Below are positions 1 through 64,000 of a DNA stretch of 64,000 nt, one piece after another. The DNA comes from Clostridia bacterium. GTDB lineage: Bacteria > Bacillota > Clostridia > Monoglobales > Monoglobaceae. The stretch's first letter is position 1. Every line of letters starts with the position of its first letter. The stretch spans positions 124,001-188,000 of the forward strand of contig JAGARO010000004.1 in assembly GCA_017622215.1 (NCBI GenBank), in the 5' to 3' direction. Made by a program: the position numbers and the translations under genes. The notes beneath the pieces are model-generated. The model was not told the DNA's origin. It did no database searches and worked only from the letters and a program-made list of their open reading frames with translations.

Positions 1-1
1 A

Positions 2-3000
2 TGGTTTGACGTTGCCTTCACATTCAATTTTGCTACAAACTCATATAAGCTTGCTATCGGCGAAGTTGAATCTGAATGGATTACAGCTGCTGAAACTGTA
101 ACAAATATTGATAGACTTGTTGTAACAACAGGTACATCAGCACAGAACTTAGATTACACAATGTATATCGATGACCTTGCAATCGAAGGTCTTAAGGAAA
201 CATCTAAGTCACAGTTCACAGTTTCTTACCTCTCAGACGATGGTAACGCTAATTCTCCTGTAAGAGGCACAGAAGTTGTAGCTATGGGCGAAGACGCTCC
301 TACACTTATCGATTACGATAGATCAAGTAAGGGTTACAGACTTAACGGTTGGACACTTGACGGTGAAACAGTTCACACAAAGGCTAACCCAATCACTAAT
401 GTAACTGCAAACCTCAACCCATACGCTGTATGGTCAACACTCAAGTCATACGAAGTTAACTTCTATGAAAAGGGTGCGCTTCTTGCATCACTCCCTGAAG
501 TTTACGGTGGATACTCCATCAACTCAAAGTGGAGCTCAAGCGTTCCTGCAACACCTGTTCGTGAAAATATCTCAAGAACAGTTACACTCACAGACGAATA
601 TGCTGAATCTGATGAGTTCTACGGCTTCGAAGCTGGTACAGTAATTCCACAGAGACAGATATTCAAGGGCTGGGCTATTACTGAAGACGGTGAAAACCCA
701 CTCCTCGACGGAGAAGGAAATGTACAGATTCTCGACCTCGATGAAGACCTCGTTGAAGGTAACTTAAAGCTTATGGCATACTTCGATGTAGAAGATGTTA
801 CATATAGCGTTAAGTACACACTTTCAAACGGTGATCTTTACGAAGAAAGAATCGTATATCCTGGTTACACTGTAACAGTAGGCTATGGCGACATCCCTGC
901 TGGTCCTGCAAGAGCTAACGATGCTCTCTTCGCTTACACATTCGATAAGTGGAGCACAGACCTCACAGGCGTAGCTATCAATGAAGATATGGTTGTATAC
1001 CCAGAATACTCAAGAGAATTCTTCGCAGGTACACCATATGTATATGAAGACTTTACAAATGCTAAGGGTGATTACATCACATATATTGATGCAAACGGCA
1101 ACGAAAAGAACGCAAACTTTGCAAATGTACAGTCATCATTCATTACTAAGTCCTACGGTAAGGTTGTAGAAGACTATAAGGCTCCTGCAAACGACCCATA
1201 TAATAAGATTGGTACAAACAATAACTACTGGTTTGAACCACTCGATATGTCTAAGGCTGAAAACCAGAATATCAAGATTCAGGTTAAGGTTAGAGCAAGA
1301 GAAAACCTCTCTAACTGGAACGCATCTGATATTAAGATTAAGTATGAAGGCCTTGGCGCAGGTTCAAGAGCCGACTTTACACTCGGTAAGACAATCGAAA
1401 CAAGACCACAGGTATTCGATTGGATTACATACCTCGCTGAACTCAACTATGCTGACAGAACTTATGTTCTTTATGCAGACGGCGTTGAAATCGCAACAGG
1501 CGAACTCCCTGATATGAAGGCTATCCACGGTGTTAACATCGGCGGTAACTTCAATAACTGGGGACAGATTTATATTGAAGAACTCATTGTTACAAGACCA
1601 AATGCAACTGAATTAGAACTCGACGAAAGAGAATACACAGTTACATATATGGATGCTGACGGCGTACTCTTAAATGTTGTTAAGGTTCCTTACGGCGGAA
1701 CAACTCCAGAATACACAGGTATCACACCTGGTTATAAGGCTGGCGTTGAATTCACAGGCTGGAGACTTGGCAGAGAAGAAATCGCTAAGGACGGCATCGT
1801 ATCTGGCGTAACAAAGAACATTACTCTTGTTGCTAAGTATGCTGAAAAGGCAGACGGTGAATTTGTTCAGGTTAATACAAACATCTCAGGCTGGACAGCT
1901 AACACACTTGAAAATCACCAGATTAACAGAACATACTACGTAGGTCAGGAAGTTAACGTTCCAAGACTTAACGTAAAACAGTACGGTGTAAGCTACACAC
2001 CTAAATCAACAAGCTACGGCGGAACTGTTCAGGAAGATACTACAAAGACAGTTATCGTTGAAGCTGGTAAGGGCTTCCAGATTAACTGGGAAGTTACAAA
2101 GATTGATATCACTGCAAACTATCTCTCAGCTAGCGGTGAAAAGACAGGTACAGGTTCAGTTAACGAAGGTAGCGGTGTTAACTTAGGACACTTCAGCCAT
2201 GTAACTGACTTTATCTACAACGGCTATGCTCATAAGGCTATCGGCTGGTACACAGAAGCTCCTACATACGATTATGTAAACGGCACATGTACACCAAACG
2301 GTAAGAAGATTACAGCTTACTCAATCGAATACCCTGTACTCTACGCAGCTTATGAATTAACAGCTGTAGAAGAAGGTAAGATTGCAATCCTTGATGGTAC
2401 ACAGTGGAAGTACTACACAGCCGGCGATGAAGTTACATTCTTAGAAGGCTATGATATTGTTGACCCTAACAACAACTATAGACTCAGACGTGGAGACGTT
2501 AGAATTTATAACGCTGCAGGTACACAGATTGCTACAGTTGGAGTTAACAAGGAAGCTGGCGCTGCTAACTTCACACGTAACACAATCGTTGTTACTGAAG
2601 AAATGAACGGCGGTAAGATTTCTGTTCCGGGCTTTGACCATGTGGCTGTAAATATTGATTGGGCTATGATGGAAGTTAAGGGTGGAAACATTGTTGATAA
2701 GACAGGTAGAACAACAACATACCTCAACTCAGCAGATAACACATACAAGTACCTCAACTTCAATACTGTAGGTACAAACCTTGATGGTACATACTCTGAT
2801 GCAACATTCAAGGGCTGGATGTACACTAACCTCCTTGATGAAAACGATCCTAACAACTATGATGAAGCAAAGGGTAACTACTTCGTTACTAAGACATTTA
2901 TGCCAACAGGCTACTCTGTTGACGAACTCTTAGCAAAGGATATCAACCCATTTGCTGATAAGAACACAATTACTATCGTAGCTGATTACGACTTAACAGA

Positions 3001-6000
3001 AGAAGATTTCGTTACAATCAACTTCGTTGACGGTAACGGTGAAGTTGCACAGACAGTTAAGTGGTACGAAGAAGCTGGACAGACAGAGCCAACATTTAGC
3101 GGTAACGCTACACAGCTCGTTAAGAAGGCTGACCTCGTAGAAGAAAACACAACAACTAAGTACACATTCGCTTCTTGGAGCGAAGGCGTAAGAGAAGAAG
3201 GCGTGGGTGCAAACGGCGAAGACGTAATCACATACACAGCTACATTCACAGAAAAAGTTTACGCAACAATTACATTTAATATTGACGGCGTTGAAACTGC
3301 AACAGACTTCGTTGTAGGCACAAATATCACAGCGGCAACACCTGTAAAGGAAAACCCTGCTGCTGATAAGGTATATGTATTTACAGGTTGGTCAGAAACA
3401 GAAGGTGGCGAAATCGTTGCTCTTCCTGTTGCTTCTGTACATGCTACATATTATGCAAACTTCGAAGAAGTTGACGCAATAATCATCACATTTATGGACG
3501 GCGAAGATGTACTCGGTACATTAAAGCTTGCTCCTGGCACACTTATCACACCTGCTGCTGCTCCTGCTAAGTCAGGCATGGTATTCACAGGTTGGTCTGC
3601 TGACGGTGGCGAAACAAAGATTACAAGTTCTGAACTTGCTAAGCTTGGCGCTACTGAAACAGTAACATACGTTGCACAGTACATGGAAGTTAATATTACA
3701 GGCGACTATGTATTCGTTGCAGGTTCCGGCTCAGATGCTAACGACGGTTTAACTGTTGATACACCTGTTGCTACAGTTAAGAAGGCTTATGAAGTTGCAG
3801 TTGCAGAAGGCCTCGATACAATCTATGTATTAACTGACTCTAACATCGGTGCTGACTTCACAATAACACAGAGCGTTAAGTACTATGCTCCGTACGGTGC
3901 AGCAATCGTTATGGAACATTCACCAACACACGGTATGACAATTAACAACAATGCCGTTGTAGAATTCAATAATGTAACATTTAAGTACACAGGTACAGAT
4001 AAGGGTACATTATTCACAACTAATGGTGGATCAACACTCAGACTCTTCGACGTAACATTCGTTGATGGTAACTCTAAGTGGTCTGCTATTAAGTTAAATG
4101 CTAACGCTAAGGTTGAATGGGAAAATGTAACTGCTGATGGCTTCAACATGAAGCTTATCGATGCTGCTAATGCCCTCGCTGAAGGCTCTTATGTAAATAA
4201 TCTTACATATACAAACAACGATAAGGTTACAGCCCTCCCAGGCGGTCACACAGTAATCGACGGTCTTGTTGTTAAGGATAATACAACAACAGGTCAGACA
4301 TTACTCACAATAAACGGCGGTACACTTAAGAATGTAGTTATGACAAATAACACATTCGCAGGATACGGTTTATATTCATCTAACGGTTCTGCAACAACAA
4401 CTATCCAGAACATTGTTGCATACGGTAACACATCAACATCAACAAACGGTTGGTCAATCTTCCAGGGTCAGAATGCAAGTTCAATCGTATTCGACGGTAA
4501 GACAATCGCTTACACAGACGATGCAACTGTGTACCAGAATGGCAACGCTATGGCAAAGGGTCAGGCAACTGAAAACTTTGTAGGTCTCTTGACTGCTCGT
4601 TATAACGCAACTCAGCCAATCTTCAAGAATGGCTTTGCTGCAACAGATGAACAGATCGCTTCTGTACACTCTTCAAGCTACGCTACAGGTTCAGGTGTAT
4701 TAGCTTATAATAAGGAAACATCTGCCTTTGGCTTAACAAAGTCATTCTACACACCGGCATATAGTGCAAACAACGCTGAATACGGTACAGTATTCGGTGG
4801 TACAACTGTTGATTCTGCATTCGGTAAGGTTAACGTTGTTGTTATTCCTGCTGACGGATACGAACTCACAGGCTTCACAGATGCTGAAGGAAATGAACTT
4901 GAATACACATTAGTTGAAACTGCTGACGAAGCTCTCGTAGGCGAAGAAATCTACACAGTAACATTAACAGGTGATGTAGACGTAGTTGCAGTATTCAACG
5001 GCGAAATCGTTGAAGAACCAACAAAGTACACAATCACATTCGTAGTTGACGGCGAAACATTCGGAACAGTTGAAGTTGTTGAAAACGAAGAAATCGTTTA
5101 CACAGCAACACCAACTAAGGACGGACACGAATTTGCAGGTTGGGCACTCGCAGAAGACGGCGAAGTTGTTGATAGCCTCGGCGTAGCTGATGAAGCTAAG
5201 ACATTCTACGCAATCTTCAATGAAATTCTTCCTGAAACATTCGAAATCAACTTTGAAGTTGACGATGTAGTTGTTAAGACTGTAACAGTAGAAGCTGGCG
5301 AAACACCTGTATTTGGTGAAGATCCTGTTAAGGAAGGCTACACATTCACAGGCTGGACACCAGAACTCGCTCCTGCTACAGAAGACGCAACATATGTTGC
5401 TACATTCGAAATCAAGACATACACAATTACATTCGTAGTTGAAGGTCTTGAAGACACAGTACTCACAGTTAACCACGGTGTAGTTCCTGAAATTGCTGAC
5501 CCAGTAGTTGACGGATACACATTCGTAGGTTGGGATCCTGAAATCGTAGCTGCAACAGAAGATGCAACATACGAAGCAATCCTCGAAAAGGTAATTGTTA
5601 AGTACACAATCACATTCGTAGTTGAAGGTCAGGACAACGTTGAAATTGAAGTTGTTGAAGGCGAACTCCCTGCATTCCCTGGTGAAACACCATCTAAGGA
5701 AGGATTCGAATTCAAGGGCTGGACACCTGAAATCGTAGAAGCTTACGAAAACGCAACTTACACAGCTGTATTCGAAGAAATTTCAACTGGCGACGACTTC
5801 CCATTTGCTTGGGGTGACGTAAACCTTGACGGAAAAGTTAACGTTATGGATGGTGCTACAATTGTTAACTACGTACAGAAAGGTGCGTTATCAATCACAA
5901 GTGGCGACATAACATTACAGCTTGGTGAAGCATTTGCGGTAGGAAGCGACCTCCTCTGGGGTGATGTTAACGGTGATGGAAAAGTTAACGTTATGGACGG

Positions 6001-6103
6001 TGCTACAATTGTTAACTACGTACAGAAGGGTACTTTAACAATTACTACATCAGGCGGAGAAACAAAAGAAGTAGGAAAAACTTACACAGTTACTCTTAAA
6101 TAA
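2..6103 (+). CDS. Giant surface/secreted repeat protein with InlB-type repeats and C-terminal dockerin-like units (5' end outside window)
   Basis: The reading frame is already open at base 2, so the N-terminus, including any signal peptide, lies upstream. About 2,030 residues are visible. The order of parts is as follows. Two stretches end in similar strands (IYIEELIVTRP near base 1,600 and MYIDDLAIEG near 161), suggesting jelly-roll or lectin-like folds. Scattered InlB/Listeria-Bacteroides (Flg_new) repeats have the core GYxFxGW. A probable right-handed beta-helix region at about 3,700-4,500 opens with GSGSDANDGL. Four consecutive InlB-type repeats follow at about 5,023-5,784, then two dockerin-like calcium loops (DVNxDGKVNVMD). 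Such proteins are normally exported and act in adhesion or carbohydrate binding. That role is inferred here, and no catalytic motif was recognised. Codon choice (CTC, TTC, AAG, ATC) looks like that of a highly expressed gene. Confidence 0.85.
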   Translation, partial: WFDVAFTFNFATNSYKLAIGEVESEWITAAETVTNIDRLVVTTGTSAQNLDYTMYIDDLAIEGLKETSKSQFTVSYLSDDGNANSPVRGTEVVAMGEDAPTLIDYDRSSKGYRLNGWTLDGETVHTKANPITNVTANLNPYAVWSTLKSYEVNFYEKGALLASLPEVYGGYSINSKWSSSVPATPVRENISRTVTLTDEYAESDEFYGFEAGTVIPQRQIFKGWAITEDGENPLLDGEGNVQILDLDEDLVEGNLKLMAYFDVEDVTYSVKYTLSNGDLYEERIVYPGYTVTVGYGDIPAGPARANDALFAYTFDKWSTDLTGVAINEDMVVYPEYSREFFAGTPYVYEDFTNAKGDYITYIDANGNEKNANFANVQSSFITKSYGKVVEDYKAPANDPYNKIGTNNNYWFEPLDMSKAENQNIKIQVKVRARENLSNWNASDIKIKYEGLGAGSRADFTLGKTIETRPQVFDWITYLAELNYADRTYVLYADGVEIATGELPDMKAIHGVNIGGNFNNWGQIYIEELIVTRPNATELELDEREYTVTYMDADGVLLNVVKVPYGGTTPEYTGITPGYKAGVEFTGWRLGREEIAKDGIVSGVTKNITLVAKYAEKADGEFVQVNTNISGWTANTLENHQINRTYYVGQEVNVPRLNVKQYGVSYTPKSTSYGGTVQEDTTKTVIVEAGKGFQINWEVTKIDITANYLSASGEKTGTGSVNEGSGVNLGHFSHVTDFIYNGYAHKAIGWYTEAPTYDYVNGTCTPNGKKITAYSIEYPVLYAAYELTAVEEGKIAILDGTQWKYYTAGDEVTFLEGYDIVDPNNNYRLRRGDVRIYNAAGTQIATVGVNKEAGAANFTRNTIVVTEEMNGGKISVPGFDHVAVNIDWAMMEVKGGNIVDKTGRTTTYLNSADNTYKYLNFNTVGTNLDGTYSDATFKGWMYTNLLDENDPNNYDEAKGNYFVTKTFMPTGYSVDELLAKDINPFADKNTITIVADYDLTEEDFVTINFVDGNGEVAQTVKWYEEAGQTEPTFSGNATQLVKKADLVEENTTTKYTFASWSEGVREEGVGANGEDVITYTATFTEKVYATITFNIDGVETATDFVVGTNITAATPVKENPAADKVYVFTGWSETEGGEIVALPVASVHATYYANFEEVDAIIITFMDGEDVLGTLKLAPGTLITPAAAPAKSGMVFTGWSADGGETKITSSELAKLGATETVTYVAQYMEVNITGDYVFVAGSGSDANDGLTVDTPVATVKKAYEVAVAEGLDTIYVLTDSNIGADFTITQSVKYYAPYGAAIVMEHSPTHGMTINNNAVVEFNNVTFKYTGTDKGTLFTTNGGSTLRLFDVTFVDGNSKWSAIKLNANAKVEWENVTADGFNMKLIDAANALAEGSYVNNLTYTNNDKVTALPGGHTVIDGLVVKDNTTTGQTLLTINGGTLKNVVMTNNTFAGYGLYSSNGSATTTIQNIVAYGNTSTSTNGWSIFQGQNASSIVFDGKTIAYTDDATVYQNGNAMAKGQATENFVGLLTARYNATQPIFKNGFAATDEQIASVHSSSYATGSGVLAYNKETSAFGLTKSFYTPAYSANNAEYGTVFGGTTVDSAFGKVNVVVIPADGYELTGFTDAEGNELEYTLVETADEALVGEEIYTVTLTGDVDVVAVFNGEIVEEPTKYTITFVVDGETFGTVEVVENEEIVYTATPTKDGHEFAGWALAEDGEVVDSLGVADEAKTFYAIFNEILPETFEINFEVDDVVVKTVTVEAGETPVFGEDPVKEGYTFTGWTPELAPATEDATYVATFEIKTYTITFVVEGLEDTVLTVNHGVVPEIADPVVDGYTFVGWDPEIVAATEDATYEAILEKVIVKYTITFVVEGQDNVEIEVVEGELPAFPGETPSKEGFEFKGWTPEIVEAYENATYTAVFEEISTGDDFPFAWGDVNLDGKVNVMDGATIVNYVQKGALSITSGDITLQLGEAFAVGSDLLWGDVNGDGKVNVMDGATIVNYVQKGTLTITTSGGETKEVGKTYTVTLK
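5023..5784 (+). repeat. Four tandem InlB B-type (Flg_new) repeats
   Basis: Four units of about 58-68 residues each run beta-strand (YTITFVV), acidic loop, then G-[YFH]-x-F-x-GW followed by an A-x-Y/F-x-A-x-[FL] ending. A fifth copy sits in the next gene at about 6,985-7,170. Repeats of this type form small beta-grasp-like spacer modules in Gram-positive surface proteins. Confidence 0.8.
5810..5884 (+). repeat. Dockerin-like calcium-loop unit, copy 1
   Basis: Twenty-five residues begin WGDVNLDGKVNVMD and end in a helix with TIVNYVQKG. The D-x-N-x-D-G-x(5)-D spacing is the type I dockerin EF-hand-like loop. The unit is nearly identical in DNA and protein to the copy at 5957-6031, with a repeat pitch of 49 residues. 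Confidence 0.75.
5957..6031 (+). repeat. Dockerin-like calcium-loop unit, copy 2
   Basis: This is the second copy of the unit (WGDVNGDGKVNVMD plus helix). Each copy is followed by a similar beta-strand tail containing LxIT and, further on, GxxxxV. The duplicated block is therefore larger than the calcium loop alone. Confidence 0.75.
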
Positions 6104-6116
6104 GACATAACAAAAG

Positions 6117-6150
6117 TTTTTTGGGGGAATTCCAAAATTCCCCCAAAAAA
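6117..6150 (+). other. Perfect 15-bp stem-loop after the surface-protein gene
   Basis: Six T, five G and AATT pair with AATT, five C and six A around a 4-nt loop. The T tract lies on the 5' side and the A tract on the 3' side, so there is no U-tail beyond the stem on either strand. It may stabilise or process the mRNA 3' end rather than act as a standard intrinsic terminator. Confidence 0.6.
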
Positions 6151-6154
6151 AGAC

Positions 6155-6183
6155 TTGACAAGTTTATAGAATCGTGATATGAT
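6155..6183 (+). promoter_or_regulatory. Sigma-A type promoter for the InlB-repeat protein
   Basis: TTGACA at 6155-6160 and TATGAT at 6178-6183 are separated by 17 bp. The start codon lies about 68 nt further on. Confidence 0.75.
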
Positions 6184-6250
6184 AGGTGGGTACGAATATG
6201 TAAATCTATTAAACTTATTCTATAAACAAATAAAAATGGAGGAAGAAAAA

Positions 6251-7615
6251 ATGAAAAGAATTTTATCGATTTTATTGTCGGTAGCTCTCGTTGCGTCCAT
6301 GCTTGTTTCTATGTCTGCTACTTCTTTTGCTAGAGCAGTTAGTGATATAGATAAAGAAACAGCGGATATTGAAACAACAGTTACTTCAATAACAGCAGAC
6401 GAATACAAAACTTTGACAGGAAAGACATTACCTTCAGGTAAGTTCCCTATGGTTATTGAAACCATTGTCACACCATTGGAAGATTATCAGTTAAATGTAA
6501 GATATGGTGTTGATGAAAGTGGTGAAGAAGGTTATTTGGGACGTGTAATTACTGCTATGTCTATTATGTATGCATTTGATAGCAATGTAGTATATGTTAA
6601 GAACCCTAGTCCAGGATGCTGTGCGTATATAGAGGAAGCGCCAGTTCCCCTTGTAACTTCTCTTGGTACAAAGACTACAAGCAAGATTGGTTTTGCGGTT
6701 CTTGCAACATCTATGGAAGAAATGTTCCCATATAGTGAAATAACAGATCCTGACAATTATGACTGGGAAAACGGTGTGCTTTATGAAGATCTTACTACTA
6801 AAATTTGTATAGCAGCTACTACTGATACATTTGTTATGGATGTAGAAGAAGTTGTAGGTCTTTCTAAACTAAGTCTTGATGGTATTGGTACAGTGGAAGA
6901 ACCTATGCCTACATATACTGAAAAGATTTATGTTAAGGCAGGCGTTCAGGTAACAGAAGATGAATACTATGGCTCAAGTGAAACAACATACAACATCACA
7001 TTCGTAGTTGACGGTCAGGAAGATGTTGTAGTTGAAGTTGCTGAAAACGAACTCCCTGAATATCCAAATGGCACACCATCTAAGGATGGCTACACATTCG
7101 AAGGCTGGGATAAGACTATCGTAGAAGCTACAGAAGATGCAACTTACACAGCTGTATTCAAAGAAATCGAAATCCCAGCAGCCGACGTTGTAACAATGGG
7201 CACACCTGTATATGTTACAACAAATGTACTCCCTGGTAACGCTGACGTAGTAACAACTAACCCATTTGGTGAAGAAGTTACAGTTAAGCTTGCTGAAACA
7301 TTAAGAGTACACACAACATTCGATTACGCTCCTACTGAAGACAACGAACTTAAAGAAATGGGTATGCTCTTTGTTCCAAAGGCAGTAGTTGAAGAAGCTG
7401 GCCTTTCAACAGATGAAGAAATCAGAGGCATTGCTAAGGATGCTTGCTGTGATGTTACTACAAGAATAACATCTGGCGCAGGCACAAATATCGTATTCAA
7501 GGCTGGTCTTCTCGGAATTCCTGTAAAGGGTATCGATATTTATGCAATTCCATATTACACACTTTCCGATGGTGTAAGAATGTATCAGACAATGCAGACA
7601 ATTTCATTCGAATAA
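6251..7615 (+). CDS. Secreted protein with one InlB-type repeat
   Basis: The start is set at ATG 6251, behind a GGAGGAAG ribosome site and followed by a clear signal peptide (MKRILSILLSVALVASM, then SATSFARA). This gives 454 residues. The mature protein has an unrecognised N-terminal domain of about 220 residues, one InlB/Flg_new repeat at roughly residues 245-305 (YNITFVV to YTAVF), and an unrecognised beta-rich C-terminal part. The repeat closely resembles the last repeats of the preceding gene. Codon use changes near the repeat: TTG and TTT are common before it, while CTC and TTC dominate after it. This suggests that the 3' half was copied from or co-evolved with the neighbouring surface gene. 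Function is unknown; an exported role is inferred from the signal peptide. Confidence 0.8.
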   Translation: MKRILSILLSVALVASMLVSMSATSFARAVSDIDKETADIETTVTSITADEYKTLTGKTLPSGKFPMVIETIVTPLEDYQLNVRYGVDESGEEGYLGRVITAMSIMYAFDSNVVYVKNPSPGCCAYIEEAPVPLVTSLGTKTTSKIGFAVLATSMEEMFPYSEITDPDNYDWENGVLYEDLTTKICIAATTDTFVMDVEEVVGLSKLSLDGIGTVEEPMPTYTEKIYVKAGVQVTEDEYYGSSETTYNITFVVDGQEDVVVEVAENELPEYPNGTPSKDGYTFEGWDKTIVEATEDATYTAVFKEIEIPAADVVTMGTPVYVTTNVLPGNADVVTTNPFGEEVTVKLAETLRVHTTFDYAPTEDNELKEMGMLFVPKAVVEEAGLSTDEEIRGIAKDACCDVTTRITSGAGTNIVFKAGLLGIPVKGIDIYAIPYYTLSDGVRMYQTMQTISFE

Positions 7616-7679
7616 TTGAGTGAAATTATCATTGATATAGAAAAACACTAAAAAATATTGAAAAGGAAAGGTGAATAAT

Positions 7680-7853
7680 ATGAGAAAGTATGAAAATCCA
7701 ACAGCTGAACTCGTAATGTTTAATGTAGATGATATTATAACAGTTAGCACACTTGATTTTACAGATAATAGTGTTATGACTACTCTTGACTTACATGCTG
7801 CTACAACATGGGATTCAAGCTGGGATAATGCCGTTACAGGCACAGATATTTAA
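7680..7853 (+). CDS. Small acidic protein of unknown function (57 aa)
   Basis: ATG 7680 is preceded at ideal distance by AAAGGTGA. A GTG 9 nt upstream overlaps that ribosome site and is rejected. The peptide starts MRKYENPTAELVMF, then has an Asp/Thr/Ser-rich body and no Cys or transmembrane segment. Small clostridial proteins with an M-[KR]-x-Y-E-x-P-x-x-E start are common and have no assigned role. The Y-x-x-P start also resembles leader peptides of lasso-type RiPPs, but no maturation gene is visible nearby. It lies 64 nt after the InlB-repeat gene and ends at a strong terminator, so it is probably co-transcribed with it. Confidence 0.7.
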   Translation: MRKYENPTAELVMFNVDDIITVSTLDFTDNSVMTTLDLHAATTWDSSWDNAVTGTDI

Positions 7854-7860
7854 TAAAATT

Positions 7861-7891
7861 AAAAGCCCGACTTATGTCGGGCTTTTTTTTG
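7861..7891 (+). terminator. Intrinsic terminator
   Basis: A 10-bp stem (AAAGCCCGAC / GTCGGGCTTT) with a TTAT loop is followed by a run of T residues. Confidence 0.9.
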
Positions 7892-8048
7892 TTTTTAAAA
7901 ATCTGTTGTTTTTCGCCACACACCTCTGCCACCACCCTCCTGACACACCACACTTCACCCCCCCCTGCACCGCATGCCTTCCCGACGTGCCACACACCGG
8001 CTGACGCATACGCCGTAAACCTTTTGCAAAAATTTTGATATTTTTCAT
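7892..8048. other. GC-rich intergenic element between two converging terminators
   Basis: By hand count 65 of the 100 bases in 7921-8020 are G or C, against roughly 35-42% in neighbouring genes. The plus strand is C- and CA-rich with a run of eight C. On the minus strand a 58-codon frame (8048 to 7872) starts MKNIKIFAKG behind GGAGGC and is rich in Gly, Arg, Lys and Cys. That frame runs exactly from one terminator into the other, so coding is doubtful. No other gene is seen here. Confidence 0.5.
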
Positions 8049-8075
8049 AAAAATGCCTCCCTTTTGGGAGGCTTT
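8049..8075 (-). terminator. Intrinsic terminator of the E2-like gene
   Basis: Read on the minus strand, the stem GCCTCCC / GGGAGGC with an AAAA loop is followed by ATTTTTA just after the stop codon of the minus-strand gene. Confidence 0.85.
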
Positions 8076-8079
8076 AAAA

Positions 8080-8952
8080 TTAATATTCAATTTCCTCTGC
8101 AAGAGGCTTTTCTAAAAGTTCAGGATTCTCTAAAAGCTTTTTAAGAAGTCTGACAGTTTTTGAGAAATAATATCCGTCAGCAATTCTTTCGTCAACTGTA
8201 AGCCCCAGGTCAAGACTGTCTTTCATTGTTATGTTGCCATCCTCGTCAAAGAAAGGACGAACTTTCTTCTCGCCAACAATAATAAAAATCGAAGTTGTGC
8301 CCCAGTTTGTAAGATGATGATAGCCCGACTTAAGCTTGATTGAACCAAGATTTGTAAGAATAACCGAGGAATAGTACGGGTCAGTTGCAATAAATGACTG
8401 CGGAACCTTGCCGTGTCGGTCAAGCATACAAACAAAGTTTATAATAGCCTTTGAAAACCAGCGTGGGAGCTTGTTGAAAAAGTCCATAACACCTGTGGTG
8501 CTGTCCTTTTTGCCGGGAGTTCTGACACGGGTAACCTGCCTGTAAATCTCGTCATGAATTGAATCGATGTTGTCGTCTTCCTTTGCGTAGATAAATGCCA
8601 TACCCTCTTCGCTCTTGTCGTTAAATTCCTTTTTGATAATAAAAGAGGCAGAAACCTTATTTCGCTGATAGGTGTTTTTGTTTGCAATGAAACGGTTAAG
8701 TTTCGGTCTCAAGTAGATACATTTTAAAATTGCAGTAACAATAATCTGAAAAAGCTTGTAACTGTAGTCAGGGTTATCTGCATTTTTCTTTTCTAAATAT
8801 TCGTTTATTTTTGTGAGGTCAATGCGCTCTGAAATAAATGCCTCGTTGTCAGCACGATTCGGATAAATCACAGGCATAATAAAATGCATTGAATCAAGAT
8901 TGCGGATAAGCTTTCCGTCTTTTCTGTCCCCAATTTTTCTTTTTTCAGCCAT
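8080..8952 (-). CDS. 2-oxoacid dehydrogenase E2-like acyltransferase homologue
   Basis: The protein is 290 residues from ATG 8952 (MAEKRKIGDRKDG), behind AAGGAG. The C-terminal two thirds resemble the chloramphenicol-acetyltransferase-like catalytic domain of dihydrolipoyl acyltransferases, with LGSI and, near the end, LTVDERIADGYYFSK. The family signature is D-H-R-x-x-D-G with a catalytic His; here that position is Glu. There is no lipoyl or E1/E3-binding domain, and no dehydrogenase genes are adjacent. Clostridial members of this stand-alone group often carry this substitution, so it may not be a standard E2. The catalysed reaction is unknown. It has its own promoter and terminator. Confidence 0.75.
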   Translation of the reverse strand: MAEKRKIGDRKDGKLIRNLDSMHFIMPVIYPNRADNEAFISERIDLTKINEYLEKKNADNPDYSYKLFQIIVTAILKCIYLRPKLNRFIANKNTYQRNKVSASFIIKKEFNDKSEEGMAFIYAKEDDNIDSIHDEIYRQVTRVRTPGKKDSTTGVMDFFNKLPRWFSKAIINFVCMLDRHGKVPQSFIATDPYYSSVILTNLGSIKLKSGYHHLTNWGTTSIFIIVGEKKVRPFFDEDGNITMKDSLDLGLTVDERIADGYYFSKTVRLLKKLLENPELLEKPLAEEIEY

Positions 8953-8980
8953 AAAAAACTCCTTTAAGTTTGATAAAATA

Positions 8981-9009
8981 ATTTTAACATTATTGATTCC
9001 TAATGTCAA
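8981..9009 (-). promoter_or_regulatory. Promoter of the E2-like gene
   Basis: On the minus strand TTGACA (9009-9004) and TAAAAT (8986-8981) are spaced by 17 bp. The site is back-to-back with the plus-strand promoter at 9023. Confidence 0.75.
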
Positions 9010-9022
9010 ACATAAAAAGTTG

Positions 9023-9051
9023 TTGAATAAAGAAAAAATGTGTAGTATAAT
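9023..9051 (+). promoter_or_regulatory. Promoter of the glycosidase operon
   Basis: TTGAAT at 9023-9028, a 17-bp spacer and TATAAT at 9046-9051. It is divergent from the E2-like gene promoter. Confidence 0.7.
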
Positions 9052-9129
9052 TATTTCAGGAATGATTTGAAATCGCATGAAATGGCGATAGGCTTGCTTA
9101 AATATGACACAATACAGGGAGAAATTTTT

Positions 9130-10974
9130 ATGATGGATTTATATTCAAAAGTAAGATATGTAAGAAATAATCATATAGGAAATTATAACTGGCTTGGCAA
9201 CCTCAGGTGGTATGCCCGTGAAAGCGAAAATTTCGGTGAATACAGCTTTGAAACTATTGCGGCTTATGAATTCCAGACACATCAGGAATGCGAAGCAAGA
9301 AAAATGACTTTAAAGCTCTTTGATGTGAAATTTGATGTGAGTGGCAGTTCGGACATCGAATATGGCGCAGACTATATTAAAACAAAAACCTTTAATATAG
9401 TTATGCCTTTTTATGAATATGGCTGTATATTAAACGGAAAAGCAGTGATTAAAGCAGAGGCAGAACTTACAGAAAATTGCCTTTTGATTTTTAATGAGGG
9501 CTGTTATGTGTGCATAAAATCCGACAGCATCAAGGAAGCAGAAGATGGGTTTGTTGTGGAGGGAAAAACAGTTGCAGCCTTTAATATATCAAAAGAAAAG
9601 GCAATTTCCGACTGCGACAGAATTTTTGATAACAGTCAGCAGATAATTGAGAAAAACAGAAATTTCTGGAATGAATATTTTAATTCCTGCCCGACAGTTC
9701 AGGTAGAAGAAGATTTTGATTACTTCAATGAATTTTCAGGAAACAGCTATCATTTCAAAAAGGAAGACATACACATTCGTCAGCTGTGGCATTGGTGGTG
9801 CGTCCTTATGAATGTAAACGAAGTGGAATTTAATAAAGCTCCGCTTTATATGGCCCCTGATAAAATTGAGTGGAAAGGCTCATGGAGTAATGATGCCCTG
9901 CAGAGTATGGCGGCGTTATCTCTTACAAATCAGAGTAATATTGCAAAAAGACTGATTGTAAGCTATATGAAAAGCTCGATAAATTCCGACGGCGTGTTTT
10001 CCTGGTACACCCATAGCGACGGCACAGGCTGTTACGGTACAGTTGGCGATGTAGGAAGATTTTCACATGGTGCACCATACTGGTTACATACAGTTATGTA
10101 TTACATAAAAAATACAGGGGATAAAACCATTTTAGAAGAAGATGCAGGCGGAATGACAGTATATGAAAAGCTGAAAAAGTTTGCAAAGACTCTGATTGAT
10201 GTTCGTATGAATAAAGAATACAATATGATTGAGTGGGCAAACCTCTGGGAAACAGGCTGGGATGATAAGGGAGGCTGTTTCTTTGATGATGGTTCTTTAG
10301 ATGACTGGATGGCAGTTGTTTCAAAGGGCACTGATGAAGAGATAAAGGAATGGTACAAGAATAAGCAAAGACCTGTTCTCCCGATAGTTGAACAGATTAT
10401 AACTCTCTGGTCGTTAAATGCGGGCAAAGACCTGGGTGAAATTAAGGAAGACAATAAATTCAGTGAATTCTGCGGAAAATACTATGACCTTATCAAAGAC
10501 AGCATCTACAATAATTGTTGGAGTGATGAAGATAATTTCTATCACGATATTGATGTTAAAAATAAGGTGCAGTCAAAGGTTAAAAACGCAGATATATTCT
10601 ATTGGCTGTATTTTGAAGAAAATCAGGACCGCAGAGAGAAGATATTTGAGCATATTTTATCAAAGGATGAGTTTAACTGTTGCCAGCTTCCAATGTTAAG
10701 TAAGGACAGTAAAGGCTTTAATGAACACGGCTATTGGAGTGGCGGACACTGGTCAAGAGAAATGTCCATGGTAGGTATGGGGCTTTGCGAAAGCGGATTT
10801 TATGAAAAAGCCCGTGAGATTATCATAAGAGCAATTATGGTAGCAGAGGGAAATATTATAACAGAGGTTATAAATCCGCTCACAGGAAAGCAGAGTACAG
10901 GCATTACAAAAATGGCTTGCTCAATAATGAACGTATTAGGCTTTTTACATATTGAAAATAAAGTTAGGTGGTAA
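9130..10974 (+). CDS. Six-hairpin (alpha/alpha)6 glycosidase-like protein
   Basis: The start is set at ATG 9130 because AGGGAGAAA precedes it; an in-frame ATG at 9067 would sit almost at the predicted transcript start. The product has 614 residues with no signal peptide, so it should be cytoplasmic. An N-terminal beta-rich part of about 200 residues is followed by a helical barrel-like part with clustered Trp and acidic residues (EWKGSWSNDA, EWANLWETGWDD, GYWSGGHWSREM). This resembles MGH1-like and GH63/GH37-type inverting hydrolases. The YWSGGHW motif near the end is typical of that clan. The substrate cannot be read from sequence. The epimerase-like gene five bases downstream supports a sugar catabolic role. 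Confidence 0.65.
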   Translation: MMDLYSKVRYVRNNHIGNYNWLGNLRWYARESENFGEYSFETIAAYEFQTHQECEARKMTLKLFDVKFDVSGSSDIEYGADYIKTKTFNIVMPFYEYGCILNGKAVIKAEAELTENCLLIFNEGCYVCIKSDSIKEAEDGFVVEGKTVAAFNISKEKAISDCDRIFDNSQQIIEKNRNFWNEYFNSCPTVQVEEDFDYFNEFSGNSYHFKKEDIHIRQLWHWWCVLMNVNEVEFNKAPLYMAPDKIEWKGSWSNDALQSMAALSLTNQSNIAKRLIVSYMKSSINSDGVFSWYTHSDGTGCYGTVGDVGRFSHGAPYWLHTVMYYIKNTGDKTILEEDAGGMTVYEKLKKFAKTLIDVRMNKEYNMIEWANLWETGWDDKGGCFFDDGSLDDWMAVVSKGTDEEIKEWYKNKQRPVLPIVEQIITLWSLNAGKDLGEIKEDNKFSEFCGKYYDLIKDSIYNNCWSDEDNFYHDIDVKNKVQSKVKNADIFYWLYFEENQDRREKIFEHILSKDEFNCCQLPMLSKDSKGFNEHGYWSGGHWSREMSMVGMGLCESGFYEKAREIIIRAIMVAEGNIITEVINPLTGKQSTGITKMACSIMNVLGFLHIENKVRW

Positions 10975-10979
10975 ACAAA

Positions 10980-11906
10980 ATGTTTTTTGGAGAAAGAAAA
11001 GTCGGCTCAAGATTTTATGAGTTTATCTTCAGGGGCTACAGATGTCTCCTGGTTGAGAATGATTGCATAAGAACAGTATTTTTACTAGACAAGGGTGCAG
11101 ATATCATATCCTTTGTTGATAAGAAAACAGATACAGAGTTTGTGTGGACAAATCCTATGGGAATATCCTGCCTTGATAAAATAAAGAATTCGAAGATGGA
11201 CGATGAATGTTTTTCTGATAACTATGTAGGCGGTTGGTTTGAAATTCTGCCAAATGTAGGCGCAGATTGTGAGGTGCTGGGGAAGCGTTTCTTCAGACAC
11301 GCAGAGGTTGCCTATATGCCATGGGACTATACAGTATTAAAAGACAGCGAAGAAGAAATTGAGCTACTTTTTATAACAAGGCTGTCTAAATTTCCTTTAG
11401 AAGTAAGAAAAACTTTGACGCTGAAAAGAGACGATAAAGCCCTGAACTTCAGGGAAGAAATCATAAATCTTTCAAAGGAAACAATTCCGTTTAACTGGGG
11501 TTTCCATCCAAATATCGGAAAGCCGTTTTTAGACGAAAACTGTATTGTAGAGCTTGAGGGCAACAGCTTTGAAATGCCTGAATGCGGAAGTAATAAGGGA
11601 ATGCTAGAGATTTTTAATGATATAAAAAATCCTTATGCCTGCATTTATAATAAAAGGAATGGAACAGGCCTTGAAATAAAGTGGGACAGCGAGAAGATAA
11701 ATAACTGCTGGCTGTGGATAAGTGCCGGATTTGACCAGGGACACCACCATCATAACGGAACTTATGTCTGCTGTATTTTGCCAACATCTGCAAGGGATGA
11801 TAACGGCTTGGCTGAAGCTGAAAAAAATAACAGCTGTATGTTTGTCAGCGGAGAAAAGGCATGCGAAATTAAATACAGCATAGGCGTTATAAATAAGGCT
11901 GTATAA
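10980..11906 (+). CDS. Aldose 1-epimerase-like / DUF4432 family protein
   Basis: The start is set at ATG 10980, eight bases after AGGTGG; a GTG at 10968 overlaps the ribosome site. The product has 308 residues. The galactose-mutarotase-like beta-sandwich is indicated by FNWGFHPNIGKP in the middle and by a His-rich GHHHHNGTY and PTSARDD near the C-terminus. Family members act on free or phosphorylated sugars, or only bind them; the exact activity is unknown. It is translated directly after the glycosidase, so it probably acts on a sugar released by it. Confidence 0.7.
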   Translation: MFFGERKVGSRFYEFIFRGYRCLLVENDCIRTVFLLDKGADIISFVDKKTDTEFVWTNPMGISCLDKIKNSKMDDECFSDNYVGGWFEILPNVGADCEVLGKRFFRHAEVAYMPWDYTVLKDSEEEIELLFITRLSKFPLEVRKTLTLKRDDKALNFREEIINLSKETIPFNWGFHPNIGKPFLDENCIVELEGNSFEMPECGSNKGMLEIFNDIKNPYACIYNKRNGTGLEIKWDSEKINNCWLWISAGFDQGHHHHNGTYVCCILPTSARDDNGLAEAEKNNSCMFVSGEKACEIKYSIGVINKAV

Positions 11907-11939
11907 AACTTAAAGAAACTGAACCGAAAAGGTGATAAT

Positions 11940-12476
11940 ATGAAACTGAAATCAGAGCTTTTAGATGAAATGGGATTCCAACGGATGTTGGGAAGAATGG
12001 CACACCAGATAATTGAAAAAACGGTGGAAGACAAAGATGTAATTCTCGTGGGGATACGGAGCAGGGGTGTGCCTATGGCACAACGACTGTCGGCGAAAAT
12101 TGAAGAATTTGAGGGAGTTAAGATTCCTGTTGAGGTTCTTGATATAACTTTGTATAGAGACGACCTTTCCACTATTGGGGACAGCCCTATCGTTACACAA
12201 AAAACAGATTCTTTTGATGTAACAGGCAAGACTGTGATTTTGGTGGATGATGTAATCTACACGGGAAGAACCACAAGGGCAGCAATGGATGCCATAACAG
12301 CTATGGGAAGACCTGCAAAGATTATGCTGGCGGCATTGGCTGACCGTGGCCACAGGGAACTTCCTATTTGTGCAAACTTTGTAGGAAAAAATTTCCCTAC
12401 CTCCAGAAGCGAGGTTATCGAGGTGCATTTTAAGGAAATTGACGGAAAAGATAACATAGAGCTTTATGAGAAATAA
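11940..12476 (+). CDS. pyrR: PyrR, pyrimidine regulator / uracil phosphoribosyltransferase
   Basis: The protein is 178 residues, the usual family length, starting at ATG 11940 behind AAAGGTGA. The phosphoribosyltransferase fold is shown by GIRSRGVPMAQRL near residue 40 and by the PRPP loop VILVDDVIYTGRTTRAA near residue 100. PyrR binds pyr mRNA leaders in the presence of UMP to promote termination, and it also makes UMP from uracil and PRPP. No pyr biosynthesis genes and no recognisable PyrR-binding leader lie nearby, so it must act on targets elsewhere. It follows the sugar genes by 33 bp and may be part of their transcript. Confidence 0.93.
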   Translation: MKLKSELLDEMGFQRMLGRMAHQIIEKTVEDKDVILVGIRSRGVPMAQRLSAKIEEFEGVKIPVEVLDITLYRDDLSTIGDSPIVTQKTDSFDVTGKTVILVDDVIYTGRTTRAAMDAITAMGRPAKIMLAALADRGHRELPICANFVGKNFPTSRSEVIEVHFKEIDGKDNIELYEK

Positions 12477-12505
12477 TATACTGTAACAGATTGGAGGAAA
12501 AGCTT

Positions 12506-13081
12506 ATGAATATTTGTGTTTACGGAGCATCAAGCAACGAAATTGATAAGAGATTTTTAGACGCAACAGAGCTTTTGGGAGAGGAAATAGGAAAAAGAGG
12601 CCATAACCTTGTATTCGGTGGAGGTGCCAGCGGAGTAATGGGTGCTGCTGCAAGGGGTACAAAAAGAGAAAATGGCGGAATTTACGGAATTTCCCCTCAC
12701 TTTTTCAATGTTGACGGAATTCTTTATCAGGAATGTACGGAGCTTATCTATACAGAAACAATGCGGGAGAGAAAGAAAATTTTATCTGATATGTCTGACG
12801 GCTTTGTAATTGCTCCCGGTGGAGTTGGCACTCTTGACGAATTCTTTGAGGTTCTTACCTTAAAACAGCTCCAGCGTCATAATAAGCCAATCGTAATTTT
12901 GAATACTCTTGGTTTTTATGATGATATGATAAATATGCTTGATAAAATGGCGGAAATGAACTTTATGAAAACAGCCACAACAAAGCTGTTTAAGGTTACG
13001 GACGATATAAGCGAAGCAATTTCATACATAGAAAATTATGATGAAGAACAAGTGGAGATAAATAAGCTTAAAAATATATGA
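12506..13081 (+). CDS. LOG family protein (nucleotide 5'-monophosphate phosphoribohydrolase)
   Basis: The start is set at ATG 12506, nine bases after GGAGG, rather than a TTG at 12491 that precedes the ribosome site. The product has 191 residues. Lysine-decarboxylase-like/LOG motifs are present: FGGGASGVMG near residue 45, and PGGVGTLDEFFE preceded by ERKKIL, which hold the catalytic Arg and Glu. Relatives cleave AMP or modified AMP to the base and ribose 5-phosphate. The stop overlaps the start of the next gene (ATGA), indicating translational coupling. Confidence 0.9.
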   Translation: MNICVYGASSNEIDKRFLDATELLGEEIGKRGHNLVFGGGASGVMGAAARGTKRENGGIYGISPHFFNVDGILYQECTELIYTETMRERKKILSDMSDGFVIAPGGVGTLDEFFEVLTLKQLQRHNKPIVILNTLGFYDDMINMLDKMAEMNFMKTATTKLFKVTDDISEAISYIENYDEEQVEINKLKNI

Positions 13082-14112
13082 AAATGAATGAATTAAGCCT
13101 TGCATTCACCTTCGCAGGCTGTTTTCTAGGGGCAGGCTACGTGTCGGGACAGGAGATTTTCCAGTTCTTCGGCGCTTTTGGAAAACAGGGCATCTTGGGT
13201 TTGTGCATAGCAATTTTAATTATGATTCTGTTCGGCGTTTTTCTGATTAAGCTGACAAAGACAACTGGAATAAAGGAAATGGACAGAATTGTGGCAGGGG
13301 ACCGCTTCCCTAAACTTAATTTAATAGTAGGCTTTATCGAAACATTTTTTATGTTCGGTATTTTTGTTATAATGACAGCAGGTGCCTCGGCTCTTCTTGA
13401 CGAGCTGTTCGGAATTCCCCTTATTCTTGCCTCGGCAATTTTCTGCACGGTAATTCTCTGCCTGTCATTTTTTGGCACAGGAGGAATGATAACAGTTTTC
13501 TCCGCTTTTGTGCCTGTGCTTTCAGTGGCGCTTGTGATAATCTGCGGAAAAGAACTGGTGTCGGGGAAAGAAGTGGTTTTTGTACATACAAATGAAAACC
13601 CTCTCCTTGGAGGCTGGTTTGTATCGGCTTTAATTTTCACAGCCTATAATATTTTCTCTTCAATCGGCATAATAACTCCCATTGCGGAGAGGATTGAGGA
13701 TAAAAAGGTGGTAAAAGGAATAGCCTTAGGGGGAATATTCCTCCTTGTAATTGCCCTTTCAGTATTGCTCTTAACCCTTATGAACAACGGTGCAGAAAAA
13801 ACTGAGCTCCCTGTTTTAACTGTGGCAGAAAGCTACGGACAAGGGGTTAAAATAGCTTTCGCTCTGCTTCTTTTAGGTGCAATGCTGGGCACATCTTTGT
13901 CCTGCACAGTTGCAGTTACAAAGTTTCTGACCATTAAAAACGAAAAGCTCAGTGAAAAAATATTAAATGGCGTAATGTGTTTTTCTGCGTTGATTTTCAG
14001 CCTTATGGGCTTTGGAAATCTCATTTCAGTTGTGTATCCAATCTGCGGATACTTTGGCGCCGTAGCCATCTTTTTAATCTTTATTCGATATATTAAAAAA
14101 AGGAAGTCATAA
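13078..14112 (+). CDS. YkvI-family membrane protein, putative transporter
   Basis: The protein has 344 residues with about ten hydrophobic helices. The N-terminal FTFAGCFLGAGYVSGQEIFQ is the hallmark of the YkvI group, distantly related to APC-type amino-acid transporters. The substrate is unknown. It overlaps the LOG gene by four bases. Its TAA stop lies inside the hairpin of the following terminator. Confidence 0.85.
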   Translation: MKMNELSLAFTFAGCFLGAGYVSGQEIFQFFGAFGKQGILGLCIAILIMILFGVFLIKLTKTTGIKEMDRIVAGDRFPKLNLIVGFIETFFMFGIFVIMTAGASALLDELFGIPLILASAIFCTVILCLSFFGTGGMITVFSAFVPVLSVALVIICGKELVSGKEVVFVHTNENPLLGGWFVSALIFTAYNIFSSIGIITPIAERIEDKKVVKGIALGGIFLLVIALSVLLLTLMNNGAEKTELPVLTVAESYGQGVKIAFALLLLGAMLGTSLSCTVAVTKFLTIKNEKLSEKILNGVMCFSALIFSLMGFGNLISVVYPICGYFGAVAIFLIFIRYIKKRKS

Positions 14113-14124
14113 CTTCCTTTTTTT
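14096..14124 (+). terminator. Intrinsic terminator
   Basis: The stem AGGAAGT / ACTTCCT, extended by A/T pairs, has a CATA loop and is followed by seven T residues. Confidence 0.85.
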
Positions 14125-14125
14125 G

Positions 14126-14154
14126 TTGTAAATTGTCAGAATTTGTGTTATGAT
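14126..14154 (+). promoter_or_regulatory. Promoter of the LTA-synthase-like gene
   Basis: TTGTAA (14126-14131), a 17-bp spacer and TATGAT (14149-14154), starting directly after the preceding terminator. Confidence 0.65.
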
Positions 14155-14171
14155 TTCTCTGGAGGGATTTT

Positions 14172-15938
14172 ATGAAACTTCTGAAAAATAATAAATTCAA
14201 TATGTTTTTATATATATCCGCAGTGGCATTTTTGTGCTACTACGCCCTTGAGGTTAGCTGTTCAAACTACCTTTTTAACGGCTGGCTTTATACCCCTGTA
14301 AACATAATTTGTATGGGTGCAATGATAGCTCTTGTATATCTATTTGTAAGACGCTGGTGGATAGCCTCGTCAGTAACCTCTGTAATCACAGTTGTACTGT
14401 CATTTATAAATTATTATACAGTAAAATTCAAGGGACAGCCTGTATCAACACAGGATATACATAACGCAGGAACAGCCTTAAATGTCCTTGACAGCTATAA
14501 ATTTGAAATTGGAATTCCTGTTATAGTAGTATTTGTAATAGGCTTTCTTTTACTGTTGTTAATTCTTAAAATGAGAAAGACAGAGAAAAAGAAAAAGCTT
14601 GTTCCTGAGCTTATTAAAACAGCTGTAATACCTGCCTTGGTGTTTCTTTTTGCTTTTGGAATGTTCTTTAGCGAAAACTCAGTAAAACCAAAGTTGACAA
14701 TCGTCTGGTCATGGAAAGAAGCTTATCAGAAGTATGGCTTTATTCCTGAAACAATTGAAATAATGCAAAGCTCAATGAACCCTGTAACAGAGCCTGAGGG
14801 TTATAGCGACGAAAAGGTGAATAACCTTAAAATTGAGAATATAAAAACGGAAAACGAAACTCCGGATATAATTTTTATTCTTAATGAAACCCTTTATGAT
14901 GTTAGTACGATAATGGATATAGAAACTGACATTGACTATATGCCAAACATTCGGAATATGGAAAATACAGTTAAAGGAAGCGTAATCGTTCCGGGGCTTG
15001 GCGGAGGCACAAACCGAAGTGAATTTGAGTTTTTAACAGGAAATTCAAATCAGCTCACCCAGGGTATAACCCCTTTTAATTCCCTGAATTTCAATAATTC
15101 TAACACAGCTGTAAGCCACCTTGAAGCCTTAGGCTATAAAACCTGGTCGGCACATCCTGCAGAGGGAATGAACTACTCAAGACAGAGGGCGTATCCCGCT
15201 ATGGGCTTTGATGAGGTGAGGTTTACAGAGGACTTTGCAGAAAAGGATTTTTACGGCAAGAGGCCCTATCTCACAGACAAAATGGCGTATAAAAAACTCC
15301 TTGAGGACTATGAAAAAATGGGCGACGCCCCAAGATTTATGTATCTTCTTACAATACAGAACCACGGAAACTGGGACATACTTGAGGAGGAAGATTATCT
15401 TGTAAAAACAAAGACAGATTTGGGCGAAAACACAAATGATATGAATGAATTTCTGTCCTGTATGTACCTGTCTGATATGGCTTTTAAGGAGCTGACAGAT
15501 AAGCTGTCTGAAACAGACCGAAAGGTAATTGTCTGTATGGCAGGGGACCATTGTCCGTCGTTCCTGTCGGATATGTTAACTAACGAAAATTCAGAGGAAA
15601 TGGCACTTAAAAAGAGGTCAACACCTTTTGTAATCTGGGCAAACTTCCCGATAGAAGAGTGCAATAAGGATATGATTAGCCTGAATTTTTTGCTTCCTCT
15701 CGCTCTTAAAACAGCGAACGTAACACTTTCCCCATATTATAGCTATATGGTAAATATGATGGAGGAAGTTCCCGTTACAACAGCCTTCAATGTTTATGTT
15801 GATAGAGAGGGCAACTCTCATGGCTATGGGGAGAAAAATGAATACTTTGACCTTGTGAATAATTATTTGTACCTTGAGTATAACAACATAGGCTCAAAAG
15901 CAGAAAGGAAACAGGTTTTCTTTGAACCGACAGAATAA
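14172..15938 (+). CDS. LTA synthase-like membrane phosphoglycerol transferase / sulfatase-fold protein
   Basis: The protein is 588 residues from ATG 14172, with CTGGAGGG just upstream. About five transmembrane helices in the first 170 residues precede an extracellular alkaline-phosphatase-superfamily domain. The metal and nucleophile positions can be read: Glu239 (NETLYD), Thr280 (GGGTNRSE) as nucleophile, and Asp459-His460 (GDHCP). Their spacing matches that of LtaS-type enzymes, which polymerise glycerol phosphate from phosphatidylglycerol onto lipid or glycan acceptors. The length is slightly below typical LtaS. The last base of its stop codon is the first base of the next start codon. Confidence 0.85.
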   Translation: MKLLKNNKFNMFLYISAVAFLCYYALEVSCSNYLFNGWLYTPVNIICMGAMIALVYLFVRRWWIASSVTSVITVVLSFINYYTVKFKGQPVSTQDIHNAGTALNVLDSYKFEIGIPVIVVFVIGFLLLLLILKMRKTEKKKKLVPELIKTAVIPALVFLFAFGMFFSENSVKPKLTIVWSWKEAYQKYGFIPETIEIMQSSMNPVTEPEGYSDEKVNNLKIENIKTENETPDIIFILNETLYDVSTIMDIETDIDYMPNIRNMENTVKGSVIVPGLGGGTNRSEFEFLTGNSNQLTQGITPFNSLNFNNSNTAVSHLEALGYKTWSAHPAEGMNYSRQRAYPAMGFDEVRFTEDFAEKDFYGKRPYLTDKMAYKKLLEDYEKMGDAPRFMYLLTIQNHGNWDILEEEDYLVKTKTDLGENTNDMNEFLSCMYLSDMAFKELTDKLSETDRKVIVCMAGDHCPSFLSDMLTNENSEEMALKKRSTPFVIWANFPIEECNKDMISLNFLLPLALKTANVTLSPYYSYMVNMMEEVPVTTAFNVYVDREGNSHGYGEKNEYFDLVNNYLYLEYNNIGSKAERKQVFFEPTE

Positions 15939-17221
15939 TGATACTTGCAATTTTCATTTCAGCCTGCATTTTAATGGTGCTTTGCGTGCTGAAATTTCCA
16001 ACAGTAAAAATTAAAAAGAAAGAGATTGATACATACTGGATTCCTCCCCTTGTCGGTGCAATACTTGCCCTTATAATAAGCGGAGAAAACAGAGGAGAAA
16101 TACTTTCGGGACTGGTCGCAGACACCTCTGTAAACCCTGTTAAGATTCTTGTTTTGTTTATTTCTATGACAGGCCTTTCAATTTTTCTTGACGAAACAGG
16201 CTTCTTTTCCTATGTAGCAGGGGAAACAGTAAAGCGTGCAAACTGTAGCCAGAAAAGGATTTTCTTTTATCTTTATATAACGGTATCAGTCCTGACAGTT
16301 TTCACTTCAAACGATATAATTATACTTACATTTACTCCTTTTATATGCTGTTTTGCAAAGCGTATGAGGATAAATCCAATGCCCTATCTTTTTGCAGAGT
16401 TTGCAGGGGCAAACACCTGGAGCATTTTCCTGATTATCGGAAATCCTACGAATATTTATATTGCATCTTTAGGCGGAATTGACTTTGCAGAGTATATAAA
16501 GCTTATGTGGTTGCCTGCAGTTGTTGCAGGGCTGACGGCTTTCGCTGTAACATTCCTTATGTTCAGGAAAGACCTTGAAAAGCCTATGTCCCCTAAAGAG
16601 TTTGAATTTAGCAGGATAAAGGATAAGGTGCTTTTGGGAACAGGACTATTCTTTTTGTCCGTGTGCATAATTCTTCTTGCAGTTTCTTCGTACATAAGCC
16701 TTGAAATGTGGATTATAACCCTTGGAATAATGGCACTTGAGTTTATAACAGTCCTTATTTACTGTGCTTTTAAAAGACGAAGACCGAAAGAGCTTGTAAG
16801 ATGTATAAAAAGAATGACATATCTTTTAATTCCCTTTGTTTTGTCAATGTTTATACTTGTAGAGGCACTATCGGAGAAGAACATAACAGCCCTTATGGGA
16901 CAAGCCTTAAATAGTTTGGGACATAGCGGAATAGTATATGGTTTTGCATCGGCACTTATGGCAAACTTCGTGAATAATATTCCTATGAGTGTTTTGTTTG
17001 AGTCTGTGATAAGCTCCTCGGGAGCAGGCAAAGAAGCTCTCCTTGGCACAATTGTAGGCTCAAATATCGGCGCTTTGATTACCCCTGTGGGAGCTCTGGC
17101 AGGAATAATGTGGTCAGGGATACTGAAAAGCTATGAGGTTAAGTTTTCTGTGGCAGATTTTATTAAATATGGCGGAACAATAGCCCTGTGTTCGTTGATT
17201 TTTTCTACAATAATTTTGTAA
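15938..17221 (+). CDS. SLC13/ArsB-type ion transporter
   Basis: The protein has 427 residues with about eleven transmembrane helices. The two inverted halves of the ion-transporter superfamily can be seen in IGNPTNIYIA near residue 170 and ANFVNNIPMSVLF near residue 345. These are the substrate and ion re-entrant regions in ArsB, NhaD and SLC13 carriers. No ars genes are adjacent, so arsenite export is not supported; a dicarboxylate or other anion is equally possible. It is translationally coupled to the LTA-synthase-like gene (TAATG), which hints at a cell-envelope or ion-homeostasis role. Confidence 0.8.
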   Translation: MILAIFISACILMVLCVLKFPTVKIKKKEIDTYWIPPLVGAILALIISGENRGEILSGLVADTSVNPVKILVLFISMTGLSIFLDETGFFSYVAGETVKRANCSQKRIFFYLYITVSVLTVFTSNDIIILTFTPFICCFAKRMRINPMPYLFAEFAGANTWSIFLIIGNPTNIYIASLGGIDFAEYIKLMWLPAVVAGLTAFAVTFLMFRKDLEKPMSPKEFEFSRIKDKVLLGTGLFFLSVCIILLAVSSYISLEMWIITLGIMALEFITVLIYCAFKRRRPKELVRCIKRMTYLLIPFVLSMFILVEALSEKNITALMGQALNSLGHSGIVYGFASALMANFVNNIPMSVLFESVISSSGAGKEALLGTIVGSNIGALITPVGALAGIMWSGILKSYEVKFSVADFIKYGGTIALCSLIFSTIIL

Positions 17222-17226
17222 TAAAG

Positions 17227-17258
17227 AAAACCCCCTGAAGTTTCAGGGGGTTATTTTT
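17227..17258. terminator. Bidirectional terminator
   Basis: An 11-bp stem (AACCCCCTGAA / TTCAGGGGGTT) has T-rich sequence on the plus side and TTTTCTTTAT on the minus side. It serves both converging genes. Confidence 0.85.
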
Positions 17259-18738
17259 ATGAAATTATTTGGTTTATTGCATCAGGAATTGAAGAAACGG
17301 TGTCTCCTGAGGTCATACTGACAGACCCCGATTTCTTCTCGGCAAGCTCACCTGCAAGTCCGTTGATGTAGGCACTTGATGCCACAGCCAACAGCGTGTC
17401 GCTTTCGTATCCGCACACCCCTGCGCAGATTCCCGAAAGCACGTCTCCGCTCCCTGCAGTAGCCATACCTCCGCAACCTCTGTCTGAAAGATAGACTGTT
17501 TCCCCGTCAGTAATAACTGAACAAGGCCCCTTAAGAAGAATAATTGAGCCTGTTTCTTTTGCGAAATTTTTCGCATATTCCACGGGATTTTCCAGAATTT
17601 CAGGAATAGAAAGACCTGAAAGCCTTGAAAATTCCTTAAGATGAGGGGTTAAAACAACCCTCGGTGCAGAGTTTTTAATTGAAATTCCGAATTGGGAAAT
17701 AGCGTTAAGCCCGTCAGCGTCAATAATTAAAACTCCTGCGTAGTTTTTTAAAAGGTAGGAAATGATGTCTGAAATGTCCTCGGATACACCGATTCCCATG
17801 CCAACTGCAATTGCTTTAGTGCCCTTAATAAGCTCTGAAATTTCAGCCTCATTAAGAACAATGTTACCCTCGTTGGAAGATAACGGAAACAGGGTGCTTT
17901 CCAAAATGTATGGCATAACAGAGTGCGAAATTTCCTCAGGAACGGCTAATTTTACAACTCCTGCCCCTGCTCTGAGTGCCGATAAAGCAAGGTTTGAAAG
18001 CTTAACAGCCCCGCTGTATTTTGCCGAGCCTCCGATTAAAGCAACATAGCCGAAATCTCCCTTGTTTGAGAAGTTTTTCCGTGGCGCAAAAATATTCTTT
18101 AAATCATTTTTCTCTAAAAGGAAATATGGCGGAAAAACAGCCTCAATCCCAATGGGACAGTTGATTTTCTCTTTCATAACGTCCTTTGCCATATTGAGAA
18201 AATGCCCGGGCTTAAAACTGCCGATAGACACAGTCAGGTCGGATTTCACAATAACTTCACCCATACCGCTGTCCCCATTCAGACCGCTGTTAATATCGGC
18301 GGAAACCACGAAGGCGGAGCTTTCGTTTATCTTGTTAATTGCAACTTCGTAAATTCCTTTTGGAACTCCCTTAAAGCCTGTTCCGAAGATGCAATCAACA
18401 ATAGTGCCAAAGCCTGAAAAGTGTGTTTCAGGGGTAAAAAAGGAATAGGCTACGCCCTTTTCCTTTGCGAGATTAAAGTAATACTCTCCGTCGGGAGAAA
18501 ATTTATCCTCGAGTAGAAAAATATGTGGTAAAATTCCTTTATCCATAAGACATAATGCTACGACAAATCCGTCCCCTGCGTTGTTACCTGTTCCGCAGAC
18601 TATTGCAACCTCCCCACGTGGAGAAAAGGCACGGGAAATTGCTTCCCCTGCCTTTTTCATAAGCTCCTTTGAACCAACATTTTCAATTGTAGCTGTGTCG
18701 CTTTCGCGCATATTTTTAACAGATAAAACTTCAATCAT
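17257..18738 (-). CDS. nnr: Bifunctional NAD(P)H-hydrate epimerase / ADP-dependent dehydratase
   Basis: The protein is 493 residues, the usual fused length. The N-terminal YjeF epimerase domain (about 1-210) contains VCGTGNNAGDGFV and DCIFGTGFKG. The C-terminal ribokinase-like dehydratase domain (about 220-490) contains ALIGGSAKYSGA, VLTPHLKEF and the catalytic TAGSGDVLSG. Together they repair hydrated NADH and NADPH. The start codon lies two bases after the folD stop, so translation is probably coupled. Confidence 0.93.
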   Translation of the reverse strand: MIEVLSVKNMRESDTATIENVGSKELMKKAGEAISRAFSPRGEVAIVCGTGNNAGDGFVVALCLMDKGILPHIFLLEDKFSPDGEYYFNLAKEKGVAYSFFTPETHFSGFGTIVDCIFGTGFKGVPKGIYEVAINKINESSAFVVSADINSGLNGDSGMGEVIVKSDLTVSIGSFKPGHFLNMAKDVMKEKINCPIGIEAVFPPYFLLEKNDLKNIFAPRKNFSNKGDFGYVALIGGSAKYSGAVKLSNLALSALRAGAGVVKLAVPEEISHSVMPYILESTLFPLSSNEGNIVLNEAEISELIKGTKAIAVGMGIGVSEDISDIISYLLKNYAGVLIIDADGLNAISQFGISIKNSAPRVVLTPHLKEFSRLSGLSIPEILENPVEYAKNFAKETGSIILLKGPCSVITDGETVYLSDRGCGGMATAGSGDVLSGICAGVCGYESDTLLAVASSAYINGLAGELAEKKSGSVSMTSGDTVSSIPDAINQIIS

Positions 18739-18740
18739 AT

Positions 18741-19586
18741 TTATTTAGCTCTTTTTGCCGCTGTAACAGTATTTTTCATAAGCATAGAAATTGTCATAGG
18801 ACCAACGCCCCCTGGTACAGGAGTGATTGCACCTGCAACCTTTTCTACATTTTCAAAGTCTACATCACCAACAAGGCGTCCGTCCTCAAGTCTGTTCATA
18901 CCCACGTCGATAACAACAGCACCCTCTTTAACCATATCAGCGGTAACAAAATTTGCTCTGCCCACAGCAGCCACAAGAATGTCTGCCTGCTTTGTGATTT
19001 CGGAGAGGTTTTTAGTACGGGAGTGGCAGGTTGTAACAGTGCCGTTTTTGTGGAGAAGAAGCATAGACATAGGCTTTCCCACAATATTTGAACGACCGAT
19101 TACTACACAGCTCTTGCCCTCAGGCTCAACTCCGCTTTCAGCGATAAGCTCCATAATTCCTGCAGGAGTACAAGGCACAAAGTCAAAGTCCCCAATCATA
19201 ATTTTTCCCACGTTAACAGGGTGAAAAGCGTCAACATCCTTTTCGGGACTGATTGAGTTTATAACAATTTTTTCGTCCAAGTGCTTTGGAAGAGGAAGCT
19301 GACATAAAATTCCGTGAATTTCTTTTTTGTTGTTAAGCTTGTCGATGAGGGCTAAAAGCTCCTCCTGAGTTGTGTCTTCAGGGAGTGCATACTTTTCGGA
19401 ATACATTCCAAGTTCGTTGCACATAGCCTCTTTTCTTCCAACATAAACCTTTGACGCAGGGTCTTCCCCTACGATTATAACTGCAAGACCGGGAGTTTTA
19501 CCCACGCTTTTTAATTCTTCGATTTCCGTTTTGAGAGCTTCCTTTATCTTTGTGGAAACTTCCTTTCCGCTTAATAACTTTGCCAT
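18741..19586 (-). CDS. folD: FolD methylenetetrahydrofolate dehydrogenase / cyclohydrolase
   Basis: The protein is 281 residues, normal for the family. It carries [12 protein letters not shown] with the catalytic Lys, [19 protein letters not shown] for NADP binding and [10 protein letters not shown]. It interconverts 5,10-methylene- and 10-formyl-tetrahydrofolate in the cytoplasm. ATG 19586 is preceded by AAAGGAG. The first 89 bases overlap the 3' end of the YgiQ gene in another frame. Confidence 0.95.
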
Positions 19587-21384
19587 TTTTGTTTTCTCCT
19601 TTCGGTTTTATAAGACATTCCCCGCCGTATCCTATAAGGTCAGTGCGTTTTGCCTCTGTGAGTGCCCTGAATACAAGGTCGTAATTTTCAGGACTTCTGT
19701 ATTGGAGCAGAGCCCTTTGCATCTGCTTTTCCTTAAATGTTTTAGGAACAAAGACTTTTTCCATTGTACGAGGGTCAATCCCTGTATAATACATTGTAGT
19801 AGCCAAACTGCCGGGCGTAGGATAAAAATCCTGAACCTGCTGGGGCTGAATATTTTTGTCCCTTAAAAATTCAGCCAAAGCTATGGCGTCTTTTAAGGTG
19901 CTTCCCGGATGTGAGGACATAAGATAAGGCACAGCATACTGCTGAAGTCCCAGGGACTTGTTAACCGCCTCAAACTTTTTCATAAATCTGTCGTAAACCT
20001 CTTTTTTCGGTTTACCCATATATTTTAAGACGTTGTCCGAAATGTGCTCGGGAGCAATGCGAAGCTGTCCGCTTATGTGGTGTTTGCAAAGCTCATAGAG
20101 AAATTCGTCGTTTTTGTCGGCAAGAAGATAATCGTATCTTACACCGCTTCGGATAAATACTTTTTTAACGCCTTTAATCTTCCTCAAAGAGCGAAGAACG
20201 TCTATGTAGTCACTGTGGTCAGCCTCCAGGTTTCTGCATGGGTAAGGGTAAAGACATTGCCTGTCCTTACATACCCCGTGAGAGAGCTGTTTCTCGCAGG
20301 AGGCCTTGCGGAAGTTTGCTGTTGGCCCGCCAACATCGTGAATATAGCCCTTAAAGTTTGGACTTTCTGTCATTTTCGTAGCCTCTCGCACAAGACTTTC
20401 TTTGCTTCGTGCAGTAACAGTTCTTCCCTGATGGAAGGTGAGAGAACAGAATGTGCAGGCTCCAAAACAGCCACGGCAGGAGGTAAGACTGAACTCAACC
20501 TCTTTTATAGCAGGCACACCACCCAGCTTGTCATACATAGGGTGAGCCTTGTTTTCGTATGGTAATTCGTAAACCCAGTCAAGCTCCTCTGTGGTAAGAG
20601 GTGGAGATGGTGGATTTTGCACAACATATTTTTTTGCATCAAACTGAACAAGAGTTTTGCCTCTTACAGCGTCCTGCTCTGCATATTCAAGCTTTGAGGA
20701 TAAGGCATATTTTTCTTTGTCAGTGGAAACTTCCTCAAAGGATGGAAGAAGAATGTGTCCCTCGGGGAGGTTGTCTTTGTCAGTAAGATATGAAGTTCCT
20801 TTTATAAAGGTAATGTCCGAAACAGAAAGTCCCGAATCAAGACAGTCTGCAATTTCAACAATCTGGTGTTCCCCCATACCGTAGATAAGGAGGTCAGCCC
20901 CGCTGTCTATGAGGATACTGCGACGGACCTTGTCAGACCAGTAATCGTAGTGGGCGAAGCGCCTGAGACTTGCCTCAATTCCACCGATAATAATTGGATA
21001 TTTCTTGCCAAAGGCCTCGCGTATACGGTTTGCATAGACGATTGTAGCCCTGTCAGGACGATGCCCTGCCTCGCCTCCCGGGGAATACATATCCTCGGAG
21101 CGTGGCTTTTTGTTAACAGTGTAGTGGTTAACCATGGAGTCCATGTTGCCGGCTGAAACAAGGAACCCAAGACGAGGCTCGCTAAGAGCCTTAAAGTCCT
21201 CCGCTGAGTGCCAGTCAGGCTGGGATATGATTGCCACGGTATAGCCCTTTGCCTGAAGCACACGGGAAATGATTGCAGGTCCAAAGCCTGAATGGTCAAC
21301 ATAAGCATCGCCGATGACGTAAATAAAGTCAGGTTTTTCGATTCCAAGGGCGTCAAGATCCCTACGGGAAACAGGCATAAACAA
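19498..21384 (-). CDS. YgiQ family radical SAM protein
   Basis: The protein has about 628 residues. TTG 21384 is preferred because GGAGGTGA precedes it by five bases and the resulting start ([11 protein letters not shown]) matches relatives; ATG 21378 is the alternative. An ATG at 21399 overlaps the ribosome site. The N-terminal part has a B12-binding-like domain ([12 protein letters not shown]). The radical-SAM cluster motif is [11 protein letters not shown] near residue 310. A Lys/Arg/Gly-rich tail of about 35 residues overlaps folD. The molecular function of YgiQ is unsettled. It heads the ygiQ-folD-nnr operon. Confidence 0.88.
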
Positions 21385-21413
21385 AGCAATCACCTCCATA
21401 ATAAATATAGGAT

Positions 21414-21442
21414 ATTATACCATTTTGGGGCAGTAATTACAA
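21414..21442 (-). promoter_or_regulatory. Promoter of the ygiQ-folD-nnr operon
   Basis: On the minus strand TTGTAA (21442-21437), a 17-bp spacer and TATAAT (21419-21414). Confidence 0.75.
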
Positions 21443-21513
21443 TAAAAAAATGAAAAAAAGTGACAAGACAGGGGCAAATTGAATAAAATAAGGATAAAAA
21501 GGGAAGAAAATAC

Positions 21514-21542
21514 TTGACAAGAAAAATAGAATGTGATATTAT
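21514..21542 (+). promoter_or_regulatory. Promoter of the tRNA-Leu/fMet pair
   Basis: TTGACA (21514-21519), a 17-bp spacer and TATTAT (21537-21542), 22 bp before the first tRNA. Confidence 0.8.
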
Positions 21543-21564
21543 ATAAAGGCTGTATGAATGATTC

Positions 21565-21653
21565 GCCGGAGTGGCGGAACTGGCAGACGCCCAGGACTTA
21601 AAATCCTGTGGGATTAATTTCCCGTACCGGTTCGATTCCGGTCTCCGGCACCA
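21565..21653 (+). tRNA. tRNA-Leu (anticodon TAA)
   Basis: The acceptor arm GCCGGAG/CTCCGGC, anticodon loop CTTAAAA, a long variable arm typical of class II tRNAs, and a T-loop GTTCGATTCC are all present. CCA is encoded. Confidence 0.97.
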
Positions 21654-21687
21654 TATAGTTTTATATGGAAATCATCTACAGATATAT

Positions 21688-21764
<77 letters not shown>

Positions 21765-21767
21765 AAC

Positions 21768-21801
21768 AAAAAGGGACACCGTATTGGTGTCCCTTTTTGT
21801 T
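21768..21801 (+). terminator. Intrinsic terminator after the tRNA pair
   Basis: A 13-bp stem (AAAAAGGGACACC / GGTGTCCCTTTTT) with a GTATT loop and further T residues. Confidence 0.9.
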
Positions 21802-21804
21802 TTG

Positions 21805-22010
21805 TGTATAGTGCCCGACTTAAACAGATATTCTCGGGTTATGAGTCCGACGAGCGTGGCTCGTTGGGTTAGCGAACCAAAAACAATCCTGTGAATTGTT
21901 TTTGGAAGCGGTGTCGCTCAAAGCAGGAGTTTTCGAGAGCGAGAGCGAGGAAAACGACATGCGACAGCGACCGGCACGAAGTGATAACCCGGTGTTTTTA
22001 GCTTATTATT
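21805..22010. other. Hairpin-dense intergenic element with an inverted tRNA-fMet fragment
   Basis: This stretch without a gene holds several short inverted repeats: CGAGC-GTG-GCTCG, GGTT-AGCG-AACC, an 11-bp stem CCAAAAACAAT/ATTGTTTTTGG, AGCG-GTGT-CGCT, GTTTTC...GAAAAC and CAC-GAA-GTG. Bases 21833-21855 are the reverse complement of the fMet anticodon arm (21710-21733), with one mismatch and one gap. It is clearly richer in G and C than other intergenic DNA here. Function is unknown. Confidence 0.5.
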
Positions 22011-22013
22011 GAT

Positions 22014-22042
22014 GAAAAAAAGCACCCGAAAGGGTGCTTTTA
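22014..22042 (-). terminator. Intrinsic terminator of the DUF1846 gene
   Basis: The stem AAAAGCACCC / GGGTGCTTTT is followed on the minus strand by TTTCATC, 10 bases after the stop. Confidence 0.85.
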
Positions 22043-22051
22043 ATATATAAA

Positions 22052-23530
22052 TTATTTTACAGCTTTCGCCTGATACTTTGGTTCACAGGTTAAGTTTACT
22101 CCAAGTCGTCTGAAAACGTTTTCGTCAACAGATGAAAGAATAACAGAGGAGTGAACCTCACAGCCACGGAGTTTGCTGAGCTGTTCCATAGCAAGCTCGG
22201 CGTTGGTGTCTGTGTGGGCACAGATTGAAAGTGCGATAAGAACCTCGTTGGTGTGAAGTCTTGGGTTTCTGTTGCCTAAATGGTCAGTCTTAAGGTGCTG
22301 GATTGGTTCGATAATTTCAGGTGAAATAAGTTCAACTTCGTCGTCAATCCCTGCAAGAGCCTTAAGTGCGTTAAGCAGGAGTGCGGTAGATGCGCCGAGA
22401 AGGTCGCTGGTTTTACCTGTAACAATTCTCCCGTCAGGAAGCTCAATAGCCGCCGCAGGAGCACCGCTGTCCTCTGCCTTTTTAAGAGCAGGAGCGATAA
22501 CAGCTCTGTCTTCAGGTGTGATGCCTGCCTTCTTCATAAGAAGTTCAAGCTTTAAAACGACGTCGTCTGCGGAGAGAACGCCTTTTCTCTGGTCGCAGAG
22601 AGCTGTATAATATCGTCTTATAATTTCCTGCTTTGAGGCGTTTCGTGTAGCCTCGTCGTCAACAATACAGTTACCTGCCATGTTAACGCCCATATCAGTC
22701 GGAGATTTGTAAGGACATTCTCCAAGGATTTTTTCTAGCATAGCTGTAACAACAGGGAAAATTTCCACGTCTCTGTTGTAGTTTACAGTAGTTTCCCCGT
22801 AGGCTTCCAGATGGAACGGGTCAATCATATTTACGTCATTGAGGTCAGCTGTAGCCGCCTCGTACGCAAGGTTAACAGGGTGAGTTAAAGGGAGATTCCA
22901 GATAGGAAATGTTTCAAATTTAGCATAGCCTGACTGAATTCCTCTTTTGTGCTCGTGATAGAGCTGTGAAAGACAGGTAGCCATCTTTCCGCTGCCCGGA
23001 CCTGGAGCAGTAACCACAATAAGTTCCTTTGTAGTTTCAATATAATCGTTTTTACCGTAACCCTCGTCGCTTACAATTTTAGCAATGTCCGATGGGTAGC
23101 CTTCGATTGTATAATGGCAGTAAACTTTAATTCCAAGAGCCTCAAGTCTTTTTCTGAATGCAATGGCAGACGCCTGACCGCTGAAACGGGTAAGAACAAC
23201 TGAACCTACATAAAGTCCGATATTTTTAAAACAGCCGATAAGACGGATAACGTCAAGGTCATAGGTAATTCCAAGGTCGCTGCGCTGTTTGTTTTTTTCT
23301 ATATCAGAGGAGTTAATTGTGATGACAATTTCGATACGGTCTTTAAGCTGGAGGAGCATTTTAAGCTTACTGTCAGGCTCAAAGCCGGGCAGAACTCTGG
23401 ACGCGTGGTAGTCGTCAAAAAGCTTGCCCCCAAATTCAAGGTACAGCTTTCCCCCGAACTTGGATATTCTTTCTCTGATATGCTCAGACTGCATATGAAG
23501 ATATTTGTCGTTATCGAAACCGATTGTCAT
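22052..23530 (-). CDS. DUF1846 (UPF0371) domain protein
   Basis: The start is set at ATG 23530 ([18 protein letters not shown]) behind AAAGGAG, giving 492 residues, the usual length. A P-loop-like segment [14 protein letters not shown] lies near residue 190. The family is widespread in Firmicutes and of unknown function. Structures show a Rossmann-like N-terminal region and nucleotide- or phosphate-binding features; this is family knowledge, not read from the sequence. It is monocistronic with its own promoter and terminator. Confidence 0.9.
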
Positions 23531-23570
23531 CTTTTGTTGCTCCTTTATCAAATACTTACCATTATAAGAT

Positions 23571-23599
23571 ATTATACAACAATTTTTCTCATAATTCAA
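23571..23599 (-). promoter_or_regulatory. Promoter of the DUF1846 gene
   Basis: On the minus strand TTGAAT (23599-23594), a 17-bp spacer and TATAAT (23576-23571). Confidence 0.7.
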
Positions 23600-23643
23600 T
23601 AGAAGAAAAAATAATTTCCATATTTTTTATGGAGAAAAAAATA

Positions 23644-23672
23644 TTGACAAAGAAAAAAGGGTGTGCTATAAT
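23644..23672 (+). promoter_or_regulatory. Promoter of the aromatic amino-acid operon
   Basis: Consensus TTGACA (23644-23649) and TATAAT (23667-23672) with a 17-bp spacer. It leads into a roughly 215-nt leader with a peptide and an attenuator. Confidence 0.9.
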
Positions 23673-23703
23673 TCAGGGAAAGAAACATAGGAGAAGTATA
23701 AAT

Positions 23704-23802
23704 ATGATACAGTTATCTTTAGTTTTTGCATTCATATATTTTTACTTTTACTTTTACTTTATTAACGAAGTAAGAGTGATTTGTGATGCAAACAATCGGT
23801 AA
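23704..23802 (+). CDS. Phe/Tyr leader peptide of the aromatic operon (32 aa)
   Basis: ATG 23704 lies seven bases after AGGAGAAG. The peptide is MIQLSLVFAFIYFYFYFYF followed by 13 further residues. It has six Phe and four Tyr codons among codons 8-19, including an unbroken FYFYFYF run preceded by Y. It stops at 23800-23802, 42 nt before the terminator stem. It lies between the operon promoter and pheA. The end products of the operon are Phe and Tyr, so the peptide reads as a sensor for both charged tRNAs, as in pheL-type control. There are no protein-family features; its role is as a translated regulator. Confidence 0.88.
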   Translation: MIQLSLVFAFIYFYFYFYFINEVRVICDANNR

Positions 23803-23862
23803 TTGTATTATTCGAAATCTTTTGTAGATTAAGAGGAAGCTAAACCGCATGGATCACAAATC
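23778..23862 (+). promoter_or_regulatory. Predicted antiterminator pairing of the attenuator
   Basis: GATTTGTGAT (23778-23787, codons 25-28 of the leader) is perfectly complementary to ATCACAAATC (23853-23862), which spans the end of the terminator 5' arm, its loop and the start of the 3' arm. The two helices exclude each other. A ribosome stalled on Phe/Tyr codons (to 23760) leaves the segment free; one at the stop codon covers it. Confidence 0.75.
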
Positions 23863-23876
23863 CATGCGGATTTTTT
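23845..23876 (+). terminator. Attenuator terminator upstream of pheA
   Basis: A perfect 10-bp stem (CCGCATGGAT / ATCCATGCGG) with a CACAA loop is followed by ATTTTTTG, 21 bases before the pheA start. It is expected to stop transcription when Phe and Tyr are plentiful. Confidence 0.9.
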
Positions 23877-23896
23877 GTTTTTAAGGGTGTGATTTT

Positions 23897-24976
23897 ATGG
23901 CAAGCATTGAAAATGCAAGAAAGAAAATAAATGAAATTGACGAGAAAATGGCAAGGCTTTTCGTTGAGAGAATGGAGGCCTCCGAGGAAGTTTTTGAATA
24001 TAAAAAGGAAAACGGACTTCCTATAACAGACGAAAAGCGTGAGGCAATTGTAATTAAAAATAATTCTGAAAGAGTTGAGAATGAGCTTTACAGGAATTAT
24101 TATATTGACTTTATAAAGGATGTTATGGAGATTTCAAAGAAGTACCAGTCCTATCTGCAAAAGGGAGCAAAGGTTGCCTATTCAGGAATAAAAGGAGCCT
24201 TCGCCCACATAGCTGCAGGACAGATTTTCCCTGACGCCTGCCTTGAATCCTATCCTGATTTTGTAAGTGCATACAGGGCGGTTGAAACAGGCGAATGTGA
24301 TTTGGCGGTCCTTCCGATTGAAAACAGCTACGCAGGGGAAGTAAGCACAGTTATTGACCTTATCTATAAGGGAAGCCTTTATGTAACAGGGGTTCATTCC
24401 CTTGAAGTAAATCAGAATTTAGTTGGAATTAAGGGTGCAGACAAAAGCAAAATCAAAACAGTCATAAGTCATACCCAGGCACTCCAGCAGTGTGCGGAAT
24501 ATATAAAGGAAAACAACCTTGAAATAGTTGAAGAAACAAACACAGCAATTGCAGCAAGAAAGGTTGCAGACCTGAATAATCCTGAAATCGGAGCAATTTC
24601 AAGCTCCTTCGCAGCAGAAATTTACGGACTTGAGGTGCTGGAGAAGAACATAAATAAAAGCAATGTAAACACAACACGCTTTGCAGTTCTTTCAAGAATA
24701 AAGACAGCGGAGAAAAATGATACATCAATCCTTATGTTCTCAGTTTCCCACGAGGCAGGCTCTCTTGCAAAGGCGATAAATATTATCGGAAAGTACGGCT
24801 ATAATATGACAGCCTTAAGGAGCAGACCCGTAAAGGATACCCCGTGGCAGTATTATTTCTACGCAGAGCTTGACGGAGACACAGAAACAGATCTTGGAAA
24901 GATAATGCTTAAGGAACTGGGTGAATTCTGCGATACAATAAAGGTTGCGGGAACATATACCTTAAAAAAGCTTTAA
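23897..24976 (+). CDS. pheA: Bifunctional chorismate mutase / prephenate dehydratase
   Basis: The protein has 359 residues. An AroQ-type chorismate mutase (about 1-85; INEIDEKMARLFVERM) is fused to prephenate dehydratase (about 92-272) with the catalytic TTRF at 259-262. The C-terminal ACT domain (about 283-359) carries LRSRP, equivalent to the Phe-binding ESRP. It converts chorismate to prephenate and then phenylpyruvate, and should be feedback-inhibited by Phe through the ACT domain. It is the first structural gene after the attenuator, with AAGGGTG as ribosome site. Placing pheA first in the operon fits control by Phe. Confidence 0.95.
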   Translation: MASIENARKKINEIDEKMARLFVERMEASEEVFEYKKENGLPITDEKREAIVIKNNSERVENELYRNYYIDFIKDVMEISKKYQSYLQKGAKVAYSGIKGAFAHIAAGQIFPDACLESYPDFVSAYRAVETGECDLAVLPIENSYAGEVSTVIDLIYKGSLYVTGVHSLEVNQNLVGIKGADKSKIKTVISHTQALQQCAEYIKENNLEIVEETNTAIAARKVADLNNPEIGAISSSFAAEIYGLEVLEKNINKSNVNTTRFAVLSRIKTAEKNDTSILMFSVSHEAGSLAKAINIIGKYGYNMTALRSRPVKDTPWQYYFYAELDGDTETDLGKIMLKELGEFCDTIKVAGTYTLKKL

Positions 24977-24988
24977 GGAGAGAAATTT

Positions 24989-25981
24989 ATGATAAAGGAA
25001 GTTAAAGTAAACCCATCTTATGAGGTTGTAATTGAAAAGGGAGTGCTTAAAAAAGCAGGTGAGCTTTTGAATTTAGACCGAAAAGTGCTGATTGTAACAG
25101 ACGAGGGCGTGCCAAAACAGTACGCCGAGGAAGTTAAAAAACAGTGTAAAGAGGGATATATCGTAACAGTAATGCAGGGCGAAGACAGCAAAAGTATAAC
25201 TACCTTTGAGGCGCTTCTTAAGGTAATGCTCCTAAAGGGCTTTACAAGAGGGGATGCGGTAGTAGCCGTAGGCGGTGGCGTCTGCGGAGACCTTGCAGGC
25301 TTCACAGCCTCCTGCTATATGAGAGGCGTAGATTTTTATAATATTCCAACAACTCTGCTTTCACAGGTTGACTCATCTGTGGGCGGAAAAACAGCTGTAA
25401 ATTTGGGCGATACAAAAAATATTGTAGGAACTTTTTATCAGCCAAAGAAGGTGCTGATTGACAGCGAAACCTTAAAAACTCTCCCTGAAAGACAGATTGC
25501 CTGCGGAATGGCAGAGGTAATAAAAATGGCAGCCTGTATGGATAAGGAATTCTTTGAATTCCTTGAAACAGCCGATTTTATGGAGAATATTGAAGAAATA
25601 ATTTCAAGGTCGGTGGGACTTAAAGGAAATATTGTTCAGCAGGACGAAAAAGAAAAGGATTTGAGAAAAGTCCTGAATTTCGGTCATACAATCGGCCATG
25701 GCGTTGAGGTAAACACAGACCTTCTTCACGGAGAGGCGGTAGCTGTAGGAATGATGTATGTTACGGAAAGTCCAGTAAAAGAAAGACTTGAAAAAGTGCT
25801 TGATAAAGCAGGGCTTAGAACAGATATCGAAATTGATGAAGAACTTAAGAAAAAAGTAATTGAGGCAATGAGCCACGATAAAAAGACAGGAAACGGCAAG
25901 GTTTCCTTTGTAAAGATAAAGGAAATCGGCGAATTTTATTTTGAAGATACAGACCTTGATAAGCTTGAGGAGGTGTTTTAG
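24989..25981 (+). CDS. aroB: 3-dehydroquinate synthase
   Basis: The protein is 330 residues, slightly shorter than the typical 345-360. It has GGGVCGDLAGF (NAD and substrate loop), TTLLSQVDSSVGGKTAVN and the metal ligands in MAEVIKMA and NFGHTIGHGVE. It cyclises DAHP to 3-dehydroquinate using NAD and a divalent metal. ATG 24989 is behind AAGGAG, 12 bases after pheA. The stop directly abuts the aroC start. Confidence 0.95.
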   Translation: MIKEVKVNPSYEVVIEKGVLKKAGELLNLDRKVLIVTDEGVPKQYAEEVKKQCKEGYIVTVMQGEDSKSITTFEALLKVMLLKGFTRGDAVVAVGGGVCGDLAGFTASCYMRGVDFYNIPTTLLSQVDSSVGGKTAVNLGDTKNIVGTFYQPKKVLIDSETLKTLPERQIACGMAEVIKMAACMDKEFFEFLETADFMENIEEIISRSVGLKGNIVQQDEKEKDLRKVLNFGHTIGHGVEVNTDLLHGEAVAVGMMYVTESPVKERLEKVLDKAGLRTDIEIDEELKKKVIEAMSHDKKTGNGKVSFVKIKEIGEFYFEDTDLDKLEEVF

Positions 25982-27079
25982 ATGAAAAATACAATAGGAC
26001 AGAGTATAACCTTTACACTCTTTGGAGAAAGCCACGGAGATGCAATCGGCGGAGTCCTTGACGGACTTGCTCCTGGAATGGCAGTTGATATGAACTTTGT
26101 AAAAAAGTGCCTTGATAAAAGAAAGGGCATAAATGCACTTTCAACTCCAAGACGAGAAGAGGATGAGGTTGAGTTTTTAAGCGGAGTTTTCAGCGGAAAA
26201 ACCACAGGCACCCCCCTTGCATTTATCATAAGGAATAAGGATACAAAAAGTGCAGACTACGGTGAGATGCAAAATGTTGCAAGACCCTCCCATGCTGATT
26301 TTACAGCAGAAATGAAGTATATGGGATTTCAGGACTACCGTGGCGGCGGACATTTTAGTGGCAGACTCACAGCCCCGATTGTTGTAGCAGGCGCAATAAT
26401 TATGAGCGCCTTAAATAAAAAGGGAATTGAAATCGGGACACATATAAAATCCCTTGGGGCAGTAACTGAAAAATCCTTTAACGAGGCAAATGCAGATGAA
26501 ATAAAGAGCCTTTTTGAAAAGGATTTCCCTGTGCTTGATGAAGATATGGGACATAAAATGCAGGAGGAAATTTTAAAGGCAAAAGAAGACGCGGACAGCA
26601 TCGGCGGAGTCCTTGAAACAATGGTAGCGGGACTTCCTGCAGGAGTAGGCGAGCCATGGTTTGACTCTTTAGAGAGTGTAATGTCCCACGCCCTGTTCAG
26701 TATCCCTGCGGTAAAGGGAGTAGAGTTTGGCGGAGGCTTTGAAATGTGCGGAAAGCGTGGTTCTGAAGTCAATGACAGCTTAAGAACAGACGGTGAAAAG
26801 GTTTATTCTGAAACAAATTATTCAGGGGGTATAAACGGCGGAATTTCAAACGGTATGCCGATAATTGTAAGAACAGGCATAAAACCGACTCCAACTATTG
26901 GAATGGCGCAGGACACAATAAACTTTAAGACAATGGAAAATACAGAAATCAAAGGAAAGGGCAGACATGACCCTGCAATAATCCACAGGGCAGCCATCGT
27001 GGTAAGCTGTATGACTGCAATCACAGTAGCCGACAGCCTTGCCTTAAGATTTGGTACAAACTATTTGGCAGACAAATAG
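25982..27079 (+). CDS. aroC: Chorismate synthase
   Basis: The protein is 365 residues. FGESHGDAIGGVLDG near the start and RGGGHFSGRLTA in the middle are the family signatures for FMN and EPSP binding. HDPAIIHRAA lies near the end. It makes chorismate from EPSP with reduced FMN. There is no spacer after aroB (TAG then ATG), indicating coupling. Confidence 0.96.
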   Translation: MKNTIGQSITFTLFGESHGDAIGGVLDGLAPGMAVDMNFVKKCLDKRKGINALSTPRREEDEVEFLSGVFSGKTTGTPLAFIIRNKDTKSADYGEMQNVARPSHADFTAEMKYMGFQDYRGGGHFSGRLTAPIVVAGAIIMSALNKKGIEIGTHIKSLGAVTEKSFNEANADEIKSLFEKDFPVLDEDMGHKMQEEILKAKEDADSIGGVLETMVAGLPAGVGEPWFDSLESVMSHALFSIPAVKGVEFGGGFEMCGKRGSEVNDSLRTDGEKVYSETNYSGGINGGISNGMPIIVRTGIKPTPTIGMAQDTINFKTMENTEIKGKGRHDPAIIHRAAIVVSCMTAITVADSLALRFGTNYLADK

Positions 27080-27098
27080 ACGATTTCAGGTGAGAAAT

Positions 27099-28316
27099 AT
27101 GGAATACGGACTAATAGGAAGAACCTTAAAGCACAGCTTTTCCGTGGAGGTTCACAGGTCCTTTGGCTACGGATATGAGCTTAAGGAACTTGAACCGGAG
27201 GAGCTTGAGGAATTTTTCCGAAAGAGAGAATTTAAAGGAATAAATGTAACAATACCTTATAAAACAGAGGTTATGAAATACCTTGACGAGATTGATGCTT
27301 CAGCCGAAGAAATCGGCGCTGTTAACACAGTTGTAAATACTAACGGCAAACTCAAGGGTTTTAACACAGACATTTTCGGAATGAAGAAGATGTTTGAAAA
27401 AATGGGCGTAACCCTTGAAAATAAGAGGGTTTTAATTCTCGGCACAGGCGGGACAAGTAAGACGGCATTCTTCGTTGCTGAAAAATCGGGAGCCACAGAG
27501 GTTGTTAAGGTAAGCCGAACCCCGAGAACAAATGAAATTTCCTATGATGAGGCAGAGGCAACAGGAGATAGATGGGACATAATTATAAATACAACCCCCT
27601 GCGGAATGTATCCCAATGCAAATGCCACACCAATTGACATAGAAAACTTCCCAAACCTTAAGGCAGATTTCGACGCAATCTATAATCCCCTCCGTACAGA
27701 ACTGATTTTAAAGGCAGAGGAAAAAGGGATAAAGGCTCTCGGAGGACTATATATGCTTGTGTCCCAGGGCGTTTATTCAGCATCACTTTTCCAGGACACA
27801 GAACTGAAAAATGAAACAATAGATGAAATTTATATAAAACTTTTAAATGAAAAAAGGAATATAGTTTTAATAGGTATGCCGGGTTGTGGCAAAAGTACAA
27901 TTGCAAAAATGCTTGGAGATTTTGTTGACACAGATGCCATAATAGAAGAGCGAATGGGAAGAAAATGCGGAGAGATAATCAAGGAATACGGCGAACAGTT
28001 TTTCCGTGATACTGAAAGCAAGGTAATTGAGGAATTGTCGGTAGAAAATGGACTGATTATCTCCACAGGCGGAGGTGCAGTTTTAAGGGAAGAAAATGTG
28101 AAAAACCTTAAGAAAAACGGCGTGGTAATTTATCTTGAAGCACCTCTTGAAAGGCTTGGGGAAACAGCCTCAAGACCTCTTTCTGACACAAGGGAAAAGC
28201 TTGAAAAAATGTATGCTGAAAGAAAACCTGTTTATGAAAAAGCCTGTGATGTAAAGGTTGATGCAGGCGGCACAGCGGAAGACACATTAAAACAGGTTAA
28301 GGAGGCAGTAAAATGA
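27099..28316 (+). CDS. aroE-aroK: Shikimate dehydrogenase-shikimate kinase fusion (AroE-AroK)
   Basis: The start is set at ATG 27099, eight bases after CAGGTGAG, giving 405 residues. The AroE part (about 1-250) has HSFSVEVH, NVTIPYK with catalytic Lys55, GFNTD with Asp91, LGTGGTSKT for NADP and GLYMLVSQG. The AroK part (about 252-405) has the P-loop GMPGCGKST at 259-267, VDTDAIIEERMG, FRDTESKVIEE, STGGGAVL and the RPLS lid. It reduces dehydroshikimate and then phosphorylates shikimate, two consecutive steps in one chain. The linker is very short. A frameshift is unlikely because both domains look complete. Confidence 0.93.
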   Translation: MEYGLIGRTLKHSFSVEVHRSFGYGYELKELEPEELEEFFRKREFKGINVTIPYKTEVMKYLDEIDASAEEIGAVNTVVNTNGKLKGFNTDIFGMKKMFEKMGVTLENKRVLILGTGGTSKTAFFVAEKSGATEVVKVSRTPRTNEISYDEAEATGDRWDIIINTTPCGMYPNANATPIDIENFPNLKADFDAIYNPLRTELILKAEEKGIKALGGLYMLVSQGVYSASLFQDTELKNETIDEIYIKLLNEKRNIVLIGMPGCGKSTIAKMLGDFVDTDAIIEERMGRKCGEIIKEYGEQFFRDTESKVIEELSVENGLIISTGGGAVLREENVKNLKKNGVVIYLEAPLERLGETASRPLSDTREKLEKMYAERKPVYEKACDVKVDAGGTAEDTLKQVKEAVK

Positions 28317-28744
28317 AAATTTTAGTTATTAACGGACCGAATCTTAATATGCTCGGAGTTCGTGAGCCTGATATTTACGGAAGAAAAACATATAAAACCC
28401 TGGTAAAAGAGATTATGTCCCACGGCAAAAAAACAGGGATTAAAATTACAGCTTTCCAGTCCAACTGTGAGGGCAGAATTGTAGGTAAAATCCAGAAGTC
28501 TCTCGGGAAATATGACGGAATAGTTATAAATCCTGGGGCATATACCCATACAAGCATAGCAATTTTAGATGCACTAAAAGCGGTAAATATCCCAACAGTT
28601 GAAGTGCACATTTCAGAGGTTGACGAAAGGGAAGACTTCAGGAAAATAAGCTATGTAAGACTTTTTGCCGAAAAGTGTATTTCGGGAAAGGGCTTCAAAG
28701 GATATATTGAAGCCATAGATTATCTAGTAAAAAGAGGCGAATAG
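28313..28744 (+). CDS. aroQ: Type II 3-dehydroquinate dehydratase
   Basis: The protein is 143 residues. INGPNLNMLGVREPDIYG carries the catalytic Tyr, INPGAYTHTSIAI holds the Asn, and VEVHISEV holds the His. It dehydrates 3-dehydroquinate to dehydroshikimate in a dodecameric enzyme. It overlaps the aroE-aroK stop by four bases (ATGA), so it is coupled. Confidence 0.96.
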   Translation: MKILVINGPNLNMLGVREPDIYGRKTYKTLVKEIMSHGKKTGIKITAFQSNCEGRIVGKIQKSLGKYDGIVINPGAYTHTSIAILDALKAVNIPTVEVHISEVDEREDFRKISYVRLFAEKCISGKGFKGYIEAIDYLVKRGE

Positions 28745-28745
28745 A

Positions 28746-29948
28746 ATGACAGTTGAGTTTATTCCCACCACACTTCGCGGAGCAATAACCGCACCGCCCT
28801 CTAAAAGCATAGCCCACAGATGCCTGATTTCCTGCTATCTTGCAGGGGGAGGCACAGTGGAAAATATTGCATACTCCGAGGACGTAAAAGCAACAATAAA
28901 TTGCATAAGAGCTCTCGGCGGAGAGGTGCAGGAAAAGGAAAATGAAGTTGAAATAAAAGTGAATGGGACATTATGGGACATTCCTGAAAACCCTGTCTTA
29001 AATGCCAACGAAAGCGGAAGCACTTTGAGATTTTTTATTCCGATTTGTATGGCAATGGGACAGGAAATAACCCTTAAAGGAACAAAAAAACTTCTTTCAA
29101 GACCCTTGGGGTTTTATGAGGAACTTGCAAAGGATAAGGACTTTGATTTCAGCCGTAATGAAGAAGAAATTAAAATTAAAGGAAACCTTAAAAGCGGAAT
29201 TTATAGGCTGAAAGGAAACATAACAAGCCAGTATATAACAGGCCTTATGTTTGTTCTTCCACTTCTTGATGGCGACAGTAAAATCATAATTGAGCCACCT
29301 TTTGAAAGCCGTTCCTATGTGGTTATGACAGCTGAAATTCTTGGTAAATACGGAATTGAAACTGAACTTTTGGAGAACGAAATAAGGATAAAAGGCGGAC
29401 AGACATATAAGAAAACCGATTACAGAGTTGACGACGATATGTCCAACGGTGCATACCTTGAGGGTTATAACTACTGCGGAGAAAATAAGATAAAGGTAAG
29501 CGCGGAAACTCTGATAACTCAGGGCGACAGCGTCTATAAAGAATATCTGGAAAAGGTTAAAAATGGCGAAGAAGTTGACTTAACCGACTGCCCTGACCTT
29601 GGACCTCTACTTTATGCAGTGGCGTCAGCCAATAACGGTGGACGATTTAAGGGAACAGACCGACTTTCCATAAAGGAAAGCGACAGAAATCTTGCAATGC
29701 AGGAAGAACTTAAAAAGTTCGGAACAGAAATGGAAATCGGAGAGAATGAGGTTGTAATTAAAAAGTCGGAAATTAAAAAACCGACGGAAATCTTAGATTC
29801 CCATAATGACCATAGAATTTTTATGGCGCTTTCAATCCTCCTTTTAAAAACAGGCGGGAAAATAAAAGGTGCAGAATGTGTAAAAAAGAGCTTCCCTGAC
29901 TATATAGAGGTGCTTGAAGAACTGGGGGCAGAATTTAATGTTAGTTAA
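28746..29948 (+). CDS. aroA: EPSP synthase (3-phosphoshikimate 1-carboxyvinyltransferase)
   Basis: The protein is 400 residues. PPSKSIAHRCLI at the N-terminus binds shikimate 3-phosphate, NESGSTLRFFIPI forms the PEP site, and KESDRNLAM and SHNDHRIFMAL follow. It is somewhat shorter than the usual 425 residues, but all signatures are present. The NESGSTLRF segment has Glu-Ser where many enzymes have Ala-Gly, so it reads as a class II-like variant. It starts one base after the aroQ stop. Confidence 0.94.
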   Translation: MTVEFIPTTLRGAITAPPSKSIAHRCLISCYLAGGGTVENIAYSEDVKATINCIRALGGEVQEKENEVEIKVNGTLWDIPENPVLNANESGSTLRFFIPICMAMGQEITLKGTKKLLSRPLGFYEELAKDKDFDFSRNEEEIKIKGNLKSGIYRLKGNITSQYITGLMFVLPLLDGDSKIIIEPPFESRSYVVMTAEILGKYGIETELLENEIRIKGGQTYKKTDYRVDDDMSNGAYLEGYNYCGENKIKVSAETLITQGDSVYKEYLEKVKNGEEVDLTDCPDLGPLLYAVASANNGGRFKGTDRLSIKESDRNLAMQEELKKFGTEMEIGENEVVIKKSEIKKPTEILDSHNDHRIFMALSILLLKTGGKIKGAECVKKSFPDYIEVLEELGAEFNVS

Positions 29949-30798
29949 TATAAAAAAGAATATTTTGATTGTAGGTCTTGGACTTTTAGGCGGAAGCTAC
30001 GCCAAAGGTCTTAAACGATATGGTTTCAGGATAACAGCCATAACAAAGGAGCAATCTTCAATTGATTATGCCATAGAAAAGGGCATAATCGACGAGGGAA
30101 GTACTTCCCCTGACGAAAAGCTTATAAAGGACGCAGACATAATTATTTTCGCCCTTTATCCTCACGTTTTTGTGGAGTGGATAAAGGAAAACGGAAAGAA
30201 TATTAAAAAGGGAGCGCTGATTACAGATGTAACAGGTGTAAAGGTCCCGATAGTTGATGAGATACAGTCTCTGCTTCCTGAGGGTGCAGAGTTCGTACCT
30301 GCTCATCCTATGGCAGGCCGTGAGGTCAGCGGTGTGGAAAACAGCACAGAGGAAATCTTTAAGGGGGCAAACTATATTGTAACCCCGACGGATAAAAATA
30401 CAGAAGATGGAATTGAAGCCTGTTGTGAAATCGGACGGCTTCTGGGCTTTGGAGAAATTTCTGTGATTTCTCCCCAGGAGCATGACGAAATGATAGGCTT
30501 TTTGTCCCAGCTCACCCACTGTATTGCCATAAGCCTTATGACCTGTAATCATAATGAACAGATTGAGCGATTTACAGGGGACTCATTCAGGGATTTAACA
30601 AGAATTGCGAAAATAAATGATGAAATGTGGAGCGAGCTGTTTCTGGCGAATAAAGAGAAACTGCTGAAACAGATGGAGCTTTTTGAAGAACAGTTTAAGA
30701 AACTGAAAAAGACACTTGAGAATGATGACTGTGAAGAGATGAGAAAGATTATGCAGGCATCTACAAAACGAAGAAAGAAATTTGACAAAGAATTATAG
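29938..30798 (+). CDS. tyrA: Prephenate dehydrogenase
   Basis: The start is set at ATG 29938, giving 286 residues and an 11-base overlap with aroA. The NAD site is VGLGLLGGSYAKGL. HPMAGREVSGVE and LSQLTHCIAI are the prephenate-binding and catalytic segments. It makes 4-hydroxyphenylpyruvate for Tyr. There is no ACT domain, so Tyr feedback is not obvious at the protein level. This leaves transcriptional attenuation by Tyr codons as a plausible route of control. Confidence 0.92.
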   Translation: MLVNIKKNILIVGLGLLGGSYAKGLKRYGFRITAITKEQSSIDYAIEKGIIDEGSTSPDEKLIKDADIIIFALYPHVFVEWIKENGKNIKKGALITDVTGVKVPIVDEIQSLLPEGAEFVPAHPMAGREVSGVENSTEEIFKGANYIVTPTDKNTEDGIEACCEIGRLLGFGEISVISPQEHDEMIGFLSQLTHCIAISLMTCNHNEQIERFTGDSFRDLTRIAKINDEMWSELFLANKEKLLKQMELFEEQFKKLKKTLENDDCEEMRKIMQASTKRRKKFDKEL

Positions 30799-30814
30799 AA
30801 AGAAGATGTAGAAA

Positions 30815-31843
30815 ATGAATATGAAATTTTTAAGAAAACTTCCAATCCCAATGGAGATTAAGGAAAAATATCCAATGACAATGGAGATGACAGAACTCAA
30901 GGAAAAAAGGGACGAGGAGATAAAGAAAATTTTCCGCGGAGAGGATAAAAGACTTATTGTTGTAATCGGCCCATGCTCTGCTGACCACGAGGAAAGCGTA
31001 ATGGATTACCTGGCAAGGCTTAAAAAGGTTGATGAACAGGTTAAAGACAAGCTTATGATTGTACCAAGAATTTACACAAATAAGCCAAGAACCACAGGAG
31101 CAGGCTATAAGGGAATGCTCCACCAGCCGGACCCAAACAGCGATTCAGATATGTTGGGCGGACTTGTTGCAATAAGAAATCTTCATATAAGAGCAATAAA
31201 GGAAATCGGATTCACCTGTGCAGACGAAATGTTATACACAGAAAATTACAGATATCTCTCCGACCTTCTCTCCTATGTTGCAGTAGGTGCAAGGTCAACT
31301 GAAAACCAACAGCATCGCTTGGTTTCAAGCGGACTTGATATTCCTGTGGGACTTAAGAACCCAACAGGCGGGGATATTTCGGTTATGATGAACTCCATAA
31401 CAGCAGCCCAGAGCTCTCATAAATTCATTTACAGAGGCTGGGAAGTTGAAAGCGGCGGAAATGAATATGCCCACGCAATTTTAAGAGGATATGTAAATAA
31501 ACATGGCCAGTCCCTGCCGAATTACCACTACGAAGATTTAATCCATCTTTGCGAAAGTTACGATAACGGAAACTTCAAAAACCCAAGTGTAATTGTAGAT
31601 ACAAACCACGCAAATTCAGGCAAGAAATATGAAGAACAGGTAAGAATTGCAAAGGAAGTTCTTCATAGTATGCGTCATTCTGAGGATATAAATAATCTTG
31701 TCAAGGGTCTTATGATTGAAAGCTATATTGAAGACGGAGCTTGCAAGGCAGAAGAAAATATCTACGGAAAGTCTATAACAGACCCATGCTTAGGTTGGGA
31801 AAAGACAGAAAAACTTCTCTTTGAACTTGCAGATTTATTATAA
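30815..31843 (+). CDS. aroF: DAHP synthase, type I alpha (AroFGH-like)
   Basis: The protein is 342 residues. VVIGPCSADH, PRIYTNKPRTTGAGYKG, GARSTENQQHR, VGLKNPTGG and VDTNHANSGK are the PEP, erythrose-4-phosphate and metal-binding motifs of the E. coli AroF/G/H class. It commits carbon to the shikimate pathway. It closes the operon 16 bases after tyrA. No strong terminator is visible before the tRNA-Ser promoter, so read-through is possible. Confidence 0.95.
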   Translation: MNMKFLRKLPIPMEIKEKYPMTMEMTELKEKRDEEIKKIFRGEDKRLIVVIGPCSADHEESVMDYLARLKKVDEQVKDKLMIVPRIYTNKPRTTGAGYKGMLHQPDPNSDSDMLGGLVAIRNLHIRAIKEIGFTCADEMLYTENYRYLSDLLSYVAVGARSTENQQHRLVSSGLDIPVGLKNPTGGDISVMMNSITAAQSSHKFIYRGWEVESGGNEYAHAILRGYVNKHGQSLPNYHYEDLIHLCESYDNGNFKNPSVIVDTNHANSGKKYEEQVRIAKEVLHSMRHSEDINNLVKGLMIESYIEDGACKAEENIYGKSITDPCLGWEKTEKLLFELADLL

Positions 31844-31849
31844 AATCTA

Positions 31850-31878
31850 TTGATTTTTAGTATTTCCTGTGATAGAAT
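31850..31878 (+). promoter_or_regulatory. Promoter of tRNA-Ser
   Basis: TTGATT (31850-31855), a 17-bp spacer and TAGAAT (31873-31878). Confidence 0.65.
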
Positions 31879-31894
31879 TTAAGGCGGAAGATAT

Positions 31895-31986
31895 GGAGAT
31901 GTACCCAAGTGGTTGAAGGGGTCGGATTCGAAATCCGAAAGGTCGGTCATGCCGGCGCGGGCGTTCAAATCGTCTCATCTCCGCCA
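31895..31986 (+). tRNA. tRNA-Ser (anticodon CGA)
   Basis: The acceptor GGAGATG/CATCTCC, anticodon loop TTCGAAA, a long GC-rich variable arm and encoded CCA are present. It has the class II shape at 92 nt. Confidence 0.96.
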
Positions 31987-31988
31987 AA

Positions 31989-32018
31989 ATGGAACAAGGA
32001 TATTTTCCTTGTTCCCCT
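31989..32018 (+). terminator. Possible weak terminator or leader hairpin after tRNA-Ser
   Basis: A 10-bp stem (GGAACAAGGA / TCCTTGTTCC) is followed by CCTTT rather than a pure T tract. Efficiency may be partial, letting transcription enter the oxidoreductase gene. Confidence 0.5.
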
Positions 32019-32038
32019 TTCATAAAGGAGAAATTGTT

Positions 32039-33409
32039 ATGTTAACAGAAAAATTAGCTAAAGAATGTGGTTGGAAAAACTACGGAGAGCATTATGATCT
32101 TGCAGTCATCGGTGCAGGTCCAGCAGGTCTCGGTGCGGCAATCCGCGCAGGAAGACTTGGACTTAAGGTAATCTTGGTTGAGTCAACAGGTATCCCTGGC
32201 GGTACAGGTGCTCACGCTCTCGTTGGAAACTTTTTCGCAGGCTCCCCAATCAAGGGTATCGCCGAAGAAATGGTAAGAAGACTTGGAAAAAAAAATAAGG
32301 CTTTTGAATATTATGACGGTCAGGCACTTGACTACAGACCAATCGGCGACCAGCCTTTAATTAAGAGAACAGCAATGGAAGTCAGCGCTATGAAGAGAGA
32401 GTATAATACTCTTCTTAGGGAAGCAGGAGTAGATTGTCTTTACTACACAAAGCTTGTTGAAGCAGTAAGAGACGAAAACGGAAACGTTAAGGCTGCGGTA
32501 ATAAGCTGTGTTGAGGGAATGTATCTTTTAGAGGCAGACTATTTTGTTGACGCTTCAGGTGATGCACACCTTATGGCTTCTGCAGGTGCAACAATGAAAA
32601 AGTTTGCTTTAGACCGAATGATGCACACATCTCTTACAACATTAATCGGCGGCATTTCAGTTTTCCATAATGACTGCATACAGCAGAGATATAGAGAGCT
32701 TTATGATGCAAAGAAGTTTAAGGGTAAGGTATGGAACTGGTTTGGTTATAGCTGGACAATGACTCCTGGTGAAATCAATACAATTTATGATTTTAACGCA
32801 GGGGACACAGTAAACTCCAAGGAACTTACAAGAATGGGAATTGAACTTCTTGACGAAATCCACGAGAATTTTGAAGTACTTAAGGAAGAAATGCCTGCTT
32901 TTGAAAATGCTTATATCAATAGAACAGCAGACAGAGTTGGTATCCGTTCAGGCTGGAGCTTTGAGGGTATGGCTACAATCGATAGGGATTACATAAACAG
33001 CGGTGTTGTTACAGACGAACCTGTTGCCCTTATAAGAAGAAGCTTTGGTTCACATAGCTCAAGCGCCGAAAAGACATTTAACGCTGAATGGCTCACAATA
33101 AATTCTGGCTACACAAGCGTTCCTATGAAAGCAATGCTCTCTGCTGAAGTGCCAAATGTTGCAGTAGCAGGCCGTTGTATTTCCTCTGATGGTTATACAA
33201 TCGATACATTCAGAATGATTGAACAGTGTATGTCAATGGGCGAAGCTGCCGCAGTAATGACACTTGTTGCAAAGAGAAATAATGTTCCTCTTAATGCGGT
33301 TGAATACAAACAGGTAAGAGAAGAACTTGATAAGCTTGACTTGTATATTATACCTGAGCAGGCAGACAAAATGCTCGACGACTACTTAGGCCCAAACAGA
33401 CCAAGATAG
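32039..33409 (+). CDS. FAD-dependent oxidoreductase (FAD_oxidored family)
   Basis: The start is set at ATG 32039 behind AAAGGAG; a longer frame would run through the tRNA and is rejected. The product has 456 residues with no signal peptide. The dinucleotide site is VIGAGPAGLGAAIRAGRLG near residue 25, followed by GGTGAHALVG. DASGDAHLMASAGA lies near residue 180, and VAGRCISSDG near residue 385 is the second FAD contact. Such proteins oxidise unidentified small substrates. Codon choice is biased like that of highly expressed genes. It is probably monocistronic, as a terminator follows. Confidence 0.85.
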   Translation: MLTEKLAKECGWKNYGEHYDLAVIGAGPAGLGAAIRAGRLGLKVILVESTGIPGGTGAHALVGNFFAGSPIKGIAEEMVRRLGKKNKAFEYYDGQALDYRPIGDQPLIKRTAMEVSAMKREYNTLLREAGVDCLYYTKLVEAVRDENGNVKAAVISCVEGMYLLEADYFVDASGDAHLMASAGATMKKFALDRMMHTSLTTLIGGISVFHNDCIQQRYRELYDAKKFKGKVWNWFGYSWTMTPGEINTIYDFNAGDTVNSKELTRMGIELLDEIHENFEVLKEEMPAFENAYINRTADRVGIRSGWSFEGMATIDRDYINSGVVTDEPVALIRRSFGSHSSSAEKTFNAEWLTINSGYTSVPMKAMLSAEVPNVAVAGRCISSDGYTIDTFRMIEQCMSMGEAAAVMTLVAKRNNVPLNAVEYKQVREELDKLDLYIIPEQADKMLDDYLGPNRPR

Positions 33410-33442
33410 TATAGGCATCTGTCTCAAGCGATAAATAAAATA

Positions 33443-33472
33443 AAACCTCTCGGCTTCCCGAGAGGTTTTTTA
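33443..33472 (+). terminator. Intrinsic terminator
   Basis: An 11-bp stem (AAACCTCTCGG / CCGAGAGGTTT) with a CTTC loop and a T tract. Confidence 0.92.
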
Positions 33473-33524
33473 TTATGCAACTGCGTTTGCAATATAAAAA
33501 ATTGACCATTTTTGAAAAGAAATA

Positions 33525-33553
33525 TTGCTTTATAAATCTTATAGTGGTATAAT
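33525..33553 (+). promoter_or_regulatory. Promoter of the structured-RNA / SHOCT region
   Basis: TTGCTT (33525-33530), a 17-bp spacer and TATAAT (33548-33553). The predicted transcript start falls at the first bases of the closing helix at 33559. Confidence 0.65.
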
Positions 33554-33558
33554 GTATT

Positions 33559-33785
33559 TACCACATACTATAAATGAATACTATAAGATCAGATGTTTCC
33601 TAAACATCTTATTTTTGATGCCATTTAATATGGTATTGTGCAACCTTTTTTAGTTTTGCTAAAAACGCAGGCTTTATATGATATGGTTGTACAGTATTCA
33701 TATTTGATTATAGTGTGTGGTAACATGAAATCAAGCCTCGTTTTTGTGCGTGGCGCAGATTTCTGTTGCCACGCATTTTTTATTG
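33559..33785 (+). ncRNA. Candidate structured RNA (alternatively a MITE-like element) ending in a terminator hairpin
   Basis: Bases 33559-33582 pair with 33693-33722 in a closing helix of 15 plus 8 bp with one internal loop. Inside are three branches: an 8-bp hairpin at 33591-33609, a 7-bp hairpin at 33618-33636, and an 8-bp stem 33638-33645/33685-33692 that carries a further 7-bp hairpin at 33647-33665. A terminator-like stem (TGCGTGGC/GCCACGCA plus six T) lies at 33747-33781. No known RNA family was recognised. The ends also read as 13-bp inverted repeats flanked by TA, as expected for a mariner-type MITE. The remaining 33786-33929 shows no gene. Confidence 0.5.
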
Positions 33786-33929
33786 TGTGAGAATTACGAA
33801 AGGAGAAAATAAAGGAACGCGCATAACGCAAAAAGAAAAAGTGTAGCAGGGGTATCAATAGGATACTAAAATACAAAGTGACTATCGGTGAAATCTACAT
33901 TTTAAATCAAATTTAGGAGGAATGATTTT

Positions 33930-34511
33930 GTGGAAAAAGAGTTATTAAAAAGTAAAGTCTGTACTAAAACCAAATTACTTACTTTGGGAATAGCACTTAT
34001 TGGTGCAATCATTACTATTTGTATTTTTTGTGATGGTGGTATTGATGCGTGGTTTGACTATGCATTTTCATGGGGACTATTTAGCATTGAAGCATTATTG
34101 TCTTGGGGTGGGCTTGCTTTAATCATAATAGGTGTATCATTGTTCGTTTCTGTTCAGAAAATGGCTTTAGTAGTTACAGACCGACGAGTATATGGACAAG
34201 CGATGTTCGGCAAACGTGTAGACTTGCCTGTAGATTTAATTTCTGCTGTAGGTACATCCTTTCTAAACGGAATTCTTGTATCGACATCATCAGGAAAAAT
34301 TTGTTTTTTAGGTGTAGAAAACAAAAATGAAATACATGATGAAATCAGCAAACTTTTAATGGCAAGACAAGAAAAAGCGAGCCCAACAATAAAACAAGAA
34401 ATCTCACAAAGCAATGCTGGTGAACTCAAAAAATTCAAAGAATTACTTGACAGCGGAGTTATAACACAAGAAGAATTTGACGCAAAGAAAAAACAGTTAC
34501 TTGGTTTATAA
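33930..34511 (+). CDS. SHOCT-domain membrane protein
   Basis: The protein is 193 residues from GTG 33930, nine bases after AGGAGG. Two transmembrane helices (about residues 17-35 and 48-75) are followed by a PH-like beta domain (VVTDRRVYGQAMFGKRVDLP) and a C-terminal SHOCT motif (about 165-193; LKELLDSGV-type segment with ITQEEFDAKKKQLLGL). SHOCT modules are short helical oligomerisation tails of unknown role. It lies downstream of the structured RNA candidate with a roughly 370-nt leader. Codon use is more AT-rich than in its neighbours, so it could be a small acquired islet. Confidence 0.8.
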   Translation: MEKELLKSKVCTKTKLLTLGIALIGAIITICIFCDGGIDAWFDYAFSWGLFSIEALLSWGGLALIIIGVSLFVSVQKMALVVTDRRVYGQAMFGKRVDLPVDLISAVGTSFLNGILVSTSSGKICFLGVENKNEIHDEISKLLMARQEKASPTIKQEISQSNAGELKKFKELLDSGVITQEEFDAKKKQLLGL

Positions 34512-34520
34512 TATTACGTA

Positions 34521-34554
34521 AAAAAAGGGTTGAGCAAATGCTCAACCCTTTTAT
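34521..34554. terminator. Bidirectional terminator
   Basis: A 12-bp stem (AAGGGTTGAGCA / TGCTCAACCCTT) with T-rich flanks on both strands, between converging genes. Confidence 0.88.
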
Positions 34555-34556
34555 CT

Positions 34557-35855
34557 TTACTTATGTAATAAATGCATAAGTGACGGGTGTTCACCACGGA
34601 AACTCTTTCTGCCTTCAGCCTGAATGTCGCCGGCTTTAGTAAGGGCAACCTTTGTAAGATAAGGTCCGATAATTTCGTAGATTAAAACGGCAAACAAGGT
34701 AATGTTTCGCACGATAGCTCCGTCAGGGCCAAGCTCCATAGCTTTGATTGCCATTCCGAGAGCAACCCCTGCCTGAGGAAGAAGTGTAATTCCAAGATAT
34801 TTCACAATGTTTTCGTCGCACTTCGTAGCCCTTGCACTGATTCCTGCACCGAAGTATTTGCCGAGGGAACGGGAGATGATATAAACAATTCCCACCAGAA
34901 TAACAGCTTTATCCATCATAACTGAAAGCTCAAGCTCAGCACCGCTGATTACGAAGAAAAGAATGAGAATCGGTGTTGTCCACCTGTCAGCACGGTGCAT
35001 AAGCTCCTCTGAAACGTCGCAGAAGTTACAGAAAACTGTGCCGAGCATCATGCAGGCAAGAAGTGAAGAAAAAGCAATGTGCACAGGGCCGATGTTGAAC
35101 TTAAGTGATGAAAACGCCACAGTAAGCATAACAAAGGTTACGGACACAGCCATTCTCTTTGAGCGTGAGTGGAAATATTTTTCGCATAATGTGAAGAGAA
35201 GTCCCATTATAAAACCAAGTCCAAGGGATAAAACAACCTCTAAAATCGGTTCTAAAATAATGGAAAGCATGCTGACTTCTCCGAGATTCAAGGCTCTTGC
35301 AATCCCAAAGGAAATTGCGAAAACTACAAGACCCACAGCGTCATCGATTGCAACAACAGGGAGAAGTACGTCGGTTACAGGCCCCTTTGCCTTGTATTGC
35401 TTGACAACCATAAGTGTAGCCGCAGGAGCAGTAGCAGTAGCCACTGAGCCTAAAAGGATAGCAGCCGAAAGGGAAAGTTTTTCAGGCATAATAAGGTGGA
35501 GTGTAATTAAAATAATATCAACTACGATAGTTGTAAAAATTGCCTGTGCAACACCGATAATTGTAGCCTGCTTGCCGATTTCCTTAAGCTGTGAAAGTCT
35601 GAATTCATTTCCCATAGCAAAGGCAATAAAGCCAAGTGCAAGGTCGGAGATGATTCCGAAAGATTCAATTTGATGAGTAGTAATGCCAATCCCCGGAATG
35701 TTAAATGCACCTAAAAGATATGGGCCGATAAGCACACCTGAAATAAGGTATGCAGTAACAGCAGGAAGCTGTATTTTCTTTGCAAGTCTTGAAAGCAGAA
35801 GCCCTGATAGCAAAGCTATGGAGAGACTGAATAAAATACTTGCTGTATGTGTCAT
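34557..35855 (-). CDS. Cation:proton antiporter (CPA2, KefB-like)
   Basis: The protein is 432 residues with about twelve transmembrane helices and no C-terminal TrkA domain. The ion-binding helix shows VVAIDDAVGLVVF near residue 165, the conserved Asp pair of Na+/H+ exchangers of this clan. The N-terminal LPAVTAYLISGVLIGPYLLG is the usual CPA2 signature. It probably exchanges Na+ or K+ for H+; the ion is not readable. A terminator-like hairpin sits in its leader. Confidence 0.88.
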   Translation of the reverse strand: MTHTASILFSLSIALLSGLLLSRLAKKIQLPAVTAYLISGVLIGPYLLGAFNIPGIGITTHQIESFGIISDLALGFIAFAMGNEFRLSQLKEIGKQATIIGVAQAIFTTIVVDIILITLHLIMPEKLSLSAAILLGSVATATAPAATLMVVKQYKAKGPVTDVLLPVVAIDDAVGLVVFAISFGIARALNLGEVSMLSIILEPILEVVLSLGLGFIMGLLFTLCEKYFHSRSKRMAVSVTFVMLTVAFSSLKFNIGPVHIAFSSLLACMMLGTVFCNFCDVSEELMHRADRWTTPILILFFVISGAELELSVMMDKAVILVGIVYIISRSLGKYFGAGISARATKCDENIVKYLGITLLPQAGVALGMAIKAMELGPDGAIVRNITLFAVLIYEIIGPYLTKVALTKAGDIQAEGRKSFRGEHPSLMHLLHK

Positions 35856-35871
35856 AAAATGCGCCTTCTTT

Positions 35872-35903
35872 CAAAAATAAAGCTTTAAGAAAAATCTTAA
35901 AGC
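35872..35903 (-). promoter_or_regulatory. Terminator-like hairpin in the antiporter leader
   Basis: On the minus strand a 9-bp stem (GCTTTAAGA / TCTTAAAGC) is followed by TTTATTTTTG, only 17 bases before the start codon. Rubredoxin upstream has its own terminator, so this is a candidate leader attenuator. The stem is AU-rich and may be weak. Confidence 0.4.
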
Positions 35904-35970
35904 AGAAAATCATTTCAACAATTACATAGTTTACCACTAATTATATTAAAAGTCCATAGCAAAGATACAT

Positions 35971-36003
35971 AAAAAAGAAACCCTCCGAAAAGGGTTTCTT
36001 TTA
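35971..36003 (-). terminator. Intrinsic terminator of rubredoxin
   Basis: The stem AAGAAACCCT / AGGGTTTCTT is followed on the minus strand by TTTTATG. Confidence 0.8.
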
Positions 36004-36023
36004 TGTTTTTCATAAAATGCAGA

Positions 36024-36179
36024 TTATTCCTGCTCGAATGCGTCCTTTCCAAGACCGCAAACAGGACAAACCCAATCCTCAGGCACATCTTCCCAGGCTG
36101 TTCCTGCTTCAATGCCGTTGTCTGGGTCGCCGATTTCAGGGTCATAAACATAACCGCAAGGGCAAGCAAATTTTTCCAT
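36024..36179 (-). CDS. Rubredoxin with shortened first metal knuckle
   Basis: A 51-residue protein from ATG 36179 with AGGAGGT seven bases upstream. It starts [18 protein letters not shown] and ends with [16 protein letters not shown]. Rubredoxins bind one iron through two C-x-x-C-G knuckles. The second (CPVCG) is normal, but the first here reads C-P-C-G, one residue short. Everything else, including DPDNG and the aromatic core, is typical. It should carry single electrons in the cytoplasm, for example to oxygen- or superoxide-reducing enzymes such as the desulfoferrodoxin at 57.0 kb. It has its own consensus promoter and terminator. Confidence 0.9.
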
Positions 36180-36231
36180 ATCCAATACCTCCTAAAGTGA
36201 TTATGCCCAAAAAGATAATGAGCATACAATT

Positions 36232-36260
36232 ATTATATCAGTAATACCATAACTTGTCAA
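36232..36260 (-). promoter_or_regulatory. Promoter of rubredoxin
   Basis: On the minus strand consensus TTGACA (36260-36255), a 17-bp spacer and TATAAT (36237-36232). Confidence 0.85.
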
Positions 36261-36269
36261 AGAATAAAA

Positions 36270-36298
36270 TTGACAATATAAAATTTAAGTGGTATGAT
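36270..36298 (+). promoter_or_regulatory. Promoter of the PPTase-cysK pair, implying a leaderless mRNA
   Basis: TTGACA (36270-36275), a 17-bp spacer and TATGAT (36293-36298). The start ATG at 36305 is only six bases beyond the -10 box, where transcription itself should begin. Confidence 0.75.
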
Positions 36299-36304
36299 TT
36301 TATT

Positions 36305-36754
36305 ATGAAAATCTATTTTTATAAGAGAGAAAAAGCCACAGATGAATATATAAGGGACAGCGTGGGGAATCCCCAGGCAAAGATTTTAAGAACAGCCAAA
36401 GGAAAGCCTTATCTTGAAAATGGCCCTTTTGTAAGCGTAAGCCATACAGACGACCTTGTTGTAGTTGCAGTTTCCGAAAACAATATTGGGATTGATATGG
36501 AAAAAAAGGACAGAGAAGTTAAAAAACAGGAAGAACTGACGGAAAAATATTTCTCCCAAAAGGAAAAGGAATATGCAACCACAAATGAGAAATTTCTTGA
36601 AATCTGGACAAAAAAAGAGTCTTATGGAAAGTTCACAGGCGAAGGCGTAGCCCACATAGGAAAGGACACTTTTTCTCATAAGGGAAAATACGAAAGAATT
36701 GAAAAAGAGGGATATATAATTTTTGCATACAGGGAGGACGAAGATGATTTATAA
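36305..36754 (+). CDS. 4'-phosphopantetheinyl transferase superfamily protein
   Basis: The start is set at ATG 36305, giving 149 residues, because relatives begin near MKIYFYKRE and the promoter -10 ends at 36298. No ribosome site is present. Sfp-type motifs are visible: VSVSHTDD, GIDMEKKD with the Mg-binding Asp and Glu, and WTKKESYGKFTGEG. It transfers phosphopantetheine from CoA to a carrier-protein Ser. At 149 residues it is short compared with Sfp (about 225), in the range of compact anaerobe forms. No carrier protein or NRPS/PKS is nearby. Its last 11 bases overlap cysK. Confidence 0.85.
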   Translation: MKIYFYKREKATDEYIRDSVGNPQAKILRTAKGKPYLENGPFVSVSHTDDLVVVAVSENNIGIDMEKKDREVKKQEELTEKYFSQKEKEYATTNEKFLEIWTKKESYGKFTGEGVAHIGKDTFSHKGKYERIEKEGYIIFAYREDEDDL

Positions 36755-37667
36755 TAATGTAGCCGAACTTATCGGCAAAACTCCTTTAATGGAAATGAGT
36801 AATTTTAAAAATGAATATAATCTGAAAGCAGACATAATCGCAAAGCTTGAATATTTTAACCCTGCAGGCTCAGTAAAAGACAGAGTAGGGCTTAAAATGA
36901 TAGAGGAAGCTGAAAAAGAGGGACGCCTTAAAAAAGGTGCAACAATAATCGAGCCAACCTCTGGAAATACAGGCATAGGCTTAAGCGCAGTTGCCACAAC
37001 AAAGGGATATAATGTAATCCTCACAATGCCTGACACAATGAGCGTTGAAAGAATAAAACTTTTAGAAGCCTATGGCGCAAAAATAGTTTTAACTGAGGGC
37101 GCAAAGGGTATGCAGGGGGCAATAGATAAGGCAAATGAGCTTTTAAAGGAAATCCCTGACAGCATCATAGCAGGCCAGTTCACAAACCCTGCAAATCCAA
37201 AGGTGCATTACGGAACCACAGGCCCTGAAATCTGGGCAGATACAGAGGGCAAGGTTGATATTTTTGTTGCAGGCGTAGGCACAGGCGGAACTATAACGGG
37301 AGTAGCTAAATATCTGAAAGAAAAAAATCCTGATATAAAGATTGTAGCAATCGAGCCTGATGACTCGCCAATGCTCAGCGAGGGAAAATCAGGCGCTCAT
37401 AAAATTCAGGGCATCGGCGCAAACTTTATCCCTGAGGTTTTGGATAGAGAGCTTATTGATGAAGTGGTAAGAATTAAAACCGAAGAGGCTTATGAGGGAG
37501 CCCGCACAGCTGCAAGGAAAGAGGGAATTTTAGTTGGAATATCCTCAGGCGCAGCCCTCTGGGGAGCAAAAGTCATAGCCGAAAGAGAAGAAAATAAAGA
37601 TAAAAAGATAGTGGTACTTCTCCCTGACACAGGCGACAGATACCTCTCTACCGACCTTTTCAAGTAA
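36744..37667 (+). CDS. cysK: Cysteine synthase (O-acetylserine sulfhydrylase)
   Basis: The start is set at ATG 36744 behind AGGGAGGA, giving 307 residues. NPAGSVKDRVGLKMI holds the PLP Lys, TSGNTGIGLSAVA binds the phosphate and substrate, and GTGGTITGVAKYLKEK follows. It makes Cys from O-acetylserine and sulfide with PLP. It is coupled to the PPTase gene by an 11-base overlap. Linking Cys supply with carrier-protein activation has no obvious pathway meaning and may be only operon economy. Confidence 0.95.
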   Translation: MIYNNVAELIGKTPLMEMSNFKNEYNLKADIIAKLEYFNPAGSVKDRVGLKMIEEAEKEGRLKKGATIIEPTSGNTGIGLSAVATTKGYNVILTMPDTMSVERIKLLEAYGAKIVLTEGAKGMQGAIDKANELLKEIPDSIIAGQFTNPANPKVHYGTTGPEIWADTEGKVDIFVAGVGTGGTITGVAKYLKEKNPDIKIVAIEPDDSPMLSEGKSGAHKIQGIGANFIPEVLDRELIDEVVRIKTEEAYEGARTAARKEGILVGISSGAALWGAKVIAEREENKDKKIVVLLPDTGDRYLSTDLFK

Positions 37668-37670
37668 ACA

Positions 37671-37698
37671 AAAAAGGACTACAAAATGTAGTCCTTTT
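37671..37698. terminator. Bidirectional terminator
   Basis: A 12-bp stem (AAAAGGACTACA / TGTAGTCCTTTT) with an AAA loop, between converging cysK and guaB. Confidence 0.88.
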
Positions 37699-37711
37699 AT
37701 TTTATGTAAAA

Positions 37712-39220
37712 TTATTTATGGCTAACAACAGCAGTATCCTTAAGCATAACGTCGTGTGCGCCGCCCTCTATAATACTTGTAGCTGAAACGAGAGTAATCT
37801 TTGCCTTTTCCTGAAGCTCAGGAATAGAAAGTGCGCCACAGTTACACATAGTTGAACGAACCTTGTTAAGAGTCATTGTTACGTTGTCGTGAAGTGAACC
37901 TGCGTATGGAACGTAGGAGTCAACGCCTTCTTCGAATGAAAGCTTTGAAGCACCGCCCATATCGTATCTCTGCCAGTTTCTTGCACGGGCTGAACCTTCG
38001 CCCCAGTATTCCTTCATAAAGTTGCCGTTAACAACAACCTTGTTTGTAGGACTTTCGTCAAAACGAGCGAAATATCTGCCAAGCATAACAAAGTCAGAAC
38101 CCATAGCAAGAGCAAGAGTGATGTGGTAGTCCTGAACGATACCGCCGTCAGCACAGATAGGAATGTAAATGCCTGTTTCTTCAAAGTATTCATCACGAGC
38201 CTTAGCAACCTCCTGCACAGCAGTAGCCTGTCCACGGCCGATACCCTTCTGTTCACGGGTGATACAGATTGAACCGCCGCCGATACCGATTTTGATAAAG
38301 TCAGCGCCGGCTTCAGCTAAGAATCTGAAACCTTCGCGGTCAACTACGTTACCTGCACCAACCTTAACAGTATCACCGTAAGTCTTACGAATCCACTGGA
38401 GAGTGCGTAACTGCCATTCAGAGAAGCCCTCTGAAGAGTCAATGCAGAGAACGTCGGCACCGGCTTCCACGAGAAGAGGAACTCTTTCTTCGTAGTCGCG
38501 GGTGTTGATACCTGCACCAACAATGTATCTCTTTGAAGAGTCAAGAATTTCTAAAGGATTGTTTTTATGACTTGTGTAATCCTTTCTGAAAACGAAATAG
38601 AGAAGATGTCCGTTTTTATCTATAATAGGAAGATTGTTAAGCTTGTTATCCCAGATAATGTCGTTAGCTTCCTTAAGAGTAGTTTCCTCAGTTCCGTAGA
38701 TAAGGGACTCAAAAGGAGTCATAAATTCTGAAACAGGAGTTTCAGGAGCCATACGGCTGACTCTGTAATCACGGCTTGTGATAATGCCAAGGAGCTTACC
38801 TGTGGATGTGCCGTCATCAGTAACAGCAACAGTGTTGTGCCCAGTAGATTCCTTAAGAGCAAGAACGTCAGCAAGAGTCTGGTCAGGCTTGATATTTGAA
38901 TCAGATGTAACAAAACCTGCCTTGTAGTTCTTAACCTTGCGAATCATATCAGCTTCCTGCTCAGGAGTCTGTGAACCGTAGATAAATGAGATACCGCCTT
39001 CCTGTGCAAGAGCAATAGCTAAATCGCTTCCTGAAACAGACTGCATAATAGCAGAAACAAGAGGTATGTTCATAGTAAGACTAGGTTCTTCCCCTTTTTT
39101 AAATTTAACAACAGGTGTCTTAAGACTTACGTTAGATGTCATACATTCAGCAGATGAATAACCCGGAACCAGTAAATATTCGTTAAAGGTGCGGGATGGT
39201 TGTTCAAAATAAAAAGCCAT
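37712..39220 (-). CDS. guaB: IMP dehydrogenase
   Basis: The start is set at ATG 39220 behind GGAGGAAG, giving 502 residues. A TIM barrel is interrupted by a CBS pair (about residues 110-225; [23 protein letters not shown]). The catalytic loop is [15 protein letters not shown] with the active Cys, and [12 protein letters not shown] and [11 protein letters not shown] complete the site. It oxidises IMP to XMP in GMP synthesis. There is no guaA next to it, and no purine riboswitch was seen in its short leader. Confidence 0.94.
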
Positions 39221-39254
39221 AATATCTTCCTCCATAAAAATTGATATTTTTACT

Positions 39255-39283
39255 ATTATAGTACGAAGTGCGACAAAAATCAA
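39255..39283 (-). promoter_or_regulatory. Promoter of guaB
   Basis: On the minus strand TTGATT (39283-39278), a 17-bp spacer and TATAAT (39260-39255). Confidence 0.75.
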
Positions 39284-39329
39284 GAGTTTTTTAGAGAAAA
39301 ATACGGAAAATTTGAAAAGATATAAAGAC

Positions 39330-39358
39330 TTTACTTTTGGAAGAAAATAGGGTATAAT
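39330..39358 (+). promoter_or_regulatory. Promoter of the murJ glycan operon
   Basis: TTTACT (39330-39335), a 17-bp spacer and TATAAT (39353-39358). The -35 is weak. Confidence 0.55.
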
Positions 39359-39387
39359 ATAAAGGACTATGTGGAAGGAGGGGAAAT

Positions 39388-40929
39388 ATGAAAGAGAAAG
39401 CAGTAAAAACCATAAGCTTTATGGCTGTAATTATATTGTTTGCAAAGTTTTTAGGACTTTTCAGGGAAACAATGATTGCAGGAGTCTTCGGACAGGGCAA
39501 TGCCTCCGATATATTAAATACTGCAACCCAGATTCCACTGCTATTTTTTGATATGACCCTGGGGGTTGCAATCCTCTCCACTTTTGTTCCGGTTTTTAAT
39601 GGTTATCTTGAAAAAGAGGGGAGAGAAAGGGCGGAACAGTTCGCCTGTAACTTCATCTCTGTGGTAGGCATTGTATCCGTAATCGGCGTTGCAATCGGTA
39701 TGATTTTTGCAAAGCCCATTTTAAATCTTATGGTGTCAGGCTATGCCCCTGAAAAAATTGATGAAACGGCAACACTTCTTAGAATACTTTTCCCATCGAT
39801 AATTTTTACGGGAATTGCATATATAATTGTTGGAATACTCCAGTCCTACGGCGAGTTCAATGTGCCGTCCTTAATAAGCGTAGTTTCAAACCTTATAATG
39901 ATAGGCTACCTGTTTATTTTCGGTAATAAACTTGGACTTAAGGGTGTAATAATTTCAATGCTTGTGGCGTGGATGAGTCAGGTTTTCTTCCAGATGCCAA
40001 GCCTTAAGAAAAAAGGTTTTAAGTATAGTTTCAGTTTGAATTTCAAAGACGAGGGAATTAAAAAGTGTGCCCTTATGGCAATTCCTGTCCTTGTAAGCTC
40101 ATGGGTAAATCCCCTTTGCTCGGTTATAAATATGGCATTCGGCTCTCATATGGCAGAGGGCACGGTATCAGGTCTTAACTGGGCATATAAAATTTATATA
40201 ATCATGGTTGGAGTTTTTGCTTATGCAATCACAAACTTTATCTTCCCAAAACTGTCAAGAATGACAGAAAGAGAAGAGGAGTTTGCAGAAACAACAAGAA
40301 CTTCACTTTCCTGGGTAATTTTTATAATCACCCTTATTGCAGGTCTTTTCATAGCTCTTTCCGAGCCAATTATAAGGCTGGTGTTTGAGCGTGGTGAGTT
40401 CACAGCCGACAACACAAGAATTACTGCAACAGCCCTTTTTTACTATTCTTTCGGAATGGTAGGCTACGCAATCTGTGAAATACTGAATAAAAGCTTTTAT
40501 GCTTTAAGCGACGGCAAGACGCCAATGATAGCTTCGGTTATGGGGGTTGCAATAAATTTTGTAATGGCATACCTGCTTACACAGACTTTCCATATGGGAA
40601 TAGGAGGCCTTGCCCTTGCAGGCGCAGTTTCCTCCATAGAAATTGCCCTGAATTTGCTTTATAAAATAAATAAGAAAAAACGAGGTACAGTTACAAAAAC
40701 TTTCGTTATAAACACAGCCAAAGTAATCCTCTGTGGAGTGATTGCGGGGATAGCCTCAAATATAGCTTATAACTTGGTTAAATTCATAGGCGACGGCTTT
40801 TTTGAAACAGTCCTCCAGCTTGGCGTTTCAGCCATAGCAGGCTTAATTGTTTATGCCATAGCAGGTTTGGTTTTAAGAATAGAAGAAATTAAATTGTTGT
40901 TTAAAAAGGTAGGAAAAGGAAATGAGTAG
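39388..40929 (+). CDS. murJ: MurJ/MviN lipid II flippase family protein
   Basis: The protein is 513 residues from ATG 39388 behind AAGGAGG, with about fourteen transmembrane helices. [17 protein letters not shown] near the start and [12 protein letters not shown] near residue 335 are family signatures. It flips lipid-linked cell-wall precursors. In this operon, with an O-antigen-ligase-like protein and a glycosyltransferase, it may export a lipid-linked glycan other than lipid II, so the symbol names the family rather than a proven substrate. Confidence 0.9.
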
Positions 40930-42799
40930 AGGATATTTCGAAACAATCTGGCTTTTTATCTGGAACAACTTAATAAAGAACAGTCTTGTTTATAAAGGCC
41001 TTAAAGGTTTTTATGAATGGATAGTGGGACTCTGGCGAAACAGCCTTATAACAAGCTGGTTCCGTAACAGTTTTATTGAAGAATCCCCATGGAACAGCGG
41101 TATAGGAAGAATTTTTGGTTATCCTTTTACAGTTCTTGAAAATATAAATAATAAAAATTCAGAGAAAATAACTGACCTTATTGAAAAAAGCATTGTGATT
41201 AAAGGCTTTAAGTATTTTCTCCATAATATAATTGCCCTTAATTTACGATATATCGGAACAGTTCTCCTGTCTTTCGGCACAGCAGATTTTATAATTCTTG
41301 CCATAAATGGAGGAAAACTTGTGTTACCTCTTGCTGTAATTGGTGCAGGACTTATTCTATCAATTTTTGATGTAAATTTTGTGGACTATATAAAGCCATC
41401 TCTTTTGTCAAAATTTGTTGAAAATCTTTTGGGAACAGAGCTGACATACAGTCACTACTACCTTACAAGATGCTCAAAAAAATCCCGTTTTATCTCTGCA
41501 GTAATTTTCGGACTTTTGGGCGGAGTTGTGGCAGGAACAGGCTCCTTTATCTACGGAGTTTTGATTTTATGCGGAATAGTTGGCGCATCCCTTGTTTTCT
41601 ATAAAACAGAGGTGGGCGTTTTCGCCACAGCCTTTTTAGCACCAATTCTGCCTACAATGCTTGTTGCAGGCATGGTATTTTTGTGTATGGTGTCTTTACT
41701 TGCAAGGTCCCTTTATACAAGGAATTTCAAGTGGAAAAAAGACGGAATGGGCTTTCTTGTTGCAGTAATGATTTTCGTATTTTTTGCGTCAGTTTTAAAG
41801 TCCTTCGGTGTAAGTAAAAGTATTCAGGTTTTCCTTATGTATATGCTCTTTATGGCATTCTACTTTGTGGTTATCAATACTGTGAAAACTGAAAAAATGT
41901 ATAAGGATTTAATGACAGTTTTCGTCCTTTCTGCCACAGCGGTAAGTATCTACGGTTTCTGCCAGTACCTTTTCGGCTGGAACGTTAATCAGGCGTGGAT
42001 GGACGAAGAAATGTTTGAAGATATAAAGATGAGAATTTACTCCACATTGGAAAATCCTAACGTATTGGGCGAATATCTGCTCCTTGCAATCCCAATGTCC
42101 GTAGGCCTTATGTGGACAAAGAAAAAGTTGCTTTCTAAAATTTTCTATCTCGGCACAACAGGAATTTTATTCCTTGCCCTGATTTTAACATTCTCAAGAG
42201 GATGCTGGATAGGACTTATGGTTACAGCGGCAGCCTTCGTAACCTTTGTATCAGGTAAGCTCTGGGGACTTTTGCTCCTTGCACTTCCTGTACTTCCTTT
42301 TGTAATTCCTGACTCAATCATAAAGAGATTTACAAGCGTTGGAAATATGGAAGATACTTCCACCTCATACAGAGTATTTATATGGATGGGCACCTTTGCT
42401 CTCCTTAAGGATTATTGGTTTGGCGGAATAGGTATGGGACAGGAAGCCTTTACAAACATTTACCCGTTCTATTCCTATAACGGAATTGTGGCTCCCCACG
42501 CCCATAATACTTTCTTACAGCTTTGGGTTGAAACAGGAATATGGGGACTTCTGGTCTTTGTATTCATAATGTTTATGTACTTTAAATATACAGCAGGCAT
42601 AATGAAACATCATAAAAAAGGTAGCGAAATCCATACTCTATCCGTAGCCTTGTCCTCAGGTATTTTAGGCTTTTTAGTACAGAGTATGTTTGATAATACA
42701 TTTTATAACTACAGAGTATTTATGATATTCTGGCTGGTATTGGCAATGACAATGAGCGCGCCACAGACAGCAGAAGTAAAGGAGGAACAGGATGATTAA
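40922..42799 (+). CDS. O-antigen ligase / Wzy-type polymerase family membrane protein
   Basis: The protein is 625 residues. About 90 N-terminal cytoplasmic residues precede roughly twelve transmembrane helices. The Wzy_C signature is HAHNTFLQLWVETGIWGL near residue 525. Family members polymerise or transfer lipid-linked glycans on the outer face of the membrane. It overlaps murJ and the next gene by eight bases each, so the operon is tightly coupled. Confidence 0.85.
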   Translation: MSRGYFETIWLFIWNNLIKNSLVYKGLKGFYEWIVGLWRNSLITSWFRNSFIEESPWNSGIGRIFGYPFTVLENINNKNSEKITDLIEKSIVIKGFKYFLHNIIALNLRYIGTVLLSFGTADFIILAINGGKLVLPLAVIGAGLILSIFDVNFVDYIKPSLLSKFVENLLGTELTYSHYYLTRCSKKSRFISAVIFGLLGGVVAGTGSFIYGVLILCGIVGASLVFYKTEVGVFATAFLAPILPTMLVAGMVFLCMVSLLARSLYTRNFKWKKDGMGFLVAVMIFVFFASVLKSFGVSKSIQVFLMYMLFMAFYFVVINTVKTEKMYKDLMTVFVLSATAVSIYGFCQYLFGWNVNQAWMDEEMFEDIKMRIYSTLENPNVLGEYLLLAIPMSVGLMWTKKKLLSKIFYLGTTGILFLALILTFSRGCWIGLMVTAAAFVTFVSGKLWGLLLLALPVLPFVIPDSIIKRFTSVGNMEDTSTSYRVFIWMGTFALLKDYWFGGIGMGQEAFTNIYPFYSYNGIVAPHAHNTFLQLWVETGIWGLLVFVFIMFMYFKYTAGIMKHHKKGSEIHTLSVALSSGILGFLVQSMFDNTFYNYRVFMIFWLVLAMTMSAPQTAEVKEEQDD

Positions 42800-43898
42800 A
42801 GTAGTCCAGATTACCTCTGATTCAAATATCGGCGGTGCAGGAAAATGTATCCTCACCTATCTTGAATATTGTAATAAAGAAAAGTTTGACGTGTCGGTAG
42901 CTATGCCGAAAGGTAGCCTCTTAAAGCCTTTTGCAGAGGAACTTGGAGCAAAGGTCTATGAGATTGACTGTGAGGGTGATAAGTCCCTGTCGGTTAAAAA
43001 TATAAAGGCATACAGAAAATTCTTAAAAGAAGTAAAGCCTGATTTGGTTCATACCCACGGCAATATGTCAGCGCGAATTGCGGCCCGCCTTGAGAAAATA
43101 AAGACAGTTTTCACACGCCATAGCGTTTTTGAGCCATCTCCAAAAATTTCAAAGGGCATCGGAAAAATCATTAACGGAAAAGTAAATGATATAACAGCCG
43201 ATAAAATTATTGCTGTTGCAGATGCGGCGAAGAAAAATTTGACAGACACAGGTGTTGACGAAAGAAAAATAAGTGTAATTCTAAACGGCGTAAAACCTCT
43301 TAATGAGAGAAATACAGATGAAAAACGCAGGGAATTGGGAATAGAAAATAAAAAGCTGATTTCCATAATCGCAAGACTTAATGAGGTTAAAGGCCATAAA
43401 TATTTTGTTGATACAGCAAAAATTCTTCTTGATAAAAATCTCCCCGTTAAGTTTCTGATAGCGGGAACAGGCACTGAAGCCATAAATATAAAGAGACAGA
43501 TTATAGAGTACGGACTTGAAGAAGATGTAATTATGGCAGGCTTCGTTGAGGATGTAACAGAGATTATGAATATGACAGATATTCAGGCAAACTGTTCTTT
43601 TGGAACAGAGGCAACAAGCCTTTCTCTCCTTGAGGGAATGAGCCTTGGAAAGCCTGCGGTGGTAACAGACTTCGGGGGAAACACAGGAGTAATAAAAGAC
43701 GGAGAAAACGGCTTTGTAGTCCCTGTTAAGGACGCTGAAAAAATGGCTGAAAAAATAGAGGAGCTTGTTAAGGATAAGGAACTCTACGATAAAATAAGTG
43801 AAAACAGTAAGAAAATCTTTAATGAAAAATTTACAGCCGAAAAAATGGCTGAAGAAATCGAGAAGATTTATATGGAGGTAATGGAAAATGGAAAATAA
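42792..43898 (+). CDS. Glycosyltransferase family 4 protein
   Basis: The protein is 368 residues with the GT-B fold. The N-terminal glycine loop is NIGGAGKC, SIIARLNEVKGHKYF lies mid-protein, and the nucleotide-sugar site is SLSLLEGMSLGKPAV followed by TDFGGN. It transfers a sugar from an activated donor, presumably to the lipid-linked glycan handled by its operon partners. The acceptor is unknown. Confidence 0.9.
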   Translation: MIKVVQITSDSNIGGAGKCILTYLEYCNKEKFDVSVAMPKGSLLKPFAEELGAKVYEIDCEGDKSLSVKNIKAYRKFLKEVKPDLVHTHGNMSARIAARLEKIKTVFTRHSVFEPSPKISKGIGKIINGKVNDITADKIIAVADAAKKNLTDTGVDERKISVILNGVKPLNERNTDEKRRELGIENKKLISIIARLNEVKGHKYFVDTAKILLDKNLPVKFLIAGTGTEAINIKRQIIEYGLEEDVIMAGFVEDVTEIMNMTDIQANCSFGTEATSLSLLEGMSLGKPAVVTDFGGNTGVIKDGENGFVVPVKDAEKMAEKIEELVKDKELYDKISENSKKIFNEKFTAEKMAEEIEKIYMEVMENGK

Positions 43899-44379
43899 GC
43901 CAAAGTTTAATCTTATGGACGCTTTTATAATAGTTCTCATATTGGCAGTTGCCACAGTGGGAGTGCTGTTTGTAAAGTCAAAAACATCCTCTGGTAACAG
44001 CGAAACTGTAACTGTAAGATATTCAGTTGAGTTTAAGGAAAAGGATGAAGAACTTGGAGAAATGTTTAAGCTTGCTCTTGAAAACGGAGAGGGTGCCACA
44101 GTAACAGAAAAGGATAAAATCCCTGCAAAAATAGTTGATGTAGAGGTTGTTCCCTCAACTATGATAGTTGCAAACTCCAACACAGGAAAGCTGACAAAGA
44201 GTGAAATCGAGGGCAAGTACGATATAATTGTAACCCTTGAGTCCGAAGCCACAGAAACAGACAAAGATATAAGCCTTGGTGCAACACCGATTGCGGTAGG
44301 CGAAGAACTTGCGGTCCACGGCAGAGGAATTTCAGGCTTTGGTTATACAGTTGCCATAAACTACGGAGGTGAGAACTAA
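43888..44379 (+). CDS. DUF4330-type membrane-anchored protein A
   Basis: The protein is 163 residues. A single N-terminal transmembrane helix (FNLMDAFIIVLILAVATVGV) is followed by an extracytoplasmic beta-rich domain. It is similar in length and plan to the next gene. Function is unknown; the context suggests a role in surface-glycan assembly. It overlaps the glycosyltransferase gene by 11 bases. Confidence 0.75.
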   Translation: MENKPKFNLMDAFIIVLILAVATVGVLFVKSKTSSGNSETVTVRYSVEFKEKDEELGEMFKLALENGEGATVTEKDKIPAKIVDVEVVPSTMIVANSNTGKLTKSEIEGKYDIIVTLESEATETDKDISLGATPIAVGEELAVHGRGISGFGYTVAINYGGEN

Positions 44380-44870
44380 TGCTTATAAATAAAGAGGGAA
44401 AGCTTTTTGGTAAGGTAAGTATAATTGATATTTTTGCATTACTTCTCGTGGTTGTAATGGCACTGGGAATTTATATGAAATTTTTCAGGACAGTTGAAAC
44501 AACAACAGTTGAAAACTGCACAATCGAATATGAATTTAAGGTTACAGATTTAAGAATGTATTCTGTTACAGCCCTTCAGCAGTCGGAGAAAATCTTTGAC
44601 GAAAAGACAAAGGAATATATGGGCGAGATTGTAAATGTAGAGTATAGTCCGTCTGTGCAGAAAGCTGAACTTGCCGACGGCAGAGTAGTTATGACAGAGG
44701 CTCCTGATAAGTATGACGCAGTTGTAACAATCCGTGTAAAAGGCGGAGTAAACAACGCAGGCTACTTCACAGAAGAAAATAAAGCCATCTGTGCAGGCTC
44801 AAAATGTATAACAAAGACAAAGTTTGCAAAAACCGAAGGCGAAATTATTTCAGTTAAAAAAGCCGACTAA
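44379..44870 (+). CDS. DUF4330-type membrane-anchored protein B
   Basis: The protein is 163 residues. MLINKEGKLFGKVSIIDIFA and a single transmembrane helix are the typical DUF4330 start. The rest is a predicted extracytoplasmic beta domain. The start codon shares a base with the previous stop (TAATG). It is a probable tandem paralogue of protein A, and the two may form a hetero-oligomer. This is the last gene of the glycan operon. Confidence 0.8.
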   Translation: MLINKEGKLFGKVSIIDIFALLLVVVMALGIYMKFFRTVETTTVENCTIEYEFKVTDLRMYSVTALQQSEKIFDEKTKEYMGEIVNVEYSPSVQKAELADGRVVMTEAPDKYDAVVTIRVKGGVNNAGYFTEENKAICAGSKCITKTKFAKTEGEIISVKKAD

Positions 44871-44874
44871 AAAT

Positions 44875-44905
44875 AAAACCCTGAACCATATGGTTCAGGG
44901 TTAAT
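44875..44905. terminator. Bidirectional terminator
   Basis: A 26-base perfect palindrome (AACCCTGAACCA and its complement) with TTAATTTTTT on the plus side, between converging genes. Confidence 0.88.
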
Positions 44906-44908
44906 TTT

Positions 44909-46273
44909 TTAATTCTTCAAACTGTGCAGAGGAGCAGGAATTCTACCGCCTCTTGCGATAAACTCGTCGCTCTTGAAACTGTTGACCTTCATAACAGGTC
45001 CGCTTCCTAAAAGACCGCCAAATTCAACGGTATCGCCGATATCCATGCCAGGAGCAGGGATAATTCGAACAGCAGTAGTCTTGTTGTTAACCACGCCGAT
45101 TGCCGCCTCGTCAGCGATAATAGCTGAAATTGTTGAAGCGGAAGTTGAACCTGGCACACAAATCATATCAAGTCCAACAGAGCAAACACAGGTCATAGCC
45201 TCAAGTTTTTCGATTGATAAGGCGCCGCAGTTTGTTGCGTCAATCATACCTGCGTCCTCGCTGACAGGGATAAATGCCCCTGAAAGACCGCCGACAAAAC
45301 TTGATGCCATAACTCCGCCCTTTTTAACAGCGTCGTTAAGCATAGCAAGGGCAGCAGTAGTGCCGTGAGTTCCGCACTTTTCAAGTCCCATTTCCTCCAA
45401 AATGTGAGCAACGCTGTCCCCGATAGCAGGAGTAGGAGCAAGGGATAAATCCACGATTCCGTATGGAACGTTAAGACGTCTTGAAGCCTCCTGAGCCACA
45501 AGCTGTCCCATTCGGGTAATCTTAAATGCAGTCTTTTTAATTGTGTCTGCCACAACCCCAAGGTCAGCGTTCTTGCCGATTTTTTCAAGAGCACATTTTA
45601 CAACCCCGGGACCGCTTACGCCTACGTTGATAACACATTCACCCTCGCCTGTGCCGTGGAAAGCACCTGCCATAAATGGGTTGTCTTCAACAGCGTTGGC
45701 AAATACAACAAGCTTCGCACAGGCAAAACCACCTGAGGATGCAGTAAGTTCTGCACACTCTTTAACAATTCTTCCCATGTGAGCCACAGCATCAATGTTA
45801 ATTCCTGCACGGGTAGTAGCCACGTTAACGCTGGAGCAGACTCTTTCAGTTGAAGAAAGAGCCATAGGGATTGAGTCGATTAAAAGGCGGTCGCCCTTTG
45901 TATAGTCCTTGTGAACAAGGGCTGAATATCCGCCGATAAAGTTAACCCCTGTTGTGATAGCAGCCCTGTCTAAAGTCTTTGCGATTTTCACGCAATCCTC
46001 GATTGTAGTTGCATTTTCACAAAGATTTGAAACAGGAGTAACAGAGATACGCTTGTTGATAATAGGAATACCGAAATCCCTTTCGATTTCCTCACCTGTT
46101 TTAACAAGGTCTTTCGCGTATGTAGTAATTTTATTGTAAATTTTTTCGCACATTCTGTCGATGTCAGGGTCAGAACAGTCTTTCAGGGAAATACCCATTG
46201 TAATTGTGCGTATGTCAAGATGTTCTTCGTCAAGCATCTTGATAGTTTCCATAATTTCAAAAGAATTTATCAT
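44909..46273 (-). CDS. PFL/UPF0210 (DUF711) family protein
   Basis: The protein is 454 residues with no signal peptide. Gly- and Cys-rich motifs include [15 protein letters not shown] and [13 protein letters not shown]. The fold is distantly related to pyruvate-formate-lyase-like barrels, but no glycyl-radical motif is seen. Function is unknown. It is almost always paired with a small ACT protein, as here, which suggests amino-acid-responsive regulation. Confidence 0.88.
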
Positions 46274-46296
46274 AATAAACAGCCTTTCAGGAAAAA

Positions 46297-46566
46297 TTAA
46301 ATTCTGTGCATAGAGTTGAAGATGTCTTCGTGCTGAATACGGATTGAGAGACCGAGCTCAGTTCCAAGGTCTTCAAGACTCTTTGAAATTTCAGCAAAAT
46401 GGTCTTCGCACTTGCTTATGTCAACAAGCATAATCATAGTGAAGATGTCCTGCATAATAGTCTGTGAAATATCAAGAATGTTGATGTTGGCCTTTGCGAG
46501 GATGTCTGAAACGGAATAGATAATACCGACTCTGTCCTTGCCGATAACAGTAATAACAGCTTTCAT
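46297..46566 (-). CDS. ACT-domain protein (UPF0237)
   Basis: The protein is 89 residues forming a single ACT domain: [17 protein letters not shown] and the [12 protein letters not shown] strand. It probably binds an amino acid and regulates its partner. It lies 23 bases upstream of the UPF0210 gene in the same operon. Confidence 0.92.
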
Positions 46567-46640
46567 AATAAATTGCCTTTCTGCCCATTATATTAAAGCT
46601 CCCGCAGGGGGCACTTGCAGGAACGTAAAAATCTACATAT

Positions 46641-46669
46641 ATAATACACCTAAAGGGAAATATTTGCAA
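46641..46669 (-). promoter_or_regulatory. Promoter of the ACT-UPF0210 operon
   Basis: On the minus strand TTGCAA (46669-46664), a 17-bp spacer and TATTAT (46646-46641). Confidence 0.65.
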
Positions 46670-46696
46670 GTGCAATATTGAAATAAAAGGAAAATA

Positions 46697-46725
46697 TTGA
46701 CTTCCCCCAGGATTTTACATATAAT
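46697..46725 (+). promoter_or_regulatory. Promoter of the 165-aa membrane protein
   Basis: TTGACT (46697-46702), a 17-bp spacer and TATAAT (46720-46725). Confidence 0.75.
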
Positions 46726-46757
46726 GTATATAAAATTGACTGTTTAGGAGTGTTATT

Positions 46758-47255
46758 ATGAGTAGTAACAGAATGCACAGAGTCTTTTTTAATATCAGAT
46801 ATTTTTTTGGTCAGAAAAATTTTCAGGTTAGATTTTGGTTGAGAGATTATAAGATTTATCTGTTTTCTGTTTTGTTTGCAGTTGCAGGACTGGTTGCCTC
46901 TTTTAATGATATAACATGGCTGATGATTGTCGGCGGTATTGTTTCTTGTATTCTTCGTGCAATCGGATTTAACAATGATTCTTTATTTAAAAGAGGAAGT
47001 TGGGATTATTATTACCACATTCCCCTTTGGACACAATCCATAATCACTTTGCTGATTCCTACAGTAATCGGTATGTTGTTGCTTCATTTTCAGCTGGACT
47101 ATGGATTTGTGAGAAGCTTTCTGTTTGCGTTCAATGCTTCTTTGGTTTTGTTTTATATCTACTGGTTCCTTCATCTGATGGTACGTTATATCCGCTATAT
47201 GTTGTACGAAGGGAAGCTAAAAAGAGAGATTCGCAGAGAAAAAGTGGAAGAATAA
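46758..47255 (+). CDS. Membrane protein of unknown function (165 aa)
   Basis: Four likely transmembrane helices (about residues 32-50, 53-70, 92-110 and 118-140) lie between a basic N-terminus and a Lys/Arg/Glu-rich C-terminal tail. No family was recognised. Clear promoter, AGGAGTG ribosome site and terminator make it a stand-alone gene. Confidence 0.75.
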   Translation: MSSNRMHRVFFNIRYFFGQKNFQVRFWLRDYKIYLFSVLFAVAGLVASFNDITWLMIVGGIVSCILRAIGFNNDSLFKRGSWDYYYHIPLWTQSIITLLIPTVIGMLLLHFQLDYGFVRSFLFAFNASLVLFYIYWFLHLMVRYIRYMLYEGKLKREIRREKVEE

Positions 47256-47266
47256 ATTTAATAACA

Positions 47267-47298
47267 AATGCTCACCTGTAAATAATAGGTGAGCATTT
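47267..47298. terminator. Bidirectional terminator
   Basis: A 12-bp stem (AAATGCTCACCT / AGGTGAGCATTT) with a T-rich flank. Confidence 0.85.
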
Positions 47299-47301
47299 AT
47301 T

Positions 47302-48312
47302 TTATATGATATTCTCTGTTTCTTTCTCCATATTTTCAATAAATATGCCGTAGCCACGGGTGGGGTCATTCACAAAAACGTGGGTAACAGCCCCTATAAG
47401 CTTCCCGTCCTGCACAATAGGAGAACCTGACATACCCTGAACAATGCCCCCTGTTTTTTCAATTAGAGCAGGGTCGGTAATCTTAATTATCATATTTTTA
47501 GTGCCCTTTTCACCCCTGTTTAAAATTTTAATAATTTCAATATTGAACTGTTTGATTTCAGTCCCGTTTATGCTGGAGTAAATTAAGGCAGGTCCCGTGT
47601 GAACCTGTGATTTAGAACCGATAGGAAAAACAGGTCTTTCCGAAAGGAAAGAATCCTCGCTTATTTTACCGAAAAGACCTTTTTGGTTGTTGCGGATAAT
47701 TGAGCCCACAGTCCCCTCTTTAAAGAGTCCGTTAAGCTCTCCGGGTTCTCCCTTTTCGCCCTTGTCCACAGACACCACGGAGGCCTCCGAAATATTTCCC
47801 CCTCTGACGTTGAATACGTCGTTTATATCAGGGTCAATAATTCCGTGGCCGAGAGCTGCAAAGGAGCTGTTTGAGGGGTCAAAATAGGTTAAAGTGCCGA
47901 TGCCGCAGGCCTCGTCTTTAATCCATAGCCCAAGCTTAAGCTTCCCCGAAGACAGCTCCTTTTCGGGAATTAAAGTGGTGTAAAAAAAGCCGTCATCTCT
48001 AATGATTTTAAGGGTAGCAGTCCTTGTTTCAAGACCTGTCATAAGCCTTTCAAGGTCGGAAGCCGACTCTACATTTTCACCGTTAAATTCAGTGATAATA
48101 TCCCCTTTTTTTATTCCCGAGGATTTGCCGGGAGAAACAGTTTCCCCCTCTGTGTTTTCAAAGGAAGAAATGTCGGTAATAAGTGCTCCTGATGAGGAGA
48201 GGGAAACGCCGATACAGGCACCTCCCAAAACAACATCCTTGGCATAAACAGGAGAAACCAGAAGGGAAAAAGACAAAATAAAAGCTAAACAGATATTCTT
48301 AATTTTTTTCAT
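47302..48312 (-). CDS. SpoIVB-like serine peptidase (S55 family)
   Basis: The start is set at ATG 48312, six bases after AGGAGG; a TTG one codon upstream is less likely. The product has 336 residues. An N-terminal signal or anchor helix (ICLAFILSFSLLVSPVYA) precedes a PDZ domain (GIKKGDIITEFNGENV) and the S55 peptidase domain with FAALGHGI for the catalytic His and GMSGSPIVQDGK for the catalytic Ser. SpoIVB triggers pro-sigma-K processing in sporulation. It is shorter than B. subtilis SpoIVB (about 425). spo0A lies 3 kb away on the other strand rather than adjacent as in many relatives. Confidence 0.88.
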   Translation of the reverse strand: MKKIKNICLAFILSFSLLVSPVYAKDVVLGGACIGVSLSSSGALITDISSFENTEGETVSPGKSSGIKKGDIITEFNGENVESASDLERLMTGLETRTATLKIIRDDGFFYTTLIPEKELSSGKLKLGLWIKDEACGIGTLTYFDPSNSSFAALGHGIIDPDINDVFNVRGGNISEASVVSVDKGEKGEPGELNGLFKEGTVGSIIRNNQKGLFGKISEDSFLSERPVFPIGSKSQVHTGPALIYSSINGTEIKQFNIEIIKILNRGEKGTKNMIIKITDPALIEKTGGIVQGMSGSPIVQDGKLIGAVTHVFVNDPTRGYGIFIENMEKETENII

Positions 48313-48387
48313 CAAACGCCTCCTGTTCTGAGGAAAAACGCCTCATAATTATTATTGCCTGAAGAAGACGTCATATAAGTAGAAATA

Positions 48388-48425
48388 AAATAGAAACTGA
48401 CCTCGATTTAGGCCAGTTTCTATTT
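48388..48425 (-). terminator. Terminator-like hairpin after the 30-aa gene
   Basis: An 11-bp stem (AATAGAAACTG / CAGTTTCTATT) plus two inner G-C pairs has TTATTTCTAC beyond it on the minus strand. Confidence 0.65.
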
Positions 48426-48436
48426 ATTGAAAAGAA

Positions 48437-48529
48437 CTAATTATTCTGGTTGTTGTTCTTATTGTCCTTGTTGTCCTTAGACTGATTGTTCTGGTTGTTC
48501 TTGTTATCCTTCTTGTTCTGGTCTGACAT
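48437..48529 (-). CDS. Very small Asn/Lys/Gln/Asp-rich protein (30 aa)
   Basis: ATG 48529 is six bases after GGGAGGT. The peptide starts MSDQNKKDNKNNQNNQ and ends NNNQNN, with no hydrophobic residue after Met1. A terminator follows the stop. Low-complexity hydrophilic proteins of this kind are often found in endospore formers (small acid-soluble or coat-associated). Location between a SpoIVB-like gene and a coat-like gene supports a sporulation link, which is inference. Confidence 0.65.
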   Translation of the reverse strand: MSDQNKKDNKNNQNNQSKDNKDNKNNNQNN

Positions 48530-48623
48530 AAGCTTACCTCCCGTAGAAAAATTATTAAAAATAAAAAATTTTTTATTTCACAAATAGTATTTATCGGTAA
48601 AAAAGATTTTATACATATTTTTA

Positions 48624-48649
48624 ACAAAATTTTTATAAAAACATAGACT
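48624..48649 (+). promoter_or_regulatory. Candidate mother-cell sigma (sigma-K-like) promoter
   Basis: AC (48624-48625), 16 bp, then CATAGACT (48642-48649), close to the sigma-K pattern AC-N16/17-CATAnnnT. No good sigma-A pair was found at this position. Confidence 0.4.
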
Positions 48650-48668
48650 GAAAAGAGGAGGTGTAATT

Positions 48669-49163
48669 ATGAGATATATAAATCATGAAGAAAAAATAAA
48701 GAATCCCTGGGCAGACAGGGATGAAATTCCAATGCCAACAGTAACAGTCCCAAGGGAAATGCAGAGGGAAAATGAGGAAACTCTAGAGCGTATGCCAAGA
48801 ACGGTAACACCACAGCCGATACAAAACACAATGGAGGAAAGAGCGCAACAGCCAATGAACACAATGCCACAGCCTGTAACTCCACAGTCCCCCGTTTACA
48901 GCTATAATAACGAAGAAGTTATGACCTGTATGGGAAATGGTAATATGTCGGAGTATCTTTGTGGTAATATGAATATGCCGGTTAAAATTGAGTTTATGTT
49001 CGGCAATCTCCACGCCGAAAAGACAGGAATTTTAAGAGGCGTAGGCGAAAACTATGTAGTAATTGAGGATACGGCAACAGGCAATAAAATGGTGTGTGAT
49101 TTAAGATATGTAAAATTTATAAATATCTATACATACCCCGACAATAAAAATCTTGTATTTTAA
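48669..49163 (+). CDS. GerQ-like spore coat candidate protein (164 aa)
   Basis: ATG 48669 is seven bases after GAGGAGG. The N-terminal 85 residues are Pro/Gln/Thr/Met-rich and probably disordered. The C-terminal domain (about 90-164) has FGNLHAEKTGILRGVGENYV, IEDTATGNKMVCDLRYVKFI and a final YTYP segment. This resembles the small Sm-like beta domain of GerQ-type coat proteins, where a region ending in a Y-[IV]-x-F strand follows a D-x-x-T-G turn. The match is by eye. It contains three Cys residues that could crosslink. Confidence 0.6.
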   Translation: MRYINHEEKIKNPWADRDEIPMPTVTVPREMQRENEETLERMPRTVTPQPIQNTMEERAQQPMNTMPQPVTPQSPVYSYNNEEVMTCMGNGNMSEYLCGNMNMPVKIEFMFGNLHAEKTGILRGVGENYVVIEDTATGNKMVCDLRYVKFINIYTYPDNKNLVF

Positions 49164-49181
49164 GAACTGAAAGTGTATAAT
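49153..49181 (+). promoter_or_regulatory. Promoter of murT-gatD
   Basis: TTGTAT (49153-49158), a 17-bp spacer and TATAAT (49176-49181), overlapping the end of the coat-like gene. Confidence 0.6.
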
Positions 49182-49213
49182 AAAAGTTAGAATACATTAA
49201 AAGGAGAACGCAA

Positions 49214-50542
49214 ATGAAAAAACTACTTGCTGTATGGGCTGTAAAAATACTGACAATAGCGGGTAAGATTATGGGTAAAAAGTCCACATCAGGACCTGGA
49301 GAAATCGCTCTTAAAATCTGTCCCGATTTAATAAAAAGACTTGCGGGGAACGTAGGGAAAGAGATAATTGTAACCTGCGGAACAAACGGAAAAACTACAA
49401 CCAATAACCTTTTATACACAGCGCTGACAAAGGGCGGATATGAGGTTGTATGTAATAATTTAGGGGCAAATATGATTGGGGGAATTGCCACAGCCTTTGC
49501 CTCAAAGTGCAATATTTTCGGAAAATTCACGGCGGATTACGCCTGCCTAGAAATTGACGAGGCATCGGCAACAAAGGTTTTCGACCATATAAAGCCTGAT
49601 GTAATGGTAATTACAAATATGTTCAGGGACCAGCTTGACAGATACGGAGAAACTGAACAGACAATGGAACTTTTAAATAATGCCATTGAAAAAGCAGAGG
49701 GAGTTACCCTTGTGCTTAATGGAGATGACCCGCTGACAACTGCTTTCGGCGAAAACAGAAATGCAAAATTTTTTGGAATTTCAGAGAAAGTGCTCTCAAA
49801 TGAGGATAATTCCTCCGAGGGCAGATTCTGTATAAAATGCGGAAGCCCCATGAAATATAATTTTGTCCATTATAGTCAGCTGGGTGATTTTTACTGTGAG
49901 GACTGTGGAAATAAGAGGCCTGAGATTGATTATGAGGCAAAGGAAATTGATTTGTCAGAATCCCTTAAATTCCAGATAAACGGAAAGCATATCGACTTAA
50001 ATTACAGAGGCTTCTATAATATTTACAATGTCCTTGCAGTTTATTCTGTTATGGAAATTATCGGCGTGGATACAAAACACTTCAACGGCCTTATGTCGGA
50101 TTATAAGCCACAGATTGGCCGTATGGAGGAGTTTGATTTAGGCAAGCCTTTTATTTTGAATCTTGCAAAGAACCCTGCAGGCTTTAATCAGGCAATCGAA
50201 ACAGTTCTCCAGGATAAGAGAAAGAAAGATGTAATTATCGCAATAAACGATAAACCAGGTGACGGCATAGACGTATCATGGCTCTGGGATGTAGATTTTG
50301 AAAAAATCGGAGAGGCAGAGCTCAATAAACTCTATACCACAGGCATAAGAGTTTATGACTTGGCACTGAGGTTTAAGTATTCGGGAATTGAGCCTGATAT
50401 GGTTACAGAGGATATGGAAAAGGCAATTATAAATGCCATGGAAACAGATGCTGAAGTCTGCTATGTATTAGTTAATTACACAGCCCTTTTCGGCACCCAG
50501 AAGATACTTAAGGCAATGAGAAAGGAGAAAGAAAATGAGTGA
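49214..50542 (+). CDS. murT: Lipid II isoglutaminyl synthase, MurT subunit
   Basis: The protein is 442 residues. The Mur-ligase P-loop TCGTNGKTTT lies near residue 57. DQLDRYGE is in the central domain. A zinc ribbon CIKCG...CEDCG sits near residue 205-235. The C-terminal DUF1727 region has VSWLWDVDFE. With GatD it amidates the alpha-carboxyl of D-Glu in lipid II, using ATP and ammonia channelled from GatD. It overlaps gatD by eight bases. Confidence 0.95.
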   Translation: MKKLLAVWAVKILTIAGKIMGKKSTSGPGEIALKICPDLIKRLAGNVGKEIIVTCGTNGKTTTNNLLYTALTKGGYEVVCNNLGANMIGGIATAFASKCNIFGKFTADYACLEIDEASATKVFDHIKPDVMVITNMFRDQLDRYGETEQTMELLNNAIEKAEGVTLVLNGDDPLTTAFGENRNAKFFGISEKVLSNEDNSSEGRFCIKCGSPMKYNFVHYSQLGDFYCEDCGNKRPEIDYEAKEIDLSESLKFQINGKHIDLNYRGFYNIYNVLAVYSVMEIIGVDTKHFNGLMSDYKPQIGRMEEFDLGKPFILNLAKNPAGFNQAIETVLQDKRKKDVIIAINDKPGDGIDVSWLWDVDFEKIGEAELNKLYTTGIRVYDLALRFKYSGIEPDMVTEDMEKAIINAMETDAEVCYVLVNYTALFGTQKILKAMRKEKENE

Positions 50543-51269
50543 TTATAAGTTAAAGATAGTCCATCTTTTTCCTGATTTTCTCAATCTCTACGGAGATAAG
50601 GGAAATATTGAAGCAATGAGAAAACGCCTTGAGTGGAGAGATGTGGAGGCGGAAGTATGCTTTTGCACAGAGGGTAATGAGGAAATTGATTTTGAAAATA
50701 CAGATATTTTCGTTTTAGGCGGAGGCTCCGACAGGGAACAGGAAACTGTAAGACAGAAGCTTATGGAGAAAAAGGATGCCTTTAAGGATTATGCAGAAAA
50801 AGGCGGAGTAATCCTTGCAATCTGCGGAGGCTTTGAGCTTTTGGGAAATACAATCCGTAAGGGCGAAGAAGAAACAGAGTGCCTCGGAATTCTTGATATT
50901 GAAACAGATATTGCTGAAGACGGAAAGCGTTTCACAGGCAATATAATAATCGAAAACAGCGAGCTTGGCAAAATCGTAGGCTTTGAAAACCACAGCGGAA
51001 GAATGAATATAAAGGATAATACCCCACTCGGCAAGGTGATTACAGGCAAAGGCAACGATGGAAAGTCAGGGGCAGAGGGCGTAATCTATAAGAATGTTTT
51101 CGGAACATATCTTCACGGCCCACTTCTTCCAAAAAATCCTAATCTCTGTGATTATATTTTAAACAGAGCCTTAAAAAGAAAGTACGAAGATTTTATGGGG
51201 CTTATGCCACTTGGCGACCGCCTTGAAGACAAGGCAAGACGCTATATAATCAAGCGATTTTTAGGGTAA
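50535..51269 (+). CDS. gatD: Lipid II isoglutaminyl synthase, GatD glutaminase subunit
   Basis: The protein is 244 residues with a class I glutamine amidotransferase fold. The nucleophile is in ILAICGGFELLG and the His in GTYLHGPLLPKNP. It releases ammonia from Gln for MurT. It is translationally coupled to murT, as expected for the complex. Confidence 0.95.
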   Translation: MSDYKLKIVHLFPDFLNLYGDKGNIEAMRKRLEWRDVEAEVCFCTEGNEEIDFENTDIFVLGGGSDREQETVRQKLMEKKDAFKDYAEKGGVILAICGGFELLGNTIRKGEEETECLGILDIETDIAEDGKRFTGNIIIENSELGKIVGFENHSGRMNIKDNTPLGKVITGKGNDGKSGAEGVIYKNVFGTYLHGPLLPKNPNLCDYILNRALKRKYEDFMGLMPLGDRLEDKARRYIIKRFLG

Positions 51270-51388
51270 AACAAGACAAAACACAACATATAGTGTTTAT
51301 ATCCGACAAAATATACAAAATGCCTAAAAATAATTGGAAAAAAATTTCCATTTTTGTATTGACAAAATATGTAGATAGGGTTTATAAT
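51270..51388 (+). promoter_or_regulatory. spo0A control region with sigma-A promoter and possible 0A boxes
   Basis: TTGACA (51359-51364) and TATAAT (51383-51388) with an 18-bp spacer lie 73 bp before the gene. Three copies of GACAAAA (near 51275, 51305 and 51361), the reverse complement of TTTTGTC, resemble 0A boxes. The middle one, TGTCGGA on the minus strand, matches TGTCGAA at six of seven positions. Autoregulation is inferred. Confidence 0.55.
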
Positions 51389-51461
51389 TCATTTGCAATT
51401 GGAAAATTTTGGTAAAATAAATTCCAAAAGTAAAAATTATAAATTATAAGGGAGAATTAAA

Positions 51462-52253
51462 ATGGAAAAACAGGTAAGGGTATTATTGGCAGATACAGAT
51501 AAAGCCTATGCAGAGATGCTGAAAAAGAGTTTGAAGACAGATTACAGGATAGAGGTATGCGGAATAGCCACAGACGGATTTGACGTTCTAGAGATGGCAG
51601 ACATACTTAAGCCTGATGTAATAATAATGGATGTAGTACTTCCAAGTCTTGATGGAATAGGGGTAATGGAAAGACTTAGAATGAAGAATGGGGAGAATAT
51701 GCCAAAGGTTATAATTTCCTCATCAATCAAAAAGGAAAAGGTAGCACAGACCTGTTTAGAGCTTGGCGCAGAGTATTATATGGTTAAGCCTGTGAATATT
51801 GCAGCCCTTTTAAGAACTATAAATCTGTCCTTAAGCGACCAGGGTGCTGAGGGCGGAATAATCACAAAGGACAGTTTCACAAAGGGTGGTAAAAAGCCTG
51901 ATGTTGAAACAATGGTAACAGAAACAATCCACGATATCGGCATTCCTGCACATATAAAGGGGTATCAGTACTTAAGACACGCAATAATGCTTGTAATTGA
52001 TAATTTAGATATTATAAATTCAATCACAAAACAGCTTTATCCCACAGTTGCACAGGACTTCAATACAACGGCAAGCCGTGTTGAGAGGGCAATCCGCCAT
52101 GCAATTGAGGTTGCCTGGGACAGAGGGGACACAGAGGTTATCGACTCAATCTTCGGCTACACAGTTGCCACAGCGAAAGGTAAGCCTACAAACAGCGAGT
52201 TTATAGCAATGATAGCTGATAAACTTCGTTTAGAAATTAAAAACGCAGGCTAA
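51462..52253 (+). CDS. spo0A: Sporulation transcription factor Spo0A
   Basis: The protein is 263 residues. The receiver domain (about 1-125) has [13 protein letters not shown], the phosphorylated Asp in [12 protein letters not shown] and Lys in MVKPVN. The C-terminal Spo0A domain (about 150-260) contains [33 protein letters not shown] and VAWDRGD for DNA contact. Phosphorylated Spo0A starts sporulation by binding 0A boxes. ATG 51462 is behind AAGGGAG. Confidence 0.97.
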
Positions 52254-52268
52254 GAAGTAAAGATATGT

Positions 52269-52297
52269 AAGGACGGATGAAATCCGTCCTTTTTTTA
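52269..52297. terminator. Terminator between converging spo0A and the S-layer gene
   Basis: A 9-bp stem (AGGACGGAT / ATCCGTCCT) with a GAA loop is followed by seven T residues on the plus strand. Confidence 0.88.
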
Positions 52298-55180
52298 TTT
52301 CACAATAACAATATCTTCAACAGTATCCTTATAAAGCTTTAAGAATACACGAACCTCGTTGCCTTCTTCATAGAGTTCAATGTCAGCAGTGTCCACAACA
52401 GAAACCTTTGATGTGTTGCCACGGCTGTTGTAGAGATAAACGTTTGCGTTTCTGATTCCGTAGTTCTTGACTGTGCCGTTTACAGAGAGGTTAATTGAGT
52501 CGCTGAACTTTTTGGTAACCTTACCGTAAACAGTTCTGAGGTCTGTTACAACCTCTGTGTCAAATTCAGTTGTCTTGTCATCTACATCAAAGAGGACACG
52601 GATTTCGTCAGCCTCGCCCTTTGCGTTAGTGCCGTACTGGATGATGTCGCCTCGCTCAAGAGGGTCGCCGTCCTTTACAAAGACACCGAGAGCGTCAGCA
52701 TCAACAGTTACATTTTTACCCATTGAAAGACCGTAGAGTGAGTCGACGTCATCTTCGTTTTCGTTTTGAGTTTCAGCAATTTCGTCAACGATAACAATTG
52801 GATTTTCAGCGTTAGTAACCCCTGTTGAGCTTGTAACGATAATAACGCTTGCTGAATAGTCCTCGTTTAAGTCGTAAACTAAAATGTCATATTCGTTGTC
52901 GTTGGTAAACATAGCTTTTGTTCTTACTGCATACATATCTGTATCAGTATCAGCATCTGCAGGAATATCAAAGACGATTGTGTCGTCAGTTACAGAGATG
53001 TTTCCAAGCTTTGATGATGAACTTCTGTAAACAACATCATCTTCGTCTGCGTCAAATGTGAAGTCGTCGACAATAGGGTCGCCCTCTAAGTTGTTTGTAG
53101 CAGTAGTAATTTTGTTAATCTGTCCTGATGTGTTTGTTGTATAGGTGATAAGCTGTGGAATTACGTCGCCTTCGCCGTCGGAGAGTCTTGTAACAACATC
53201 AGCAGGTTCAAGACCTGAAGAATCTCCAAGCTTAATTTTGTTAGCAGAGCCAAATACCTTTACTTCTCCGTCAACAGTGTAGATTTTGAACTGTACATCG
53301 GAGTCAAGTGTGCCTGTTTCAGCAGCGTTAACAAGGTAACCGTATCTGCCTGTAGCAGTTAAAGAAACGTCAGCTTTAGCGTCCACCCCTGCAATTTTGC
53401 CATCGTGGTCAAGATAGAATCGACCTGAATCACCAACGTTTAAGGTGTAAGGATAGTTTGAAGCAACCTTGTAAACCTCGTCGCTCTTGTTGATTCGGAA
53501 GCCGTTAGCACTCTTTGAGGTAATTGTACCTAAGATGCTTTCAGTTGTAACGTATGCTCTGATTAAGCTTCTGTCCTCGCTTATAGTGTAGGAAATTACA
53601 TCCCATTCCTTAAGCTCATCAGTTGTAATTTCGTAGTTGTTCTTGATGAGAGTATAGTTTACACTTTCTTCTTCAGGGTCTAAAAGGATAGAACTGTTGT
53701 TGTATTTGTCGGTAATTCTGCCTGTAACTGTAGAAACAGTGTCAACAACAATGTTAGTAAACACGTTAGCGAATACAACGTCATATACGTTGTTTACATC
53801 TGTGTCCACAAGTCTTAAGCTTCCTCCGCTTTCCATCTGTGTTGTGAAGTCGTAGTCAGGGGAATATTTGCCGTTGTAGATAACGGAAGGCTCAGCCACG
53901 ATTGAAGCAGTCTTTGAGTTTTCCCCGTCGTTTGTCCAGTAGGTTATAATGAAGTCTTCTGTGTCCCCGCCTGTAATAGAAACAATATCCTCTGCGTTAA
54001 CGGATAAAGTTCTGTTTTTGCTTCCCTGAGGACGAACAGCAATAATTGTCTTTTCATCGTCGCTTGCGTCAACTCTTGCGTAGTAAACCACGTTAAAGCC
54101 TAAATATTCTTTAGCTGAGAGTGTAGAGTTCTGGAAAACAGTGTCCCCAATCTGTACCTTGTCTTCTGCTACGCCCTCTGAGGCGTTGAGAGATGTTTCG
54201 TCAGTTGCAAGAACCTGTCCATAGCCTTTTTCCACGTTAAGATAGTCGTATAAAAGTGTTCTGTCAACAGTTTCGTAGGATGGATTTGGACCGAATTCAG
54301 TCTGTTCCATCATATCAACTGTAAGTGCGTTAAATACAAGCTGTGCAATTTCTCCGCGTTTTGCAGGAGCGTTCATTGCGCCGTTTATGCCCTTTAAGAG
54401 CTGAAGTGAAGATGCAACAGTAACATATCCTCCCGGGTAACCGCCAATAGCTTCAGCCTTTGGCTGATAGCCTAAGGCACGGACAATAATTGTGATAGCT
54501 TCCTGAAGAAGCACGTTATCGTCAGGTCTGAAAGTGCCGATAGCATCACCTACAACCAAACCCTGTTGGTAACCGATGTTGATTGCACCGCTGGCCCAGT
54601 GAGTAGGGGCAACATCAGGGAAAATTGTAGAAACGCCTGAAGATACAACAATGTCTTCAAGTCCTAAAGTATAAACGGCAACCTTTGTCATTTCTGAACG
54701 GATAATGTTGTCGTTTGGTCTGAAATTACCTGTTCCGGCATCTCCCACCATAATGCCAAGAGCACCAAGAATTTCAGCAGCCTCTTCGTATTTTGTACCA
54801 ACGATATCATCGGCAATAGCCACAGCCTCGTCAGAGTAGCGTGAATCTACGCTTTCTTTTGTAATGTCTGTGTCAATCATACCGTTATTTTTTGTATTGT
54901 TTTCTTCTACAAGAGGTTCACCGTTGTCTGAAGTTCTGGTGAGAGCCCCTGCAGAAGTAGTGAGAGCCTCTGTATTATCGGGGCTTTCCGCAACAGGATA
55001 CAGCTCATAGCTTCCTGAAACCATATCAGGAGATGTGCCGTTTAAGTTGTTTCCGGTGTATGGCATAGAGTCAATGCTACCCGAGGTAGGGATAGAAAGA
55101 CCGTCCATAGCAAAAACCCCTGTTCCCAGAGCAAATATTAAAGAAAATATAAGCATAAGGGAAACAAATCTTTTACACAT
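52295..55180 (-). CDS. Large S-layer-homology (SLH) surface protein
   Basis: The protein is 961 residues from ATG 55180 behind AAGGAGG. The signal peptide (FVSLMLIFSLIFALGTGVFA) is followed by about 90 Ser/Thr/Asn-rich residues and three SLH domains (about 120-330; FRPNDNIIRSEMTK, FPDVAPTHWASGAI, FRPDDNVLLQEA). The remaining 600 residues are acidic beta-rich sequence without a recognised catalytic domain. SLH domains bind pyruvylated secondary cell-wall polymer. Size and codon bias (CTC-poor but GTT/ACA-rich) suit an abundant S-layer-type protein. Confidence 0.88.
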   Translation of the reverse strand: MCKRFVSLMLIFSLIFALGTGVFAMDGLSIPTSGSIDSMPYTGNNLNGTSPDMVSGSYELYPVAESPDNTEALTTSAGALTRTSDNGEPLVEENNTKNNGMIDTDITKESVDSRYSDEAVAIADDIVGTKYEEAAEILGALGIMVGDAGTGNFRPNDNIIRSEMTKVAVYTLGLEDIVVSSGVSTIFPDVAPTHWASGAINIGYQQGLVVGDAIGTFRPDDNVLLQEAITIIVRALGYQPKAEAIGGYPGGYVTVASSLQLLKGINGAMNAPAKRGEIAQLVFNALTVDMMEQTEFGPNPSYETVDRTLLYDYLNVEKGYGQVLATDETSLNASEGVAEDKVQIGDTVFQNSTLSAKEYLGFNVVYYARVDASDDEKTIIAVRPQGSKNRTLSVNAEDIVSITGGDTEDFIITYWTNDGENSKTASIVAEPSVIYNGKYSPDYDFTTQMESGGSLRLVDTDVNNVYDVVFANVFTNIVVDTVSTVTGRITDKYNNSSILLDPEEESVNYTLIKNNYEITTDELKEWDVISYTISEDRSLIRAYVTTESILGTITSKSANGFRINKSDEVYKVASNYPYTLNVGDSGRFYLDHDGKIAGVDAKADVSLTATGRYGYLVNAAETGTLDSDVQFKIYTVDGEVKVFGSANKIKLGDSSGLEPADVVTRLSDGEGDVIPQLITYTTNTSGQINKITTATNNLEGDPIVDDFTFDADEDDVVYRSSSSKLGNISVTDDTIVFDIPADADTDTDMYAVRTKAMFTNDNEYDILVYDLNEDYSASVIIVTSSTGVTNAENPIVIVDEIAETQNENEDDVDSLYGLSMGKNVTVDADALGVFVKDGDPLERGDIIQYGTNAKGEADEIRVLFDVDDKTTEFDTEVVTDLRTVYGKVTKKFSDSINLSVNGTVKNYGIRNANVYLYNSRGNTSKVSVVDTADIELYEEGNEVRVFLKLYKDTVEDIVIVK

Positions 55181-55334
55181 ATTAAATTCCTCCTTAAAAA
55201 AATTTCATAATATTCTGAATTTTGAAACTGAAATTCAAGAAAACATTACATTGATATTTTGCTCCTTAGAGAATAAAATAAAAGAGAAATTTTTTGCCAA
55301 TAGTTCTAAAATTTCTAAAAATTTTTTTAACATA

Positions 55335-55363
55335 TTGATATTTGAAAATTGATATGATAAAAT
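55335..55363 (+). promoter_or_regulatory. Promoter of the second SLH gene
   Basis: TTGATA (55335-55340), a 17-bp spacer and TAAAAT (55358-55363). Confidence 0.6.
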
Positions 55364-55405
55364 ATAATAAATAGGATAAAATAAGCCTTTCAAGGAGGAA
55401 TTATT

Positions 55406-57019
55406 TTGAAAATGAAGAAAATTTTGTGTGGAATTCTTACAGTTTTAATGCTTTCTTCTGCTGCAATGGCAGCGGAGCTTAAGGATATTAAGGGACACTG
55501 GTCGGAAAGCTATGTAAACCGTATGGTAAATGAGGGCTATGTTTCAGGCTACGATGACGGAACCTTTAAGCCTGACAAATCAATTTCCCATATGGAAGCA
55601 GTTTTGCTTGCTTCAAGAATGCTTGGAGTAAATAAGAGTGAGAATGCTGTAACGGTGCATAATGCCCAGACTCAGTACGCAGTGGACCTTGCCAAGTATT
55701 CCATTTCCTATAAAAAAGAAGTAGAATATCTTTTGTATCTTGGCGTTCTCGATGTATCTGATTTAGAGGATTATATTGGAAATACAGTTGCAAATAAGCC
55801 TCTTAAAAGATATGAGGGTGCAATTTTAATCACAAAGCTTTTAGGAGCAGAGGACGAAATAAATACAGACCCGTCAATGGGTTTGCCTTATGGTGATATA
55901 GCTGAAATTCCTACGGAAGCAAGAGGCTATATAATGTATGTGAAAGAACAGGGCATAATGGAAGGTATGGGAAAGGACAGTTCAGGCAAGCCTAAGTTCT
56001 CCCCAAATACAGCCGTAACAAGAGGCCAGATGGCAAAGATTTTGTCTGGACTTATTGATATAATTGACCTTAAAATTTTAAAGGGTGAGGTTGCAGTTTC
56101 CGACGGCACAACCCTGGGATATACAATAAACGGCGTATATAAAAGCGTTGATTTATCCGAAAAGGTGCTTATAAAAGCGGATGCAGAGGATGTGCCTGCA
56201 AGTTCTCTTAAGGTTGGTGCAGGAGTAAAGATTATTCTTCTTAAGAATGAGCCTGTGCTGATTGAAAAGACAAGCGACCCTGAAAGTCTGGTGGACAGGG
56301 AAGAAAAACCTGAAGAAGAAAAGCCGAATAATAAGGTAAATACAGGGATAAGAGGCGTTGTAGATACAGTTGATGCTGAAACAGGAAGAATTACAATAAA
56401 TGACCCATTTGATAAGACACAGGTTTCAACATACAGAACAGCCGACGAGGTTGAGATTAAGAAAGATGGAAAATATTATTTCTTAACAGCGGTAAAAAAG
56501 GGAGATTATGTTGAAGTTAAAAATGTAAATGGAAGAGTTACTGAGATTGCAATTCTGGATAAAAATGAAACATTTTCAGGCACAGTCCAGAATATAAAGA
56601 ATATGAAGCCACAGTCAATAACTGTTGCAACAGACGGAAAAACAGAGTCTTTTGTAATCGACAGCGATGTTGAGCTTCTCAAGAACGGAAATCAGGCATT
56701 CCTTGCTGATGTGATTATCGGCGACGAGGCAACTGTGGAAATGGTTTACGGAGAGGTTAAAACAATCTACATAATCGGAGATATTGATAACTCAAGTGTA
56801 AACAGCGATTACACAGGAGAGATAACCGAAATAAGATTTAAGAAAAATGAAACAGTTATAGTTATGACGGTAAATGGCGCAACTATTGAATATGCCCTTG
56901 ATAAAAAGGCTGAAATTCATATTGACGGAGTTTTAAGTGATGAATATGACTTAAGAGTGGGACTTCAGGCAACAATCGAAATTTTATCAGGAAAAATTAT
57001 AAGCGTAATTATAAATTAA
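55406..57019 (+). CDS. S-layer-homology protein with OB-like repeats
   Basis: TTG 55406 is chosen because it is six bases after AGGAGG; ATG 55412 is the alternative. The product has 537 residues. A signal peptide (ILCGILTVLMLSSAAMAAE) is followed by three SLH domains (about 25-220; IKGHWSESYVNRMV, FKPDKSISHMEAVLL, FSPNTAVTRGQMAKIL). The C-terminal 310 residues contain about four beta-barrel-like units of 70-80 residues with GxVxxV starts. It is anchored to the cell wall; the role of the repeats is unknown. It is divergent from the large SLH gene and 13 bases upstream of desulfoferrodoxin. Confidence 0.87.
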   Translation: MKMKKILCGILTVLMLSSAAMAAELKDIKGHWSESYVNRMVNEGYVSGYDDGTFKPDKSISHMEAVLLASRMLGVNKSENAVTVHNAQTQYAVDLAKYSISYKKEVEYLLYLGVLDVSDLEDYIGNTVANKPLKRYEGAILITKLLGAEDEINTDPSMGLPYGDIAEIPTEARGYIMYVKEQGIMEGMGKDSSGKPKFSPNTAVTRGQMAKILSGLIDIIDLKILKGEVAVSDGTTLGYTINGVYKSVDLSEKVLIKADAEDVPASSLKVGAGVKIILLKNEPVLIEKTSDPESLVDREEKPEEEKPNNKVNTGIRGVVDTVDAETGRITINDPFDKTQVSTYRTADEVEIKKDGKYYFLTAVKKGDYVEVKNVNGRVTEIAILDKNETFSGTVQNIKNMKPQSITVATDGKTESFVIDSDVELLKNGNQAFLADVIIGDEATVEMVYGEVKTIYIIGDIDNSSVNSDYTGEITEIRFKKNETVIVMTVNGATIEYALDKKAEIHIDGVLSDEYDLRVGLQATIEILSGKIISVIIN

Positions 57020-57032
57020 GGAGGAAATGAAA

Positions 57033-57416
57033 ATGTGTGATAACAATAAGTTTTTTATTTGCGAACATTGCGGAAACTTAATCGGGATGATTGATGATAA
57101 GGGCGTTCCAATGATGTGTTGCGGACAGAAGATGACAAAGCTTGAGCCTGGCACAGTTGACGCAAGCTTAGAGAAGCACGTTCCTGTAGTGAATGTGGAC
57201 GGAGATGTTGTTAAGGTAGAAATCGGCGCAGTAGAGCACCCAATGACAGAGGAACATAGCATTTTGTGGGTATATCTCCAGACCGACAGAGGCGGTCAGC
57301 GTAAGTGCTTGGAGGTAGGCAAAGCCCCTTATGCAGAATTTGCCCTTAAGGACGAAAAGCCTGTTGCAGTATATGCCTACTGTAATCTCCACGGCCTCTG
57401 GAAAACAGAAATCTAA
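57033..57416 (+). CDS. Desulfoferrodoxin (superoxide reductase)
   Basis: The start is set at ATG 57033, eight bases after AAGGAGG; ATG 57027 is too close. The product has 127 residues. The N-terminal rubredoxin-like centre has FICEHCGN and MMCCGQ. The C-terminal superoxide-reductase centre has EKHVPV, EHPM and YCNLHG with the Fe-binding Cys and His. It reduces superoxide to peroxide with electrons that rubredoxin could supply. It is typical of anaerobes. It may be co-transcribed with the SLH gene, an odd pairing. Confidence 0.95.
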   Translation: MCDNNKFFICEHCGNLIGMIDDKGVPMMCCGQKMTKLEPGTVDASLEKHVPVVNVDGDVVKVEIGAVEHPMTEEHSILWVYLQTDRGGQRKCLEVGKAPYAEFALKDEKPVAVYAYCNLHGLWKTEI

Positions 57417-57418
57417 AC

Positions 57419-57446
57419 TAAAAAGCACCCGTCAGGGTGCTTTTTA
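57419..57446 (+). terminator. Intrinsic terminator after desulfoferrodoxin
   Basis: A 10-bp stem (AAAAGCACCC / GGGTGCTTTT) with a GTCA loop and T residues. Confidence 0.9.
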
Positions 57447-57452
57447 GTTATA

Positions 57453-57610
57453 TTCCAACATTGTTGGAGTGGTATTTTTACTTCGTAAAAGTGTTATTGC
57501 AAACTTTGTTTGCAGTTATATTATATTTGCCATTAAACTGTGCGAAGCACAATATCACTCGGCATAAGCCGAATAACACTGCGTAGCAATGTAACTTGCC
57601 GTAGGCAAAT
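57453..57610. repeat. Array of seven short hairpins with similar linkers
   Basis: In about 155 bases there are seven small inverted repeats with 3-4-nt loops: CCAAC-ATT-GTTGG (57455), TTTTAC-TTC-GTAAAA (57476), GCAAAC-TTT-GTTTGC (57499), TGTGC-GAA-GCACA (57539), TCGGC-ATAA-GCCGA (57559), a weaker TGC-GTA-GCA (57580) and TTGCC-GTA-GGCAA (57596). The last three linkers are alike: ATATCACT, ATAACACT and ATGTAACT. No gene is seen here. Confidence 0.65.
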
Positions 57611-57616
57611 AAAACT

Positions 57617-57657
57617 GAAAAAACCGCTAACTTTGTATCAAAGTTAACGGTTTTTTC
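57617..57657 (-). terminator. Terminator of the minus-strand tRNA-Glu
   Basis: A long stem (AAAAAACCG and TAACTTTG against CAAAGTTA and CGGTTTTTT, one mismatch) ends directly at the tRNA 3' end. The T tract faces the minus strand. Confidence 0.8.
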
Positions 57658-57732
57658 TGGTGACTCCTAGGGGATTCGAACCCCTGTAGCCGCCGTGAGA
57701 GGGCGGAGTCTTAACCACTTGACCAAGGAGCC
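57658..57732 (-). tRNA. tRNA-Glu (anticodon CTC)
   Basis: On the minus strand: acceptor GGCTCCT/AGGAGTC, anticodon loop CTCTCAC, T-loop GGTTCGAATCC and encoded CCA; 75 nt. Confidence 0.95.
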
Positions 57733-57738
57733 ATATTT

Positions 57739-57770
57739 AGAAAAAGCCCGTATTTCTACGGGCTTTTATT
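57739..57770 (-). terminator. Hairpin terminator between the two tRNAs
   Basis: The stem AAAAGCCCGTA / TACGGGCTTTT is followed on the minus strand by TCTAAATA. It may separate or process the two tRNA transcripts. Confidence 0.65.
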
Positions 57771-57771
57771 T

Positions 57772-57848
57772 TGGTAGCGGTAAACGGACTTGAACCATTG
57801 ACACTTCGGGTATGAACCGAATGCTCTAGCCAACTGAGCTATACCGCC
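57772..57848 (-). tRNA. Elongator tRNA-Met (anticodon CAT)
   Basis: On the minus strand: acceptor GGCGGTA/TACCGCT, D-loop AGTTGGC, anticodon loop TTCATAC and encoded CCA; 77 nt. Its body resembles B. subtilis elongator Met rather than the lysidine-modified Ile tRNA. Confidence 0.9.
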
Positions 57849-57879
57849 ATATTTAAGCCGAAGGAAATCGACAAGTGAT

Positions 57880-57908
57880 ATCTTATCACATAGGAAAAGA
57901 TATGTCAA
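57880..57908 (-). promoter_or_regulatory. Promoter of the tRNA-Met/Glu pair
   Basis: On the minus strand TTGACA (57908-57903), a 17-bp spacer and TAAGAT (57885-57880). Confidence 0.75.
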
Positions 57909-57958
57909 GGAGTTTTTTGAAAAAAATTGAAAACCATAGAAAAAATTTGCAATATCTG

Positions 57959-57987
57959 TTGAAATATTATGGAGTTTCTGTTATAAT
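57959..57987 (+). promoter_or_regulatory. Promoter of the yybS-gdpP-rplI-dnaB block
   Basis: TTGAAA (57959-57964), a 17-bp spacer and TATAAT (57982-57987). Confidence 0.75.
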
Positions 57988-58053
57988 ACTTGGATAAAGG
58001 TAAAAAAGGTGAAAAAGGCTTTTATTGGGTTATAAAATTATAGGAGAATGTAT

Positions 58054-58989
58054 ATGAAAAGAGACAGTTCAAGAGCTGTAAGAGAAGGGGCGCTTATGAC
58101 AGCGCTGACAGTAATCATATATTTGGCGGCAATGTATCTGCCCTTTGCAAGTACCTTTGCAGTTTTCGTTGCGGGGACTCCTTTGGGTGCTGCCCTTATA
58201 AGAAATAATTATAAAACTACAGCCATCGCATTTTTTGCATCATTTCTTTTGATGTTTATAATCGGCGGAGATATTATTGTGCCAATAACTTATTCTCTTT
58301 TAGGAATTATCCCTGGCGTAGTTTCCGCGTACTGCCTTAAAGAGAAAAAGGAATTAAGTGTGTCGGTTATAATCACAACTTTTGCCGAAATAATCGGAAT
58401 AATTCTGTGCCTGGGACTCTTTAAGCTTGTTTATAAACAGAATATCCTAAACGATATGCTTAAGGAATACTTTGTTGCAATAGAACAGGCAACAAAAAAC
58501 CTCCCTGCAGGCACTGACGCCACAAAACAGGTAACAGAAACAGTGGCACAATTAAAGACCACAATGCAGGTTTATATGCCGTCTCTGCTGATACTGACCT
58601 CGGCAATAATCTCAGGGGTAGTCTTAATGATAAACAGCTTTATCTATAAGCGTTTAAGATTTAATGTAGGCAACAGAATAGAGCTGAGTAAGATAAAAGC
58701 CCCAAGGAGTATGGGCTACGGAATGGCAGTTGTAATGCTTATTTCCCTTTTTACTCCACAGGGCGGAAAATTGTCCTTTGCTTTAATGAATATTGTTTAT
58801 ATATTTATGATGATAATGGGAATCTGCGGACTTTCAGCGGTAGATTACTTCCTGAAATATAAGAAAAATATGGGAAAAGGAAGATTTATCATATTGCTGA
58901 TAACACTTTATTTCTTCACAGTCCTCACAATAACAGGTTTAATTGATACCTTCAGGGACTTTAGGGGACTGGAGAAAAAGGAGGCATAG
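58054..58989 (+). CDS. YybS-like DUF2232 membrane protein
   Basis: The start is set at ATG 58054, six bases after AGGAGA, giving 311 residues. There are about eight transmembrane helices, starting VREGALMTALTVIIYLAAMYLP. DUF2232 proteins resemble the S-component-like membrane folds; the substrate is unknown. It lies directly upstream of the gdpP homologue, the same order as yybS-yybT in B. subtilis, which supports the assignment. Confidence 0.88.
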   Translation: MKRDSSRAVREGALMTALTVIIYLAAMYLPFASTFAVFVAGTPLGAALIRNNYKTTAIAFFASFLLMFIIGGDIIVPITYSLLGIIPGVVSAYCLKEKKELSVSVIITTFAEIIGIILCLGLFKLVYKQNILNDMLKEYFVAIEQATKNLPAGTDATKQVTETVAQLKTTMQVYMPSLLILTSAIISGVVLMINSFIYKRLRFNVGNRIELSKIKAPRSMGYGMAVVMLISLFTPQGGKLSFALMNIVYIFMMIMGICGLSAVDYFLKYKKNMGKGRFIILLITLYFFTVLTITGLIDTFRDFRGLEKKEA

Positions 58990-58992
58990 AAA

Positions 58993-61011
58993 ATGTCTGA
59001 ATCAAGAGAAAAAAAGAGAATAACGTTGGTGTCGAAGGTTTTCGACTCAAGAGTTTTGTCTGCATGGACACTTCTCCTTTTAATTCTTATAGCAACCATA
59101 ACCGAAGTAGCAACAGAAAAAAGCTACGGCTGGATTATTGTTGCAATAGGAATAGTATATGTCCTTTATGTTGTAAGTAATACAACTAAAAGAAGAAAAG
59201 AGCTTGTAAGCTTTTTAGAAGACTTTGACGTGTGCTTAAATGATACAGAGCGTGGATCTGCAATTCATTATCCAAGCCCAATGGTAATTCTTGACCTGTC
59301 AGGCAAAATTTACTGGTATAACGAAAGGTTTTCAGAGCATTTTAATTTAAGTGATAAAATCGGAATTTTAATTCAAGATTTGCTTCCTGAACTGCAGATA
59401 ACAAAGTTTGTGGAAAATGAAGATAATGAGCTTGAAATGACAGTAAAAGACAGATTTTTCAAGGTAAACGGCAGGGTTTTAGGTAAAAGCAAGGACTCTG
59501 TAAGAAACAGGCTTGTGGTACTCTTCTTTACAGACAAAACTGATGAAATGAATATTGCCCGTGTTCGTGAAAACGAACGAGTTGTGGAGTGTATAGTTGA
59601 AATTGATAACTATGCAGAGGTGCTTAAGGAAACTCCTGATGCGAACCACGGCATTTTAATGGGTGAAATTGATAAAAAGGTAAATGACTGGGTACAAAAG
59701 GGAGACGGTGTCTGCCGAAAGTACGAAAGAGATAAGTATATAATTTATTTCAGTCAGGAAAACTTCGCAAAGATTGAGGAGGATAAATTCTCAGTCTTAG
59801 ATGAAGTAAGACTTATAGATTTCGAGAATAAAATCCCTGTTACATTAAGTATCGGCGTAGGTAAAATGGGTAAAAACCTTGCTGAAACAGACCGTTTTGC
59901 AGACAGTGCTATGGATATGGCACTTGGCAGAGGCGGGGACCAGGTTGTAATCAAGGATAACCAGACTTTAAATTTCTTTGGTGCAAAGTCAAGAGAAGTT
60001 GAAAAGAAAACAAAGGTTAAGTCAAGAGTTGTGGCACAGGGCCTTGCAAGCTTCATAGGAAGCTCATCAAAGGTTATTGTTATGGGCCATAAGGGCGCAG
60101 ATATGGATAGTATCGGCGCATCAATCGGTGTAGTTAAGGCTGCAAAGGTGCTCGGAAAAACAGGTTATGTTGTTGTAAACAGAACAGTTTCCAACGCAAA
60201 GCCTCTGGTTGAGCAGTTTGAAAATACTGAGGAATATAAAGATAGCTTTATCACAGCGGAGCAGGCTCTTGATATGTATGATTCAAAGACCCTTGTGGTT
60301 GTGGTAGATACTCACAGAGCTGTAATGACAGAGTGCCCTGAGCTTTTAGAGCACGCATCAAGAGTAGTTGTAATTGACCACCACAGAAAGAGTGAGGACT
60401 TTATTGAAGATGCAGTCCTTGTATATCACGAGGCGTTTGAATCCTCAACCTGTGAAATGGTAACAGAGATTATCCAGTATATAATGGAAGAGCCGAAGAT
60501 AAGCCGAATGGAAGCTGAGGCACTTTACGCAGGTATATTTATGGATACAAAGGGCTTTACGGTAAAAACAGGTATAAGAACCTTTGAAGCGGCGTCATTC
60601 TTAAAGAAAATGGGCGTTGATACTTCAAATGTAAGAAGACTGTTTAGAAAGAGCCTTGAGGAACATGCCCGAAGTACAGATATTATAAATAGTGCCGAAG
60701 TTTACAGAGAGGGAATTGCAATTTCCACAACAGAGTATGACGGACCGGACGTAAGACTTGTAATTGCACAGTCAGCGGACGAACTCCTTGATATAATGGG
60801 AATTGAGGCGTCATTTGTACTTGCAGAAAAGGACGGAATTGTTTATATAAGCGGACGTTCTTTTGATAAAATAAATGTTCACGTAATTCTTGAAAAATTA
60901 GGTGGCGGAGGTCATATTACAATGGCAGGCGCCCAGGTTAAGAGCGATAGCATTGATGAGGCGTTGGTGCTTCTTAAGAATGCAATTGACGAATATGTAA
61001 ATCAGCAATAA
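58993..61011 (+). CDS. gdpP: GdpP/YybT-type c-di-AMP phosphodiesterase
   Basis: The protein is 672 residues, the typical length. Two N-terminal transmembrane helices (about 17-55), a PAS-like domain (about 75-175) and a degenerate GGDEF domain (about 175-310; LGRGGDQ) precede the DHH domain with the catalytic DHH at 462-464 and DTHR before it, and DHHA1 with GGGGH at 637-641. It hydrolyses c-di-AMP to pApA and so tunes potassium, osmotic and wall homeostasis. It starts four bases after the DUF2232 gene. Confidence 0.95.
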
Positions 61012-61027
61012 GGAAAGGAAGATAAAT

Positions 61028-61474
61028 ATGAAAGTAATACTTACACAGGATGTAAAAGGACAGGGTAAAAAGGGAGATTTAATAAATGTATCCGACGGAT
61101 ATGCAAGAAACTTCCTGCTTCCTAAAAATCTTGCAAAGGAAGCAAATAAGCAGGCACTCACAGAGCTTGAATCCCAGAAGGGTGCACAGCAGTATCATAA
61201 GAATCAGGAAGAGCTTAAAGCCAATAATATGAAGGACCAGCTCAAGGATATTACAGTAAACTTAAAGGCTAAGGCAGGTGCTGACGGAAAGCTCTTTGGT
61301 TCAATTACAACAAAGGATATTGCCGAGGGACTTGAAAAACAGCATAAGATAAAGGTTGATAAGAGAAAGATAGATTTACCTGGCGGAATTAAAACTCTTG
61401 GAGCAAAAGAAGTTAAAATTTCATTATATCCTGGAATTTCAGGAACCTTTAAGGTAAGCGTAACAGAAGAATAA
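61028..61474 (+). CDS. rplI: 50S ribosomal protein L9
   Basis: The protein is 148 residues. [17 protein letters not shown] and [10 protein letters not shown] are the L9 N-terminal signature, and the C-terminal domain ends in SVTEE. It binds 23S rRNA and helps hold reading frame. It lies 17 bases after gdpP with AAGGAAAGG as ribosome site. Confidence 0.97.
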
Positions 61475-61502
61475 TTTTCTAAACCGAAAGGAGAGGGAAT
61501 AT

Positions 61503-62834
61503 ATGGAGGAAATGAATATTGAAAGAACAGTGCCTTTCAGTTTAGAGGCTGAAAAGTCAGTCTTAGGCGCAATGTTTCTTGATATGAAATGTATTCCTGA
61601 TGCAATAGATATCGTAAAGGCAGATGATTTTTACATAGACAGACATAAGGAACTGTTTTCTGCAATAATCGAGCTTTATAACTTAGGCAAGCCTGTTGAT
61701 ATTGTAACCTTAAAGGACAGACTGACTTTAAGGGGTACTTTTGATACAATCGGCGGAATTGATTTTATTGTTGAAATCGCAAATTTTGTGCCAACAACAA
61801 GAAATATAAAGCATTATGCAAAGATTGTCTCGGAAAAATCCACTTTAAGAAAGCTTATAAATATAAGCGACAGAACAGCGGAAAAAGCCTACACAGGCGA
61901 TGATGAGGTTGAGAATATAGTTGCTGAGGCTGAAAACTCAATTATGCAGCTCTCACAGGAGAATACTAAAACAGGTCTTGTAAGTATTTCTGCGTATCTT
62001 TCCGAATGTGTGGACAGGCTTTCAGAAATGTCAGAGAGTAATAGCGATGTAACAGGGGTTCCAACAGGTTTTGTTGATTTAGATAAGAGAACAGCGGGAC
62101 TTCACGGCTCCGAGTTTGTGCTTATCGCAGCCCGTCCTGGTATCGGTAAAACAACCTTTGCCATAAATATCGCACAGAATGTTGCAATTGCAACAAAGCT
62201 TCCTGTGGCAATCTTCAGCCTTGAAATGCCTGGGGTACAGCTTGCCAACAGAATGCTTGCCTCCGAAGCAATGGTAACAGGTGAAAAGCTTAAAAGAGGC
62301 GACTTAAAAGACGCAGAATGGGAAAGAATAGGAAAGGCATTTGATGTTCTTTCTAAAACACAGATATATATTGATGACACATCTTCAATTAAGATGACAG
62401 ATATAGCGGCACGTTGCAGAAGACTTAAGGCTGAAAAGGGACTTGGACTTATTGTTGTGGACTATATCCAGCTTATGCAGACCACAAATAAGGACAGACA
62501 GCAGGGCATAAGTGAAATTTCAAGAATGCTTAAGATTCTTGCAAAGGATTTGGATGTTCCTGTAATTGCACTGTCCCAGCTCAACAGAGAAGTTGAAAAG
62601 CAGTCCCGTGAACCAAGACTTAGCGATATAAGAGAATCTGGTTCTATCGAACAGGATGCAGATATGGTTATGATGCTTCACCGTGAGGATGCAAACGACC
62701 CGAGCGTTGAGGAACCAAATAAAACAAAGTGTATCATAGCCAAGCACAGAAACGGTGAAACAGGCTCCTTGTTCCTTACATGGATAGGTGAATACTTTAA
62801 ATTTTCAAATTGGAGTGGAAAGAGTGAAAATTAA
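61503..62834 (+). CDS. dnaB: Replicative DNA helicase DnaB
   Basis: The protein is 443 residues. The N-terminal primase-interacting domain (PFSLEAEKSVLGAMFLD) leads to the RecA-like ATPase with Walker A ARPGIGKTTF (Lys216), Walker B LIVVDYIQLM and the RESGSIEQDADMVM region. It unwinds DNA at the fork as a hexamer. No intein is present. Its end overlaps the tilS GTG start by 11 bases. Confidence 0.96.
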   Translation: MEEMNIERTVPFSLEAEKSVLGAMFLDMKCIPDAIDIVKADDFYIDRHKELFSAIIELYNLGKPVDIVTLKDRLTLRGTFDTIGGIDFIVEIANFVPTTRNIKHYAKIVSEKSTLRKLINISDRTAEKAYTGDDEVENIVAEAENSIMQLSQENTKTGLVSISAYLSECVDRLSEMSESNSDVTGVPTGFVDLDKRTAGLHGSEFVLIAARPGIGKTTFAINIAQNVAIATKLPVAIFSLEMPGVQLANRMLASEAMVTGEKLKRGDLKDAEWERIGKAFDVLSKTQIYIDDTSSIKMTDIAARCRRLKAEKGLGLIVVDYIQLMQTTNKDRQQGISEISRMLKILAKDLDVPVIALSQLNREVEKQSREPRLSDIRESGSIEQDADMVMMLHREDANDPSVEEPNKTKCIIAKHRNGETGSLFLTWIGEYFKFSNWSGKSEN

Positions 62835-64000
62835 CTCAACCATACAGAGGGTAGCTGAAACAATAAAAAAATATAATATGATAGAAAAAGGAGATAAGGT
62901 GCTTGTTGCAGTATCAGGCGGAGCAGACTCCGTGTGCCTTCTTCATATTTTGTATGTGCTGTCCGAAAATATGGGCTTTAAGGTGGGGGTGGCTCACCTT
63001 AATCATAAGATAAGAGGTGAGGAGGCAGACGCAGACGAAAGGTTTGTGGAAACCCTTGCCAAAAAGCTTAATATTGAATATTTTGTAAAACGGGTTGAGG
63101 TTGAAACTCTTGCAAGGAATAAGAATGTTACAGTGGAAGAAGCAGGCAGAATTGCGAGATATATGTTTTTCGACGAAATCCGACAGGAGAAAAAATATAA
63201 TAAAATTGCTACAGCCCATAACAGAAACGATATGGCCGAAACAATTTTAATGCGGATAATCCGCGGAACAGGCTCCGAGGGCTTTGCGGGAATAAAGTAT
63301 GCCCGTGAGGACGGAGTTGTGCGTCCTCTCCTTGATGTAAAGAGAAGTGAGATTGAGGAATACCTTGATGCAATCGGACTGGATTTTTGCACAGACAAAA
63401 CAAATTCCGATAATAACTATACAAGAAACAGGGTGAGAAATGAACTTATTCCAATGCTGGAAAAGGATTTCAACCCCAATATTATAGACACAATCGCGGG
63501 AATGGGAGAAACAGTTTCCTCTGACGGCGAATTTGTAAGAAAGTACGCAGAGCGTCTTTACGAGAGAATAAATAATCCTCTCCCAAAGGAAGAACCGGTT
63601 GTTCTCCATAAAGAAACAATGGAAATGCTTGAATATCCTATAAAGGCAAGACTTGTAAGAATTGCCTCGGAAAAAGCAATGGGTAAGGATTTTGCCCTTG
63701 AGAAGAAGCATACAGACGAAATTTTAAAACTTTTAGATAAGGAAACGGGAGCGGAAATTCACCTTCCGAAAGGACTTATTGTATCGGTAAAATATGGCTG
63801 GCTGGAGTTCAGGGACGAGAAAAACCGCAAGGAAGTAAAGGAATTTTTTGCAAATGAATATTCCTGCGAGGCAGAGAAAGACAGCAGGTATTATATTGAG
63901 CCTCTTGATTTGGAAATTGAAATCACAGAGGAAGATTATGAGAGTTACACCCCGAAGGAGGGCGAAATTCTTATTGATAAAGAGAAAATTAATGAAAAAT
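62824..64000 (+). CDS. tilS: tRNA(Ile)-lysidine synthase TilS (3' end outside window)
   Basis: GTG 62824 (VKINSTIQRVAETI) lies eight bases after a GGAG sequence; the frame stays open to the window edge, giving about 392 residues. The PP-loop SGGADS is at residues 31-36, then AHLNHKIRGEEAD and TRNRVRNELIPML. The usual AHHxxDQAET appears as AHNRNDMAET, with Asn replacing the second His. It modifies the CAT anticodon of tRNA-Ile2 to lysidine. ATG 62878 is a less likely start because it would cut the N-terminal strand. Confidence 0.93.
   Translation, partial: MKINSTIQRVAETIKKYNMIEKGDKVLVAVSGGADSVCLLHILYVLSENMGFKVGVAHLNHKIRGEEADADERFVETLAKKLNIEYFVKRVEVETLARNKNVTVEEAGRIARYMFFDEIRQEKKYNKIATAHNRNDMAETILMRIIRGTGSEGFAGIKYAREDGVVRPLLDVKRSEIEEYLDAIGLDFCTDKTNSDNNYTRNRVRNELIPMLEKDFNPNIIDTIAGMGETVSSDGEFVRKYAERLYERINNPLPKEEPVVLHKETMEMLEYPIKARLVRIASEKAMGKDFALEKKHTDEILKLLDKETGAEIHLPKGLIVSVKYGWLEFRDEKNRKEVKEFFANEYSCEAEKDSRYYIEPLDLEIEITEEDYESYTPKEGEILIDKEKINEK

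Follow-up and report, generated by a model that had tools for sequence, protein, structure and literature searches.

The window analysed here, a stretch of 64,000 nucleotides of Clostridia DNA, very probably carries in front of pheA a classical ribosome-mediated transcription attenuator that gates an eight-gene pheA-aro-tyrA operon. The pheL/trpL-type attenuation logic proposed in an earlier sequence-only reading is supported by the recurrence of such leaders in Clostridia, by the complementarity between segments 2 and 3, and by a computed ribosome switch. We lean, with less assurance, towards a wider reading, in which the element is one of a widespread and hitherto undescribed group of Clostridia Phe/Tyr attenuators on shikimate operons, partly inherited or transferred together with the pheA operon between families. 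Each member would sense a shortage of either Phe or Tyr on behalf of the entire pathway; its hosts seem to lack Trp synthesis and would, alongside it, handle Phe at pheS through T-boxes.

The promoter, ribosome site, 32-codon FY peptide and perfect 10-bp terminator had all been placed correctly, as rechecking of the sequence showed (Table 1). The -35 element TTGACA (23644-23649) and the -10 element TATAAT (23667-23672) are separated by a 17-nt spacer, and 3' of this promoter lies a translatable short ORF with a start codon and a Shine-Dalgarno sequence. Its codon run comprises Phe codons 8, 10, 13, 15, 17 and 19 (the last at 23758) and Tyr codons 12, 14, 16 and 18, matching the end products of an operon that contains both pheA and tyrA. 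Part of the control codons consists of a TTTTAC tandem repeat (23740-23757), and slippage could therefore add or remove Phe-Tyr codons two at a time. The intrinsic terminator sits between the leader ORF and the first structural gene, pheA (ATG at 23897); its loop is CACAA, and the hairpin is followed by ATTTTTTGTTTTT, with the U tract at 23871-23882.

Table 1. Features of the leader region and the downstream operon, in window positions
Feature	Position	Strand	Basis
Sigma-70-type promoter TTGACA-17-TATAAT, extended -10 TG	23644..23672	+	12/12 consensus matches; identical in sister genome
Shine-Dalgarno AGGAGAAG of leader ORF	23689..23696	+	Sequence
Leader peptide ORF, 32 codons, MIQLSLVFAFIYFYFYFYFINEVRVICDANNR, then stop	23704..23802	+	Sequence; one residue different in sister
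Control codons 8-19, six Phe and four Tyr	23725..23760	+	Sequence; 0/2000 shuffles equally FY-dense
Segment 1, base-pairs with 23767-23792 when the leader is not translated, hiding segment 2	23725..23754	+	MFE and centroid fold
Segment 2, antiterminator 5' strand, exact core 23778-23787	23778..23790	+	Sequence, folding
Intrinsic terminator hairpin (3:4), 10 perfect bp	23845..23869	+	Sequence; identical in sister
Segment 3, antiterminator 3' strand, overlaps terminator 5' arm, loop and start of 3' arm	23850..23862	+	Sequence, folding
pheA, chorismate mutase-prephenate dehydratase	23897..24976	+	Pfam CM_2 1e-18, PDT 1e-50
aroB	24989..25981	+	Pfam DHQ_synthase
aroC	25982..27079	+	Pfam Chorismate_synt 2e-123
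aroE-aroK fusion, shikimate dehydrogenase and shikimate kinase	27099..28316	+	Pfam Shikimate_dh_N, SKI
aroQ, type II dehydroquinase	28313..28744	+	Pfam DHquinase_II
aroA	28746..29948	+	Pfam EPSP_synthase
tyrA, prephenate dehydrogenase, start codon uncertain	29914..30798	+	Pfam PDH_N, PDH_C
aroF, DAHP synthase type I, last operon gene	30815..31843	+	Pfam DAHP_synth_1

Downstream of the leader, the assignment of eight genes running from DAHP synthase to prephenate processing was borne out by Pfam. The intergenic gaps are small or absent, and no leader-like terminator was found inside the operon, where the plus-strand hairpins are limited to 5-7 pairs with weaker T tails, their total lying near the shuffle mean; a single transcript from pheA to aroF, shared by all eight genes, is therefore likely. 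Directly behind aroF there is a tRNA-Ser(CGA) gene (31895-31986) with its own promoter-like site (31850-31878).

The claimed 10-nt complementarity across the terminator was verified base for base: positions 23778-23787 (GATTTGTGAT) are the exact reverse complement of 23853-23862 (ATCACAAATC). This core alone takes up the terminator loop and only 2 and 3 nt of the terminator arms, which is why its extension matters: past a 1x1 G-G mismatch, the antiterminator continues with CA:UG to position 23850 and takes five of the ten bases of the terminator 5' arm. In the minimum-free-energy fold, a 1:2 helix over the control codons, additional to the sequence-only reading, completes the trpL/pheL anatomy. 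An outer helix joining the leader start and stop codons also appeared in the leader fold and was set aside, one of its pairs being broken in the sister genome. The sister differs from the window by two changes in the 99-nt ORF and by several substitutions and gaps in the spacer 23832-23844; its paired segments are identical, and it is therefore too close for a test of the pairing.

For ribosome-placed folding, the A-site plus 12 nt was masked, the upstream RNA was ignored, and the ribosome was moved along codon by codon on a transcript whose end lay at 23862-23865. The antiterminator probability was 0.99-1.00 with the A-site on codons 12-20, and 0.94-0.98 on codons 8 and 10. It stood at 0.75 on codon 22 and at 0.00 everywhere between codon 24 and the stop codon; without a ribosome it was at most 0.02. 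The computed loss falls just past the last Phe codon (19). In this computed switch the antiterminator excludes the terminator and is exposed only with a ribosome on the control codons, in line with the proposal that stalling on Phe/Tyr codons frees the segment and finishing the peptide masks it; the predicted antiterminator collapses once the ribosome passes the Phe/Tyr block. At equilibrium with a stalled ribosome, the terminator (-25.8 kcal/mol) is favoured over the antiterminator (-22.5 kcal/mol) by ~3 kcal/mol, and once the whole 3' arm is transcribed the terminator wins in all ribosome states. Antitermination must thus be kinetic, as is generally held for trpL too.

The proposed mechanism would begin with RNA polymerase leaving the promoter and a ribosome initiating the leader ORF at 23704, after which three situations could arise: (i) when charged tRNA-Phe or tRNA-Tyr is scarce, the ribosome would stall in codons 8-19, on segment 1, leaving 23778-23790 free to pair with 23850-23862 once the latter is transcribed, and the preformed antiterminator helix would block the terminator briefly, while the polymerase passes the U tract, allowing pheA-aroBC-aroEK-aroQ-aroA-tyrA-aroF to be transcribed; (ii) when both tRNAs are charged, the ribosome would proceed past codon 24 and cover segment 2, the terminator would form, and transcription would stop before pheA; (iii) without a ribosome, segment 1 would pair with segment 2, and the terminator would likewise stop transcription before pheA. 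We infer both the co-transcriptional kinetics and the responses to Phe and to Tyr, such that Tyr shortage would act as well as Phe shortage.

The same attenuator may instead be effectively a one-amino-acid sensor for Phe, its Tyr codons adding little, an alternative to which we give appreciable but lesser weight. There is a precedent in C. glutamicum, where the aroR leader (Phe-Tyr-Phe) answers Phe, not Tyr, limitation (PMC11802643). In our case, Phe codons are more numerous than Tyr codons, and the first and last control codons are both Phe; however, each of the four Tyr codons gives a computed antiterminator probability of ~0.99 if the ribosome stalls there, the operon has tyrA besides pheA, and F and Y are both retained in homologous leaders.

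Related PheA proteins were gathered from contigs and whole genomes, and their upstream regions were then scanned for an FY-rich ORF plus a terminator. This upstream scan gave ~19 pheA loci, window and sister included, in which an FY-rich ORF precedes a terminator; overall, an FY-rich leader ORF followed by a terminator was seen at ~20 distinct loci (pheA, aroF or aroB) of Clostridia, plus Treponema MAGs, with the like anatomy 5' of pheA in about a dozen lineages and 5' of aroF or aroB in others. Among the 26 genomes of the class sample that have a close PheA, nine contained such a leader, two of these weak. The FY-leader-plus-terminator matches in 1.34 Mb of loci were almost all 5' of pheA, aroB or aroF. 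The expectation of conserved FY-rich leaders 5' of pheA in related Clostridia thus held, as they recur with terminators in many Clostridia. A leader-peptide search in two families found no members past those already known, and a survey upstream of ~90 DAHP synthase loci (gene start unrecovered in 17 stretches) gave one FY leader, because aroF is rarely the first gene.

Several loci vary this arrangement. Three Pygmaiobacter loci (L083:11177, L084:11176 and L089:11178, the last from a named isolate) have an FY-rich leader and a strong terminator between pheA and aroB, that is, an intra-operon attenuator. At L139:1291 and L141:1232 (minus strand), an F/Y-rich leader and a terminator stand 5' of a gene for a monofunctional prephenate dehydratase (pheA), and at L079:6674 and L209 the FY leader lies immediately 5' of aroF (DAHP synthase). 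Six loci (L034, L131, L133, L136, L134 and L135) have terminator-like hairpins 5' of pheA without any FY-rich ORF, which can be read as decayed attenuators or as the mark of a different sensor. Another clostridial genome (L235) has a T-box-like TGGNACC motif ~113 nt 5' of aroF, perhaps another sensor for the same pathway.

With one representative per leader type, 11 lineages were compared by 2:3 duplex energy against dinucleotide shuffles and combined by Fisher's method. The combined p was 1.1e-7 over the 11 lineages and 1.1e-6 without the window, values to be taken as a guide since the leader types are not all proven independent. The complementarity reached p <0.02 in five representatives (L001, L005, L036, L037 and L120) and 0.049 in L072, and was weak in L126 (0.06) and L132 (0.13); L057, L123 and L124 showed no significant 2:3 complementarity against the shuffles. 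In ribosome-placed folding, most representatives gave a high antiterminator plateau over the FY codons that ended no later than the stop codon. For several relatives, antitermination is predicted when the leader is not translated; the 1:2 element is thus not general but a trait of the window and a small number of relatives (L009, L037).

A homologous leader, MN..LMNASKYFF.FSVVFYFGYAYFAMKKLLV, was found 5' of pheA at seven loci, which span four GTDB families, and 5' of aroF in L209, which indicates that the leader has moved between genes. In the seven pheA loci, region 2 reads GUUAC-uu-GUGAG, with nearly invariant nucleotides across the family, and region 3 reads CUCAC-uu-GUAAC; the 2:3 and 3:4 pairs are held in 100% of cells (seven loci), versus at most 55% and 52% with the partners slid. 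As to covarying 2:3 pairs, named beforehand as a further line of support, complementarity recurs with unrelated sequences, but the pair changes in the alignable family of seven are wobble changes only, with no compensatory double changes. These data bear on a second alternative, according to which the product of the sORF is a small hydrophobic membrane peptide that has a role of its own, and the terminator only lowers operon expression constitutively. The peptide is strongly hydrophobic and its sequence is kept in the homologous family; however, from one lineage to the next the peptides are almost wholly different, yet FY content, position and terminator are preserved, region 2 RNA pairing is kept where a residue changes (in L008, the one Leu to Pro change in the pairing segment falls on an unpaired internal-loop base and all pairs remain), and the 2:3 complementarity is above chance. 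We consider this explanation very improbable.

In the PheA tree (IQ-TREE, 91 rows), the clade with NASKYFF leaders has the window's genus as its sister group (95/77), and within this clade eight GTDB families are intermixed on short branches, a pattern that points to putative horizontal transfer of pheA or its operon. The leader start, the leader stop and the terminator stand at ~-195, -95 and -55 to -25 from pheA in both the window's genus and this clade, and the peptide and the stems have almost wholly diverged between them; judged from these sequences, the arrangement was likely inherited while its sequence was turned over. The remaining FY leaders are scattered across the tree. Two Treponema/Spirochaetia MAGs (L037 and L038) contain a clostridial-type pheA with an FY leader and a terminator, likely reflecting either horizontal transfer or contig misbinning.

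In the textbook view, Firmicutes use T-boxes and TRAP, and leader-peptide attenuation belongs chiefly to Proteobacteria. The contrast with T-boxes drawn in the sequence-only reading is valid but not exclusive, since the same genome holds three of them: two (L101 and L102) of which one lies 5' of a LeuA-like synthase gene and one near a sodium:solute symporter-like gene, and a third 5' of pheS, the neighbouring gene names being read off the sequences. The pheS-pheT T-box (L103:1501-1732; G000:C1:95159-95390, minus strand) has a TTC-like specifier by eye. With this T-box at pheS and the leader peptide at pheA, one organism would thus read Phe charging by two devices. It is conceivable that the pheA leader is itself a T-box or another metabolite- or protein-responsive leader that contains a short ORF by happenstance, and the T-boxes in the genome lend this some plausibility. 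Nevertheless, an Rfam scan of the leader at gathering and permissive thresholds gave no family at cut-off and sub-threshold matches that look chance-like, the T-box model RF00230 had no match in the leader versus its three matches elsewhere in the genome, and the leader is only ~200 nt long, with the ORF filling most of it; such an explanation is hardly credible.

TrpA and TrpC were undetected in the window's genome (93.6% complete, ~6% possibly missing), the control genomes all being positive, and TrpC was also undetected in the sister genome. The organism is therefore a probable Trp auxotroph. If no Trp is made, the pathway serves no aromatic amino acids other than Phe and Tyr, which would explain a Phe/Tyr sensor gating the common pathway. 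Trp auxotrophy was ruled out as a correlate of the leader, because most relatives that have this type of pheA also lack TrpC, whether a leader is present or not; its absence is thus a trait of the operon type, not of the leader.

The leader also exceeds chance in its composition and fold. Its fold has z = -6.7 against shuffles, a complement of at least 10 nt arose in 11 of 5000 dinucleotide shuffles, and ten F/Y in 12 codons arose in none of 2000 (shuffle maximum 8). A scan of the entire 1,176,513-base (1.18-Mb) genome for a short ORF with at least 6 F/Y in 12 codons plus a terminator upstream of a long ORF returned this FY leader as the sole such element. A simple hexamer repeat makes up part of the control codons, but these shuffles, the uniqueness in the genome and the non-repetitive FY leaders of relatives leave almost no room for a chance AT-rich TTTTAC repeat that reads as F/Y beside an unrelated terminator.

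Taken as a classical attenuator, the element belongs to a type of switch that is already known, whose occurrence in Clostridia is widespread yet little described. A reduced gut clostridial genome would govern all of its aromatic pathway through a leader peptide and keep a T-box at pheS. One can now test the reason for having two sensors of tRNA charging for a single amino acid, as well as whether an alternation of Phe and Tyr codons provides genuine control by two inputs. Short hydrophobic ORFs, which annotation would pass over or misname, also gain functions.

The segment pairings 1:2, 2:3 and 3:4 follow the logic of E. coli pheL. Both systems place a Phe-rich leader ORF 5' of a bifunctional chorismate mutase-prephenate dehydratase gene, pheA, with charged tRNA-Phe being sensed in E. 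coli (PMC11802643). Unlike pheL-pheA, the window has alternating Phe/Tyr codons, an eight-gene shikimate-to-Phe/Tyr operon, a Clostridia genome and no Rfam match above cut-off. In open-access papers, we found no Phe/Tyr leader described in Clostridia, and the nearest relatives come from other groups. The aroR leader of C. glutamicum, with Phe-Tyr-Phe 5' of the aroF (DAHP synthase) operon (PMC11802643), shares a Phe/Tyr leader peptide, ribosome stalling and an aromatic-pathway operon; it differs in belonging to an Actinobacterium, in having few control codons, in reportedly responding to Phe but not Tyr, and in preceding an aroF rather than a pheA operon. The uORFC-13-1 motif of Acholeplasma (PMC8632094) likewise combines a promoter, an RBS, a short ORF with a U run coding Phe and an intrinsic terminator in front of a shikimate gene; however, it is restricted to Acholeplasma and environmental sequences, has at least one Phe, lies 5' of aroF and is predicted only. 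Within Firmicutes, leader-peptide attenuation exists or is predicted for the S. aureus ilv-leu leader peptide (PMC5794164) and the Bacillales hisZ/hisS His leader (PMC2965389), which differ from the leader described here in sensing other amino acids and in belonging to Bacilli, not Clostridia.

Follow-up and report, generated by a model that had tools for sequence, protein, structure and literature searches.

The tandem mini-hairpin array found in a 64,000-nt stretch of a Clostridia genome (hereafter the window) is probably a solo, non-autonomous copy of a dispersed mobile element that resembles the intervening sequences (IVS) of 23S rRNA, is partnered by the 23S rRNA intervening-sequence protein (IVP; PF05635) and, in this instance, lies behind a tRNA terminator. 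Arrays of this kind are dispersed, their stems covary, they have an architecture of four linkers opposed to four inverted linkers (4+4), they are partnered with IVP genes, and copies occupy the 3' ends of genes or tRNAs. The element looks mobile, with a preference for gene ends.

The array of the window is composed of eight 9-nt linkers and seven mini-hairpins in the order L1-hL1-L2-hL2-L3-hL3-L4-centre-hC-R1-hR1-R2-hR2-R3-hR3-R4 (Table 1). The L linkers, four in all, read AGTNNTATT and the R linkers, likewise four, take the inverted form AATNNNACT, such that the halves of the array face each other and few exact copies of ATAACACT are found on any one strand. An initial annotation had described seven tandem hairpins with loops ATT, TTC, TTT, GAA, ATAA, GTA and GTA between two intrinsic terminators, which is confirmed; one terminator belongs to a desulfoferrodoxin gene and the other to a tRNA-Met/tRNA-Glu pair. 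The array that it placed at 57453-57610 is real, but those limits are wrong and the unit extends further on both sides; the pitch of about 22 nt given there is only approximate, the linker starts being 22, 22, 24, 37, 21, 16 and 20 nt apart; and the linkers do recur, but as eight copies of one 9-mer in two inverted sets of four, which had been missed. Its view that the array is neither a CRISPR nor an ordinary terminator is upheld, and CRISPR is rejected on the grounds that the longest direct repeats within 57200-57900 are 14 nt in two copies, that the palindromes are variable and that the array inverts at its centre. Two SLH-domain (S-layer homology) proteins are encoded near the array (52295-55180, minus strand; 55406-57019, plus strand).

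Table 1. Features of the mini-hairpin array and its surroundings, in window coordinates.
Feature	Position	Strand	Remark
Desulfoferrodoxin gene	57027-57416		Convergent
Terminator of the desulfoferrodoxin gene	57416-57449	+	3' arm overlaps linker L1
Whole 4+4 mini-hairpin array	57446-57616		Solo copy
Linker L1	57446-57454	-	AGTTATATT, inverted orientation
Hairpin hL1	57455-57467		CCAAC-ATT-GTTGG
Linker L2	57468-57476	-	AGTGGTATT
Hairpin hL2	57477-57489		TTTAC-TTC-GTAAA; minus-strand loop is GAA
Linker L3	57490-57498	-	AGTGTTATT
Hairpin hL3	57499-57513		GCAAAC-TTT-GTTTGC
Linker L4	57514-57522	-	AGTTATATT
Centre segment	57523-57539		TATTTGCC can pair with GGCAAATA (57604-57611), an alternative to hR3
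Hairpin hC	57540-57550		GTGC-GAA-GCAC
Gut-1 match (Rfam RF01706)	57547-57617	-	45.3 bits (gathering 50), E 4.3e-8
Linker R1	57551-57559	+	AATATCACT
Hairpin hR1	57560-57571		CGGC-ATAA-GCCG
Linker R2	57572-57580	+	AATAACACT
Hairpin hR2	57581-57587		GC-GTA-GC
Linker R3	57588-57596	+	AATGTAACT
Hairpin hR3	57597-57607		TGCC-GTA-GGCA
Linker R4	57608-57616	+	AATAAAACT
Long terminator hairpin	57617-57657	-	Between array and tRNA-Glu; place of hairpin H8 in other copies
tRNA-Glu gene	57658-57732	-	Transcribed towards the array
tRNA-Met	57772-57848	-	Upstream of tRNA-Glu

The RNA fold of 57400-57660, a stretch that includes both terminators, has a z-score of -9.2, with none of 200 shuffles folding as well; the array alone returns z = -5.5 as minus-strand RNA and z = -3.4 as plus-strand DNA. 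The 9-mer pattern of the linkers occurs 50 times across the 64-kb window, or about 0.13 times per 172 nt, and eight of these occurrences make up the array; among the ten densest 172-nt stretches listed for the window, none outside the array exceeds two. The count of AATAWSACT in the window is unexceptional (5 against 3.4 expected), and it is the clustering of the linkers, not the number of pattern matches, that is exceptional.

Similar arrays recur in the same genome, which is 1.18 Mb in 14 contigs. The linker-pair pattern matches 30 times in seven places, compared to 3 matches for a reversed control, and an eighth place (C7) found by a Gut-1 search brings the total to about eight copies; complete 4+4 arrays are seen at L042, L043, L044 (the window copy) and L047, and shortened or degenerate ones at L045, L048, L041 and L046. 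Among 60 relatives, 34 have some match to the pattern and eight have real arrays as judged by inspection of the matched strings (G000, the window genome, with G014, G016, G028, G034, G042, G056 and G058), and most sister genomes of the same genera have none. At least 116 array stretches are present among 84,980 species genomes, nearly all of them, by title, in metagenome-assembled genomes of uncultured Clostridia, mostly from ruminant and deer guts, although those from Chitinophagaceae (L125) and Campylobacteraceae (L144) may be chance. A further 15 stretches come from IMG/VR, of which at least six are simple tandem repeats by inspection (L214, L215, L219, L220, L223 and L225) and one, L213, is a full element. 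The repeat family suggested in the initial annotation is thus real.

A Gut-1 half was recognisable in 63 elements, and covariation was assessed in the 56 of these that could be fully parsed. Six of the seven hairpins covary across these 56 elements, their arms pairing at 95-100% compared to 69-96% when the 3' arms were shuffled between elements of equal length (z 6.8-12.7), while the linkers stay fixed between copies. The seventh hairpin, GC-NNN-GC, is nearly invariant and so carries no covariation signal. Pairing in the array hairpins is under selection, and the compensatory changes bear out the earlier proposal that pairing rather than stem sequence is conserved. The same annotation had offered, as a further possibility, an evolving palindromic filler, that is, a functionless sequence or chance cluster between two terminators. 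The stems do vary freely, and the linker motif taken alone is AT-rich and common; nonetheless, the fold z-scores, a fixed 4+4 architecture in many genera and linkers that track the IVP clade all weigh against filler, and the covarying arms together with inverted linker repeats upstream of IVP genes (see below) refute it, leaving this explanation with virtually no likelihood.

A second layer of pairing involves the centre segment, in which the 5' arm of the last hairpin recurs in 46 of the 56 elements (shuffled 32.0 ± 2.1, maximum 40) and which covaries with hR3 across copies. The 3' arm of that hairpin consequently has two possible partners, one in the local hairpin and one in a long-range stem, the latter being favoured in the predicted RNA fold of the window copy. 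The L and R linker sequences are complementary, though pairing across the halves is not a selected structure: a fishbone fold of this kind was rejected, as variable linker positions lack position-specific covariation, and all L-R linker pairs under both scoring schemes gave z-scores of -0.9 to 3.5 and no anti-diagonal.

The loops are likewise constrained. When the loops are read in the direction of AATNNNACT, GNA accounts for 142 of the 196 triloops and its reverse, TNC, for none; tetraloops are GNNA in 104 of 150 cases, and the loop-closing pair is C-G in 335 of 362. Loops of the C-GNA-G type are typical of unusually stable DNA mini-hairpins, d(GCGAAGC) being an example. Among the tetraloops, GNRA outnumbers GNYA by 82 to 22, an excess that speaks against a pure DNA reading, as RNA would also favour GNRA. 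The molecule d(GCGAAGC) is named in the portion of the literature consulted (PMC10527192). Loop orientation flips with the linker, and hence no single strand shows the same unit in both halves.

One half of the window array, read on the minus strand, aligns over the full length of the Gut-1 model (positions 1-77), with its three hairpins joined by conserved linkers. The match lies below the cut-off of the covariance model (Table 1), as do all 10 matches in the window's own genome, and lax Rfam thresholds on the window return many chance matches besides Gut-1 and the tRNAs. The cut-off is exceeded by seven matches in relatives, in five of 19 loci scanned, and, within the window's class, in 28 of 291 genomes; in one locus, L098, Gut-1 matches both halves on opposite strands. 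In the consulted part of its original description, Gut-1 is a probable non-coding RNA restricted to the human gut (PMC2864571). The Gut-1 model shares with the present arrays three tandem mini-hairpins and GUGAAAU-type linkers, and the window half matches the whole of it; however, the model covers only one half, about 77 nt, of what is here an inverted and dispersed 4+4 array that often precedes an IVP gene. Some arrays are longer than 4+4, with several Gut-1 matches in close tandem at G228:C68:3281-3622 and G228:C86:37244-37529.

Along the Gut-1 strand, a gene or tRNA is usually followed by the long hairpin H8 and then by the array. The upstream neighbour points into the element in 43 of the 55 cases that have a neighbour in reach, nine of these neighbours being tRNA genes. 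The upstream genes or tRNAs that read into the element on the Gut-1 strand, the excess of GNRA tetraloops and the original filing of Gut-1 would each suit a structured non-coding RNA that acts in 3' UTR stability, processing or regulation and was dispersed by duplication of the RNA gene. This account is nevertheless decidedly unlikely, because loops and linkers flip between the halves and leave no strand with a uniform unit, a terminator-like hairpin usually separates the gene from the array, and the promoter-like sequence of the IVP gene comes after the array.

The recurrent partner of the arrays is IVP. Genes of PF05635 (E about 1e-28) directly follow arrays L042, L117, L084, L151 and L176, the first being a full copy, array plus IVP gene, within the window genome; 2rld (five chains, E 5e-28) is a structurally characterised relative. 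No PF05635 open reading frame accompanies the window copy, which is a solo array; the same contig carries, at a distance of about 82 kb, an IVP gene with the linker of the window array (C1:98940-99290). Neither the sub-threshold Gut-1 half nor the coupling to PF05635 had been seen in the initial annotation, whose overall interpretation stands as far as repeat family and pairing are concerned. Across 291 genomes, Gut-1 matches occur in 41 and IVP in 71, with 30 in common (p = 7e-13; IVP at E <= 1e-12, the two 291-genome draws taken as the same set and relatedness ignored), that is, IVP is present in 30 of 41 Gut-1 genomes compared to 41 of 250 without a Gut-1 match. In at least 12 cases, as judged from coordinates compared by eye, a Gut-1 match precedes an IVP match by 109-173 nt and shares its strand; most of the other Gut-1 matches are solo.

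A survey of 142 IVP loci, giving 139 distinct proteins and 138 with enough upstream sequence, defined a linker as a 7-mer present in at least five copies over the two orientations together, at least two in each, within 320 nt before the gene. Inverted linker repeats were found upstream of 45 of the 138 genes, exactly 4+4 in 16 of them, compared to two of 133 downstream and none of 92 upstream of control open reading frames in the same loci; the remaining 93 have no array by this exact test, which misses degenerate arrays. The linkers vary and include AGTGATATT, AGCTAAAT, GCGATAT, TCGATAT, ATGATAT, GTGAAAT, ATGAAAT and ATGAATTG, among others. In a tree of 99 IVPs, with linker labels given to 48 by the 7-mer rule (the other 51 being left out of the count), the 12 linker types sort into as many IVP clades and require 11 changes, the minimum possible, compared to 29-37 in 200 shuffles, and restriction to counts of at least six (41 rows) again gave 11. 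Within an IVP clade, the linker is kept while the adjoining stems turn over. This agreement does not prove binding, since linked inheritance also predicts it, and it could come from plain linkage of array and gene as neighbours. The commonest linker types span several host families (AGTGATATT is found in seven genera of six families), which suggests horizontal spread of the elements. Among the 60 relatives, an IVP of the clade matching the window linker is present in three of the eight array-bearing genomes and in none of the other 52 (p = 0.0016); the five array-bearing genomes that lack it include G058, at 100% completeness.

The location of arrays before IVP genes also invites the reading of the array as an operator or RNA switch, in which IVP would bind the 4+4 linkers before its own promoter and repress itself, solo arrays being relics or decoys. 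Arrays placed 109-173 nt upstream of the IVP domain, before promoter-like sequence, and linkers that follow the IVP clade are in keeping with such a switch, yet most copies have no IVP behind them, and unrelated genes, promoters or terminators stand there instead; copies sit at the 3' ends of genes or tRNAs, and neither dispersal nor split terminators would be expected of an operator, which makes this reading distinctly improbable.

Several observations concern IVP genes and the sequences around arrays more generally. The second IVP gene of the window genome (G000:C12:2932-3234; L269, L376) has TCGATAT upstream in four copies plus one inverted, so that two linker clades coexist in this genome. 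The MESPLLNKS-type IVPs (L252, L253, L256, L267, L377 and others) have no arrays and lie behind another type of dispersed repeat, namely a long GAAACGACAA..TTGTCGTTTC hairpin that is frequently placed just after a tRNA gene. At L084:3670-3740 (G034:C72), a second H8 and first array unit, resembling a partial tandem copy, lie about 1.1 kb behind the IVP gene, past another open reading frame. A GGGTATGGGCTTTGCCC..GGCGAAACTGGCGATAA module is found behind arrays in both orientations (L114, L192, L198 and L203 versus L116, L127 and L209). A 25-nt segment like TGCATCTATATTGTTCTGCTTTACCA, with a CCA end before an A-rich terminator, is found near array or IVP ends (L085, L081, L178, L250, L256) and may be the remnant of a tRNA 3' end.

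Putative traces of insertion are seen at some gene ends. In split terminators, a single intrinsic terminator with a T-tract has one arm in the sequence before H8 and the other approximately 300-900 nt downstream. Such arms are found in seven of 36 testable non-tRNA copies (L106, L116, L127, L153, L169, L203 and L209), where 0.6 would be expected (p = 2e-6), and in one of 11 tRNA-type copies, the two types having been sorted by a simple CCA pattern, under which L171 at least was misassigned. The split terminators of L203 and L106 enclose a gene, and several of the ends carry inverted repeats of about 20 bp, by eye. In the other 29 of the 36 copies, the arms fail to exceed every control, so the split terminator would be one mode of insertion and not the rule; the window copy itself does not have complementary host terminator arms on its two sides. 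An earlier form of the test, with 20 controls and the tRNA-type copies mixed in, had nine of 57 copies beating all controls; the retest added the T-tract condition and dropped 10 of the 57, whose downstream sequence was too short. More distant 3' arms in L179, L198, L207, L193 and L213 failed the T-tract retest and were rejected, as were the split terminators of L107 and L128, which are convincing by eye but do not beat the controls.

Comparison with congeners bears on gain. In G034, an IVP element lies behind rplL (PF00542), and the corresponding region, at 85-87% identity, is without the element in all eight congeners, an absence that could in principle reflect loss. The solo copy at G034:C78 has no orthologous site in the congeners, where the search gave only an array 89% identical to it at a different location in G028. 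For the window copy, the one congener, G001, offers no clean empty site: its tRNA pair is followed by a terminator whose stem differs yet still pairs, and then by unrelated sequence with no array; synteny breaks at the tRNA terminator, and this locus cannot tell insertion from rearrangement.

An element that looks mobile might be moved by a machinery other than IVP. MITEs and REP/BIME repeats are short, dispersed, non-coding, palindromic and intergenic, and the arrays resemble them in all of these respects; they differ in that the array stems turn over while the linkers persist, and in that the usual transposases were not found. An unrelated transposase acting on single-stranded DNA hairpins, REP- or MITE-like, could move the array with IVP as passenger cargo, as other genes (NUDIX, AraC-type and some of unknown type) also follow arrays and in some clades the ends read as terminal inverted repeats of about 20 bp. 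Such a transposase is rather unlikely, given that IVP is the only recurrent partner seen, that twelve linker types follow its tree, and that the window genome has no match to the Y1 transposase PF01797 of REP/RAYT systems. The genes concerned include one for a NUDIX protein at L192:1-458 (minus strand) and, at L188:6650-7561 (minus strand), one for an AraC-type regulator whose Cass2 domain is described in Pfam as an integron-associated effector binding protein; both resemble the cargo of gene cassettes.

A close parallel for an IVP-partnered element is the 23S rRNA intervening sequence, which shares the PF05635 protein family and is inserted in a hairpin with inverted-repeat ends, as some of the array elements may be. 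The array elements differ in their location at mRNA or tRNA gene ends, their mini-hairpin arrays and their many solo copies; indeed, the window copy is not inside a 23S rRNA, but between a tRNA terminator and a protein-gene terminator. In the part of the source consulted, the Coxiella IVS has short repeats (heptamers) upstream of its open reading frame (PMC4990558), and PF05635 is said, again in a source consulted in part, to resemble Avd of diversity-generating retroelements (PMC10053308), from which the present elements differ in that no RVT_1 reverse transcriptase was found in the window genome. Within the literature searched, consulted in part, no link of PF05635 or Gut-1 with hairpin arrays was found.

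How IVP would recognise the linkers, how solo arrays would move in trans and by what chemistry are inferred as follows. A complete element would comprise a long terminator-like hairpin, the 4+4 mini-hairpin array, a promoter and the IVP gene. An IVP oligomer may recognise the repeated linkers, spaced by extruded mini-hairpins, and the complex, with host or further enzymes, would carry the element to new terminator-type hairpins, by analogy with the transfer proposed for 23S rRNA intervening sequences. An IVP that shares the linker of a solo array, such as the window copy, would move that array in trans. The element has no associated catalytic protein, and neither a Y1 transposase nor an RVT_1 reverse transcriptase was detected in the window genome.

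More tentatively, and with somewhat less than even likelihood, Gut-1 arrays could be the recognition and end modules of a large and undescribed class of IVP-driven elements that target terminator hairpins, spread between families of Clostridia and scatter solo arrays as they go, the IVP oligomer reading clade-specific linkers on extruded DNA mini-hairpins. If this is true, annotators have been listing the ends of mobile elements as non-coding RNA. If each IVP recognises the linker of its own clade, then the role of IVP and the spread of intervening sequences become testable in vitro with twelve natural pairs. Two orphans, the Gut-1 motif and the functionally uncharacterised IVP/S23 family, would be joined into one system with a testable pairing of protein and site, and an IVP-driven class would account for the Gut-1 motif as well as for the movement of rRNA intervening sequences.
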